This document shows positions 1 to 64,000 of a stretch of DNA of 64,000 nucleotides, one piece after another. The translations under genes were made by a program, and so were the position numbers. The DNA comes from Arctopsyche grandis. Taxonomy: Eukaryota > Arthropoda > Insecta > Trichoptera > Hydropsychidae. Position 1 is the first letter of the stretch; every line of letters begins with the position of its first letter. A model generated the notes under the pieces. The model searched no databases and had not been told where the DNA came from. It was given only the letters and a program-made list of their open reading frames with translations. The stretch is taken from positions 23,863,205-23,927,204 of the forward strand of contig NC_135361.1 of NCBI RefSeq assembly GCF_051622035.1, given 5' to 3'.

Positions 1-1539
1 CTCCATCAAATAAATTTGATTTATTCTGTTAAGAAAGAGCTTTGTAAAGCGAGTTGTAAATAAGCTGTCATTAAAATGCATTAAAAAAATTGAAAAATAT
101 GAGTCAACGCATCAATTAAGTAATTACAAATTATAAAATATTTTGAGCGTTGTTAATTTTTATTAATCATTATAAGTACTCCACAATATTGTAAAATATT
201 AACATAATCAAACGCTATTAATTACAATCATGTGAAAATGTATCGATGTTGTGAAAAAGTTTTTGCGTCAGCGCTATCGGTTTTCCAACGTCATTTAACA
301 TAATGGCTGAATTTAGTACACGTATGTACATAGAAAGTGAGAATATCTCCGATGATTTAAATACCATTTTATGTCGTAATATATGTACGATGATTGCAGA
401 TAAATTTTAATTCACAAACAACCTGACGCGAAACGACCTTAGTGTGCCGACGAACGTTCTAAGCAGTAATGTACATACATAACACTGGATAATAAATACA
501 TACATACATACGAATGACCGCAAAACCTTCCGAGTGGATGACATAATAACGACAAGAATGCAAGTAAACACTGCAAAAGCAAATGCACAATGTAGCACAC
601 AGAGACAACAAGCGACATTTTCAATGGAACTCGTAGAACGGTTCATTATTCAAGTATTGAAATTGTGAATATGTATATAATATTTGCTAGAAAAACATAC
701 ATACAGCATTATATGCAGGTACACATATACATATGTACATACATATATAAATAAAATGATCGTTTGATATGTGAGATTTCAAACCTGTCTGCAAGTTTTT
801 AGTGTATATGAACGTTCAGGCTTTAGTCTAGCTTGGTGTTTCAAAGCGTACGTTTAAAGCGCCAAAGTACAATATGATGATATCCGGCTGGAAAACTTTT
901 CACTCGCGCGAAAAGCTCAGCGGAAAACTTTCGCATCGGTCAAGCCGTTTTCCGTCCAGTTCCGGGTTAATCGAAATCTGTAGAATTTGGCTCGAAACTC
1001 TGGATGGGTAATCCGATGGTGGGATTGCCTTGGTTTCGTGGCCTGAGGCCAACTTGGACCCAGGACAACTGTTTGTCGAACCTGGCTGTCGAATGTTAAA
1101 TACTACAACAGTATCATGTCATTATTGGGAAATTTTCAAAAAATTTATAGAATCGTATATTTTAAAGTTTAAGGCACAATATTGAAAAGTTACGCCCGCA
1201 ATATGAATATTCACAGCATCTTTGCAATTCTTCATAAATCATGCATACGGTCATCAAAAACAGAATTTTTAACTCAATTTAAAATCATGTATCTGGCCCA
1301 ATGGATACATGTGAAAAAAATGTGTAAAAAAAAGTATATTTTTGACTTTTAAAATTCGCTAGATAATTTATTATTAGTATTTTTAATGAATAGAAAAAAG
1401 CATCTGACTATTGATATCAATACTCATTTTTGGCACACCAATACCAGATTATGAATAAAAGACAGCAAAAGCCAAAAAGTATCTGTACAAAAAGTATGTT
1501 TGTATGTGTGTATGTATGTATGTACATATGTGCGAGAGT
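1..1539. other. Non-coding AT-rich sequence
   Basis: No credible gene. CATA simple repeats near 490-520 and 700-760; a moderately GC-richer patch at 885-1090 without open frames. Confidence 0.6.
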
Positions 1540-1710
1540 AATTGGACTATTCGTCACATTGCGTTGGTCTCAAAGACAATTTTTGCCATGAAAATCGCGA
1601 ATACACAATATTTGGCACTTAAGTTCACGTTAGTATGATGGACTTTTCGGCTGCCAGATGTTCCGTTATAGAGATTTTAGTGACTTTGTGATGAGTACTT
1701 TGTGACCAGT
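1540..1710 (-). mobile_element. Copy of the 190-bp MITE-like repeat
   Basis: Inverse similarity to 62585-62775: GCCATGAAAATCGCGAAT, then CCAGATGTTCCGTTATAGAG. Confidence 0.55.
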
Positions 1711-1779
1711 TATCACCGAACCATGTGCGAGTGCATCGACAAATATGAAGATTTCAACAAAACAATTTTTAGAATACCG

Positions 1780-2085
1780 ATCGTGTCAAGGAAGTGTGGA
1801 AGCGGGGTAGTGGGGAAGTGGGGGGTGTGGAGCTTCTGACATGTGCTCCTGATATTGAGCTAGTTGGAACGGGTGGGGTCAGCGTCAGATGCGCGGAAGC
1901 GTGCACACATACACACACACATTCATTCATCATTTCGACATGGGGAGCTTTTTAATACGCGCGCGCGCCTATATATTACCTTACACTATATTTATATATA
2001 ACATATAACTTTATTTTAATTCGTGTATCAATTCCTTTCCGAAGCCACCCGTTGAAATTAACGGGCACAACATTATTCTGTAAAT
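1780..2085 (-). repeat. Dispersed GC-richer repeat, inverse copy
   Basis: Inverse of 28424-28800: CCGATCGTGTC, TGCTCCTGATATTGA, CACACATTCATTCATC, AATTCGTGTATCAATTCCTT and CCGTTGAAATTAACGGGCAC. Confidence 0.6.
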
Positions 2086-3974
2086 ATTGCGCTTTTTTTA
2101 AACGCTCAAGTATGATAAACGAGAGGAAACCAACAAAAATCATTTTCATATTTGAATTCAGTGTATCAAACATAGTAAAGCTTGATTTATCTCCACCACG
2201 GTATATATTTTTTTGTTGCTCAGTGTTATATGCACTAAATTTATTATAAACAATTAATTCGATGCTTGTTATTTAAATAAAATCTCAATAAAAAAATATT
2301 TTAGAGATCATAAAAAATTAAATAAAAAATCAAACATACAAATAAACGCAAATTTGTTTATAAACAAAAATTTAAATGTATGTAGTTCGTTCAAATTTAC
2401 CATACCTATAATTATCATTTCAATTTTATAGTAGAGAAAAAATTATATGATTACTTTTTTTGTAGGAAAGGCATTTTTGTAAATATTTTATCACTTTTTA
2501 TTGATCAAGTTTTGTTGGAATACCACACAAATTGCGACCTTCTGCATATAAACAGGTTGAAAATATATTAAACTGTCAATTGAAGGTTCAACTTTCAAAT
2601 GTCACTCGTTATGTAGATTTTAATCATTAATAAAAACGATTTATAAACCGACAAGTCTTTACATATGACATGCATATGTAAAGATCATAATTTAAAAAAA
2701 AGAAAAAACAAAATTACACCACTATTTGAATTGGGAATGTAATACATACTTCAGTTAATTCTCATTACAGCTCCATAATACGATAATGCGAAGCCCTGCA
2801 TGAAAGCTCACGGTAATTTAATACACGACGTTAATAAGCATTCATTGCGTAAGATAAATAACAAAATTTAGCTCATTGTTGGGGTTATAATTATTCGCAC
2901 GTGATTTATTATTTAAAATGAATAAACATTGGACGTTGGTCATTGTTTTCGTATGGAAATCTAATTGTCGCTTTGCGGCACGTTCGAATTTTCCACGCCT
3001 TTTCGAAAACGTTCTTACTGATCTGTGACAATCCACCGCAAAAGATGACAAATGACGCATGAAGTGACAATTTCTACAGCTAGATACGAACACAAAAAAA
3101 TAAAATAAATAAAAAAGTACAACGAAGAAAAAGCCATACGAAAAAAAATTGCGCTCGCCCCATAAAACCATCACGGATGACTAGTCCTAGACTTTTCCTT
3201 TTTTTCTTTCATATCTTCATATCGAGAATATTTCGAATATTTTTCACGCGTACATTTTCCTATTCCTAGTGTGTGGATTCGTGTGCGTGAGAAATGTGTA
3301 CACCCATAAAACGTTTTGTATTCTTTTCGGCAAATATACACGAGTAAAGTGCGTGGAATATTTGTATGACACGAGGAGAACGTTTTTGAAATTGTACCCA
3401 TGAGTGAAATGGTGGTAAGTCAAAATCTGAAAATATCCCATCCCCCAGCTTCTTGCGAACCACCCTTAAGTACATACCTTCACATATTTGTACGGCTGTT
3501 CATAAACAGAAATAAAACATCCGAAACATAATACTGAATCAACTAGCGTTACACTTTGATATAAATATTATAATAAAATACTAAAAAGTATAACACCCAT
3601 TCAAAATAATCATGAAAATATTTGAACTTTATACATACATATGTACAATTTTACATATAGCTCAAGTAAGAATCAGACTTGTATTATTTACAATGTTTTT
3701 TATATCACGAAAGCGTGTTTTAAAAAGTTTATTGAACAGATATTATATATATGTAATATAAAGGATGCTGTATTAATAACCAATATTGGTAAAAATCTGG
3801 TACATTGATATGAGACTTTTTTCCAGGAAAATAAATTCGGCTTTGTGAGATAAAAAATATAGCATAATTCAAACGAATATAGGTAAATACTAGGATTGTG
3901 ATATTTTCAATTTATATATAATATATATGTAATATTGTATATTATATTATAATATATATAATATATTTCTTGGC
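2086..3974. other. Non-coding sequence
   Basis: Short open frames at 2842-3475 on the minus strand have no recognisable motif. Nothing else seen. Confidence 0.5.
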
Positions 3975-4601
3975 TCCTATTCCAAGCACTATTCGACTTG
4001 ATGAATCGTTGCTGCTGAGTCTTAATGTGATATTTTCCACCTTAGTGAGTGTAAACTGTTGGATATTATTCTAACCTATTTGTCTGGTAGTCTGCGCTCA
4101 TCATTGCTTTCATGATTGATTGTGATTTACTCTCTTCAATTTTGGGCCTCACGGAGATGTTTTGTATTTGCAGTTGGTTCTTATTTATTGGAACTGGATG
4201 TAGGTGCAAGGCATTCCTTATGTTATATTTTATATTTGATATGTTTACGTTATCTGCTATTATTAATTGCTATTGTTTTTATGATTATGTATAAATGTAT
4301 TTTTGTCTGTGTATATACATACATATGTCTATATTTATTTTTCTTTCTCTTTTTTCCTTTATAAGACATCCCATTCTTTGTTGTTTTTTATAATTTGTAA
4401 TTATTATTATTATCCGTCATTATATAGCTTATTATTTATATGATTGTGTTCAATGTGTTGTTTGTGTATCTATAGTATTTTGTTATGTCTAATTTATTTA
4501 GTTATTATTTTGTTTCTTTTCTGTTATATTTTTGGCCATTGTGGCGCATTAGGAATTCCTGTAATGAATGCTAAAATGGTCCAAACTTTAAATAAATAAA
4601 T
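3975..4601 (+). repeat. Probable LINE 3' UTR
   Basis: Ends in GGCCATTGTGGCGCATTAGG, AATTCCTGTAATG, AATGGTCCAAACT and (AAATA)n. Closely related 3' ends occur at 11405-11480 (minus) and 23068-23130. No coding region is visible. Confidence 0.45.
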
Positions 4602-6330
<1,729 letters not shown>

Positions 6331-6364
6331 ATAAACTAATTGATTAATTCATATTGTATTACAG

Positions 6365-6513
6365 GTGGAAGATATAAGATGAACAATCTTCTTGAATTAA
6401 CCAATAATTACGATTTGGAAATTGAACAGAAAGCAAGTGAAATAATTCATAACAGACGTAAAGCAAAAGATAAAACGACAACCCAGTTTTTAACAAAATT
6501 GTATTGGAAATAA
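6365..6513 (+). CDS. Candidate terminal coding exon, unrecognised product
   Basis: A pyrimidine-poor acceptor (TATTACAG) at 6364 opens a frame, phase 1, that reads GRYKMNNLLELTNN and continues for about 49 residues to TAA. The rest is Lys/Glu-rich (QKASEIIHNRRKAK, then TTTQFLTKLYWK). The composition looks like a C-terminal helical exon rather than AT-rich noise. It lies directly after a 140-bp (TA)n in what would be intron. No upstream partner exon was found, and I do not recognise the family. A chance open frame cannot be excluded. Confidence 0.3.
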
Positions 6514-7396
6514 AGTTGAGATGTACCAAGTGAATAGTATTTATTTTAAAGTTAAAAGTATCAGAAATAAAATTAAGGTGTGCTAAATGAATAGTACATA
6601 TCTAATTTAAAGTGTAAAGTACCCGTATTAAAGTTCCGTATATACTATGTATGCTATAAAAAATACTATCGAAAATAAAGTTCAATTATATATGTATGTA
6701 CATATGTATTCCCCTTAAAAAACGTTTTTCATACATGTACATAAAATGTTGCAATAAAATTTAATCTAAAATGAAAAAGGTTAAACACACATAAATTATT
6801 CATCAAAAAGCAAAATCAAGATTCCAATTTTAACACAACATTCATACATTTCAAATGTAAAATAAAAAATCAGATGTACTATATAACTTAAACAATTTTT
6901 AAAATTGCATACTAAAAATCACCAGTTAATAATAATAATAATAATATAATAATAATTAGAATAATAAACTATAATAAATAATTAATTAAATAAAGTACAC
7001 GTTGTATTTAAAATGATATTCTACAGATGTGAAGGTTATTAAACCGCAGTCATGACACTTTAACGTTGGACTTGATACACATTCTCGTCAACAAAATCCA
7101 GTCAACTATGACAGACCGCTTGAGAAATACTTCAGATGATTTCATACATAACCTGCATACTAAACTAAATTGAAAACTAAACTTTATATTAAAAAAATAT
7201 GTACTGCGAAAATCGATATTTAATATAATATATTAAAATATAAACACCTGATGCTTAATTTTTGCGACCTGTACAACGATCGAATTAGCAAAGTTCAACC
7301 GTTGTTAATGAATATATTAGATTACATTAACTTAATTATTTAATATATATTATGCTAAACGACTGAACGAAATCATTACTTTTGAGTATCAACATT
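6514..7396. other. Very AT-rich, nothing seen
   Basis: Near 6520-6680, AAATAAAGTT-type words recur about every 60-70 bp, a weak tandem structure. Confidence 0.5.
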
Positions 7397-7756
7397 TGAG
7401 CCGTCATATTTGAAAGTTCAATTTTCAGTTCCAAAAACACTATTTCAGTTTGACTTAATTCGCAAGTTCAGAAGCATAATAAACGTATTACAGGCCACCC
7501 GTATTTTTATTAAATATTGTACAGCGCAAAACATTATATTCAGTGGTGTAGTCGGGCCAGGTCGCCGCCCTGGCACATTGATTGATATAAACAATGTTAT
7601 TCGAGTAAAATTAAAGAATATTTTGGCTAATATTTCATATAAAATTTTGTATTTTGCGGGGGGGGGGGGGGGTCGTAAAAATTAAACACTTTCTTATTAA
7701 TTATTTATCGAAATGAAGAAAAGTGGACTTACGCCACTTTCAAATATATCGGCTCA
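7397..7756. mobile_element. MITE, TGAGCCGTCATATTTGAAAG type
   Basis: Terminal inverted repeats TGAGCCGTCATATTTGAAAG and CTTTCAAATATATCGGCTCA. The interior aligns with 21622-21876. Interrupted at 7541-7690. Confidence 0.6.
7541..7690. mobile_element. Short relative of the CAGTGGTGTAGT element
   Basis: Begins CAGTGGTGTAGTCGGGCCAG and ends with a G15 tract plus TCGTAAAAATTAAACAC, mirroring the C-tract end at 8660-8690. It is inserted in the MITE at 7397-7756. Confidence 0.55.
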
Positions 7757-8029
7757 TATGTACATACAATCAGACGTTTTTAAACCATTTGATCGAATTA
7801 TTACAGTTGTGTTTTCTGTCACGCCAACAAACAGAATCAAAACTATGTTCATATATATAAATAAAAATTTACATTGAAATGCAATTATGCACTGCATAAT
7901 GAATGCTTCAAACCGGCAAGTTATAATAAAAGAGATACAATCACCGGCGCATTCGAAAAGTCAACGTGACTCGTACTTCTTCCACTTATAGTATTGTATA
8001 TATGACAGGTAAGTAACTTACGCCAGTTC

Positions 8030-8460
8030 GTATCCGAGAAGTGAGAGGTGTCCGTACACAAAGTTTCAGTTTCGCAAAGTTTCGCAAAGATCACACGCAC
8101 GTCACAACAAAACGCACGGCACTCGTCTCTCGACGGTTGAGATTTTCGTATACTTCGGAGATCGCGGAAAATTCGCCAGAACCGGAAGTGGCTCGAGAGT
8201 GAGTTGAACGCGCGGGACGCGTCCGCACGACACGGACCGCAGTGAGCGACTGAGTGCGCGAGAGGGCCGCTCGGAACACTCCCAGCAACTTTCTAAAACT
8301 AAGGCTAGGACCTAGGGCCGACCCTCCGGTTCTCGGGTCCTCCGAACCGAGATGGGGCACCCGAAGGGAGCGTTCTCTTCCGGGTCCGGTTCGGTTCCCG
8401 CGATTTCCTCGCTCTCCGCGGGACAAATTTGGCCGCACCGCAATACGCGCAAATTGAATT
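8030..8460. promoter_or_regulatory. CpG-rich island, possible promoter and untranslated first exon
   Basis: This stretch is sharply richer in G+C and CpG than its AT-rich surroundings. On the plus strand a TTTCAGTTTCG initiator-like site lies near 8066, and a GTGAGT donor at 8199 could close a non-coding first exon of about 130 nt. Both strands carry chance open frames caused by the GC bias; none resembles a protein. No linked coding exon was found. Confidence 0.35.
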
Positions 8461-9146
8461 ACGCTAATGTTAAATATGTAGGTTCAACGACTTTTGACAT
8501 CTTTAAAAGCGAATTCTTTAGAGCTTTGCATACGTGAGGAAAAAACGTTAGTGTTGACTGTTTTCATTATGTATTACATTTATATACAAGTGAACGTTTG
8601 TGTGTATTATACATACATATATACAGTGGTGTAGTGCCAAATAAAAAAGTACCAGGGCGGTGTTCAATTTTTACGACCCCCCCCCTTCCCCGCTTTTTTC
8701 CGTTAATTAAAAAATATGTATCCTAATATTGGTATTACAAACTTGGACACTAAACGCCACAAAGATGCTACACAAAGTCAAATGCACTCAAAGAAGTATG
8801 GAACGCTGTATACTTGGCATAACGAGGGAAGACAGGCAGGAAATAATAAGTAATGAAGAAGAAATAAAGAGACGTATGAAATTAGGATGGAGTGCATTTG
8901 GACGAATGAATGCGGTTTTTAAATCAAAAATGCCACTTTGTCTGAAGAAAAAGATCTTCGATCAATGTGTTTTGCCAGTGATGATGTATGGATATGAAAC
9001 TTGGACATTGAACGCCAAGTTGCTATACAAAGTCCAATGCACTCAAAGTAGTATGGAACGCTGTATGCTTGACACAACGAGGAAAGACAGGAAGCGGAAC
9101 ACGTGGGTGAGAAGTATGACAAGGGTAGTGGACATAGTGGATAGAG

Positions 9147-10055
9147 CAGTGGTTCTCAGGCGAAATTTTACCGTGGCCGCACACGTGATAATAGTGGTCC
9201 CATGGAAATGTCTGGTGGCCGCACCAAATTTAATCAAATAAATAAAATTTTAACATTTTGGTATCTATTTATTTAATAATAATGCAAATGGAAATTGCTC
9301 AATACTCCTTTCTTCCAATGCAAGCCGCATTGCTGATTCTAAGTTTGCGTCTTTTAGCTGGTTTCTAAATTTGTTTTTAATAAAGTGCATTACACTGAAT
9401 GATCTTTCGCAATATACGGTAGTGGGGAAAATAGACAATATTAAGAAAGCAATTGTTGCCAAATCTTTATATTGGTTTGTTTCATTGTCAACGTATGTTT
9501 CCGACCAAAATTTTTGAACCGAAATATTATTAAAATGGTTATTAAGTAGTTGATCATGACTAATTTGTAATAATGCATATTTTACGTTAGCCCAGTTAAT
9601 TAATCTCAATACTGAAAATGATTTTAATCTATTTTGTAGTACTATAAAATTTTCATTTCTCATCATAATAAAAAGGGAAGATATAAAAGAAACAATTTTA
9701 AAAATATTCAATTCTTCGAACCTTTTATCAAATTTCAGATTCAGAGATTTAAGACACCATTATTTTAAATTTTAATTTTGAAGTTGTGTCTGTCATATTA
9801 TCTATGAAATCACTCACAGAAGATAAAATTGAAAAATTGTCATTTTCAACTTCTGTCACAAGGCTTTTCGCTATAATTTTAGTTTGTTAATGATGAGCAT
9901 GGTTTCTATTATTGTTGAGTTACTTTTTTGTAGTATTTAAAATATATTTAATTTTTTTTAAATATTAGTATTATTTACTATCAAGTCGCTGGTGGCCGCA
10001 GTAAAATCCACTAGTGGCCGCATGCGGCCACCGTGGCCGCACTTGAGAACCACTA
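9147..10055 (-). mobile_element. hAT element, 909 bp, inserted in the RTE block
   Basis: Ends CAGTGGTTCTCA and TGAGAACCACTA (last base mutated). Exact 8-bp duplication GGATAGAG at 9139-9146 and 10056-10063. It contains the 3' end of a transposase; the rest is deleted. Confidence 0.85.
9265..9762 (-). pseudogene. hAT transposase, C-terminal dimerisation fragment
   Basis: Open frame of about 165 codons; the last 70 residues contain the hAT C-terminal block (DLATIAFLILSIFP, YCERSFSVMHFIKNKFRNQL, then LESAMRLAL), the dimerisation region. The catalytic core upstream is absent and a stop lies just before it, so it is a relic. It probably came from a full-length relative that could mobilise CAGTGGTTCTCA-ended elements. 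Confidence 0.75.
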
Positions 10056-11330
10056 GGATAGAGTAAAGAGATTGAAATGGTAATGGGCGAGGGAATGTGG
10101 CTAGAAGAATAGACGAAAGGTGGACAAAAGAAGTGCTTGAATGGTATATTTAGGACAAATAATAGACATGTCCGGTAGTAATGAAGAAAAAATAAAGAGA
10201 CGTGTGAAATTAGGATGGAGTGCATTTGGACGAATGAATGCGGTTTTTAAATAAAAAATGCCACTTTGTCTGAAGAAAAAGATCTTCGATCAATGTGTAT
10301 TTCCAGTGATGACATATGGATGTGAAACTTGGACATTGAACGCCAAGTTGCTACACAAAGTCTAATACACTCAAAGAAGCGTGGAGCGTTGTATGCTTGG
10401 TAAAAGAGATAAGACAGGAAACGGAATACGTGGGTGAGAAGTATGACAAGGGTAGTGGATATAGTGAATATAATGAAAAGATTGAAAGGGCAATGGGCGG
10501 GCCACAAAGCTAGGAGAATGGACGAAAGTTTGACAAAAGAAGTACTAGAATGGTACCCGAGAGAATGCAAAAGGGTAAAAGAAAGACCGCAAAGAAGAAT
10601 TTCCATTTCGCACCAGGTGGACAAAATGGAAAATGTGTGTGGTGAAATGGATGAGTGGGGTGCAAAACGGAGACGAGTGGAAGCGTGTTGGAGAGGCCTT
10701 CATCCAGCAGTGAATGGTGAATGGCTGTAAATGATGATGATGATTGGTATTACAAATATTTATAAAAAATCAAATGCTAATTAACTTAAAAACTCAACCA
10801 AAATGGTCTGAGTAAGGCTTATTATTTTTTTACAATATAATATACAGTTCTGAAAATTTTATATGATTCGATTTCGGCATCATTCAAAGTGTCTATAATT
10901 TTTTCAATGGGTTGTTTTAAAAAAAAATCTGCATTCAAATGGGCATTTGAGTGAGGATACCGTTATAGTCACCAAATTTTAAAACGAGAGTCTGCTCACA
11001 ATATTTAGTATACAACATTTTATATGAAATATACGCATAAATATGTTTTAATTGTATTCGAAATCAATTTTTATATCAAAGTACCAGGGCAGCAACCTGG
11101 CCCGACTACACCACTGATTATATAGGTAGAATGTTCGAAACGTCTTGGATGACGAAGTGTTTGCTAATTTTTTTCAATAACAAAACATTTCGATATGCAT
11201 CTAAAACTACGCATATAACTTATTTATTACAAGTTTTTTATTATTTTATTTTACTATGATGCAATTACGGGTTTTACCTTTGATAATAAACACCTATGGT
11301 ATTAAACTTGTATATACATATGTTATATTC

Positions 11331-11414
11331 GAGGTGTATTTTCAGTTGTAATATATTCCAACTGGCGTTTTAGGTCGTTCACATTCGAATACAATTCAAC
11401 TAGTAGATTATAAT
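11331..11414. repeat. Dispersed direct repeat, copy 1
   Basis: GGTGTATTTTCAGTTGTAAT to CAATTCAACTAGTAGATTAT; an about 84-bp match to 13206-13292. Confidence 0.65.
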
Positions 11415-11482
11415 ATTTATTTATTTTATAGTTTTGGACCATTGTGACATTACAGGAATAACCTAAAGTGCCACAATGGCCT
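11405..11482 (-). repeat. LINE 3' end fragment
   Basis: Inverse of the 4.54-kb tail: TTTTGGACCATTGTGACATT...GTGCCACAATGGCC, preceded by TTTATTTATTT. Confidence 0.5.
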
Positions 11483-13205
11483 ACATAAGAACACAAGAGT
11501 TTAAAAAAAATTATATACTGGTATATGTATGTATGTACTGTATGTACAAAATATCTGTACCTTCTGTACAGTTTTAGGTAATCTGTATTCATTTTTGTTT
11601 TTTGATACTTGAATATTTTCTTTACGTGGCAATAAGTATCTTAGCTAAGAATTCAAGTGAGCTAAAACCTACTTAAGCACATCAATTTGGATGTTTATTT
11701 TTTAAATTATCGGCCTTCAGTGCCTCTCAAAGAAAATGTGAGACCCAGGGCAATCGATATTAAGCCCCCCCCCCCCCTTTTAAAAGTTCAAAACCATTAA
11801 AAAAAAAGCTTCAATTAAGAAACTTTTAAAAAATATTATACATATAACATAAAAATGAAAGTAAAAAAAGTTTTTATTTTTTATTTAATATTTATTTTTT
11901 TAATAATAGCTCCATCCACCATAAAAAAATTTAAACATTGTATGTTCGACAGTTCTACGTAAAAGATATTTAATTTTTCTGACAGTCTTAGGTTAAAGGC
12001 CCTAAAATTGAAAGATACTTAAAATTGCGAGGCCCTTACAGTGATTCCCCTTCCCCCCACTACCTGGCGACAGTACATGTAGCTTTAATCCAATATTTTG
12101 TCAATCAAAGGATACAAACAGCAAGTTTGGGATTTTATTTTACAAAGTAGTAAAAGGAATAGTTATAATGGACGTCAGTAGAAAGGTCTTTGTGAAAATT
12201 TATGAGGAATATTTGAATATAGACTTAAAAGCTAAAGGTCCTTCGGTTGACATTTCAGAGGCAGTACAAGATAAGCTTTTCTGTAGGAAACGTGTGAAGG
12301 TACCAAGACTCTGACATAAGGACTGGAGATATATGTAGATGAAAATTTATGAACTGTTTTTGTTTTGTAAAACTAATTTGTATTAGTGCAAATTATTATT
12401 TTAAGTATTTAATAAACTCACTGAAAGTTCAAAGAGTGATTATTCCATCTTTAGGGCAAGACAACAGCTCAGTTTCTATAGATGCTATGTATGTATTTCT
12501 GAGATGATTATGCACAACCGAATTTGTTTTGAAACAGGCAATTCAAGGTCATCTAATGACGTAACCTTGAATGAATAGCGTCTTAAAACAATTCTATGTT
12601 TAGAATTTCGAGTGTGGTTTAAAAAGCCATTGTCAACTCAATGTCGTTGATTTTTTCGAGAGTGTCTTGAAGAAAAAAAGTGAAAATTCAATCTGTAAAC
12701 GAACCGAACACGATTTGAATGAAAACATTTACCATATCATCAGCGTCATTTTGACCAATCATCGTATGCCGTTTCGAATTTGTAAATCAAAATTTATCCG
12801 ATTGAACTAATTGCGTCTGTAAAAATGTCATTTACTTTCTAACATGCGAAAATTTTATTTCAACGCTGACTTTCAAATCAATTAAAAAATTTCCGCTTGA
12901 AAATACATAAATGTTTTCCATTCGTTTTTATTGCAGTAATATTTGATTGAATTGTGACATTCAAAAATGTCAAAAATCTACAACACGCGACTATTCGTTT
13001 CATTCAAACGATTCACGTTTTATGCACGTAATCGGATAAACACACGGAAAAACAACAGAAAATTGATGCTTGCGTCATGACAACGCCCCTTTCAATTCAA
13101 TAATCTGAGAATTTCGGAAGCTTTGACGACTCCTAATACACAGATAGGGACTTAAAAACCACACTTATTCCATATATAGTATCATTTATTTCATGCATAT
13201 GTAAC
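11483..13205. other. Mostly non-coding
   Basis: C13 tract at 11766-11778 inside a poorly defined repeat; the only frame of note is at 12168. Confidence 0.5.
12168..12314 (+). CDS. Possible 48-codon ORF, unrecognised
   Basis: ATG 12168 to TGA reads MDVSRKVFVKIYEEYLNI and continues with KGPSVDISEAVQDKLF. The amino-acid mix is protein-like rather than AT noise. No promoter, splice site or family match; it may be a relic of a mobile element. Confidence 0.2.
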   Translation: MDVSRKVFVKIYEEYLNIDLKAKGPSVDISEAVQDKLFCRKRVKVPRL

Positions 13206-13292
13206 AGTCGAAGTGTATTTTCAGTTTTAATACATTCCAACTGACATTTTAGGTCATTAATATTCGAATACAATTCAACTAGTAAATTATAT
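13206..13292. repeat. Dispersed direct repeat, copy 2
   Basis: Partner of 11331-11414. It shares its TATTTTCAGT core with the palindromic MITE 220 bp downstream. Confidence 0.65.
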
Positions 13293-13510
13293 ATCTACAA
13301 GCGCAAATACACTTTCAACAATGTATACCAGTTGTAATACGACAGTTGAGTTTTGACAGCTCTGATGCGTTAGAATTCAATAATGCGTTAATATTTGATG
13401 AGTATTACGAATAAAGGTAATGAATACCGTATTAACTCTACGAATGTGTTCAAAACAAAAATGAAACTTTCCAACTCAATTTACTAATCGAGTGACGCTT
13501 TCACGGTAAC

Positions 13511-13693
13511 CTAACCTGGTACCAATTTATAATTGAACTATATTTTCAGTAGTAATATATTTTGACCAGTTGGAATGTAATTCACCATATGAATCAACTT
13601 ACGTGGGTTAGAAAGAATATATTCCAACTAGGAAAATATATTATGTAAAACTGAAAATAAACCAACTTATAACCGTAGTTGCTACCAGGTTAG
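13511..13693. mobile_element. Palindromic MITE, 183 bp
   Basis: CTAACCTGGTACCAA...TATTTTCAGT at the left is mirrored by ACTGAAAATA...TTGCTACCAGGTTAG at the right; arms of about 50 bp. Confidence 0.55.
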
Positions 13694-15140
13694 TTGGAAT
13701 ATATTCAAACTACTCAAAATATATTACGACCCAAAGGTACACTTACATACGTATATATGTATGTACATATATTTGATTTTGATTTGTAAATGCTTTTTAT
13801 TATTACTAAATTATGTTCACAATACATCTTATATCTATTTTAATAGCTACTGATCTACTGATCATTTTCTACTTTACAATTTTAATTTAATTTTGTTAGT
13901 AATCATAGTATTATATTATTCCCATGTTAATTTACAGCATAATAGGAAAAAGAGCTCAAAAACCTATTTGCAATTCTTATAAATGCTCATAATACATCTA
14001 ATACATAATATTAATTAGATACTCTCTAAAGTAGATGACCTAAAGCAGTTTGTGTTTAGGTAATCTGTGTTTATACCTAAAGGGTATAGGCATTTTGTTG
14101 TAATCACCGAGACTCTTCACAAGTGTGTTAGTATGGTTAAAATATGTACATACATATGTAAATGCATCATAGCTTAGACTCTGAACATTGTAATCACATC
14201 TGATCTAATAAAAAAAACTTTATTGTTTCATCGAAATTTATCACCCGAAGCTATCTTTTTTTTTCATCACTGATCTGAAGTGTCAGTGGATCACAATTTT
14301 ATGTTGAAAACTGTAAATCATTAGAAAGCTCCATGCTTAGAGGTGTCTTACTGGAAGTGTGTAGCAAAAATATAATTTCAGAAAGTGCCCAGTGACAAAA
14401 CAATGAGATAATATGTAATTGAAGTTCGATTGTATGTACATGTTGAGAAGCTGCGTCACACGATGACCTACATATTTTTGTGGTCAATTGTTATTCTGCA
14501 CAGCCAGCGGGCTCGTCAGCAACCATACTATAGCCATTATCATCATAATAACCGTTTAGCGAGTTGGTTCGTCTCATCTGAAAACTATTTTGTCGTCAAA
14601 TTTGATAAAATTAACATCGCCGCACGTACGCGAACTGACCTACAAAATTGAAACACTTTACACGCCTTTAATATCACATACATAACTTGAGTTGTGATAT
14701 CAAAAAAAATAGATGAGCTTTTTATATGCTATTGAAAAAAATCATACTTGAAATTGATTCGTCCGATTTTAGATCTAAAAAAATGTATGAAAATGTATGC
14801 TTTTCTAGGCTAAATACACTCATTAAAAACACGTCCTATTTAATTAATACTTGGTCATAAAATTGCGTAATTTATCAATGATCCTTTCGGGACTAATTCA
14901 ACACTTCAATATCCCATCTGACGACCATTACTGTTAAAACAACGCCTGTTTTTCCGTAAAAATATTAACACGAACTTTATTATTGTTTATTATTGTCGGC
15001 TTAAGCACTATTTATGTACATACATATGTACATATGTGCATTACATTACATCAAAGGCTCACACCAAAGTTAATTTATTATTATTTTTAAGCCTATTTTA
15101 TGATCGCATGACTTTCGTTGCAAACAAATTTCAGTATTAA
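13694..15140. other. Non-coding
   Basis: A short plus frame from 14463 (MTYIFLWSIVILHS) looks like a leader but lacks supporting signals. Confidence 0.4.
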
Positions 15141-15985
15141 GCCAGGGCTGTGGAATTGTAAGCTTTTTGGCTGGAGTCGGAGTCGATTTCGCGTTTAAAT
15201 CATGTTTATTTTTTTATTTTAATAATATTAAATCACCACCAAGAGTGACTCGCCAATGCATGCATATCTGAGATACAGTGTTTCTATATTTTTCGTTTTC
15301 TCATATTTATAATAGTTTAGCTCACGGTTTGTATATGCTAAATATATACATACATAGCTCACTGGTTGCGTCAATGCTATCCACCGACAGGTTCCAGATT
15401 TTCGCTCTGGTTTGACCTCGATTCAAAAGAATTTATTCTGAATATTTCTGCAGTGCTGCTGGATATGGATATTTGTGACTTTAAATCGATCGGTTCCTAT
15501 TAGAGTTCATTGTTTAAGCGATTCCTTGCTAAATTGGGAACTAACTTACCTACTATTTATCACCACTAATTGAATATAATTCAAATTCATAATCTATAAA
15601 TTTATATACGTTCATTCAAGATTAAAAATATAGGTCTCGGTTTAGGGTTACTGGTAATGGCTCCATGGTGAAATACATATGTATACTTTTTTAAATAATA
15701 AATATATTTGACAAATCCATTACACCAAATTCGTATATGTATATATGTATGTACATATACATATGTATATAAATAAAGTTTAATTGAACTTTAATGATTT
15801 ACATCCTCATTATACATAGTTTATTGGACACGAATTAGTTCGTCCTCAAGATATATTCAAATATTAACCAAATGACATAAAAATGTCATTACAATTTAAT
15901 TTATCATTATAGATTTTTTTAAATCAGAGTAGGAGTTGGAGTCAGGTAGCAATACGTCGGAGTCGAAGTCGTATTTTTAACGACT
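15141..15985. repeat. GAGTCG-rich element ends
   Basis: CAGGGCTGTGGAATTGTAAG and GGAGTCGGAGTCG at 15144-15190, and GAGTTGGAGTC, GTCGGAGTCGAAGTCG at 15928-15975, resemble the two sides of a hAT-like element with GGAGTCG ends; it is incomplete and holds a SINE relic. Confidence 0.35.
15355..15545 (+). repeat. Degenerate SINE head
   Basis: CTCACTGGTTGCGTCAATGC, GCAGTGCTGCTGGATATGG and GATCGGTTCCTATTAGAGTT recall the SINE body with many changes. Confidence 0.45.
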
Positions 15986-18058
15986 TCTTTTAAACTTTTT
16001 TTTTATACTCATAAAGTATCCTAAACTATGTAGGAATCCCATTTAAAATACATGTAAATTTGATGCAAATTACATATGTATATGTAAAGGTATAATACTT
16101 AGAGACTTTCGTTTGAGACAGATGAGAAACCTAGATTTTGCGGATTCATCCTCATTTTTTTATTAGTAGAATGAATATAAACTATTTAACCTATGATCAC
16201 AGTTTATTAATGCTTTATGAATAAATCAACGATAATAATTAGAAAGCAAAATTTCGTTCACAGATTATAAAAATGCAAAATTTAGATTAAAAAAAATAGC
16301 CACTGGGTCAACGACTATGAATGAATTAAACTAAATAAAAATCTTTACATATAAACAATTCATACTGCATCGTAAAAGCTTAATGAGCAAAACCAGTTTA
16401 ACAAAGTGCAAAAAGTTGTTTCGAAGCCGACTGTGGCATATCGAATTGTACACTTCAAAGGCTTACCCAGCCTTTGTTTTTGACAACACCTTCATATATT
16501 TTTTTTGTAATATAAATCTTTTGATCGACTTCTTAAAACCGAACAACAATGTATGCGCACTTCCTTCTGCATCCGACTCGGATAAATATTCATGGCCCCG
16601 ACCGTGACTCTTCTGTTAGCCCGATAAGTGTTTCGTTAGATTCCTACATAAATTTGAATAATATTCGTATAAATTTTGTAATAATGGCGTGAAGATGAGC
16701 CGAGATCCGACGAGCACAGAATGTCAAATAACCTGTTTATATTTTGTAAAGCGGGATACGTACCCACTTACTGATAAGAAACGGTGCGGGATCGTTTTCA
16801 GAGAGGGTCCATCTTCCGGAGACTTCAGATGTGGACGGAATTAATGACTATTATATTATTAGATTTCTATTCGAATATATGTATTACATTTATATAATAC
16901 GGTGACAACCCTAACGAGGACAAAAGTGCCATCTTCAAAACCAGAAGCGATATCTTCGGAACGCGTTGACCCATTAACGCTCGAATCAAATAGCCAAAGT
17001 TAAATTGCGCAAAAGCCTTTTTACTTTATCAGCATAACGAAATCTTTAAATAAGTACTTGAAATTTAGCCTTGGAACGAAGGAAAATGATATCGCTTATA
17101 GCCCAGCTCGTTTTTATACCAACTGCACACAACACTGGAATCAACCAAAAACTTCAATACATTTCGATCAATACGATACAACAAATCAGATGAAGTTCCA
17201 TGTCAATATGATTATATAGACAAGGTAGTTTACCTTCGTATTTAATCTCAAATATTGCCTCTTCACCTGAAGTACCTCACTGGCAAAAGTGAACAGTAAA
17301 TAGAAAAAGGTTTGCTACAAGTAGTTCTCGTATGCTTTAGAGACATGAAAATAATATATCATATACATATGTATGTTTATAATGAATAGGAAGTTTATTT
17401 GGTTGTTCCGATGTTTTATGGATCTGTCTTAAATAATAAATCAAAAATGGCGAATGAGACCGGAAGCAACTGATCTAGATTTTGATTAGCATAATATTCG
17501 AATCAGTCTAATGCCCAAAGCAATAGATAATCGAAACCGTCTGGAACACACATAATTAAATAAATCTTATGAAGACTTCAGGAATCAAATTTGAAGTCTA
17601 CATCTATTATCATTTATATAATCTATTATATTTTAAAATATACATGTATTTTTACTATTTTTTGGTAAGAAATACGGATTCCAATACCGGTACTACCAAA
17701 ACCGGTTCTACTGAGTTTTTTGTGAAAAATTTACCCTCACAAAAAGACCGTTAAAATATGTATACTCTCGGTATTACCGAAATATATTTCAATTTTATGT
17801 CAGTTGAATTGTTTTGAATTTAGAAGAAAAAATATCGTATTGTATTGATTAGTCTAGTATTTATCAGTCGAAGTGTGTATGAGCCAACACTCAACATCCT
17901 TTTTGACCTACCATTCCAAGGAGCCGCTGAATGTATCAAAACATCGAAAGTATTCCAAATATATCGTTTTTATACCAGAGACTATTTTCTAATACATATA
18001 TTGATTTATGTATAATTAACTGAGAACAATGAGAAGCATTGCATACATATATAAAAAT
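15986..18058. other. Non-coding
   Basis: No gene or clear repeat; scattered short frames only. Confidence 0.5.
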
Positions 18059-18714
18059 TTCCCTGCGGTCTTCTTTTTACCCTTTTGCATTCTCTCGGGT
18101 ACCATTCTAGCACTTCTTTTGTCCACCTTTCGTCCATTCTTCTAGCTTCGTGGCCCGCCCAGTGCCATTTCAATCTCTTCACTCTATCCACCATATCCAC
18201 TACTCTTTTCATACTTCTCACCCACGTATTCCGTTTCTTGTCTTTCCTCGTTTACCAAGTATACAACGTTCCATACTTCTTTGAGTGCATTGGACTTTAT
18301 TTATCAACTTGGCGTTCACTTTCCAAATTTCACATCCATACGTCATCACTGGCAAAACACATGGTTCTTTTTCTTCAAACAAAGTGGCATTTTTGATTTA
18401 AAAACCGCATTTATTGGTCCAAATGCACTCCATTCTAATTTCATACGTCTCTTTATATCTTCTTCATTCCTACCGGATATGTCGATTATTTGTCCTAAAT
18501 AAAAATAATTATCGACTACTTCTACTATTTTATCATCTATTGTGATGCTATCAGGCATACAATAGTTATTGAACATTAGTTTGGTATTATCTATGTTCAT
18601 TTTTAATCCTACTTTCCTTCTTTCTCTGTCCAGCTGTGTTAGTCTGTTAAGTAAGTCAGCTGGATCGCGACCTATTAAAACTACATATACAATATACCGT
18701 CTGAACCAAACCAT
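18059..18714 (-). mobile_element. RTE-type LINE fragment
   Basis: Minus-strand coding remnant. The palm region VVLIGRDPADLLNRL has the YADD replaced. It is followed by DISGRNEEDIKRRMKLEWSA, PLCLKKK and, in another frame, RVKRLKWHWAGHEARRMDER and EWYPRECKRVKRRPQG. Frameshifts break it, and the 3' tail is missing. Confidence 0.75.
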
Positions 18715-21621
18715 GCGAATAATTTAAGATTCACAGTATTATAAATCTATATGTAGGTATTTTATACAATGCAAAATCAAACTAATAATGTCGAAAATAT
18801 CTCCGGTGGGTCGGTTTTATCAAATGAAACAATATAAAAAAGTGATCCCATAATTATTTCTATAAACATAACTATGAAATAACATTGTGTTTGCATCTCA
18901 ACCAGGATACATAGTAGACATGTTATTAATGAAACTTTACGGATCTGTGCTCACTTACTAGCAAATATTATTTGCACGCTTAATTAGAGATTTTAACGTG
19001 TTTTTCCAACTGTGAAAATATTTTTAATACATACATACTTTTAACTCGTGCATACTTCATGTATTCGCGGTTCATATGCGAATGCTAATTAATGTATGAG
19101 CGAATCGCTCTCATAATTAGGTGTATTGTATGATAAACGAGAAGGTAAACTCGCACGTACGCAAAAGTTGAAATAACAATAGAAAACTTGTACCAAAGAT
19201 AAGAACGAAGTGTAACGAATCGTATAAACAGAGTATTATTTGTATGGAGGTCTGCTTCTGAAAACGAGAAGGAAACGCGAGTGAAACTCGAACTGGAACT
19301 CGTCCGGTCAGTAATTGCCGGATGATGTCGATAATTGCGATAATCTCTACTGGTTCCTACACATAATTTTTTTTCGTAAGTATTTTATTTTAAGCACGCG
19401 TATCTCTCTGCTCTACTAGGCTTCGATACGTTATTGTTTTATTACGTTCTGAGATCGGCAACTGACGGTTTTCTTCATTGTCGAAGTAAACTTCTTAATT
19501 GGGTTAAATCTTGATAACCGAAGCTAACTTTTCAAACTACAATTTTCGATAGAGTCGAACTATGACTTCGCTGTTATTTTGCACACTTTATAGTTTCAAA
19601 AATTGATATAGGTGAAACCCTTCAAATTAGAACTGTAGATAATTGACTAATTGAGTCACATAAAGATATTGAAAAGTTTCTTCAACAGTTGAACAAAATC
19701 TTTAGGGTTTCGCAATTGCTAATTCCCATCAATTAACTCAACATTTTTCCAAGAAGGGTTGCAGAGTGCAGTTTGACTTTCATCGATGGAATGTTTGCAA
19801 GACTATGCATATGAAACTCTTGTAAATTCTGATTAAGATGAAGCAATTGTGTGTTTGACGATGAATGAAGAGGTAAATAGGGAGTTAGTTATCAAAGACA
19901 AATCTACAAAACAGCGTAAATAAAAATAGCCTCGACTTACAAATAGAAATCAAATTATATGTAAATGCTGATAGGAGAAAAAACAAATAATTAAATAAAA
20001 ATAATAGCCTCGACTTACAAAACGAAATTAAAATACATGTGTATGCTGACAATAGAAAAAACAGATAATTGGAAAATATTCTTGTCCCATTTAACGTTAA
20101 AACTACCTTTAACTGAAACTGAAAGACTTTTTTTTCCATTGCTAAAAGAATTTGTGCCAAATCTAGAAACATGCTTCTGAATTCTCATTTAAATATTTTT
20201 ATATGTACTTAAGAAGCTTTTTCAAATAAATTAACTTTTATAATTACATTTTTTTCTAAATATACTGTCTTCTTTTTTTTTATATTTTGCTTTTAAATAA
20301 ATTTTATGTTTAAAAAATAAATAAAACTGAAAAAAAAATTACACCATACGTATGGATGTATGTTCCGGGATCCCGGGAATCACAGAAACGATCCTGAGCT
20401 CTGTCCCGTGTCCTGGGAATCTAAAAAGTTCGGGAAATTGGAAAGCCTATGCCAAACACAATGATTCGCTTCATATACATATGTATATATGCTCCTTTGC
20501 CGCCCCTAGACAAAATTAAAATGCCGCCCCCTACCAAAATACAGTAAATACAAAATACAGGATGCATTCAGCTTAATCAATTGATAACTGGCAGCAATAA
20601 TTATTGAATTGCAAAGGGTCAAATATTTAAAATGTCATTGATTTCTGTACAGGCTTAATTATTCCTAATTTCAAACAATAATAAAAATCAAATATATGTA
20701 ATTTGCCGCCCATGAAAGTGTGCCGCATTATGCGTCGTCTTTCTCGCCCTATGCTCACGGGACGTTTCTGTCCCAACTACATATATGTATAATATATGTA
20801 TGTTAATCTTAGGTAAACGATTTCGAAACTATTTTGTAATATTATATATTGCCTCATATGAATACAAACGATATATATATATAGGATGAAAATTGAAACA
20901 TGTCTGTGAGGTTCGGCCATACTAAAAATGTAATAAAAGCAGTAGAAGGAATATGGTTCATTTTGTTGTTTTACTTTAAACAAGTTTTCAGTCTCCACAA
21001 CTGATACATCCGGTCTGCAAAAAGTAAAAGGTTGCCGACAACTGTCTGTTAAGGTTATCGTCATTATCGCCGGTTTGGGAGCAACTCGCAGCAGCCAGAG
21101 GCGATTCGAGTGAAAGGCGAATTCACTCGTGTCCTCATCTAAACGGACCGGGACGATGGGTTTTTGTAACCCGTTTTTATTACCACCTCACCGCCATGTA
21201 TCGTATCGATTTTTATGGGGTTGAGTGGACCCGTTGAACGCCATCGGATAAAATAGTTTGTAAACTAAGCCCGGCGATAACGCTCTGTCTGACGATTCAT
21301 TAGAGCTTACGTGATATGACACTAGATTGCCATAACCACTCTTACGTGGAAACTCGAGAGTTTTCCGAGGCGAAAAAATTCCCATACGACATGTGACGTA
21401 TATATTTAAGTAGGATAAGCTCTCATTAAAGTTTTATTAAAGACACATACAATCAACTTACAAAATTCAGCTTTTTCTGAAAGTTAAGGCACCGTGAGAC
21501 ATTATACAAAATTTTGTATTTATTAATTAAAAATCATAACTTTGCTTTACGTTGATGATTTAAAAAAACAAACATTCATCTTTAATTCTTTACATTGATG
21601 ATTCACAGGTATATAGATATA
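18715..21621. other. Non-coding with two GC-richer patches
   Basis: Patches at 19140-19460 and 20995-21385 stand out from the background and could be regulatory; neither has a convincing exon. 20340-20770 holds GCCGCCC-rich repeat debris. Confidence 0.4.
19926..20075. repeat. Tandem duplication, about 75-bp unit
   Basis: AATAGCCTCGACTTACAAA starts both units (19926 and 20003), each ending in GAAAAAAC(A)AATAATT-like sequence. Confidence 0.7.
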
Positions 21622-21876
21622 TGAACCGTCATATTTTAAAGTAGAGGAAGTCAAATTTTCAATTCCAAAAACACTATTTCTGTGTGACTTAATTAACAAA
21701 TTGTTATCATTTCTTTTGATTCGATATATCCAGAATCTCAGAAAAGCATAATAAACGTATTAAAGCAACCAGAATTTTTTAATATTGTTAAACGCAAAAT
21801 ACTTAATTTAATGTTTTCCGAAATATTTCTTGGAATGATGAAAAGTGGTCTTTGACACTTTTAAATATAACGGCTC
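21622..21876. mobile_element. MITE, second copy of the 7397 family
   Basis: TGAACCGTCATATTTTAAAG to CTTTTAAATATAACGGCTCA, with shared interior AATTCCAAAAACACTATTTC and GCATAATAAACGTATTA. Confidence 0.6.
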
Positions 21877-21879
21877 ATT

Positions 21880-22630
21880 GAAATGAAAATGGGTGGGTAA
21901 CGTATTGAGAAGAATGAACGAACGAAGTGCTAGAATGGTACCCGAAAAAATGTAAAAGGTTTCATCCACACAAAGCAACGCGTTTTCCCAGTGATTACAT
22001 ATGTATGTCTGTATGTACATAAGTATTATACGGTTAGTTGATATTGTGGAGATTGTGAAGAGATTGAAATGGCAAGGGGTGTGCACGTAGCTAGAAGAAC
22101 AGACGAAAGATGGAGAAAAGAAGTTCTAGAATGGTACCCGAGAGAATGTAAAAGTAAATGTAATACTTATGATAGAAGACATCCGTATTTATAAAATAAT
22201 AAGTGAATGCCAAGATGCTACACAAAATGCAGTGCACTCAAATGAACGAATAACGAGAAAATATAGGAAGTGGAACACGAGACTAATGAGTATGAAAAGG
22301 GTAGTGGATATACATAGTAGAGAGAGTGAAGAGATTGAAATGGCAATGGGTGGGTCACGTAGCTGGAAGAACAGACGAAAAGTTAACGAAAGAAGCGCTA
22401 GAATGGTATCCGAAAAAATGTAAAGGGTGAAAAGGAAACCGCAAGGAAGATGGGTAGACGAAAATTGGAAAATGTATGGGGTGAGATCATAGATATAGAA
22501 TAGCACTATATACATATGTATATGGGTGAGATGGGTGAGAGTTTTACAAAACAGAGACGAATGGAAGTGTGTTGGAGAGGCCTTCATCTAATAGTGGATG
22601 ATGCGTGGCTGTAGATGATGATGATGAAAT
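21880..22630 (+). mobile_element. Second iterated RTE fragment block
   Basis: Pieces at 21885-21960, 22035-22155 and 22200-22630 all repeat the AAATGG...GCTAGAAGAACAGACGAAA...CTAGAATGGTACCCG region. Only the last reaches the 3' end (GGCCTTCATCTAATAGTGG, then GATGATGATG). Sequence between the pieces is unrelated. Confidence 0.65.
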
Positions 22631-24179
22631 CCATTTTAGACAATATATTTTGTTCTATGTACATATATGTATGTATGTATAGCTATTATGTACATAAATA
22701 TGTGCTCTCTATTCATAACTGGATCAGAACATTTTTTTCTAGCGAGAGTCTCAGCCTTTCGTAGATTAAACTCATCTGTTTCCGATTGAGACTGTTATTT
22801 TGGAAATTTTCAGATATTAAATTTTTATATAATACACATACATGTACATATTTTATACTTCAAAACAAAAGACAATTTATTTTGAAAGCTTGCTTCAATT
22901 TATTTTGAAAAATTGCTTGGTACTCAAATTAATAATCAAACTGTCAATATTTGAAACTTTCATATTGTTTGTGATATAAATTTATAAATTAAATTTACAA
23001 TACGTTTAAAGGTCCGTTTATTTTATTCAGCTATTACTAATAATACTTGCATCAAATGTACAATGTTTCTGGCCATTAAGGCGCATTGGGGTTGCCTTCC
23101 TGGTATAAATGAAAAATAATTTAAACTTTTTATATATGTAATATGAAAGCATGTAAAATATGCCAAAAACGATAAACCCGATGGTTCGAATAAATTTATA
23201 TTCGAACCACCTCTCTGTATATCAGGTATCTATCTACGCTGTTGATTTCAATTATCGGGGATGATGTTAGTTTTTTATTATTATTTTTGTTTCAAGATCG
23301 GTTCGCTCTCGTATTCTTTTATTGCTTTCAACACGTTGCCTGCCACATAAATATTTTTTATGCGTCCCTATGGTCCATTTGCCTTAACACATATTGTCTG
23401 GGTCGCTGTGGTGTCGCGCTCGCAATTTATTTAGCGAATGTAAAACGGCACCGAAAGCTCGATACTTCATTGATTATTTAAAATGAAACAAAAATAGACA
23501 CAGAAAAAGAAAATTTTAATTTACAAGCAATACGTCAACGAACGACGTGTCCTTAATCGACACTAACGGTACAACCTGAATATACAGAAGACGCCACTAT
23601 TGATGACTGTAATTTTTGCAGGCGTGCCCTGTCATTTTTCTTGATTTTTTTTTTATGTTTATATATTTGTTTGGATTATAAATTTGCAAAAACGAACAAC
23701 GACCTTGTGACGCTTGACCCTGTAATAAAATGGAACATAACGGAAGACAGAATATCCCGTTAGGGTTAATCGACACGTGCTCGGTGTCGTATGAAATAAC
23801 TTTAAGGAATTTAAATTCATAAATATTTTATTACGTTACAATGCAATAACCAACATACGATTTCCTATAGATTTAATTTCACATAAATATAATACAAGGT
23901 GTTATGAAATTCTTTAATAATAAAATTGGGCAACATTCAATGTGATAGGGAATGCCTCTAATATTAATTTAAGATATATATGATGTTATGAAGCTAAATG
24001 CAAAGCCTCAAAGGGTTAATAGCTCATATCATATAAAACATTTTTTTAAAATACTGCTTATAATAAAGAACACTGCTTATAATGATGGGAAAAAAACATT
24101 CATAAAGATTTTAATGAAGATATTATTATCACATAATGGATCTCAAATGAATCGAATATGATGCATAGTTCAAATGATA
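22631..24179. other. Non-coding
   Basis: Apart from the LINE/SINE tail at 23.07 kb nothing is seen. Confidence 0.5.
23066..23132 (+). repeat. LINE/SINE 3' tail fragment
   Basis: GGCCATTAAGGCGCATTGGG followed by GCCTTCCTGGTATAAATG is intermediate between the LINE tail at 4.5 kb and the SINE tail. Confidence 0.45.
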
Positions 24180-24513
<334 letters not shown>

Positions 24514-25366
24514 TTCAACACCCACGAAATCATAAAATACCCTCCGTTATTTTCAATTATTACCATTCCAAATAGGCAAGATGTACTCATCAAAGAAGAA
24601 ACTTTCTTATGGAACTTCACACATTTTCAACCATGAAGTTGCAGCTATCCAAATCAAGTACGCATTATTAAATCTATAATATATGTATTTTCTCACTAAT
24701 GTTAACGCATAACTATCAATTATATTGTTAATTCGAAGCAATGCACAGTTTCAAATCACCTGTCGAAATATAAAATGCACTCGCATTAGAGAAATAAACA
24801 ATTTCACGAGAAAATTCAGGTGAAAGTCTTGAATCGAATGCGTGAAATGAATCGTATGCGACATTAGTCGTGTATTACCTGTTCGAGTTAATGCCGTGTT
24901 ATTTTATCGAATACGTGCTTGGGATCGATCTGTGGAATTTGTTTTTAGGTAGTAGGTATACACACACACACACACACAATATACATATTATAATATTATT
25001 GAAAAGAGGTTTTAGACAGGGCGGGAATAATAAAATGTTCGAGAACCGGTTGCTCGTTCGTAGATAATGCGTATTTATTTTTTTATATGTATGTATACAT
25101 ACGAATACGATGAGAAATTAACCTACGATCCAATCTAATGTGTATAATAGTGGGTAGATAGTGATCAAACAGCTGACTAAAACTGTGCATGCGTATGTTC
25201 AAATTGCTTACAATCATAAAATACAGACATTGATTTCATTTTATTGATCATATGATAGAATATTCAGCACGAAGAGGAACTGAATGTATTTATATTTCAT
25301 TCTTATGTTGCTTAATATTTATAAACTAATGATGCTTTTTTTTCAATATACATACATACATATATA

Positions 25367-25795
25367 GCCAGCAGTGTGGCTCGGTGGTTGCGTTTTTGCT
25401 TAGCCCTGAGAGGTTACCGGGTTCGATCCCGTGCTTCCCGATATCCAATACTGCTGGTCAGATTTGGATATTTGTACTCCAAGTGGATCGTTTCTTATCA
25501 GAGTTTGCCACTTTATCTGATTTCATTGTTGAAACGGTTCCTCTATCAAATTGACAAAAATCATCCTAGCCGCTGTCACAAATATCCGAATTTTATTTAT
25601 ATACAATATGTAAAAATGTATGTACAAGTCTAAATACAGAGACTTCTGTGGATTAATTTTATTGATTAATTAATTGTTAAATTCGTGTTCTACAGCCTCT
25701 CTAAATACAGCGATTTATGTAATAAAAATTCTGCAATGTTTGTAATTAATTGTCTAGGAAGGCGCATCGGAGTCTACCTGTTAGGCCTTCCTAGT
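25367..25795 (+). repeat. tRNA-derived SINE, about 430 bp
   Basis: The head has an A-box-like TGGCTCGGTGGTTGC and a B box GGGTTCGATCCC, the RNA polymerase III promoter of a tRNA. The body (GGATCGTTTCTTATCAGAGT...) is followed by a 3' hairpin, CTAGGAAGGC...GCCTTCCTAG, and a TA tail. Confidence 0.85.
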
Positions 25796-26415
25796 ATATA
25801 TCTAATTATTTATTGATATATTTATTATTAAATAGCAAATTGCTAATAGATTATTTCACAATTAACAAGTTTAAACGAAAACTAACAACTATAATAAAAC
25901 ATAGTTAACAAAACTATAATTATTATCCCTAAAATAACATAATATAATTCCAAACATAGCATATAAAATAAAATAAATTATATAGGGTACATTTTTAAAT
26001 GTTAAACTGAACTTTCAATATATAATATAATACTTTCTCCATGCAAAATACATACATAGTGTAATGTTAAATACTAGAATATAAAGTTGCTAGTTTTAAA
26101 TGATCATAAATTTCATAAATGATTAAAATATATATTTATTTACAAATTAATTTTATCTTATGTGCATATAGCTTACTGTTTACTACCGAGTTAATCAATG
26201 AATTTGTGTCTCTGTCGACACTCTGATGGAGTTTCAATCTTAATTACTCATTCATTATAATGAAATGACATAAAAGGCATTTCTCATACATATATGTAAC
26301 TATATATGTGTATATTTATTCAAATAAGTGAAATCAGAATTTATAATTATAATTGTTATATTATTAGAACTGTCACAAATAGTACCAGCTTCTTTCTGTT
26401 AAATTGTATTGATTA

Positions 26416-27150
26416 AGGGCGAAACCACACAGGGAAGAACGGCACGTCGTGTACTTGGCTCCCCCTCTGAGGGTTTTCCTACATTTCTTCAAATACGGGA
26501 TACACCGTAATTTTATTTTATTTTTACATACATAGATATATACCAGGAAGGCATGACAGGAAGACCCTAATGCGCCTTCCTGGTCAATTAATTATAAACA
26601 ATGCAGCACTATTTATTACATAAATCACTGTATTTCCAAAAGCTGAAGAACACGAAATAACAATTAATTAACTATAGAATTAATCCATTGAGACATCTAT
26701 CGATTTAGATTTTTGTACATATTTTTTACAAATTATACACACAATAAATACAGAAGATTTGTGACAACATAAAAGATGATTTTTAACCAATTTTGAGAAA
26801 CCGTTTCAACAATGATCAGATAAAATAGGCAAACTCTAATAAGAAACGATCGATTTAGAGTCACAAATACCCCCAAATCTAACCAGCAGTATGGCGGATC
26901 GAACCACTGATCACTTGGTGCTAAACATACACGCTACTATTAAGCCATACTACTGGCTAAGTATTAAGTTATCAACCACTGTCAAGCAAGGATAAATAAA
27001 AACATAAAATTTAACCGAAAACCCTCCAGGGGGTGATTTTGGGGCGGTGTGTGCAGGGCGTGCCATGAACATGTGCAAGGCATGCCACATTTTTTTCGAA
27101 TGTTTAAAATTTCGCATTTTTTTCGCATGTCGCCTCTGTGATTTCGCCCT
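26416..27150. mobile_element. DNA element holding a SINE
   Basis: AGGGCGAAACCACACAGGG at 26416 is mirrored by CCTCTGTGATTTCGCCCT ending at 27150. About 415 bp of it is the SINE at 26543-26958. Confidence 0.5.
26543..26958 (-). repeat. tRNA-derived SINE, minus-strand copy
   Basis: Starts in its own 3' hairpin (CCAGGAAGGC...GCCTTCCTGG) and ends in a head with a mutated B box (GGATCGAACCACT). Confidence 0.8.
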
Positions 27151-28075
27151 AACTCTTCGTTCATCATTTATATGACACATAATAAAAACTACTTGTACTA
27201 TTATTACATTTGGTTTTTTAAAAATTTACTATGATATATTTAATTATTAATAAAACAAATCATAAATTGATGTTATTATTATATGTATAATAATGAATTG
27301 TTTTGACTCACATTTTATAATAAGATCATTAATTCATTAATTTTCTCCAAATTAGTCATACATATTTATGCAAAAAGAAGTGTTGAAACTAAGCCATGAA
27401 AATAATGAAATTAATTCATAGATATGTATATCCATACTGGTAGTTAGATATGTACATATGTATGAATACAAATTTAATATCCTTATTCGAAAACGTGCAA
27501 CTATGCATTCCTAACAACCCAAAACATTTCCTATGCACCAAGAGTTTATCACACTCTCGAGGGTGCTTCCCTAAAATTTGCCAATAAGCAAATTCCACAA
27601 TGACTTAATTGAATTCTAAATACGTACAACATACATACCCAACTTGACTTGTTGACAGTGCAAGCACGCAATACTGCGCATTGTCTTACATAAGCCAAAA
27701 AAACATTGTAATTACCTACCAGTGCAAAACAACTCAAAAATGTCCACTTACTACGACTGGCGACCTTGCTGAACTTTTTCAACGCATTCCCATGACGGTG
27801 AAGCAAGGTCCTTTTCACTTTACAGAAGCATAAAAGAATGAAAGGTGATGTTTATGAGCGAATCGCATGTTACTCTATAATTGTGTAATTTAATTTATAA
27901 ATTTCAAATAAAAATTGTTCAAAAATAGCAAAACATTTGCTGAATATTTTATTTTATTTATTTCAATCGAACATGTACACTCGCCTTTACTGATCGACGA
28001 GTCCACTTATACAGATAAAATACAATAATTCAATTAATATAAGCATTTTATACAATACCAATTCATACAAAGATC
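27151..28075. other. Non-coding
   Basis: An 89-codon minus frame at 27549-27818 shows no family motif. Confidence 0.4.
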
Positions 28076-28404
28076 ATCCACAGTGACATCTATGGAGAAA
28101 TTTTTGCAGCATTTTACTATAGAGATTTTTGCAACATTTTATTATAGAACTGTGCGAACCTCAAGACGCTGAATAACATTTTAAAGATTTACAAAAATAA
28201 CATTTTAAAGATTTACAAAACAGATTGGAAAGGAGATGCCAATTTACAGGAACCGTTTCAGAAATATTGGCAAACTCTAATAGGAAACGATCGATCTGGA
28301 TTCACAAACCAATGTCTGGCCAACAGCTGCTACCGGGAAGTGAACAGTGACCACTCCACTCGAAAGCATAATATGCTAACAACTAGTCCACGCTGCTGGT
28401 TGTA
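28076..28404 (-). repeat. SINE, minus strand, variant body
   Basis: Head CCAGCAGCGTGG and GATCGATCGTTTCC are shared with the other copies, but the 3' half (CAGCGTCTTGAGGTTCGCAC, then ATAGATGTCACTGTGG) differs, defining a subfamily with 30393-30572. Confidence 0.65.
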
Positions 28405-28423
28405 TAATATATTATATATTATA

Positions 28424-28805
28424 CTAGTGTTGTGCCCGTTGATTTCAACGACTGGTTTCGGAAAGGAATTGATACACGAATTGAAATAAAGTTACGTGTT
28501 ATATAAAAATGTAATGTAAGGTAATTTATAGGCATGCGCACGTATTAATATTAAATTGTTGATTGCGCGCAATACACGCTCGCCGATCCAACCCGTTCAT
28601 CCATTCGAAATGATGATTGAATGTGTGTGTGTGTCTCTCTCTTCGTGGATGTGTATGTGTGTACGCTCCCCCGCAGCGCATCTAACGCTGACGTCACTCG
28701 TTCCAAGTCAGTTGTTCAATATCAGGAGCACATATCAGACGCTCCAAACCTCCCCACTTTTCCGCGTCTCTTCGACACGATCGGTCATCAACGCCACATC
28801 CCTAT
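28424..28805 (+). repeat. Dispersed GC-richer repeat
   Basis: Starts TAGTGTTGTGCCCGTTGATTT; contains GTGTGTGTGTCTCTCTC and ends in GACACGATCGG. Homologous to 1780-2085. The overlapping open frames here lack protein features. Confidence 0.6.
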
Positions 28806-28911
28806 AGCGGATGCTTAAATGCACCCATTGGTTAGAATGTATCGTCGTTGCTCTAATTGGTCAAACGTTTTAGTCCACTTTACGCTGATCGGTTTTTATT
28901 TTATTATATAC

Positions 28912-29150
28912 TAGTGTTGTTACCCGGCTTCGCTCGGTATTTGTAATATAAACAGCTTAAACATGTCTAATATAATAGTAAACATTTTTACTAATAGTAA
29001 ACAGTAAATAAAATAAAGTAAACAGTAATAAAATAAATCTGTTTACTATTTTTCTAATAGTAAACAGTTTTATTTTATTTAAATTTATTTGAATATATTC
29101 ATTTGTTTTTTTATTAAATTTAACGTCACGGATTCTACCACCCAAACCTT
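28912..29150 (+). repeat. TTACCCGGCTTCGC-type dispersed repeat
   Basis: TTGTTACCCGGCTTCGCTCG plus TATTTGTAATATAAAC... recurs at 32409-32520, and inverted at 62845-62935. Confidence 0.55.
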
Positions 29151-29872
29151 ACATTAAACCTTGTTGACGCATCCGCCACATACCCACATACATAAGTACA
29201 TCGCGTCCGTTTTTATATATATTATATTTCTAAAGAAAGTGTAGGAAATCCTTAAGATAATCTGAAATTCGTGCAAAGTTATATGCTTTTGGGACACACC
29301 TCTCATAGATACAAGCAGCAATCAACGCAAATCAAAATTATCATGTTCACATACATGGAATCACACATTAGTTTCGCGGGTAGACTTGGACTACTAGTAT
29401 CTAAATTTAAAGCCGGAATAAACGATCATTAATCGATTAGCGTATCACACCTGACGCAGTTTCCAAACAACCAGGTCGAATCATGGCCACGATCGTCACG
29501 ACCTGGCCTTGTATCCTGGATCAACTTCGATAGTCAAATTTCAATATGTATATTAAAATTAACCAGTAAGTCATTTCGGTCAGTGTTCTCCTTCGAGCGC
29601 GTTTGACCTTTTCAAAGTCATCGGCGAAATTTCGCCGATTTTCAAACGTAGTAAATAAAAAGAAGAAAGTTCCTTTCGATTCGTTCGGAGGCGTTTGACA
29701 AATTGACGCCGATTGCGAATTTGAAACAATCGAGAAGAATATAATACAACCCACGCGAATGTCATTTATCATCCTACGAAACGTTCGCACTTGGATCGAT
29801 TCAAAATACAATAAATTCATTTTGACCCACGGAATCAATAAATTTTATATAAGCAATATAATATGGCCATAC

Positions 29873-30285
29873 AGCCAGCAGTATGGCTCGGTGGTTGCGT
29901 TTATGTTTAGCACCGAGAGGCTACCGGGTTCGATCCCGTGCTAATCTTTAATACTGCTGGTCAGTCTTGGATATTTGTGACTCCAAGTGGATCGTTTCTT
30001 ATCAGAGTTTGCCAACTTTATCTGATCATTGTTGAAACGCTTCCTTAAAATTGGCAAAAAATCAGCCTACCCGCTATGTCACAAATATCAGAATTTGATT
30101 TATGTACAATATGTTAAAATTTAAGTCTAAATCCATAGATGTATCTATGGATTAATTAATTAATCGGGTTATTCAGCCTGTCGAAATACAGCGATTTTTG
30201 TAATAAAAATGCTGCAATGTTTATAATTAATTGTCTATGAAGGCACATTGGGGTCTACCTGTTGGCTATTAGGCCTTCCTGGTAT
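29873..30285 (+). repeat. tRNA-derived SINE, second copy
   Basis: Same head (TGGCTCGGTGGTTGC, GGGTTCGATCCC), body and hairpin tail as the 25.4-kb copy, with good conservation over its whole length. Confidence 0.85.
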
Positions 30286-30327
30286 ATATATGTACATATA
30301 TGTAAAGAAAAAAAGTATATATATACA

Positions 30328-30390
30328 ATAAACTCTCGATTATCCGGGTGTGGATTATCCGGTTTGCGGATTATCAGTGCTTGACCCGAG
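30328..30390. mobile_element. Tigger/pogo-like terminus
   Basis: TA then CAATAAACTCTCGATTATCC and two more GGATTATC units, the style of Tc1/mariner Tigger-type ends. Only one end is present; it is cut by a SINE fragment. Confidence 0.45.
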
Positions 30391-30392
30391 TC

Positions 30393-30572
30393 CCGCTGCT
30401 GGCCAGACCATGGTTTGTGACTCCAGATCGATCGTTTCTTAAATCCTGTAAAATTGGCATCTCCTTTCCTATCTATCGTGCTAATCTCAAGTTATTCGGC
30501 GTCTTGAGGTTCACTAATTTGATTATAAAAATGTTGCAAAACTTTCTCAATAGATGTCACTGTGAATGTTTG
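30393..30572 (+). repeat. SINE fragment of the variant subfamily
   Basis: CGCTGCTGGCCAGACC, GATCGATCGTTTCTTAAAT, CGTCTTGAGGTTC and ATAGATGTCACTGTG match 28076-28404 in inverse; the head is missing. Confidence 0.6.
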
Positions 30573-31849
30573 AATGAATTCGCATTTGTATAAATGCTTA
30601 TGTATATTGAATGTATTGTATATGTATAAGAACACTTGTCGCTTTGGAGCGGTCTGTAAAGGCGAGTTCGATGAAATGAAAATAAATAAATTATTATACA
30701 TATATTAATTTAACAATGAGAATCCTCGCCGCCTTTGGGAAACCTATTTTTCCCCTTGACAATTATTTGAATACAACTTGAAAAACCAAAATCCTGCCAT
30801 ACAAAAACTCATCAAAGCAAAGGGCAGTACTGGTAGTGTCATATGTCGGTATATTTGAAACTTCAGTATTTATATATGTATGTATGTATATTAATAACTC
30901 AAACTTCATCAACAAAAGTGTGTATTTAAAATAAATAAAAATTAAATTCTATTCATAGAATTACATAGGTCTATTAATTATGTTCTTTGGAATCTATCTA
31001 TCAAATCATGTTGATTGAATTTCATTTCGCTTTGATCATGAGATTAAAATTCACCTGTACGTGCAAGACAGCCGCAAATAATATGTACATATAAACAGAC
31101 AAGTTTTCCATTTGTAAGACTCGGGATATTATTATTGAGACGCAAATCGTAAATGCCAAATCTAAACAGAGTCGTCAATCATTATATCAATAAAATAATG
31201 CATACTATTGCGTTGTGACTGTTTTTTATTTCGAATATTTAAATTCGATAGTAAAAATCGTAGAAAAACCCGGACACTAAAACCGGGCTTAAAACTTTTC
31301 AAATTAGACCCATTACTTATGAATATCGAGGATATTTTGCATAAAATTATAGTTAAATTAGCAGCAACAGGTTAATCCGCAATTTGTATGCATATTTCAA
31401 GGCGTTCACCCAGAAATCTGCTTCCCAGAAATATTTCAAAATCCTATAAAGTTCAGATCAGGTTTTTAGCTCGTTTTTAAATTTCTATGCTTTCCAACTC
31501 GTCATAAGATTACATCAGTCCTGTCCAAGATTTAAACTTTGGTGAAGCTCATTATAATGTTTGCATCCTTGTCAGATTCATGGTCATAAAGATGTGCAAA
31601 AAAAACCAAGCATGACTAAACTGCAAATCTGGTTGCACCTACATTTTATTCGAAGGCCAAGGATGATACATTAAATACCAAGGTCAATTTTGGATCAATG
31701 ATCATCAGTACCCACATAAAGTTTGCCCTTTGCATGCGAACACGTCTTTCCGAGTACTTCGACCTTACTGATATAATTAAGTAAACATACATAGCATTGT
31801 TGGAATTTTTGTATATCTTTTTTTAATGTTATTATAATCGGATTGCGTT
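30573..31849. other. Non-coding
   Basis: No gene or repeat recognised. Confidence 0.5.
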
Positions 31850-32100
31850 CGTTGTTAACAATGCCCCACCTCTCGACGCAGAATCCATTCTAATTCCTCC
31901 AATCTGCAAAGGTCGTACGTAGAACGAGATGCCCAAGAGTGTACGTCCTTCACACACTCGAGGAATGCTGTTCAAATTGCGTTCGATACGTCCAACAATC
32001 AGCGTGGCATTGTTGATTGTAAACGACTATAGGCATCGCAAATGTTGCTATTATCCAGCTGAATGGTGCGCAGCCTTGACGAAGACTATGTTCTTTTAAA
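31850..32100. pseudogene. Possible decayed coding sequence, both strands open
   Basis: GC-richer island. Plus frame reads IAFVVNNAPPLDAES and, after one TAG, NEMPKSVRPSHTRGMLFK. Minus frame reads NATLIVGRIERNLNSIPRV and LGISFYVRPLQIGGIRMD without stops for 62 codons. Which strand was coding cannot be decided here. Confidence 0.3.
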
Positions 32101-32408
32101 GTGTTAACAGTTTGCATGCCAAGTAGAGAGTGAGTGGCGATACTAACGCCCCCTATATGTAGATTACATCAAGTCTTTCTCACACTTAAAATAACCACAC
32201 TATGATATGTGGCAAAAGTAAAACAAATGTACTTAATAAGATATTCTTGTACCTACTTATGCCTAAAGATATCGCTTCAAACCACACAAGCTTACCCGAG
32301 CGGATCCATGTCTTCCCGAGAGACTTCCTTCAAAACTTCCAAATGTATCTTTTATTCCACAAGATGTAATTTAATCCACTGCCAGTTACTCGTCTTTAAA
32401 ATATATAT

Positions 32409-33060
32409 ACAAGTGGTATTACCCGGCTTCGCACGGTATTTGTAATATAAACTGCTTAAACATACATGGCTTATCTAATTGTAAACACTCATTTGTTTTT
32501 TTATTAAATTTATTTGAATCTGGAATCCGGATCCGGAACTTAAGCAGGAATTCTATTCCGGAACTGAAAAAGGAATCGGGAACCGGAACTGAAAAAAGAA
32601 TGAATTATTATTTTGAATAAAAATACCATTATTTTATTTTACTACCGCCATCTATGTTTAAAACTAATAAACAAACGGTGGAGAGACGTCTATGACTATC
32701 TCGCCGGGCAGATTTAAAACGCGTCTTACACGATATTTTTGCACCATCGTAATGGCGGAGGATCCATTTACTTATATTGATGACCAAAATGAGCAATATG
32801 GCAAAGTATGAAAACGATCGGATAAGGGGCAAACTTTTTCCTGAATTGTAATGGTAAGTGAAACGTAAAGGAAGTATGTAATAAAAAGGAATCCTGATCT
32901 GGAACTGAAAAAAAAAATTGGAGTCCGGAACTGAAACAGGAATCTAGAACCGGAACTGAAATGGGAATCCGGAACCAGAACTGAAAACGGAATCGAAAGC
33001 GATATCAATATCGTTATAAAAAATTTAATTTTTTCGATACCGTCACCGATTCTACGACCC
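32409..33060 (+). repeat. Dispersed repeat with GGAACTGAAAAAGGAATC units
   Basis: After the TTACCCGGCTTCGCACG head, tandem variants of GGAACCGGAACTGAAA(A)GGAATC occur at 32520-32600 and 32890-32995. The interval 32640-32790 resembles 61600-61700 in inverse. Confidence 0.55.
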
Positions 33061-33089
33061 AAAACTTACAAAGTATCTTTAGTAATTAT

Positions 33090-33522
33090 ATATAGGTTAT
33101 GGCTATTTGCAGGTACTATATCTGCGACAGGCGCAAAGCCTTCTGTGCATGCGCGTATACTGTCACTGTCAGCGTGTTTACTGTTAAAATTTTGCTTTAA
33201 ACCTCTTAAAATTTAGTTCGAACTCGTAAAGTGACGTAGAATAAAAAATATAATCCAAATTAGTTAATATTATTAATTGTTAGAAAATTATTATCATATA
33301 CATACAACGTATAATACCTATGTACATACAAGTACAAGCCGCGAAATAGCTAAATGATATAAATCTATTATAATAACGTGCGAAATTTATTTGCCTCATG
33401 TATAATGAACGATTGATTTAACAAGTCTAGCATACATTAATGTAAGAAATTATAATCGGATTATAAGTTCACGCACATGCACAGATATAGTACCTGCAAA
33501 TAGCCACAACCAATTATATATT
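33090..33522. mobile_element. MITE, about 430 bp
   Basis: Left GGCTATTTGCAGGTACTATA and right TATAGTACCTGCAAATAGCC are exact inverses; both are bordered by AATTATATA, a possible target duplication. Confidence 0.65.
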
Positions 33523-34424
33523 AGATATATGTATGTAGTTTTTTACGTTTCATCTACAGGATTCCGCTAATTTTCTACTCTCAACTATGCACATTCAGCT
33601 TCCAATGAATATACATATTTTGTACATTTTCAGTATACGATATTCTGAACTCAAAATCGTGAACCTTTAATAATAATAAGCAATATTGTTTCCAATTGAA
33701 CAGTACGCAGAAGAGTAACTAAGAAACGCGTGGGCTTTTTAAAACGAAATAAAAATCTCTATTACTACATACATACATATTAGTATGGCTCGTTGGTCGC
33801 GTTTATGTTAAAAACACAACCAAATACATGATCAATTTATCTCAATCAAATACGAATGTAAAAAAAAATTTGATACCAACATGAAATTGAACCTTACGTC
33901 AGATTATTGTTTCCATTATTAGGCTTACTTTTATCGTATATAAAAGGTAATTTCATCTGATCGTTCGACACAGGCTGAAATAGCGTTCTTAGCGTGTACT
34001 TAGAAAATGGTGATTGATCACCGAAGGGGAGGCCATTGCAATATAATCTCATTCATGGTTCTCTATAGTCGGCAAAGGTGAATGAGAGGACCTTTTAATG
34101 CTCCTTTGAAAGGGCAAGTTTCCCCTACAAAACATCTCACCTTACCCTCTTTTAATATGGGTTATTAAAAATGAATAAATAAACCTGACACCCCAACCTT
34201 TAGAAGACTCCTATATAACGTATTTCATACATATTAATAAAATTGGAATTTTACATTTTTGTTTGTCTGTTTATAATTAATTAGTGTTGTACCCGATGAA
34301 ATATCATCGCATGGGTGTTGGCATATTAAGTTATTAAATAAAAAATAAATAAAAGAAATATGTCATCGGTCATGAGTTCGATCCCCCATGCAGTCGAATT
34401 TTTTTCAAATACCTTTTAAATATA

Positions 34425-34753
34425 TTGAACTAGCTGAACCCGGCATGCGTTACAATGCCACAATAACGCATGCAATTCCCGTTCCCATTCCCGCTCTCGT
34501 TCCCGTTCCCGTTCCCGTTCCCGTTCTTGTTCCCTTTCGCATTTGCAGGAAAAACGCAGGCAGCGAACACATTTGAAATTATTGCGTTGCAATGACACTC
34601 ATTCCCGGTTTTCCCGTTTTCGTTCCCGTTTTTGGGCGATTTTTTTTTCACAGTAATCTTCCTGGACATGTATACAACAAATCCTGAAAGTTCCATCGTA
34701 ATCGGTTCAGTGGTTTAGGAGCCTATTCGAGAAACACAGACAGACAAACATTC

Positions 34754-34845
<92 letters not shown>
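34425..34845 (+). repeat. Dispersed repeat with GTTCCC hexamers and (TA)n tail
   Basis: AGCTGAACCCGGCATGCGTT head, GTTCCC-type hexamers at 34478-34540 and 34600-34635, then CGGTTCAGTGGTTTAGGAGC, ACAGACAGACAAACATTC and (TA)n. Probably the 3' part of a retroelement; class unclear. Confidence 0.55.
34758..34844. repeat. (TA)n microsatellite, about 86 bp
   Basis: Pure TA run at the tail of a dispersed repeat. Confidence 0.95.
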
Positions 34846-34846
<1 letters not shown>

Positions 34847-37037
34847 AATTGTTTATTTAAAAAAAAAATGGTAAAAACCACCTACCTACATATAAACAAA
34901 ATAAAACGCCAATAGAAAAATTAATTAAACAAATTATCAATAGATGGCGCTAAATGCTCAGAGACTAATTTGCCTAGAGGAAACATTGGTAGGAAACAGT
35001 ATATATATATGTTTTTTTCTTCCGTTATTATATACGTACATTTTGTTGGCAGTGTGTTAGCTGTGACGTACATACACATGTATGTCGAATCGAAAATACT
35101 ATTATAGTATGGCGAGCGTTATTGCAGACACAGACACACAGAATAGCCATATTATATACATGATTTTATATTTAAAAAATGTGAATGTGTCGTACATTAT
35201 TCGCTATTAAAATATAAATAATAATCTCTTCTTGTATATAATAACTACGATATATTTCACGTAAGCCTACACGTCACGTTATAGTAATGCCGTGTTCTCA
35301 AAGAAAGTCTTCCCGTGTGGGTTTTCCAATAAGAAATGTTAGTCCCAGTGCAGCAATAAACCCCCGGCATACACGCTACCACCATATGCTGCAGTCGTGC
35401 CGAAGATCGAACTCGCGAAACTCGTAAAATAAAATTTCAACACAAAAATTAACAATGAAAGTGAATTTTAATTAATATTACTTTATATCATCTTTTATTT
35501 CTTTGTTACCGATTACATAACATGATCTAAAAGCATAAACGTAATACATATTCATAGTATATAAAATAAAATTGACTGATTTGTGTATGTGTAATACGCA
35601 TTAGGAACAATTTTCGTGTTTTTTTTTCTTTTAAACATAATAAAATAAAAATATTGCTGAAATTTCCGTTTTGTTCTATTTCTTATATGAAAAAAAATAT
35701 TACATTTAAATACATAATTATAATAATTAAATAACAAACATTTTTATATGTATATACAAAGAAAATATACGATTATCATTTTTTTTTACAGTCCATAATA
35801 CAGTGAAATTCTTCAGAGCCTGAACTGAAGCTTGCCGTTGATTCTTTAGATTTTCTACTCACATCTCAATCACACTGTAAATTTAATCTCATAAGCTAGC
35901 ATTATCAATCGCTGTGATTTGAATTAAATTTTAATAAAATTAGAGAACAAACTTCGGTGAGTTTCACTGTACGTATGTGTTTGTAACAGAGTGCAATACG
36001 TCCTCGCTTAACCTACCCTTTATATCAGACTTTTATCATGTCTTCTCATGAATGCGTTGATTTTCCAAGATAAATCATACTTGTATGACTTTTTTTAACC
36101 ATCGAAGACGAAACTTCGATTCATTGATAACAGAAATAGACGTCAATCAATAAATTTAAATTACTAAAATCCCACAAAAATATATTTTTAATTTCATACA
36201 AATAAATTATATCATTATGTATCAATGAATTGTACTGTTTTTAAAAAGATTGCAGCAGTACTTTGTGTTTTGAAAATAATCACAAATATATATCACCGTT
36301 TTCACTATAAGTAAAATATTATATTCCAATATTCATATGTATTAATATATGTAGCATTAAATTGACACTAGAAGAAAATAATGAAACTATGAAGACAAAA
36401 AAAAAGTGCCATTCAACTACCACTGCTCAAATATACTTCAATTGACACACTATATACTATTTCTAATATTTATAATTCATCGATCGTTACACACAATACT
36501 GACCGAATAATCAAAAAGAACAGTTTTAGAACCATGTCTGGTTTGATTGAAAATAATTTTAAGTTTCGCTCTCATTATTAAATACATATGCATTGCTAAA
36601 TTTTAAAACATAATATAATATTAAACTACATACATATATACATGTATAATCCATTTTATCCAAACCTAAACAATAAATTTGAGATTCACGAAACACACAA
36701 AAATACAACTTGAAAATAACAATATACAAAAATAACAATGTTAACATTGAATTTGAATCACTCAATAACCATACACATCCATGATTCAGTACACCGGCTA
36801 ACTTGCAGTTACAAATACTATTATAAGTATGTATATTAAAAAAAAAATTACATTTAACAAAATATAAGTAAAAATAATATTACAAAAAAAATATAAAGCA
36901 AATTATGTGCTAAAATTATGCTCAATCAATAGAGATATTACAATTCATCGATATATAAATATTAATAATATGAAAATTTTAATACAAAAAATACAGTACA
37001 AATATTAGTGAATGTTTTCTTCCGACCACATGAGACA
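34846..37037. other. Non-coding, includes 3' flank of the PMEL-like gene
   Basis: Very AT-rich. The 3' UTR of the minus-strand gene should lie below 37037; several AATAAA-like words make its end undecidable. Confidence 0.5.
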
Positions 37038-40000
37038 TTATGTCATCGTTCCGTATTTATTATTATCGGAATGACCCCACGAAGTAGACGGTTGTCCATT
37101 TTCTCGTGTACCACCCCAGTTCAGTGCATTATTGAAACTGTCACGTAGCCGTTCGTTGAAAGTTTTGTATTCCAAGTCGGCGTACTGTTGACCAAAATCG
37201 AAATCAGCTACTTCAACCGTAAATCTGAAACGGCAAACAACGATTCATCATAGAGAAAAATAAAAACGCAATAAACAAATACATATGTACAAATGGACAA
37301 ACCTAGATCTATTTTGTATATAGTATGCTACTCCGAACACAATGAGAATCGCGGCCACAATACTAAAAGCTACAGGTACTACGATGACGGACAATTGTGC
37401 TCTTTTCGTAACTGAAATTCAAATTGAAACATTATATACACTTGCTAAATAAAAATATTACAAATACATACATACAGACTCTCAAATTCACCTTTGTATA
37501 TGTTTATAGTCACAGGAGACACTATTTTGGCAACATTATTAGAAATTATTATAACAACAGTGTGGGTGTCCATGGTCGAGTAGTAATGAACGGCAGGAAA
37601 GTCACACGTGGAAGTTGTCAGTTCGTTTGGGCAAGTTTCGTTTCCGGTCACGTTGTACTTTCCATCTTTATATTGGGTACAGTACTGGAAAGGACCCGTA
37701 CCTTGACATTTGACTTTAAGCATCAGCATCTCACCTTGCTGTAGCCAATTGTTTCCAGTAATAGACACATTAGAAACGGGAACTGAAAAGTTTTCAAACC
37801 AAACAATTGAATTTGAACCGAACAGACAATTTTATTTAAATCAGACCCACCGAGCACGAATATGATACATATATGTTACAGTCCAAGTTTCGTTCGCTTA
37901 TGAACATACTAGTTTGTTTATACACGAACCAATCTGGCAAGTTATAGTGTACATAAAAGAACAAATTGACAAACGAGCTAGTTTGTTCATGCAAAAACTA
38001 TTAGGCATAAGATAGAGTATTCTCAATCATTTGTCCCATCCTCAATACATGTATGCTTACCATGTGTTGCAATGTTTTTAATGTTAGCAGAAACAGGAAT
38101 TATAGCAAAGTTGTAATGCGGTTTCCATAGGATTTCCCATTTCACATACTTGGCGTTTTAACAGCTCAAAGGTTTTGACAGCCAAAAGTTTCATGCGACA
38201 CCTGGTGAGTCTATTTGAAGATATTTTTTGACTGTTAGCACTTAAACTAAAACCAATAATTCGTGTATGAACAAACTAGTATGTTCTTGAACGAACCGGA
38301 ATGAACACTTGGACTGTAACAAAAATTTGACAAATTGATTGGAAATTTGTAAGGTATTGTAACGTGGGAACATGAGAGATAGTATCCATTGTCTAAGTGC
38401 ATTCGTGGGTGAAAAATAGAGACCCTGGATTAGGCTAACAGGACTCAGTAAGTGCCCGAACAAAGGATAAGCTGGAGTTCTCACAGCTTGGACGACTACA
38501 TATGTATGTAAACAATAGACCTTTAAATGCCTAGACAATAGACACATTAATGGATTGGGGAAGCTGTTCTGTGCAACTTGTCCTTTATAAGGAGATACAC
38601 ACGCTGGATCAGATTATTCTGGAGTGAACTGACCTCTGGGATCGTTGAATAAATGCTGTGAAGCGACTTTGACCTTTCATTTGGATTCTGAACCCACCCC
38701 TACGCAACAGAATGTATGTTTTCTGATAATTAGGGCTAGCATTTCTTCAAATGCTGTGTTAAATTATAGGAAAATTAAAATTAAAAAAACATTAAATTAA
38801 CTATTTAAAGCACAATGTTATACAGAAATTCGTGCAATCTCATATTCATACTCAGTGGGTCAGAAATAATAATGAAGATCTTTTAATTCGTAATTTTTTA
38901 TATGTCCATTGTTATATTACCTTGAACAGTTATCTTCTTATGGAAATAGCCATATGTTTTTTTACGATCGATGGGAACGGCAGATTGGTTCAGGCATACT
39001 AAAGGCATTTGAACGGAGCCTGGACGTAGCAATTCCATATCTTCGGCTAGTTTTTTAACGAGCACTACAGACGTATCGTTCAATTGATGGTCGTATTGGG
39101 CGTCGGTTTCATTATTCATTTCGACTTCTCGCTTCACTATCTTCGATTTTCCACCATCGGAGGAAATGTTCAAGGCAACATCGGCGACTGTGCTCGCAGA
39201 CGAAACTGTCGGAAGTCCAACAGAAGATGACTGTAATAGTAAATGATCTAATTTGAGGGGTGTGGAGGAAACTGTCGGTATTGGAGTAGTCGAGGGTGTC
39301 GTCTTCGGAGCCGGCGTAGTTGTGGTTGTAGTGGTTGTGGTGGTGGTGGTCGTAGTAGTAGTAGTGGTGGTTGTAGTCGTAGTTGTGGTGGTTGTCGGAG
39401 GTGGGATCGGTTCGTAAGACGCGACGATAAGGGCTTCAACATGATGAACGGCGTTCTCTTTAGTGTAGGTGTTGGTGAATGTATAATTGGCACTTTCGCC
39501 ATAATACACACAGTCGATAAACCAATACGTTAAAATAGAAGTAGCATTTTTCGTGATGTAATTGAAATCGGCGGGAGCGAGAGATATGTCGTGCACGACC
39601 GGCGATATCATAGATACATATTCGGTCGTAATTAAATCATTTTTCTGCTTCAGTTGGATATCTCCATTCAAAAAATCTATAAAAACACACGGCATTAGTA
39701 AAATTTTAAATAATTAATACATGAATCATGTCAGATTGCGGCTCACTCGTGAGATTAAATGATCCCCTTGCAGATATTAAAGGCCACCAAATAATTGTGG
39801 ACCATTCTTCGATGGACACTTGCACCTCATACATTCCAGGACTGTATTGGTCACTTGGATAGCTGACTGTCCATGTGGAAACCGGAAATGTTGAGTCGTT
39901 CTGTAAAATATTATCGCATGTTAAAATAAAACTCATTCACTAAATTAGCTGCATAGAGAAAATTTAGCAAGAACAAACCGCATAATTGTGTTTGGGGAAT

Positions 40001-43000
40001 CCATTATCTGTCCATGTGAATCGGAAGAGTCCTTGCGGATGTATATGTCCAGATGTAAACACTTCAGCTCTGAATGTGACATTTGCTCCTAAGACTACGG
40101 GTCCATCATTCGATAGTAAAACATAGTATGAAGATGATGCTAAACCTAGAAAAATTAAATACATTTAGTATTTGGTTTTGAATGTGCATAGCGTGTATGG
40201 GCAGAGTGTTTGGGAACTATGTAACTGTATAGGCCACTTGCCCTTTGGCAGGTTTAATCTACGTGCATCATTTAAAATCCCTTGCATCCTGATACGACAC
40301 ACATACATATATAGGTAGTCCTTGACTTCAACCAAAAAGAAATCAACGATTTTCAGAAACATATTAAATATTATAGTAAATTATTTTTTTTAATTACTAT
40401 AAAATCATAGGCAGTATTTACCTACAGCCACTGCCCTTTTGAAGAAATGAAATGGCGCAAACTTTCAAGAAATTAGTACATATGACATAATTTCCTTGTG
40501 GCCCCGTGTCGGAAATCGTACCTGTTATATATATAATGCTTTTTTATTCAATAATTTTAAAATATAGGTATTTTTCTAATAATTCTGATAGATTTTTCGA
40601 ATATGAAAATATATCTAAAAGATCTTTTTTTCAGTTTGTCATAGAGCCTGGAATTATTTTTCCCAGGGCCCGGAATTCCTCTCGATGGCACTGTCTATAA
40701 TAACTGGTAAAGGGAATAGCGGTAAAAAAAGACAAGTGTGATTGACTTTCAAATGAAACAATATAATAGTAGTAAAAAGGTGATGGGCTTAGCTCGTGAT
40801 CGGGAATAGTCTCAATAACCCTTTAAATGCTGACCAACGCCGATCGACGTTTTGCCAACAAGTCAATGGGCCTGTAAAACGCCGATAGGCGTTGTATTTT
40901 GAGTATGTACAAAGCAATCAATAATACCCACTAAGCCTTTTCAGGTAGCATTGAAAAAAAAATGCATTGAATATGGGTCGTGTAATCCGTGTCATTCATT
41001 TGTCAACGTTTGTTAAGACTGGTTTACACCGGAATTCCTGAATTTATAACCACAGCAGAATTTCCCGATGGAAATCCCTAACTGCCGAGTATTTTAGATT
41101 GTAACTTGGCATTTAGATTGTGAGCATTACATTACAATGAAGAAGATGGAACTGGTTTTGGAAAAATACATTCATTAGTAGACTTCTTTTGTTTATTTTG
41201 TATTATTGCAAGTTATATTAGAGAGTCTAAACACATCTTTACAAAACTCGAAATCCTCGGAGGTATGATTAGTTACAATTTTTATACCTGCTTCTATTGG
41301 ATTTTTAAATAATTCTAGTTGGAAATTTTCAGTGTGGCGGGCTGTCAACAGAAAATACATCAGCACTCAAAGGATTAAAAACGATATCCGTTGTTTTAAA
41401 ATATATAGAAAGAATTCGTAAAGCAATTAAAGGATCTTAGTCAGTCAAATCCACAATAATAACAAGAAATACTTGGACTCATCCAAAAAACGGATAAGTC
41501 CTAGTGAGAAATTATTAGTGATTTGGGCGGATGATAAAGATGCACGTATATAAAAAGATGAAGCAGAAGATTTTCATGAACCGATTAGGAACTCTGACAA
41601 CTCTTTAAGATATTACGAAGAAGTCAACGATTTTGTTTATCTGGATAAATCGATCTCAAAATGAAAGTTGTCAAGCAGAGATCCGGAGAAGAAATGAAAT
41701 GGCAAAATCGGCAATAACTAGTCTGATGAAGATATAGAAAAGTATTATAAGTAATATATATTATGAATAGTACGAAGACCCGCCTGGCGAAATTATTTGT
41801 TTTCTCGATCGCACTATATAGAGCAGAGAGATGGCTTGAAATGTGGTGCATTCAGTGGATTGACTTATCCAAGGGCTTAAAATATCAGAAAGACTCCACA
41901 TTGTGCCAGAGGAGAACTATTTCGCATTTCGAACATCTTGTAAGGACGAGTGATTGGAGTCTAGGAAATCTGATAGTAACTGGATCAGCGCAGGGGACCA
42001 GAGAGTCAGCTGGATCCTCTTTGTGCGCTATACCGCTATCATTAGGTTGGCCCAGGACCGCGAGGAGTAGATACGAGTTCCATGAGACCAAAATACTCAG
42101 TATTATGCGATGGAGTAGAGAAAAAGAGGGGGATATACATATCAATAAAAACTAATTATATTTATGTAAGTATTATTAGAAGAGGTTACCGCAAAAACGT
42201 TCAAAACTTTCACTTTGTAAATGAAATCACACCGTAAATAAACATGCAGCGTGACAAATTTCATCATGACTTTTTGATGCTATTCTTATTTGTGCAAAAG
42301 ATTCCTGAATTTGAAAAGATTCATATTACATATAAGTACATAGATAGGTGAGAGATTAAAAACAGACTTTTTTATCGGCCTAACTACAACATAAACAAAA
42401 TCGCGAAGTATTATTATTACAAGCGATAAGATCGGAAAGACTGCTATAAGAATACATAAATAAAACCGAATTGATAATGAGTTATTTATCTTATTAATAA
42501 TTTGTGTATATCAAAATTGACCGCGTTGCTTGGTAAATACGAAAATTGACTGTCAATTTATAGCTCTTTAGTTAAAAAGTATGCTACTTATTGATATAAA
42601 ACGACAATAAGTAAAATGTGCATTCATCGGTTATATTTAACAATCCAGCTAAGTACATATGTATACATATGCATCGACAACAAACTGATGCATCATTTTG
42701 AGTGTACGTTAATGTTTTCATTCTTAAAAATATGTAGCAATGAATCGAATTCGGATCGATGTGCATTTGAACCGAGTTTCCATTTTAAATTGAATCAAAT
42801 CAAATTGTTCATTCGCAAAAAATATATTCTAAGAAAAGGTCTCAGATCACAAAACCAACTCCTCACAATGTGTTTACATAATTTCTTCTACTTTTCGGTG
42901 TAAGACAATCGTCGATTGGATTTGTCCAATCCAAATGGTCAAATACAAAAAGATTTCCATATACACAATTCTAAATTTGATAACAGTCTTTGTTTTTTTC

Positions 43001-43480
43001 TTTCAATTATAATACAAACGAAAAGATTTATTATCTTCAATGCACGGATAAGATAATGCATATATACAATATAATGTCAAGCAACGTATGAATTATGTAT
43101 ACACCCATCAGTATGTTTGAATATTAGGTTTTTCCAGTACAGGCAAAACATTCATATTATGTTAACAATCAATGGGAGAAAACATCAACATATAAATAAT
43201 ATGAATTTCAAATGTCAAACATGTGATTGGTGGTATCACAGCACGCACTGACAGTGGATACAGACGAGGAAAAAATGGTAGCAATTGATTACAAAGCATT
43301 GAAAATTAAAAAGCACAATGCGTCACGGGAGATAAGGCATGTGTAGAGATAAAGTCCGTGTGCCGTGTGTTGGCTAAATATGCAACTTGGCAATGGGAGA
43401 TTATGGTGAAGAGCGAACTCACAAAAGTCGACGAGCAGCAGCAGATGAGCTGTCAAAACGCAAAGGCGAACGCCGTACAT
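37038..43480 (-). CDS. PMEL/GPNMB-like (QNR-71-like) type I membrane glycoprotein, 7 exons
   Basis: I assembled seven exons on the minus strand: 43480-43423, 40145-39979, 39900-39747, 39676-38921, 37782-37492, 37411-37303 and 37224-37038. Each junction has GT/AG ends and matching phase, giving 1722 nt or 573 residues. Residues 1 to about 22 are a signal peptide (MYGVRLCVL, then a Leu run). The next 100 residues include the motif LLSNDGPVVLG, typical of the PMEL/GPNMB N-terminal region. About 140-215 is a PKD-type domain containing YWFIDC and ending VEALIVASYEP. A tract of about 28 Thr (from about 221) and a Ser/Thr/Pro stretch follow, then a Cys-containing juxtamembrane region, a helix at about 482-506, and a 60-residue cytoplasmic tail with DFDFGQQYADLEY. 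There are many N-x-S/T sites. Vertebrate relatives act in melanosome fibrils or as cell-surface glycoproteins; the insect role is not known to me. Intron 1 (3.3 kb) holds a piggyBac-type MITE and a LINE fragment; a later intron holds a TA-MITE and a solo LTR. Family call fairly sure; exon 1 is inferred from signal peptide, phase, donor GTGAGT and TATA. Confidence 0.8.
37874..38321. mobile_element. TA-MITE, second copy, in a PMEL-like gene intron
   Basis: Starts TGTTACAGTCCAAG after TA and ends CTTGGACTGTAACA. It shares the same arm words with 53122-53359 but has a longer centre. The right TA is absent. Confidence 0.65.
38358..38709 (+). mobile_element. Solo LTR, 352 bp, in a PMEL-like gene intron
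   Basis: TGTAACG...CGCAACA ends, an internal TTTATAAGG TATA-like site and a polyadenylation signal (AATAAATGCTGTGAAGCGAC). These are shared in the same order with 61992-62374. No clear target duplication and no internal coding region, so a solo LTR is the simplest reading. Confidence 0.5.
40819..41374. mobile_element. piggyBac-type MITE in intron 1 of the PMEL-like gene
   Basis: Begins CCCTTTAAATGCTGACC after ATAA (a degraded TTAA) and ends CAGCACTCAAAGGA before TTAA. The interior aligns throughout with the 51.7-52.4 kb copy in opposite orientation. Confidence 0.75.
41590..42357 (+). mobile_element. RTE-like LINE fragment, second family
   Basis: Decayed RT C-terminus: NSTKTRLAKLFVFSIALYRAERW, then RRTISHFEHLVRTSDWSLG, then a 3' UTR ending GGTGAGAGATTAAA. 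In-frame stops are present. Inverse partner at 43848-44463. Lies in intron 1 of the PMEL-like gene. Confidence 0.7.
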
Positions 43481-43601
43481 GTTTTCACACCATAATCGAA
43501 CAGACCAACGTTAACAAAGGCCCAGCCCTTTGGCTCGCGACGTCTAAACTGACAAACGTCACGTTCGCTACTTTTTCAGTGCACTCGCTGCCGTAACGCT
43601 C

Positions 43602-43608
43602 TTTTATA
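43602..43608 (-). promoter_or_regulatory. TATA box of the PMEL-like gene
   Basis: TATAAAA on the minus strand lies about 125 nt upstream of the ATG at 43480. A start site about 30 nt downstream would fall near 43578 in a GC-richer stretch. The combination of TATA box, ATG, signal peptide and donor in the right phase is the main support for exon 1. Confidence 0.5.
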
Positions 43609-43847
43609 CGGCCATTACTCGTATGACTTTGCCTAATCTAGAATAATGCGCAGATGAGTAAATATCTATCATCACATCTAGAATCGTAATCTACTGACAT
43701 ACGCTCAAGATCTATCTTAGCCGAGTTAAATAATAAAAAACATATTTTGCTGGTAATAGGATTATTCCCCAAATAGCGATCTCGCGCACGACAATCGTTG
43801 CCACAAAAATTGCGAATAAGGAATATCTGGCACTCGAGTTCTCGTTT

Positions 43848-44463
43848 AATCTCTCACCTATCTATGTACTTATATGTAATATGAATTGTTTCAAATTCAG
43901 GAATCTTTTGCACAAATAAGAATAGCATCAAAAAGTTATGATGAAATTTGTCACGCTGCATGTGTATTTACGCTGTGATTTCATTTACAAAGTAAAAGTT
44001 TTGAACGTTTTTTCGTTACTTCTTCTAATAATACTTACATAAATATAATTAGTTTTTATAGATATGTATATCTCTCTCTTTTTCTCTACTCCATCGCTTA
44101 ATACTGAGTATTGTAGTCTCATGGAACTCGTCTCTACTCCTCGCGGTCCTGGGCCAACCTAATGATAGTGGCATAGCGCACAAAGAGGATCCAGCTGACT
44201 CCCTGGTCCCCTGCGCTGATCCAGTTACTATCAGCTTTCCTAGACTCCAATCACTCGTCCTTACAAGATGTCCGAAATGCGAAATAGTTCTCCTCTGGCA
44301 CAAAGTGGACCACATTTCAATCCATCCAGGGTGTTCTCTTCAACATCCAAGTCTCTGCTCTATATAGTGTGACCGAGAAAACAAATAATTTCGCCAGGTG
44401 GGTCTTCGTTCTATTCATAATATATATTACTTATAATACTTTTCTATATCTTCATCAGACTAT
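43848..44463 (-). mobile_element. RTE-like LINE fragment, inverse partner
   Basis: The same 3' end and coding remnant (CQRRTISHFGHLVRTSDWSL) in opposite orientation, with the two 3' ends facing each other across 1.5 kb. It is cut by a Harbinger remnant at 44466. It lies upstream of the PMEL-like promoter. Confidence 0.7.
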
Positions 44464-44465
44464 CC

Positions 44466-44519
44466 GCACTTGCATGACACCTGCAGGATACGGGTCGTGC
44501 TGGATAGGTATGAACAGAC
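44466..44519. mobile_element. Truncated PIF/Harbinger terminus
   Basis: GGATAGGTATGAACAGACCT followed by TAA matches a terminal inverted repeat of the neighbouring element in the opposite sense; the rest of this copy is absent. Confidence 0.55.
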
Positions 44520-44545
44520 CTTAATGTGTAAGTAGTAACACTTTA

Positions 44546-45358
44546 AGGTCTGTTCATACCTAGTCAGCACGTACCGACTTCAGCAGGTATCCGGCCGTAT
44601 GAAAAGTATTCTTTGGTACATTTTGTATGGGTATATTCACGTCACGTGTACGCTACGGCAGGCTTACAGCAGTACCCGACATTTCCTGTTCATACCTTAC
44701 AGTAACATCCGTCAACGTATCGTATCCGTTTTTTTGGCCATCGTGGAAATATACACGCGAATTACGTGCCATGAGTCTGCCGCTTTGCTGTTTTGGGCCA
44801 ATTATCGATAGTGACAGTTGACAGCTGTTCAATCTTTCGATATGGTTTTGGCTCAAATATTTAAAAAAAATTTAAATTTTTTACTGAAATATTTAAAAAA
44901 ATTTTGTCCATCATCCACAAGCTCCTTATACAGAGTCCAAAACTCTCCTTCGGTTTTTCTATTTTTTAACATGGGATGCAAATCAAAACGCCTCCGTGCT
45001 TTTTTATTGCCTTCTTGAGCTTCTTCTTCCAACAAAAACGCGATTATACACAATATTTTGTTCGATAAACGCCGAAACATTTTTGGTGACTTGTATTCCG
45101 ACGCGTAGCTACGAATGCACGTGTATGCATTCATATTGTAAGTACTCGACAATACGACGTAAGCAATATTGCGTCGTATCGTCATGGCCTGTAATGTATA
45201 AGTAAGCCGATTTTGCCTTGCACTCGGCCAAAATGCTGTGAACGTGACGTGACCGCGACGTGTAGGTAGATATGAATAGAAATGTAATAAAATGACATAT
45301 TTGAAACGGAGTCGTGCAGTGCTGAAGCCGTGCAGTGCTGTTAAGTATGAACAGACCT
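44546..45358 (-). mobile_element. PIF/Harbinger element, 813 bp, internally deleted
   Basis: Terminal inverted repeats AGGTCTGTTCATAC... at both ends and the 3-bp target duplication TTA (44543-44545, 45359-45361) are diagnostic of PIF/Harbinger. It carries the N-terminal part of a HARBI1-like protein only. It lies between the two divergent genes, 365 bp upstream of the PPxY gene ATG. Confidence 0.8.
44853..45185 (-). pseudogene. HARBI1-like nuclease, N-terminal fragment
   Basis: 110 codons; the C-terminal half contains RRRFDLHPML, EGEFWTLYKELVDD and FFKYF, the characteristic region ahead of the DDE nuclease in PIF/Harbinger proteins. The catalytic domain is missing, since sequence after FFKYF turns into unrelated low-complexity Lys/Phe codons. 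Non-functional. Confidence 0.7.
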
Positions 45359-45635
45359 TTAAACGGACGACAAAAAAGGAATTAAGTAGATGGAAATACC
45401 TATTGAATTACAAATGATTTGAATTTGATCGCAAAAAATGCATTTATTACACAACGAAATTGCACGGCCTTGATGCGACGTGACAGTGATTCGATGCGTT
45501 GCCTAATGCTCGTTGACATTTGGCCACAGCAGATGCAGTTGGCGTGACTGCGGTGAGAGTGACAGTTGTGTCGTGTGCGCCTCGTCGTGGTCGACGGGTC
45601 AGTCGGGGTGGGGACCAGGAATCGGGGATGACTCC

Positions 45636-45671
45636 TCTGGAGGAGCAGCAGCAGCAGCAGCAGCAGCAGCC
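45636..45671 (+). repeat. CAG trinucleotide run upstream of the PPxY gene start
   Basis: About nine near-perfect GCA/CAG units lie in GC-rich DNA 50-90 nt before the chosen ATG. They are probably 5' UTR; if translation started at 45513 they would encode a short poly-Ala run. Confidence 0.6.
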
Positions 45672-45722
45672 GATGCGTTGAAGAGTCGAGGAGTGAGGAG
45701 TGAATGTGGAGTTGATGTAGAG

Positions 45723-48700
45723 ATGGCGACCCTGTTCGACAGCCCGCCCGTGCGCGCGCGTCTGCGGCGCCTGGAGCCGGTGGGTGCGGGGAGCGGAGGG
45801 GTGGCGGGGGTGGGCGTGGGCTGCGACTGCACGTCCTACTCGTACCTCGTGCTGTCGCTGGTGCTCTTCGGCGTGGGGACGGCCGTCACGGTGCTCGCCC
45901 TCGGGGACGCCGACGGCCGCCTCTTCAACCACTTGGGCCACATGTGGCTGGTGGGGCCCGTCTTCATCTGCTCCGGCATGATGGTGGCCGTCAAGAGCAT
46001 GCTCTACCTGAGGAGGAAGAGCGTCATACAGATGCTGCTACATCAGCGGGCTCTATTCAGGGTATATTCGATTCCTTGTCATCTATTCTACTAAAATCAG
46101 ATTCAATTCAATCAAACGTCAGGTGTGCTATATTGACAAAGAATGGAAATGTATCAAAAGAGCGTATCAGCGCAGCTGATTATTTTGTTTTTGTTTACTT
46201 TGAGATATCTATTACTTTGTCTATCGACGTGGATTTTCACACATCTAAATTATATTATTTACTATTCCTCTTTCGATTCGTTTTTCCCTGAATTGTAAAT
46301 ATTCTATTTCTGTACGTATCATATGACTGAATTCTCTATTTGTCTGTTCATCTTTGCATTGTCTATTTCTTTATATTCATTCTGTTTATGGCTTTGGAAT
46401 TTCTCAACTGTTAGACTGTGTTTATACACAATCAAACCCTTACAATGATTGAAGTGTCTTATTGTGAATACAAACGAATGAAAGATCATATTTAGAGTAT
46501 TGACTGTTTTAGACTGCCGCTTTAGTATGCGGTCTACCTTCTCATATCTACTTTAGTATGCAATCTACCTTCACAGTTTTACTTTAATATGTTGTCTCAG
46601 TTCTCTCGTGTGACAGTAGCACCGACCTAAACAACCTAATCTTAAATGAATAGAGCCAACCTAACTTAACCTAACCTAACCCTTAAATAAATAGGTGTTA
46701 ACTGGCAAGATGTGTTTTTTTTGTGAAAATATTGATGTAATAAAACTTAAAATAACATATCTTAGCAGCCAACACCTATTTATTTAAGGGTCAGATTAGC
46801 TTAGGTTAAGGTAGGGTTGGCCCTATTCATTTAAGATTAGGTTGTTAGGGTCAGTATTTTCTTCACTACTGACGATATTTTGATAGAAATGCTTCGACAA
46901 CATTATGAGGCAGCAGGAAAAAACAGAAATTATAATAAACAGGTCGTTGCTACAATACAAATAAAAAAAAAAAACAGTCGACTGCGATTCAAAAGTAGAC
47001 TGCATACTAAAGTAGCAACCTTTAAAGTTTGTTTATGTATAGAATGAACTAGAAATTTGTCTGTTTAAATTATAAGAAAGACATACCAGTCACCACTCAG
47101 GCAAAACTAACGTTTATAGAGTCAATAAACATCCTAAAGTGTGTTTTATGTTAGTATTTCGTGTATTTATCTGTTTGTGGTTTCCACATAGAATGTATTT
47201 TCACGATGATATATTAATTTCCAGTATTATGACTAATACTCAGTATGACTTATCAATGAAAATTCGCTTGCATGTATACATAATATAAACATTATTCAAT
47301 AATCTATTTTTTCGTCTACATAAATGTAATTAAGTAAAAAGCGACTGTTATCGTTTGCTAAATAAATATGGTAGAGTTTATCTATTTTAAGAAACGTGCA
47401 TAATTGAGTGTTACATTGTATGTTTGTTGGCGTAAATTTATTTATCTCGAGTATATATTTTGTTATATGAGGAAAAAGTTGGTGTTAATAATTCTATAGA
47501 ATTTTTTTTTTTAAGTGTACAGAATTGGTTTCACAATAAGGCATTCGTCCAAAAGTTGAAGTAGGAAATCGACGCTTCAATCGATTGGATACGGTGACCA
47601 TAAATAATGTAGTCATTGAAAAATGAACTGATGACGTGAAGCGATTAATCTTCCATGCTCAAGTCTAAATCCAAATCAAAATCCAGCTGGAAATCAATAT
47701 TTGTATTGTCGTCTTCGCTTTTTGTCGTTTAGACTAGCAGCTCCTAACCTTTTATGACTTGCGACCGTTTCACTAAACTGTACCCCCCCCGCCAATTAAA
47801 AAACTTTATACAAAAATTATTTCATGTATAAAGTTGCTATTATTTATAATTATATTTTTAAATATAATAGACATGTCCTGGTAGTAAAGAATAAAAAATA
47901 AAGAGCCGTATGAAATTAAGATGGAGTGTATTTGGACGAATGAATGCTGTTTTTAAATCAAAAATGCTACTGCCTGAAGAAAAAGATCTTCGATCAAAGC
48001 GTTTTGCCAGTTATGACTAGTCACCGGACCCAGAAGGTGCCGCGTATTGTTCAAAGGTTGTAAATGCATTGTTAAAGGTTTGCCGAACATTTTTTACAAA
48101 GGATTTACAACAATGGAACAATGGATAGCACTGTGACTATCCTACCTCTAGTGATGACTTATGGATGTGAAACTTGGACATTGAACGCCAAGATGCTACA
48201 CAAAATCCAATCAAAGCTACTCAAAGAAGTATGGAACGCTGTATTCTCGGCATAACGAGGAAAAACAGAAGCAGAACACGTGGGTGAGAAGTATGACAAG
48301 GGTAGTGGACATAGTGGATAGAGCAAAGAGATTGAAATGGCAATGGATGGTCCACGTGGCTAGAAGAATGGACGAAAGGTGGACAAAAGAAGTGCTAGAA
48401 TGGTACCCAAGAGAGTGCTAAAGGGTAAAAGAAAGACTGCAGGGAAGATGGGAAATAGGAAAATGTGTGGGGTGAGATGAATGAGAGTTGCGTAAAACAC
48501 ACAGGAAGAAGCGTGCTGGAGAGGCCTTTATCCAGCAGTGGATGGTGAGTGGCTGTAAATGATGATCATGATTCACTAATCTCTCCTGGCATCTAACCAA
48601 AAATTAATAAGTATTTTTTAAGATTGACCTTTAAAGTGTGATCACTTGAAAGTTCAATTAAGTTCTACTTTTCCTCGATTGATTGTGATGTAGCTGTCCG

Positions 48701-51355
48701 AAAGTGTTCTTTATCAAAAGGATTTGAAACCTATCAACCTATAACCTCTGTACAAGTGAAAAGAATGCTAAGTGAGATGGACAAATGTGCACAGTAATTT
48801 TTTGCAAATTGACATGTTGAGTTTGGCTAAGTTAAACAAAACATCTATCCGCCATTGTTGATTTATTTTTGCGCACATACGTAAATCGAGTCACACATGC
48901 ATACGCAAATCGCTGGCATAGATGATCATACTTGATAACCAAACCTTGCAATATGCCTGACCTCAACAATGCCGCATGAATTTATTATCATTATATAGCT
49001 TTAATGCTAGCCAAATAGAATTATAGATTAGATGTATATAATTTTGCATTAATAACTAATCTATGTAGTAATTCTGTGACAATTGCAACTTTTATGTATA
49101 CAATATGAAATGAAAAGTCATAAAAGTAGACAACAAAAGCGACAATATGTTTCCTATCATTAAATTTGATGAGTTTGCTTTTTATATTGAACTGACGTAT
49201 TCGTGAAATTGCAAACGCTAAATAACTTCTAATGTGGGTTAATTCCATTAAGCAAAACTATGTTTTATTAATTTTAGACACACGTAACGAAGCAAACGCC
49301 ACATAAAAAGTTGAAAAAGACGTCATATAATGGAATTGTAGAAGAAAATCTATATACGGCATAAATATTGTACTTCATTTTTTTTACATTATCTATGTAC
49401 GTAGTAACAATAGATGAAGTTTTGTGATCATGCGAAAATTCGAACTAGAGATTTTGACTGATTCGAACTAAGAATCGATCACTGATCACGTTTTCATGAT
49501 CTAGAAAAAAAATGTGTGCGTGTCTGTGTATTTTGGGAATTTTTTGAACACCATTAGTCCCATCGAACTGAAACGGTTACTGAAATTCTTACCGATACGG
49601 CGTAAATTTTTAAGTTGACCAGAAATGGTACCTTTCCTTATAGGTGTCCTCTTTTTTTTTTTTGAGTTTTTGAATTCAATCATCTCCCAAACCGCTAACC
49701 GATTCAGACAAGTTGACATGAAATTTTTTTACATCTAATAGAAATTATAAATTTTATACTTAAATAATTTTTAAATATTTTTACCTTAACCGGAAGTAGT
49801 ACTTTAATTCCAAAAGATCGAGGTTTTCTATGTTTTTCTCGGAAACTTTTGGCGTATCGAACTGAGATTTCATATCTAGAGGCTTAAGCTTAATACCAAG
49901 TTATGTATAAAATTTGGTAAGCATCGGTCAACCGGAAGTGGCAGTTTACTCTTGTTCGATTTTTCTTCCACTATTTTTTTCGACCCTTAAACATGTGTGC
50001 TCTTTACGATAAAATTCAAGTATAATCCTTATATCAATGTGATGAAAATAACAAAAAGAAATCACTAAATTTAATCAACGGGAAGTGGGATTTTTTCCTC
50101 TTAGAAAAGTAAAAAATGTTGTGACCGCCATTCTTTCCACACCCCTGAACGTATCGAGCTGAAAATTTATATGTTTATTCTTTATGTACTAACTTAGAGC
50201 TGATAAGGTTTTGGTCAGAATTCGTAAACTGGAAGTATGTAGTAATTTATTTTAAAACAATATTTCATTATTTTATTTTAACCTTTTAAATTATTTTTAT
50301 TTTCTTGATATTTAATGTGCATAATATTTATAGTAATTTTAAGTAATAAAAAAAGTTTGAATAAAATCTGACGACCGGAAGTATAACTTTTGTCTTGTGT
50401 AAGTTTCCCTACATTTGCGCTCAATTGGTGTTGAAAATGTTCTCATAACCGGTATGTGTGAACGTGTATGTATGTTTAATTATCGAATTTTGTTTTGTAA
50501 CCTTCTTATATTCCTAAAATACATATGTAGATAAAGTCGTGGGTTGGTCACATCTGATTTTTTTAATTTGAACCTCAATATTCAACTCGGAGCAATATAT
50601 AAAGACCTTTCTATACTTATTTCTAATAAAGCATTTATAAACAATATTTTTGAATTCTCAGTACATAATTCTTTATATAAGATTAATTAAAAAAAAAAAT
50701 GATAATTAATATCGTTTCTAAGAATATTTTTAATAAACAACAATGTAATATTTGATATCGTCCAAGCGAGTTAACCTCAACTTGATTGTTCAATCATTGC
50801 ACATTTCCTATTGTTTATTGAATTTATTCATCAGACATATCAGTAAATGTGTGTAGTTTGAAGTCAACGTATCGACTAACCTTGATGCTAAACGTAAGAT
50901 TGTTTTTATTGTATTGCGTATCTACTGTGTATACAAATATTGAGTCATGATCCAATTTTGTAAATAAACAATCGGTCGGATCGAGCTGATGATTTGTAAA
51001 CTCGGCGAATGTGATCGACTTTGGGTTTAAATTTGTCAATTAAATGTTTCAGGAGCTGGCCGCTGTTCAGGCAGAGCAGGCATTCGCCAGTGGACAGGTT
51101 CCACGCACCGCTTCCACGGCAACTCTTCCGCCAGCGTACGACGCCCTGATAATCTGCGGATCTTCGGTCGTGCCGGCCCAACAGACGAGCAGCTCTGAAG
51201 TCCCGCCGCCGACCTACGACGAAGCCATGTTTCTCATCGCCGACGAAAAGATCCATTCCATCAGGGAAATGAAGAATGGCCGCGAAAACGTGTCGAAAGA
51301 CTTCAACGTAACAAGTAACGATGTGTGCCAAAACATGGAGAATACGAAGCCTTAA
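45723..51355 (+). CDS. Two-pass membrane protein with PPxY motifs, 2 exons
   Basis: Exon 1 is 45723-46061 (113 codons, ending before a GT donor at 46062). Exon 2 is 51053-51355 (acceptor TTTCAG, phase 0), giving 213 residues. The N-terminus is MATLFDSPPVRARLRRLEP. Two hydrophobic segments follow, at about residues 38-58 (SYLVLSLVLFG...) and about 70-98 (MWLVGPVFICSG...). A basic stretch (YLRRKS) precedes the splice. The second exon encodes a hydrophilic, probably cytoplasmic tail with PPAYD and PPPTYDE. PPxY motifs are known ligands of WW domains, including NEDD4-type ubiquitin ligases, so an endosomal or trafficking adaptor is a reasonable inference; I do not recognise the specific family. 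ATG 45723 is chosen for its context (GAGATGG) and because an upstream in-frame ATG at 45513 would add a CAG-repeat-encoded Ala run with no domain. Exon 1 is strikingly GC- and CpG-rich. The 5-kb intron holds a foldback element, an RTE copy and a CCGGAAGT repeat. Confidence 0.75.
46511..47018. mobile_element. Foldback element, about 510 bp
   Basis: Arms 46603-46719 and 46771-46855 are near-perfect inverse copies (AACACCTATTTATTTAAGGG, AGATTAGGTTGTT), with a 50-bp loop. Outer CTTTAGTATGC(GG/AA)TCTAC units repeat at 46520-46585 and inverted at 46995-47013. Confidence 0.65.
47870..48573 (+). mobile_element. RTE-type LINE 3' fragment
   Basis: Begins at ATAATAGACATGTCC, the same point as the third unit at 10.15 kb, and runs to GGCCTTTATCCAGCAGTGG and a degenerate ATG tail. 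Interrupted by the 133-bp MITE. Lies in the PPxY gene intron. Confidence 0.75.
48019..48151. mobile_element. Small hAT-like MITE, 133 bp, nested in an RTE fragment
   Basis: Same ends as the 52060 copy. It is flanked by TTATGACT and TGATGACT (one mismatch), and removing it restores the RTE sequence. It is 31 bp longer internally, completing an inner palindrome (TTGTTCAAAGGTTGTAAAT against ATTTACAACAATGGAACAA). Confidence 0.8.
49330..50560 (+). repeat. Dispersed repeat with about 147-bp internal period (CCGGAAGT units)
   Basis: CCGGAAGT-like cores recur near 49796, 49931, 50083, 50230 and 50375, spaced about 135-150 bp. Each follows a weakly conserved stretch containing CGAACTGA and AAAATTTGGT-like words. 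Inverse copies lie at 56028-56249 plus 60421-61470 (interrupted) and at 62950-63330. It is not assignable to a known class by eye. Confidence 0.6.
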
Positions 51356-51731
51356 TGTTTTTTTTTTTTTTTAAATGTATCACCTATCTTTTATATCACC
51401 CATCAGTGAATAGTATTATGTCGATATTAATAATACTACTAACAATACTTTTAAAGAGTTATTCTACCGTTATATGTATGTATGTATGTATAATCGGCCT
51501 CTTATGCCTTAATATATTAGAGTTTATTTAACAGCTTTCTACTTTTTGGTTTTTGTTTGAGTTGATGTAAATTTACCATTATATCTAGCGATAGTCGTGA
51601 TGCTTTACTATCATGGCTTGTTATAAGAAACGCGTTATCAATTTAATGTATTGACTTTAGATATAAAATATCTATATTTTGTTAAACGAAAAAAGGCTTC
51701 TTAAGCAAAAGGTCTCTCACCGAATCATTAA

Positions 51732-52372
51732 CCCTTTGAGTGCTGACGTCTTTGCTGTTGAAAGCCCACCATGCTGAAAATTTCGCCAACATTTCCAAGG
51801 TATAAAAATTGTAGCTAATCATAGATAACAACCGCCGAGGATTTCGAGTTTTGTAAAGGTGTGTTTAGACTCTCTAATATATCTTGCAACAATATAAAAT
51901 AAACAAAAGAAGTCTACTAATGAATGTATTTTTCCAAAACCAGTTCCGTCTTCTTCACTGTCGTTAAAATGTAATGCTCACAATCTAAATGCCAAGCCAC
52001 AATCTAAAATACTCAGCAGTTAGGGATTTCCATCGGGATATTCTGCTGTGGTTATAAATAGTCACCGGAGCCTGAGGGGGCCGTGTATTGTTCAAAGGTT
52101 GTAAATGCATTGTTAAAGGTTTGCCGAACAATGGATAGCTCTGTGACTATCCTACCTCTAGTTATAAATTCAGAAATTCCGGTATAAACCAGTCTTAATA
52201 AACGTTGACAAATGAATGACACGGATTACACGACCCATGTTCAATGCTACCTGGAAAGGCTTAGCGGGTATTATTCTTGTTTGCTTTGTACATGCTCAAA
52301 ATACAACCCCTATCGGCGTTTTTCAAACCCATGGACTTATTGGCTGATCGGCGTTGGTCAGCATTCAAAGGG
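51732..52372. mobile_element. piggyBac-type MITE (TTAA), with nested hAT-like MITE
   Basis: TTAA flanks both ends (51728-51731, 52373-52376). The terminal inverted repeat is CCCTTTGAGTGCTGAC versus its near complement ending ATTCAAAGGG. It is about 540 bp without its nested insertion and is homologous in inverse orientation to 40819-41374. Confidence 0.8.
52060..52161. mobile_element. Small hAT-like MITE, 102 bp, nested in a piggyBac MITE
   Basis: Starts AGTCACCGG and ends CCTACCTCTAG. An exact 8-bp duplication TTATAAAT lies at 52052-52059 and 52162-52169. The interior carries GTTCAAAGGTTGTAAATGC, shared with the copy at 48019. Confidence 0.8.
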
Positions 52373-52419
52373 TTAAGTAGTGTCATTTAAGATATTAGTC
52401 CCATACGATATGTACATAT

Positions 52420-52579
52420 CAGTGGCGTGCGGTGAAATTCTCTCTCTTTTTGTCGTAAAGCCTTACTTAATGTGCGCGAGAAGGATATGACACGAACAGG
52501 CTGTTCCCCTTGTATCCCGCTCGCCACATTAAGCAAGGCTGTACGACATAAAGAGAGAGAATTTCACCGCACGCCACTG
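52420..52579. mobile_element. Palindromic hAT MITE, 160 bp
   Basis: Nearly the whole element is a hairpin: CAGTGGCGTGCGGTGAAATT at the left is mirrored at the right, and the match runs about 55 bp with few mismatches. The 8-bp target duplication GTACATAT is exact (52412-52419 and 52580-52587). Its termini match those of the 750-bp element at 60641. Confidence 0.9.
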
Positions 52580-52604
52580 GTACATATCGTAAATGCATTT
52601 TTAA

Positions 52605-53028
52605 CCAATTAACTGCCACTCGCGACATATTTGATTACCTGTACGCCAGCAATTTTTAAATTAGTTGAACATGCAAAAAAAAATTATTTGACTCGTATGA
52701 TTCGAGGCACCCAGGGGTTTGGTGTGACTTTGCATGCATTTGTGTGACACGTGTTGTTATGCACGGGGGTTTATGGACGTTTCAGATTGATTAAAGGGCA
52801 GCAGTGATGAAATCTGTTGCACTTTTGTTGAAAGAATCCTTAAAAATCAAATCATCGATTTTTTTTATATTTGTAATCAAGTTCGTCCAAAGATGGTGCT
52901 TGTAAACCATTTTTATATGTTAAATATTATACGATTTGAAGAGAAAATCGACGCGAACTCGCCCGTGATACGCTTGCGTACAAGGCAAGTATGCGCGACT
53001 CACGGGTGAGTCGCTGGCGTACAAAAGG
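52605..53028. mobile_element. Candidate TTAA-flanked MITE
   Basis: TTAA at 52601-52604 and 53029-53032. Left interior has CTGTACGCCAGC and right interior GCTGGCGTAC, with CGACTCACGGGTGAGTCG hairpin near 53000. Terminal repeats are imperfect. Confidence 0.5.
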
Positions 53029-53121
53029 TTAAACATTTGAAAATATTCCTGAAATAAGTCTTCAAAAAACCACACCGAACAGATTTTGTCTGATTTTAAA
53101 TGCGCTCGATAACAGTGTATA

Positions 53122-53359
53122 TGTTACAGTCCAAGTGTTCACTCCAGTTTGTTCATGAACATACTAGTTTGTTCACACACGAACTATTGGTTCATATACG
53201 GTTCACATACTATATTGGACTCCCATCGGGTATTGCATGAAAGTTCTAGTTTGTTTGTTATTTTTTTCTTTTGTGTACAATATAACTGGCCAGATTGGTT
53301 GGTGTATGAACAAACTAGCATGCGCATGAATGAACGAAATGTACACTTGGACTGTAACA
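53122..53359. mobile_element. TA-flanked MITE, 238 bp
   Basis: Terminal inverted repeat TGTTACAGTCCAAGTGT with TA on both sides (53120-53121, 53360-53361), suggesting Tc1/mariner-type mobilisation. Repeated GTTCATGAACATACTAGTTT words form inner arms. Confidence 0.75.
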
Positions 53360-53361
53360 TA

Positions 53362-56027
53362 TATAAATCAGTTGAGCCCGTCTTTTAGGATTACCAGATC
53401 TCTTACGAATTACCCCTACTCTATTTCAAGTACATAGATAAACCTAAAGATCAAATATAGAAATTTTCTTTCCTTTTTGTAGGCTTCAAAGTCGCCTATT
53501 TTAAAAGCTACATTTACCATCTCTACCTCATTAACGGATAGATACATTTTACGATAAATTTCATAAGCGTTTTCATATTTGTTACATTTATAGTAACCTG
53601 TACTTGGCTAAGGGATACGAAAAGTGCTACTGATACCTTTGATTGGTGTAATTGTATTGATTCAAACTATGGTTTGCTTTATTGTTTCATCATATACTAG
53701 CACTATATCAGTGATTCATTGAGAAAATGGGTATACCTTCAAACGAGGAAAGTCAAAGTTGTACCTTAAAAGCAGTAGGATTTGCCATTACACAAAGTAC
53801 TTTGCTTATTGGAGATTATTGTTCTGTGGGATAGGGAATTGTTACGTTTCTATAACCCTAATATCTTAACCCATACCACCTGATAAAATGTGGTGAAGTG
53901 TTTTTTCTGTTTTTCTGGATATAATGGTAGGTCTTAATATACGTATGTATGTATCACTGTTATGTAATATTTATTTAGGCATTGTACACTATTTTTCTGT
54001 GATGTATCGAGTGATGCTTTATACATTGCATGTTTTTTTTAATGTATTAATAAAAATCAATTGATTATAAAAATGTATGTATAAAATCGAATGTTCAGTA
54101 TACTGGAAATGTATTACGTCAATAGTTTTATTTGTCAGTATTGCTAAATATGGATAGCCGTTGAACGGGCCAATTAATTGAATCAATTTCTAACCAGAAT
54201 TACATTATTATAATATTGTTATACCCATTGTATATGTAGTATAATATACACATATATGAATTTATGGCTTATTATTGTATTTTTTTGTTTGTTTTGAAAT
54301 TTAATCTACATTTTCATTATTGCTATTTCATATGGGGAAAATATGTATGTATGTTTAATGATAAATTGACTTAATTTTTATTGTGAAATAGGTCTAAAAT
54401 GTGTAAAAATGTTGGCAAGCTTTGTAATTTTTCATATTGAATAATTTTTTTACAGACTATGCAGCATTTTGTCTTTAGATAACGGTGAGACTGAATTGTA
54501 ACGAAATATATTTTCAACCGTTTTTGATGAAAGTATATTTCAACAACAAAATTGAGGCGATAGAAAAATGTTACTTAATTAAATTACAAAATACTGGGAA
54601 TTTTTATTCGTAGAATTATGTAATAACTTTTATTGTAGAATTTCCGTAGTTCGAGTGATTAGATTTTTCATACTGTTCGGTAATATTTACGATTTAGAAC
54701 GAATCATGTTGTTGAATATTTCTAGAGTTGGCTTTATATTGTGCAATTATAGACTGCGTTTGCAAATGTGGTGCTGCTTTATGCTTTATTTTGCTCATGA
54801 GAATGTGTTCCGTACTTGAATATCGTTAGAAACATCGCATTATGAAAACAGTCTGTGCTGAATTTCATTCGCAATCAGTGATGATAAAATTAAAACGTAC
54901 TTTTTAGGTGAGAAGTGCTCTTGATCCCATATGACGTTCGGTGATGGATTTGAGACTGATTTTTGTTCACGTTTCCCGTATAGAAATGAACGTTTTTATT
55001 TGCACATCCTCCATATTTTATTTTTTTGCGAAATCGGAATTTATTACTTCTTATATAAACTCGAAAATGGCATTTATTTTTAGTTTTAATCTAATATTTG
55101 GAACTTTGTGATCTGTACTATAAAACAATATTAATATTTTAGTGTACATACTTAAGAATTTTTATTTATAATTAAGTTTTTTACATACATATTATTTAGT
55201 CAAAATTTTTACTATTATTCTACTTAATTATATATATATATATACATATATATATATACTCTTTGGTTGAGGATTAAATAAATTGTTTTCGAAACAAGCT
55301 CATCTTAAAGTCAAATTTTATATAGCTTCCAGAACTATACAGCTTTTTTGAATAGTTAATATAACGATTTTTAGATTTTATAATAATAAAATGAGTTATT
55401 AGTGCAACCAAGTGCATATCTTCGAACGTGTTGAATAATATTATTTTTGATAAAAAAAATGTACAACATCAAATATGTGTTATAACAATTAACTTTTAAC
55501 TGTAAGAATTCGTTTAAATGTTGTATCAAATCAATTTCAATCGGTATTAATCAATTATTTTTCATGTTTTCATTGTATTTGGAATCATGGCAATAAGTTA
55601 TGTATATGAAGTAACATTAATTTAACTAACGATTCGGCTATAAATTTATTTAAACAAAATATGATTATTTAAAAATGTATCTGTATATATATTTTATATG
55701 ATCTGTAAACTGCCTTCACGTCTAGTGGAACTGAATAAATATATTGTAAAAATACCACTCGTTTTATTACAATTTTTTTTTGTCAATCCTTTTGTCTGTG
55801 CTAATTTTCAATTGTTCGTAGTATTATTTAATATTTTATGATACGAAAAACAAAGCACTTGTATCAGTAATTACACTATATTTGTATATTGCTATTTGCA
55901 AACAATGAATTTTTGCCTACATACATACATTTCTATGTATATATGCGAGTATCTGTAGACCATTTTATGACATCATGAAAAATTCAGTGATTAAAGTTGT
56001 TTAGATTTAATAATTTACATTAAAATA
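53362..56027. other. AT-rich, possible long 3' flank
   Basis: No gene. An AATAAA at 55734 and an AT-rich, TGTA-rich run could be 3' UTR of the PPxY gene, but four transposons lie between. Confidence 0.35.
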
Positions 56028-56249
56028 ATTCGGATGTGACCAACCCATGACTGTATTTGAGAAATATAATAAGTATAAAAACAAAAATCGACAATAACGC
56101 AAACATATACATTCTAACATGCCCTCTATGAGAACAGTTTCGGTTTTCAAAAAAGCAAAATCAGAAAAATATGATAAAAAACAAGAAAATTTATATAATA
56201 ATAAAAATGAACATAAGGAAAAAATTCGGATGTGACCAACCCATGACTT
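56028..56249 (-). repeat. CCGGAAGT-repeat end with a 26-bp direct duplication
   Basis: The sequence GGATGTGACCAACCCATGAC with flanks is present at 56028-56053 and again at 56224-56249, about 196 bp apart. The interval aligns with the reverse complement of 50.42-50.56 kb, where the same motif occurs once (at about 50537). It is the outer end of the repeat into which the LINE is inserted. Confidence 0.6.
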
Positions 56250-56362
56250 ATTTTTTTTTTTTTTTTTTTTTTTTTTATTTATATATATTTTAGCTATCAA
56301 GCTAATTTAAAAAAAAAAATACATCTTAATTATTATACTTAACTCTAAAATTTATAATTAAC

Positions 56363-58510
56363 TTATATGTACTGTCCCTCACAGAGGTGTCTCTTCGCAC
56401 CTCGCAGGAATGCATCCATGTTTTTAGCAGACCTGACGCACTCAGGGAGGGCATTATACATGAGCACACCCCTGTGAAAAACACCCCCAGCCGTCTTATT
56501 CTTTCTTACTCTACTTACAACTAGTTTGTCCTTATTTCTAGTATAAAAACTATGTTTATCTCTATTCCTTATTATATAATCATCAAAATACTTAGGTAAT
56601 AACTTATGATCTAACTTATAAACAAAAGACAATGTACTAATATTTAGACTAATTCTAATACTCATCCATCCTAATTCATCTAACATACTTCTAATACTCT
56701 TAAATCTACTCACATTCAAAATAGCTCTCATAGCTTTATTCTGTATTTTTTGCATTTTTTCTAAATCTTGGCCACTAAACAAATTAAGCACAGTGGCACA
56801 ATAAACCACATGTGGCAAGACAATTGAATTAAACACTAAAATTTTACTTTTTTTACTTAAAATATTTCTTAATCTACATAATACACCAACTTTTCTAGCC
56901 ATTTTTTTTATTATATAGTCAGCGTGCATTTTAAAATTTAGTCCTGAATCTATGTATACACCTAAGTATTTTATATTTTCAACTTTTTCAATTAACTTAT
57001 CATCAATTCTAATTTCATTCAATATATTTTTATTTTTACCATTCAACCACATCATTTTTGTTTTATTCACATTCAACTTTAATTTATTTTCACACAACCA
57101 GTCATTCACATAATTTAATTCTATATTTAAAATCTCAGACATTACATCAACATTCTTTCCAATTATATATATCAATGTATCATCTGCAAACAAATGTATT
57201 TTACACATCTTAATTACCTTAACAATATCGTTTATATATAATATAAATAATAAGGGTCCCAATTTGGACCCTTGCGGCACTCCATGAGGTGTTACAAATT
57301 CAGAGGATAACACCTTATCAATTTTTACTCTTTGCCTTCTATTATTTAAGTATGATTGAAGCCACTTTAATACTATACCATTTATTCCTAACTTATATAA
57401 TTTTTGTAATAAAATATTCCTATCTACTGTCTCGAACGCTCGCTTAAAATCTAGAAAAACTGCTCCAACAACCATGCTAGATTCATCCATCGTCTCCATC
57501 CAATCAGAAACCACCAATTGGATAGCAGTTTCTGTTGAATGTTTCACTCTAAATCCAGACTGTTCCACAACCAAACAATCATTTATACTAATGAACTCTT
57601 TCAATTGAATCATAACGATTTCCTCCAGCATCTTCTCAACAATTGGTAACATATTGATGGGCCTCATTTCACTGGCTTTATGTGTGCCCGTAACCTTTGG
57701 TACCGGTACAATAGTAGACACCTTCCATGCATCCGGGACGGATCCCACTTCTAACGATTCATTTATTAATTTCAGTAACTGAGGTCCAACCATGTCCCAA
57801 GTGTTGATTAAAATATCTAGAGTCAATCCATCCATACTAGAAACTGATTTCATGCCCTTCAATACACCATTTAATCCCTCCATTTCCACTAATTTAAACC
57901 TTTCAAACTTATTTAAACCCAAATTAATATCATCATTCACACTATTATGCCTTGTTTGTATTGAATTAACTATATCATTCACACTATTGATGTAAAACTC
58001 ATTCAATCTTTCAACCATATCCTCTTTATCATTATATACTACTCCCTCGACTTCTAATTCATTCAAAGAAACATTTTTTCCCCCGGAAATCAAAGTTTTA
58101 ATTATTCGCCACATTTTTGTGGGATCTTTTTTTGCACCATCAATATTTCTTTCATGCCAATCCCTCTTCGCATTACGTAAAACATTCACACATTTATTCC
58201 TCTTTCTTTTATACTCTAACCAAGCCTTTTCTAATTGGATTCCATCCATAGCCTTAATAATTTTATATCTTTTATAACTAACATTCTTATCAACTAAGCT
58301 TTCCTTTACTTCCTTGGTAAACCAAGGTTTCAGCTTATGCTTATGCATGATTCTTGTGGTTTTTACGCATTTACTTTTAGAATATGTTATATTACGATAC
58401 ATTATCTCCCACATTTCATTCACACTATCACCATCCTTTCCCCATACACACTCCTTTAACAATTCATTCATCAATTGATAATCAATGTTTTCTCTTTCAG
58501 TCACCTGCAT
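56363..58510 (-). CDS. LINE ORF2 3' part, reverse transcriptase
   Basis: A 715-residue open frame. It contains RT motif LDFKRAF at about 353-359, GVPQGSKLGPLL at about 410-421 and the catalytic FADDT at about 441-445, followed by thumb and C-terminal regions (KYLGVYIDSG). Catalytic Asp residues are present. It is shifted -1 relative to the endonuclease frame and overlaps it by 10 nt; in related LINEs the two form one polyprotein. So this is either a single frameshift mutation or a recoding event. Product role: target-primed reverse transcription. Confidence 0.85.
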   Translation of the reverse strand: MQVTERENIDYQLMNELLKECVWGKDGDSVNEMWEIMYRNITYSKSKCVKTTRIMHKHKLKPWFTKEVKESLVDKNVSYKRYKIIKAMDGIQLEKAWLEYKRKRNKCVNVLRNAKRDWHERNIDGAKKDPTKMWRIIKTLISGGKNVSLNELEVEGVVYNDKEDMVERLNEFYINSVNDIVNSIQTRHNSVNDDINLGLNKFERFKLVEMEGLNGVLKGMKSVSSMDGLTLDILINTWDMVGPQLLKLINESLEVGSVPDAWKVSTIVPVPKVTGTHKASEMRPINMLPIVEKMLEEIVMIQLKEFISINDCLVVEQSGFRVKHSTETAIQLVVSDWMETMDESSMVVGAVFLDFKRAFETVDRNILLQKLYKLGINGIVLKWLQSYLNNRRQRVKIDKVLSSEFVTPHGVPQGSKLGPLLFILYINDIVKVIKMCKIHLFADDTLIYIIGKNVDVMSEILNIELNYVNDWLCENKLKLNVNKTKMMWLNGKNKNILNEIRIDDKLIEKVENIKYLGVYIDSGLNFKMHADYIIKKMARKVGVLCRLRNILSKKSKILVFNSIVLPHVVYCATVLNLFSGQDLEKMQKIQNKAMRAILNVSRFKSIRSMLDELGWMSIRISLNISTLSFVYKLDHKLLPKYFDDYIIRNRDKHSFYTRNKDKLVVSRVRKNKTAGGVFHRGVLMYNALPECVRSAKNMDAFLRGAKRHLCEGQYI

Positions 58511-59190
58511 ATTTTTAAGTCCTCCTTACTAAACCGCTGTCCCAAAAACATGTTGACAATAGAATGGTCTCCTATTCTCGGTACATCTTTCACCTCACAC
58601 CGCAGATCCATTATATTTGTTATAACCAAATCAATGAGAGAGCTTGATAAATTATTCACTCTCGTTGCTTCCGTCACTTTTTGTTTAAAACCCAATTCAT
58701 TTAACCAATTTCTCAACTTTTTTACATAAAATTCTTCTGTCTGTAACCAATTAAAATTCCAGTCCCCAAACATAATTATATTTTTACTCACATCTATACT
58801 TCTTTCACTCAATTCTTCTAAAAATTTAAGAAATCTTCCACTTCTACCATTCGGAGAGCGGTAAATTACTAGCAAAAACACAGTAACTCCATTCACAAGC
58901 AGATCCACACCAATTGTCCAAAACTCACCATCAACCTTATTAACTATTACATTACCGTAACTTAAATCATCCCTTAAATACAATAGTACCCCACCCGTAT
59001 GTCTAGAATTAGAGTCACATCTCAAAACACAATATCCATCTATATTCAGCTCAAAATCTTCAAAATCACTAGTTACATGCGTTTCACTTAAACCTATAAA
59101 TAATGGTTTTTGACTTACAGTTAAACTCCAAACCTCATCCTTGTGAGCAAAAAAACTTTGTACATTTATACCGATACCTTTTGGTGGTTG
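58501..59190 (-). CDS. LINE ORF2 5' part, AP-type endonuclease
   Basis: About 229 open codons follow the ORF1 stop in the same frame. Visible endonuclease landmarks are LSETH (near the start), YRSPNG, GDWNFNW, SSLIDLVITN and GDHSIV, which match the catalytic and metal or DNA-contact motifs of LINE APE domains. The endonuclease fold appears to begin within about 10 codons of the stop (INVQSFFAHKDE). No ATG precedes LSETH, so translation probably depends on ORF1. The frame ends at TGA 58503-58501, just inside the start of the RT frame. Confidence 0.8.
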   Translation of the reverse strand, partial: QPPKGIGINVQSFFAHKDEVWSLTVSQKPLFIGLSETHVTSDFEDFELNIDGYCVLRCDSNSRHTGGVLLYLRDDLSYGNVIVNKVDGEFWTIGVDLLVNGVTVFLLVIYRSPNGRSGRFLKFLEELSERSIDVSKNIIMFGDWNFNWLQTEEFYVKKLRNWLNELGFKQKVTEATRVNNLSSSLIDLVITNIMDLRCEVKDVPRIGDHSIVNMFLGQRFSKEDLKICR

Positions 59191-60264
59191 CTATATATTA
59201 TTATACTTAATTCTATTTCTCATTAATTCTATATTTCTTTTATATACACTGCACTTAGTGTCCAACGGTCCGTGATTTGTGTTCAAATTTAATTTTAATT
59301 TATTATTACTTTTAAAGCAATTATTACATTTTATTATTTTATTGTTACATCCCTCGCTTTTGTGCCCTTCTTCTCCACATTTCGCACATGTCACCTTGTT
59401 TCTACAATCCACCGCTTTGTGATTAAATCCGTAACAATTTAGACATCTTAGAATATTAATTTCTTCAAAAACCCTACATCTATCCCAATTTATATTTACT
59501 TTTCCATCTTCAATAAATCTTTTAAATGTATTGCAATCTACTTCCACTATCGCATTATATTTATTATTTTTTCTACTTTTCCATATTTTTAACACCTTCA
59601 GTTCACCATCATTTATAACTTCTTGATTTTGATTCATCAAACACTCAGCCAACTGTTCACTTGTAAGTTCCTCCGACATATCTACAATTTTAATTTTGGG
59701 ATTTTTTAATTCCCCTCTTTTAACATTATAATTCTCCCCTAATTTATTTTCTACTTCTTTTATTAATTTAATACTATCCTGTGCACTGTTACACGTTACA
59801 GCAATGCCCCCTTTACCGATTTTTTTAACCCCTTGTATTCCTATTTTTAGTTCCTTTGGTTTTATTAAACTTTTGAATTCCTCCTTTGTTTTGTCCGTTT
59901 CTTGGATTTTTTTCGGAACAATTATTGTTATGTCTTTATTATTCTTCTTAAGTGCATTTGCATAACTATTTTCACTCTTATTTACACTTTTTAAAATGTT
60001 TAATTCACTGTTGGTTTTTATTATATTTATGTCTTTTTGTATATTGTTTTTCAAATTTTTAAATTCACTTCTTAATTCACATATTACATCCAAAAATTGT
60101 TCCTTATCATTATTTTCATTTTCACAAATATATTCAACTAATTTTTTTACTGATGTAATTAAAAATGTCTTATTGTCATTTGATATACTGTTAGTTTTTG
60201 TGGTCAAAATGTCCATAATTTTTTTTTCAATTGTTATTACTTCACTTATGCGTTCTGATGCCAT
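59191..60264 (-). CDS. LINE ORF1, Gag-like zinc-knuckle protein
   Basis: A 357-residue, Lys/Asn/Glu-rich protein. Residues 40-100 are likely coiled coil. A segment at about 138-160 (KIGIQGVKKIGKGG) resembles the domain before the knuckles in insect Jockey/CR1 ORF1 proteins. Three zinc knuckles follow at about 274-287 (CLNCYGFNHKAVDC), 293-306 (CAKCGEEGHKSEGC) and 313-338 (CNNC...H...C). The product should bind LINE RNA and form ribonucleoprotein particles. It ends in UAG at 59193-59191, and the downstream endonuclease continues in the same frame without an ATG. Confidence 0.85.
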   Translation of the reverse strand: MASERISEVITIEKKIMDILTTKTNSISNDNKTFLITSVKKLVEYICENENNDKEQFLDVICELRSEFKNLKNNIQKDINIIKTNSELNILKSVNKSENSYANALKKNNKDITIIVPKKIQETDKTKEEFKSLIKPKELKIGIQGVKKIGKGGIAVTCNSAQDSIKLIKEVENKLGENYNVKRGELKNPKIKIVDMSEELTSEQLAECLMNQNQEVINDGELKVLKIWKSRKNNKYNAIVEVDCNTFKRFIEDGKVNINWDRCRVFEEINILRCLNCYGFNHKAVDCRNKVTCAKCGEEGHKSEGCNNKIIKCNNCFKSNNKLKLNLNTNHGPLDTKCSVYKRNIELMRNRIKYNNI

Positions 60265-60420
60265 TATTATACACTTAGAACGTACACATAATTATATATT
60301 ACAAATTTATTTTTAATTTTTTAATTGTTACAATTTCGTTGTCCAAATCGCCACACACGTAATCAACGTCTGTACACGATCACGACACTTTCTCAAGATG
60401 AAAGCCTTTCGCCTGTAAGA

Positions 60421-61475
60421 TATTGTTCAAAATTTTTTTATTATTTAATATCACCATAAATATTATAAACATTGAATATCAAGAAGATAAAGATAATCTA
60501 AAAGGTCAGAATAAAATAATCAAACATTGTTTTTAAAAAAAATTACTACTTCCAGCTTAAGAATTATAACCAAAACCTAATCCACCCCTAAGTTAGTACA
60601 CAAAGCAAATATAATTTTTATAAGCTTTATACGTTCAGTGCAGTGGCGTGCGGTGACTTTTCAACCAGAGGATGCTGTCCAAAACACGATGAGTTTATTT
60701 TTTTTAATTTTATTTTATTCCTCCAAACATTGTCATATTTATATTTATTAAAATGTCTTTGATATGTTTTCGTGTTTTATTGAATGAATATTAAATATTG
60801 GTGTGGGTTTGGGGCTCTTAACAATCTCTTTTTCATTATATGGTAGAGAAGCAAATGTCCTTTTTAGTATATTTTTAATTAAACAATTGCAATTATTATT
60901 AAGAACGGCGATAAATATTAATTTAGGACGTAATTAATTACAATAAAATAATACATGTAAATAACTTAGGACGTAACGTACGAAATATCAATCAACAAAT
61001 CAAGTGAAAGTCCATACATAAAAATCGAATCAAGTCCATACATACGAAAGGAGAATTTGCTTCCAGACCAAGTGTCACGTGAGCAAGACGGCTGTAGCTC
61101 ACTTGTGCGCATGCGCAAAAGATTTGTAAAGAACTTCAGCATCCAAGGCAATACGAACTTGGTGTGAAACATGCATCGGTTCCGCAGACGGCTACGGCCT
61201 TTCAATGGGGACGTTCGATCATGCCAATTTTGGATCACTCAAAAGATCGTATATATCATAATCACGTAATCAAAAATAAATGAAAGAAATAAAACTAAGA
61301 AATTCAGAAAACAAGTGGTATGGAAATATTTTTGACGTAAATTTTAAGGGATGCGCAGCATCCACAGCATCCATGGACGGCACGCCACTGGTTCAGTGGT
61401 ATGGAAAAAATCGTTTGGTCACAACCTTTTTCACTTTTCTAAGAGGAAAATATCCCACTTTCAGTTAATTTAATT
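60421..61475 (-). repeat. Second copy of the CCGGAAGT-periodic repeat, interrupted by a hAT element
   Basis: 60425-60632 and 61391-61475 align in reverse with about 50000-50350. The same A/T-rich words appear and then the CTTCCAG core near 60550 and CCCACTTTCAG near 61455. The gap is the 750-bp hAT element. Confidence 0.55.
60641..61390. mobile_element. hAT non-autonomous element, 750 bp
   Basis: Ends are CAGTGGCGTGCGGTGA at the left and the inverted GGCACGCCACTG at the right. The 8-bp target duplication GTTCAGTG is exact (60633-60640 and 61391-61398). No transposase is recognisable inside; a 90-codon minus frame at 60966-61238 has no known motif. Confidence 0.85.
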
Positions 61476-61854
61476 TAATGATTTTTTACAAGGCTCTTTT
61501 TATTATTACAAGGCTCTTTTATATTTTAATTCGCTAACGATTCAGGTGAAATTCCTACATTCTTCCGATCGTTTTGAAACTTTGACTTTTTGCGCGGTTT
61601 GGTAAACGATAGATATTTAAATCAATTCCGCCAATACGATGGTGAAAAATTATCATAATAGACACGTTTAAAAATGCAAATATTTTGGTCATCTTGACGT
61701 TTAGTGGTCAGTAGCCAGCGCTGAATGGAGGCAGCTGGTTGACCGCACATCATAGTCACGATCCTCAGTGATGAGGGAACCGACAGCAATATAGCCAGCG
61801 CTATATGTTTGACATTCCGCCACCCTCTCGTTTTATTTTAATTGTTTAAACGGT

Positions 61855-62458
61855 TTGGTGATTATTGCTCACAAAGCGCTCACCGAAAAGTCACAAAAAT
61901 CTCTATAACGGAACATTTGGCAGCCGAAAAGTCCACCATACTAACGATAACTATCATACTAACGAGAACTCGAGTGCCAAATATTTCATATTGTTACGTA
62001 CGCCGTGGATTGAGCGAATTGTACTTAGACCAACGGATATCTGTTATCGGTTAACTAAATGCATGCACTTACTTCCAAAGATTATATCTGGACTCTAAGT
62101 GCATTTAGGCTAAACAATGACCGTTATTAGTTATTTCTCAGAATCGGTACGGGAAGACCCAATGTCTTGGAAATACATATCCGAATACGTGACTATACAA
62201 CAGGTAAACAGATTAGGCGTCCTGAGAGATCTACCCTTTATAAGGCGGTACGTAGGCGATATAATTAATTCTGGACTGAACACTGGCAATACGTGTAACT
62301 CCTTAATCATCAATAAATGCTGTGAAACGACTGTTGGCCTTTTACTTGGATCCTCCACCCACCCCTACGCAACAATATTTACGATTTTCAAGGCAAAACT
62401 TATCTTTTGGGCGATCGCAATGTTCCTAATAATCCAATTACCGTTTAAACGCCTATAA
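61855..62458. mobile_element. MITE-like repeat split by a solo LTR
   Basis: The outer parts align with the uninterrupted copy at 62585-62775: TCACAAAGCGCTC, TCTATAACGGAACAT, CATACTAACGAGAACTCGAG, and ending TCCAATTACCG. Confidence 0.6.
61992..62374 (+). mobile_element. Solo LTR, 383 bp, nested in a MITE
   Basis: TGTTACG...CGCAACA with 4-bp ATAT flanks (61988-61991, 62375-62378). It shares CTTTATAAGG, AATAAATGCTGTGAAACGAC and CACCCCTACGCAACA with the 38.4-kb copy. It splits an older repeat whose halves lie at 61855-61991 and 62375-62458. Confidence 0.6.
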
Positions 62459-62584
62459 CGTTTTCTTTTTCACACTATATCTTATAAAATTTGCATTATA
62501 GGCTCTCATTATCTCTCATATATATTTTTACTTCACTAATCAAATATATAATTTCGAAAGAGACTTTGTAAGTATGTATGTAAT

Positions 62585-62775
62585 GGTTCGGTGATTATTG
62601 GTCACAAAGCGCTCGCCCAAAAGCCACTAAAATCTCTATAACGGAACATCTGGCAGTCGAAAAATCCATCATACTAACGAGAACTCGAGTGACAAATATT
62701 CCACATTCGCGATTTTCATGGCAAAAATCGTCTTTTGGACGATCGTGATGTGACTAAAAGTCCAATTACCGTATG
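62585..62775. mobile_element. MITE-like repeat, about 190 bp, uninterrupted copy
   Basis: Left TGATTATTGGTCACAAAGCG and right TGACTAAAAGTCCAATTACC form weak terminal inverted repeats. Other copies are at 1545-1710 (inverse), 61855-62458, and a fragment at 43765-43846. Confidence 0.55.
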
Positions 62776-62844
62776 TAATGTTGGTTGGTTTCTATGACGA
62801 CGGTTCGATATAATTTTTTTCAACTCAAATAAATTGAATAAAAA

Positions 62845-62935
62845 ACCAAATGAACATTTACTATTAGATTAGCCATGTTTAAGCTATTCATATTACAAAT
62901 ACTAAGCGAAGCCGGGTAAAATAACTAGTAGGTTA
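62845..62935 (-). repeat. TTACCCGGCTTCGC-type repeat, inverse copy
   Basis: AGCGAAGCCGGGTAAAATAACTAG near 62905 is the inverse of the 28912 head. Confidence 0.5.
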
Positions 62936-62949
62936 TGTATATAATGAAT

Positions 62950-63330
62950 TTTAAAATGTTTATAATTCGATATGCTTGTTATTTTTATCACATTGATAGA
63001 AGGATTACACTTGAATTTTTTCATGAAGAGCACACATATTTAAAGGGTTGAAAAAAATAGTGGAAGAAAAATCGAACAAGAGTAAACTGCCACTTCCAGT
63101 TGACGTGTGTTTATCAAATTTTATATATTGGTACTAAGCTTAAATTCTTAGATGTGAAATTTTAGAGAAAAACATACCAACTCATACACATTTTTTCAAG
63201 ACAATGAAAATATGATCAGTGATCGATTTTGAGTTCGAACCAGTTGAAATCTCGAGTTCGAATTTTCGCATGATAAAACTTCACGTATTGTTACTACGTA
63301 CATACATAGATAAAGTAAAAAATACGCAAT
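62950..63330 (-). repeat. Third copy of the CCGGAAGT-periodic repeat
   Basis: Reverse complement similarity to about 49390-50050, including AAATCGAACAAGAGTAAACT followed by GCCACTTCCAGTTGAC near 63095. Confidence 0.55.
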
Positions 63331-63628
63331 CATAACAGTTCGACGTAAATCGGATTGTAAATTAAAAAATATGTTAATATATTCAACATTACTACTAATG
63401 ATTACACCGTTGGATGTATGTACATATGTATAATGAATCAACATTGATGATCCATCACAGAAAAAAAAATGAAAAAAAAAACATTTCAACTGATTGCTAC
63501 GTAATTATTAACCGATGTTTTGGTTTGATTCTTCATATGCAAAAATATGAAGAAAAAAAATTATTTTAATGGCATTGAAATTATAACGCCTCACCTTGCA
63601 ACTAGCAAGGTCTTAACCATAGAGGTAC

Positions 63629-63636
63629 TATAAGTA
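63629..63636 (+). promoter_or_regulatory. Possible TATA box for the 63725 exon
   Basis: TATAAGTA lies about 95 nt before ATG 63725, with TTAGTT near 63660. It is meaningful only if the exon is real. Confidence 0.3.
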
Positions 63637-63724
63637 TTTAATAGGACCAGTAAAATCGATTAGTTCTAGCCTGTCCACTGAACGCATTGCATCTGAAGTT
63701 GGAACATCTTCAAGACCAATCAAT

Positions 63725-63803
63725 ATGTACGACTTACGAGCCATAATCGCATTTTTTGTTACGGTGTTCGCCATCTTCCTTCCTGTATATTCCAAAGTAC
63801 TAC
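63725..63803 (+). CDS. Candidate first coding exon of a secreted or membrane protein (continues beyond window)
   Basis: ATG at 63725 opens 26 codons reading MYDLRAIIAF followed by a hydrophobic run (FVTVFAIFLPVY). It stops at a strong donor (CTAC|GTGAGT) at 63804, phase 1. A TATAAG box at 63629-63634 and an Inr-like TTAGTT about 30 nt downstream fit a TATA-type promoter with a 65-nt leader. Short first exons that encode only a signal peptide are common in insect genes for secreted proteins. No downstream exon is visible in the last 200 bases, so the product is unknown. Confidence 0.35.
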
Positions 63804-64000
63804 GTGAGTATGCTAAACTATCCTTTTTTAGCGCTAAACTTATCTTACGTGCTTATTTGGAAATTCTCACAGCTTTTGTAGAGTAATCATTAATTCTGTA
63901 AAACACAGATAGTCTAGTCAAATATTAAGATTTACATATCTTGGACTTCAGATAAACTTCTCATTCGTTTTAATCTCCAGCTTCTACGCGGTAAATACGT

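Follow-up and report, generated by a model that had tools for sequence, protein, structure and literature searches.

We suggest that a very young LINE of the insect Arctopsyche grandis (Trichoptera) makes its copying enzyme when ribosomes occasionally pass a leaky stop codon. The element is represented by one copy in the 64,000-nucleotide stretch of contig NC_135361.1 analysed here (the window), and its ORF1 ends at a UAG codon that is followed, in the same frame, by CAA CCA and then by the endonuclease. Considering the other copies of the family in the host genome, readthrough of the tobacco mosaic virus (TMV) type, yielding a fusion of ORF1, endonuclease and reverse transcriptase (RT), is probably the best explanation for this arrangement. 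The production of ORF2 is treated in the relevant passages of a review as still unsettled for several LINEs, L1 and TART among them. A conserved leaky stop would fix the ratio of structural to enzymatic protein in a LINE, as in retroviruses, and a fusion of ORF1 with ORF2 would tie the enzyme to its RNA-binding partner.

The LINE copy in the window

All parts of the element lie on the minus strand. The full-length non-LTR (LINE) copy extends from its 5' end to its poly(A) tail over 56251..60388, with a 30-base poly(A) run (56251-56280) closing it; the 5' end, 1194-1195 bases upstream of the TAG, is common to 22 of 29 compared copies, and several others among these 29 are cut shorter at that end. 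The Gag-like ORF1 (59191..60264) begins with the ATG at 60264 and ends in the TAG; by eye it has two CCHC knuckles and a degenerate third, and Pfam returned no match to an RRM or a zinc knuckle in it. The proposed readthrough site is the UAG at 59191..59193. It is followed by CAA CCA, a type I (TMV-type) CAR-YYA context (59185..59190), and by the remainder of a short linker (59167..59184), without an in-frame ATG, that leads to the endonuclease strand NVQ. The bases after the TAG read CAACCACCA and continue in frame into the 229 codons of the endonuclease (58501..59190; PF03372, E=3.3e-6), which are closed by a TGA ending at 58501. The RT frame (56363..58525, 720 codons; PF00078, E=2.3e-33) is shifted relative to the endonuclease in this copy.

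The succession of endonuclease and RT in ORF2 is the layout of an APE-type LINE, and the poly(A) tail together with the 5'-truncated copies is likewise typical of that class; the RT matches L1 and R2 chains by sequence. No target site duplication was seen by eye between the flanks of the element. The endonuclease gave no significant sequence match to solved structures (best E 0.14), and we draw nothing from its single-sequence AlphaFold model, which was poor (pLDDT 40.7). Possible membership of the Jockey superfamily, whose type I ORF1 has RRM domains and three CCHC knuckles, is a lead suggested by the knuckles of ORF1 and by the poly(A) tail, in comparison with part of a single paper (PMC4120745).

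A sequence-only reading of the window had drawn attention to this junction, describing the UAG at 59193-59191, the CAA CCA behind it and the 229 open endonuclease codons, all of which are indeed there. It had also held that the endonuclease fold starts almost at once and that no ATG precedes the LSETH motif; the PF03372 match does begin 9 residues past the stop (residues 9-163 on profile positions 4-173), and the earliest in-frame ATG is post-stop codon 140. The figure of 229 codons is correct as a count, but it reflects a frameshift of this one copy. In 29 of 30 young copies, all except the one in the window, no stop interrupts the frame behind the TAG over at least 726 codons, as far as the examined DNA reaches, and this frame measures 942 codons in many of the top matches among those listed by the genome search. 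The window copy is dead, its endonuclease and RT being parted by a frameshift, and since 29/30 young copies are open across that point we regard the frameshift as decay of this copy.

The family in the host genome

The host genome (475.7 Mb) contains at least 151 endonuclease matches, and as only 150 of 551 candidates were scored, all copy numbers given here are lower bounds. Divergence among 29 copies has a median of 0.28% and a maximum of 0.72% (406 pairs, first 1800 bases from the TAG, ungapped), and 48 of 137 junction matches sit in an open frame of 1308-1312 codons with one interruption, the TAG. The low divergence and these open frames with their single TAG imply that the stop belongs to a recently active element and is not a product of decay. 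The junction is exact in all 30 young copies, and the TAG is present in 126/137 junction matches. The other 11 cover a single side of the junction, are disrupted at that point (L067) or have no recognisable ORF1 end (L035, L056), and the one-sided matches L037, L054, L055 and L058 do have the TAG in their DNA. An open frame of 2893 codons in one copy is probably an artefact; the stretch upstream of it reads N.

For the wider comparison, junctions were found with tail patterns, which detect only stops starting with T and hexamers starting with C, with matching next bases. These patterns matched in 63 of the 77 loci examined, and the removal of three chance matches (L035, L038, L068) and two duplicates (L073 of L055, L074 of L072) left 58 distinct junctions. 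The 14 loci without a pattern match were 5'-truncated or rearranged copies (L031, L033, L040, L042, L043, L045, L046), one copy that a further insertion disrupts (L067), two bacterial contigs (L065, L066), and fragments resembling subfamily F (see below) without a junction, L056 and L077 being one place and L057 and L076 another. Scans of viral contigs with the RT and with the endonuclease alignment found no relatives, and two matches in bacterial genome contigs, at 28% identity, were not used. Because the scans of other contigs gave no usable relatives, every copy compared, and with it all of the conservation evidence, comes from one genome.

Conservation of the stop codon and its context

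The nonamer by itself is no more frequent in the window than chance would have it, with 5 occurrences of TAGCARYYA found against 4.4 expected; at a given site, its chance is ~0.0006 per stop triplet and that of the hexamer ~0.003 per TAG. Its weight comes instead from its conservation across diverged subfamilies. We sorted the junctions by eye into six of these: TAG CAA CCA is found in subfamily A, that of the window (43 junctions), and in D (3 junctions); TAG CAA TCA in B (2 junctions) and, with a longer linker, in C (4 junctions); and TAG CAA TTA in E and F (3 junctions each). Since B to F have few copies each, the support from outside subfamily A rests on 15 places. The stop is TAG in 58/58 distinct pattern-found junctions and CARYYA is kept in 56/58, the exceptions (L061 and L062) being single decayed subfamily A copies; in L063 the end of the hexamer has changed to CTA, which is still YYA. 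Between subfamilies, the nonamer varies solely at its two Y positions, and there only between C and T (CCA, TCA, TTA). It was this comparison of copies that the sequence-only reading had proposed, with a sense codon or another stop among the outcomes that would speak against readthrough, and neither occurs among the 58 junctions, where the pattern itself requires a stop starting with T and a hexamer starting with C.

Third codon positions vary while the UAG and its hexamer are kept, the contrast that this reading had proposed to look for: the third-position difference among the lineages A/B, D and C/E/F amounts to 0.45-0.56. Past the stop, dS is 2.0 and 1.9 between A and two D copies, 1.2 between A and C and 1.2 between D and C, and dN between the deep lineages is 0.26-0.35; synonymous sites are near saturation (dS 1.2-2.0). 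Subfamilies A, B and C have junctions of common descent, so that there are three deep lineages and not six. When five representatives are compared, the junction is the sole in-frame 9-base window, of 213, with at most two variable columns, all of them C/T. When three are compared, the junction qualifies every time, the qualifying windows numbering 3/234, 1/130 and 3/130 in the respective comparisons; the other equally conserved ones fall within the endonuclease, including one over its GDWN motif, which we take to be catalytic. The codon after CAA shifts between Pro, Ser and Leu with YYA kept, so that nucleotides rather than amino acids are conserved there.

Reading frame and start codons

Of 57 junctions measured from the TAG to NVQ (L063, its NVQ mutated, was left out), 53 are in frame, those out of frame being the three places of subfamily F and L058. 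The linker between TAG and NVQ is 24 bases (8 codons) long in A, B and D and 51 bases (17 codons) in C; three E copies have 45, 72 and 44 bases, the in-frame two amounting to 15 and 24 codons, whereas in L058 a run of A puts the frame out by a single base. A shifted frame or an ATG-initiated ORF2 at this point had been named beforehand as evidence against readthrough. Subfamily F does have a shifted frame and a possible ATG, and L058 is shifted by its one base; the other measured junctions are in frame. Shortly past the linker, L044, L070 and L071 have an extra T, and these are dead copies.

There is no usable in-frame AUG in subfamilies A to E. The first in-frame ATG lies at post-stop codon 140, 50, 113, 50 and 38, respectively, in one representative each of A to E, in every case past the first endonuclease strand, and none of the A-D AUGs within 100 bases past the stop is in frame. 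Subfamily C is a mosaic, the end of its ORF1 being near that of A (dS 0.18) and its endonuclease distant from A (dS 1.16); the switch point lies, by eye, ~27 bases past the stop, and the stop, the hexamer and the frame survive it. We lean towards a broader reading of the family, namely that this is an animal LINE lineage with a Gag-Pol-like fusion made by TMV-type UAG readthrough, in which the nonamer may have served as a portable in-frame module while ORF1 and ORF2 were swapped by recombination between subfamilies just downstream of it.

Subfamily F (L055, L072, L075) provides evidence against readthrough. It retains TAG CAA TTA, yet a linker of 46 bases in 3/3 copies puts the endonuclease in the +1 frame, and an ATG in the endonuclease frame stands 19-22 bases after the TAG. 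The F copies are badly decayed and have further frameshifts, several in number; L055 and L072 differ in the place of their ATGs, the F-like L057 has, by eye, ATA where L055 has ATG, and L072 and L075 stem from a single stretch that was duplicated. Either this subfamily uses AUG initiation or its copies share an indel in the AAT-rich linker. When the F start region was used as a query, with 140 of 140 candidates scored, no further F-like place was listed except C2:22852100. That place, L072 and L075 are decayed F copies, nearly identical to one another and spaced 64-74 kb apart along a single contig, which suggests a later duplication, and similar local clusters of copies are seen on C24 and C23.

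A proposed readthrough mechanism and its alternatives

With TMV-type readthrough, ORF2 (endonuclease and RT) would extend the ORF1 protein at its C-terminus. The majority of ribosomes would terminate at the UAG and release the ORF1 protein; owing to the CAA YYA context, a minority would take a near-cognate tRNA there, perhaps with glutamine as in the insect precedent discussed below, and go on in frame for 942 codons to give an ORF1-endonuclease-RT fusion of ~1300 residues, presumably the active enzyme. The host-genome copies support the readthrough that the sequence-only reading had proposed, and it is from their comparison that we infer its occurrence. LINEs are generally held to need little of their ORF2 protein, and a low readthrough level would for this reason suit the element. 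No excess of RNA structure was detected past the stop (z 0.55, and z -0.02 to 1.27 in 15 windows from five subfamilies, with simple shuffles). Candidate readthrough claims made from sequence can fail: according to the relevant part of PMC7175516, a reporter did not bear out the one proposed for gag-pol of Tca2, an LTR element of Candida.

The same arrangement could arise if ribosomes terminated at the UAG and then reinitiated at a non-AUG codon next to it, giving a free ORF2 protein, as has been proposed for mammalian L1. Unconventional initiation is held likely for L1 ORF2 in passages of reviews (including PMC5972666), and such a mechanism would tolerate the out-of-frame subfamily F. Nevertheless we consider it unlikely, since it leaves unexplained both the retention of the CAR YYA nucleotides while the amino acid changes and the keeping of the frame over four linker lengths in A-E. 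Silkworm SART1, as described in part of PMC5972666, offers a precedent for AUG-dependent termination-reinitiation, in which ORF2 would start from a downstream AUG, and Zorro3 of Candida is stated in the relevant passage of PMC1965478 to require the first ATG of its ORF2. The AUG of subfamily F, in the endonuclease frame 19-22 bases past the TAG, would suit this route, yet the position of the first in-frame AUG past the first endonuclease strand in the A-E representatives, and the other frames of the A-D AUGs within 100 bases of the stop, make it highly improbable for the family.

It might also be supposed that the UAG is an ordinary ORF1 stop kept by descent and that the hexamer and the shared frame are coincidental. 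All copies are after all related, the window has about as many TAGCARYYA occurrences as expected, and with only three representatives some endonuclease windows are as conserved as the junction. However, a hexamer with a chance of ~0.003 at a TAG, in a nonamer that differs between subfamilies only by C/T at its Y positions while synonymous sites are near saturation, renders coincidence quite improbable. Finally, a TAG with C as its next base would fit a 3' splice site, so the conserved TAG could conceivably join ORF2 to an upstream AUG in a spliced subgenomic RNA. The 30 bases before the TAG are A-rich, without a pyrimidine tract, and CAR YYA would be left unexplained, so that splicing seems scarcely credible.

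Comparison with known systems

UAG_CAR_YYA is given in the relevant sections of PMC3542737 as the type I readthrough consensus of tobamoviruses and others, with natural examples such as UAG-CAA-UUA and, in Providence virus, UAG-CAA-CUA. The LINE has the same stop and six-base consensus, subfamilies E and F having the very UAG-CAA-UUA of tobamoviruses, and no excess of downstream structure was detected in it; the signal is described there in RNA viruses, whereas here it stands between ORF1 and ORF2 of a LINE. The insect precedent is Drosophila dfr/vvl, which according to part of PMC13170385 reads through UAG CAA UCA, the nonamer of subfamilies B and C. There, altering CAAUCA lowered readthrough in S2 reporters and the nonamer was insufficient for high readthrough; glutamine was found at the dfr stop (PMC8417969, in part). 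Unlike this LINE, dfr is, in these accounts, a gene of the host that encodes a transcription factor, and it has in addition a stem-loop that boosts readthrough.

Among retroelements, the group 3 LINEs of Paramecium have ORF1 and ORF2 in a shared frame, as here, and their authors suggest readthrough of the ORF1 stop; these are ciliate elements, and the passages concerned (PMC5405496) describe no hexamer context or test. The soybean retroelement SIRE1 is credited with stop codon suppression in a title in the reference list of PMC7385966; by that title it resembles this LINE as a retroelement with stop suppression and differs from it in being an LTR element with an envelope-like product. SART1 and mammalian L1 have ORF1 and ORF2 on one RNA, as this LINE does; in the relevant part of PMC5972666, an overlapping stop-restart is described for SART1, and unconventional termination-reinitiation over a 63-base spacer is proposed for L1. 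Among the open-access papers that our literature searches listed and that we examined, none described CARYYA-type readthrough for a LINE.

Other observations

Two copies assigned to subfamily C, L034 and L053, have an A/B-like ORF1 and junction joined to an E-like endonuclease. In the D copy L032, the endonuclease is 60% and the RT 82% identical to that of the window element. Elsewhere in the window, 25362-25435 and 29869-29942 are 74-base repeats, 91% identical, with a tRNA-like look (GGTTCGATCC) and possibly the head of a SINE; ARAGORN found no tRNA genes in the window. Several old fragments at 8762-10743, 18059-18367, 21909-22627 and 47880-48571, lying in both orientations, belong to another repeat family and, read by eye, resemble the C-terminal portion of some other LINE.
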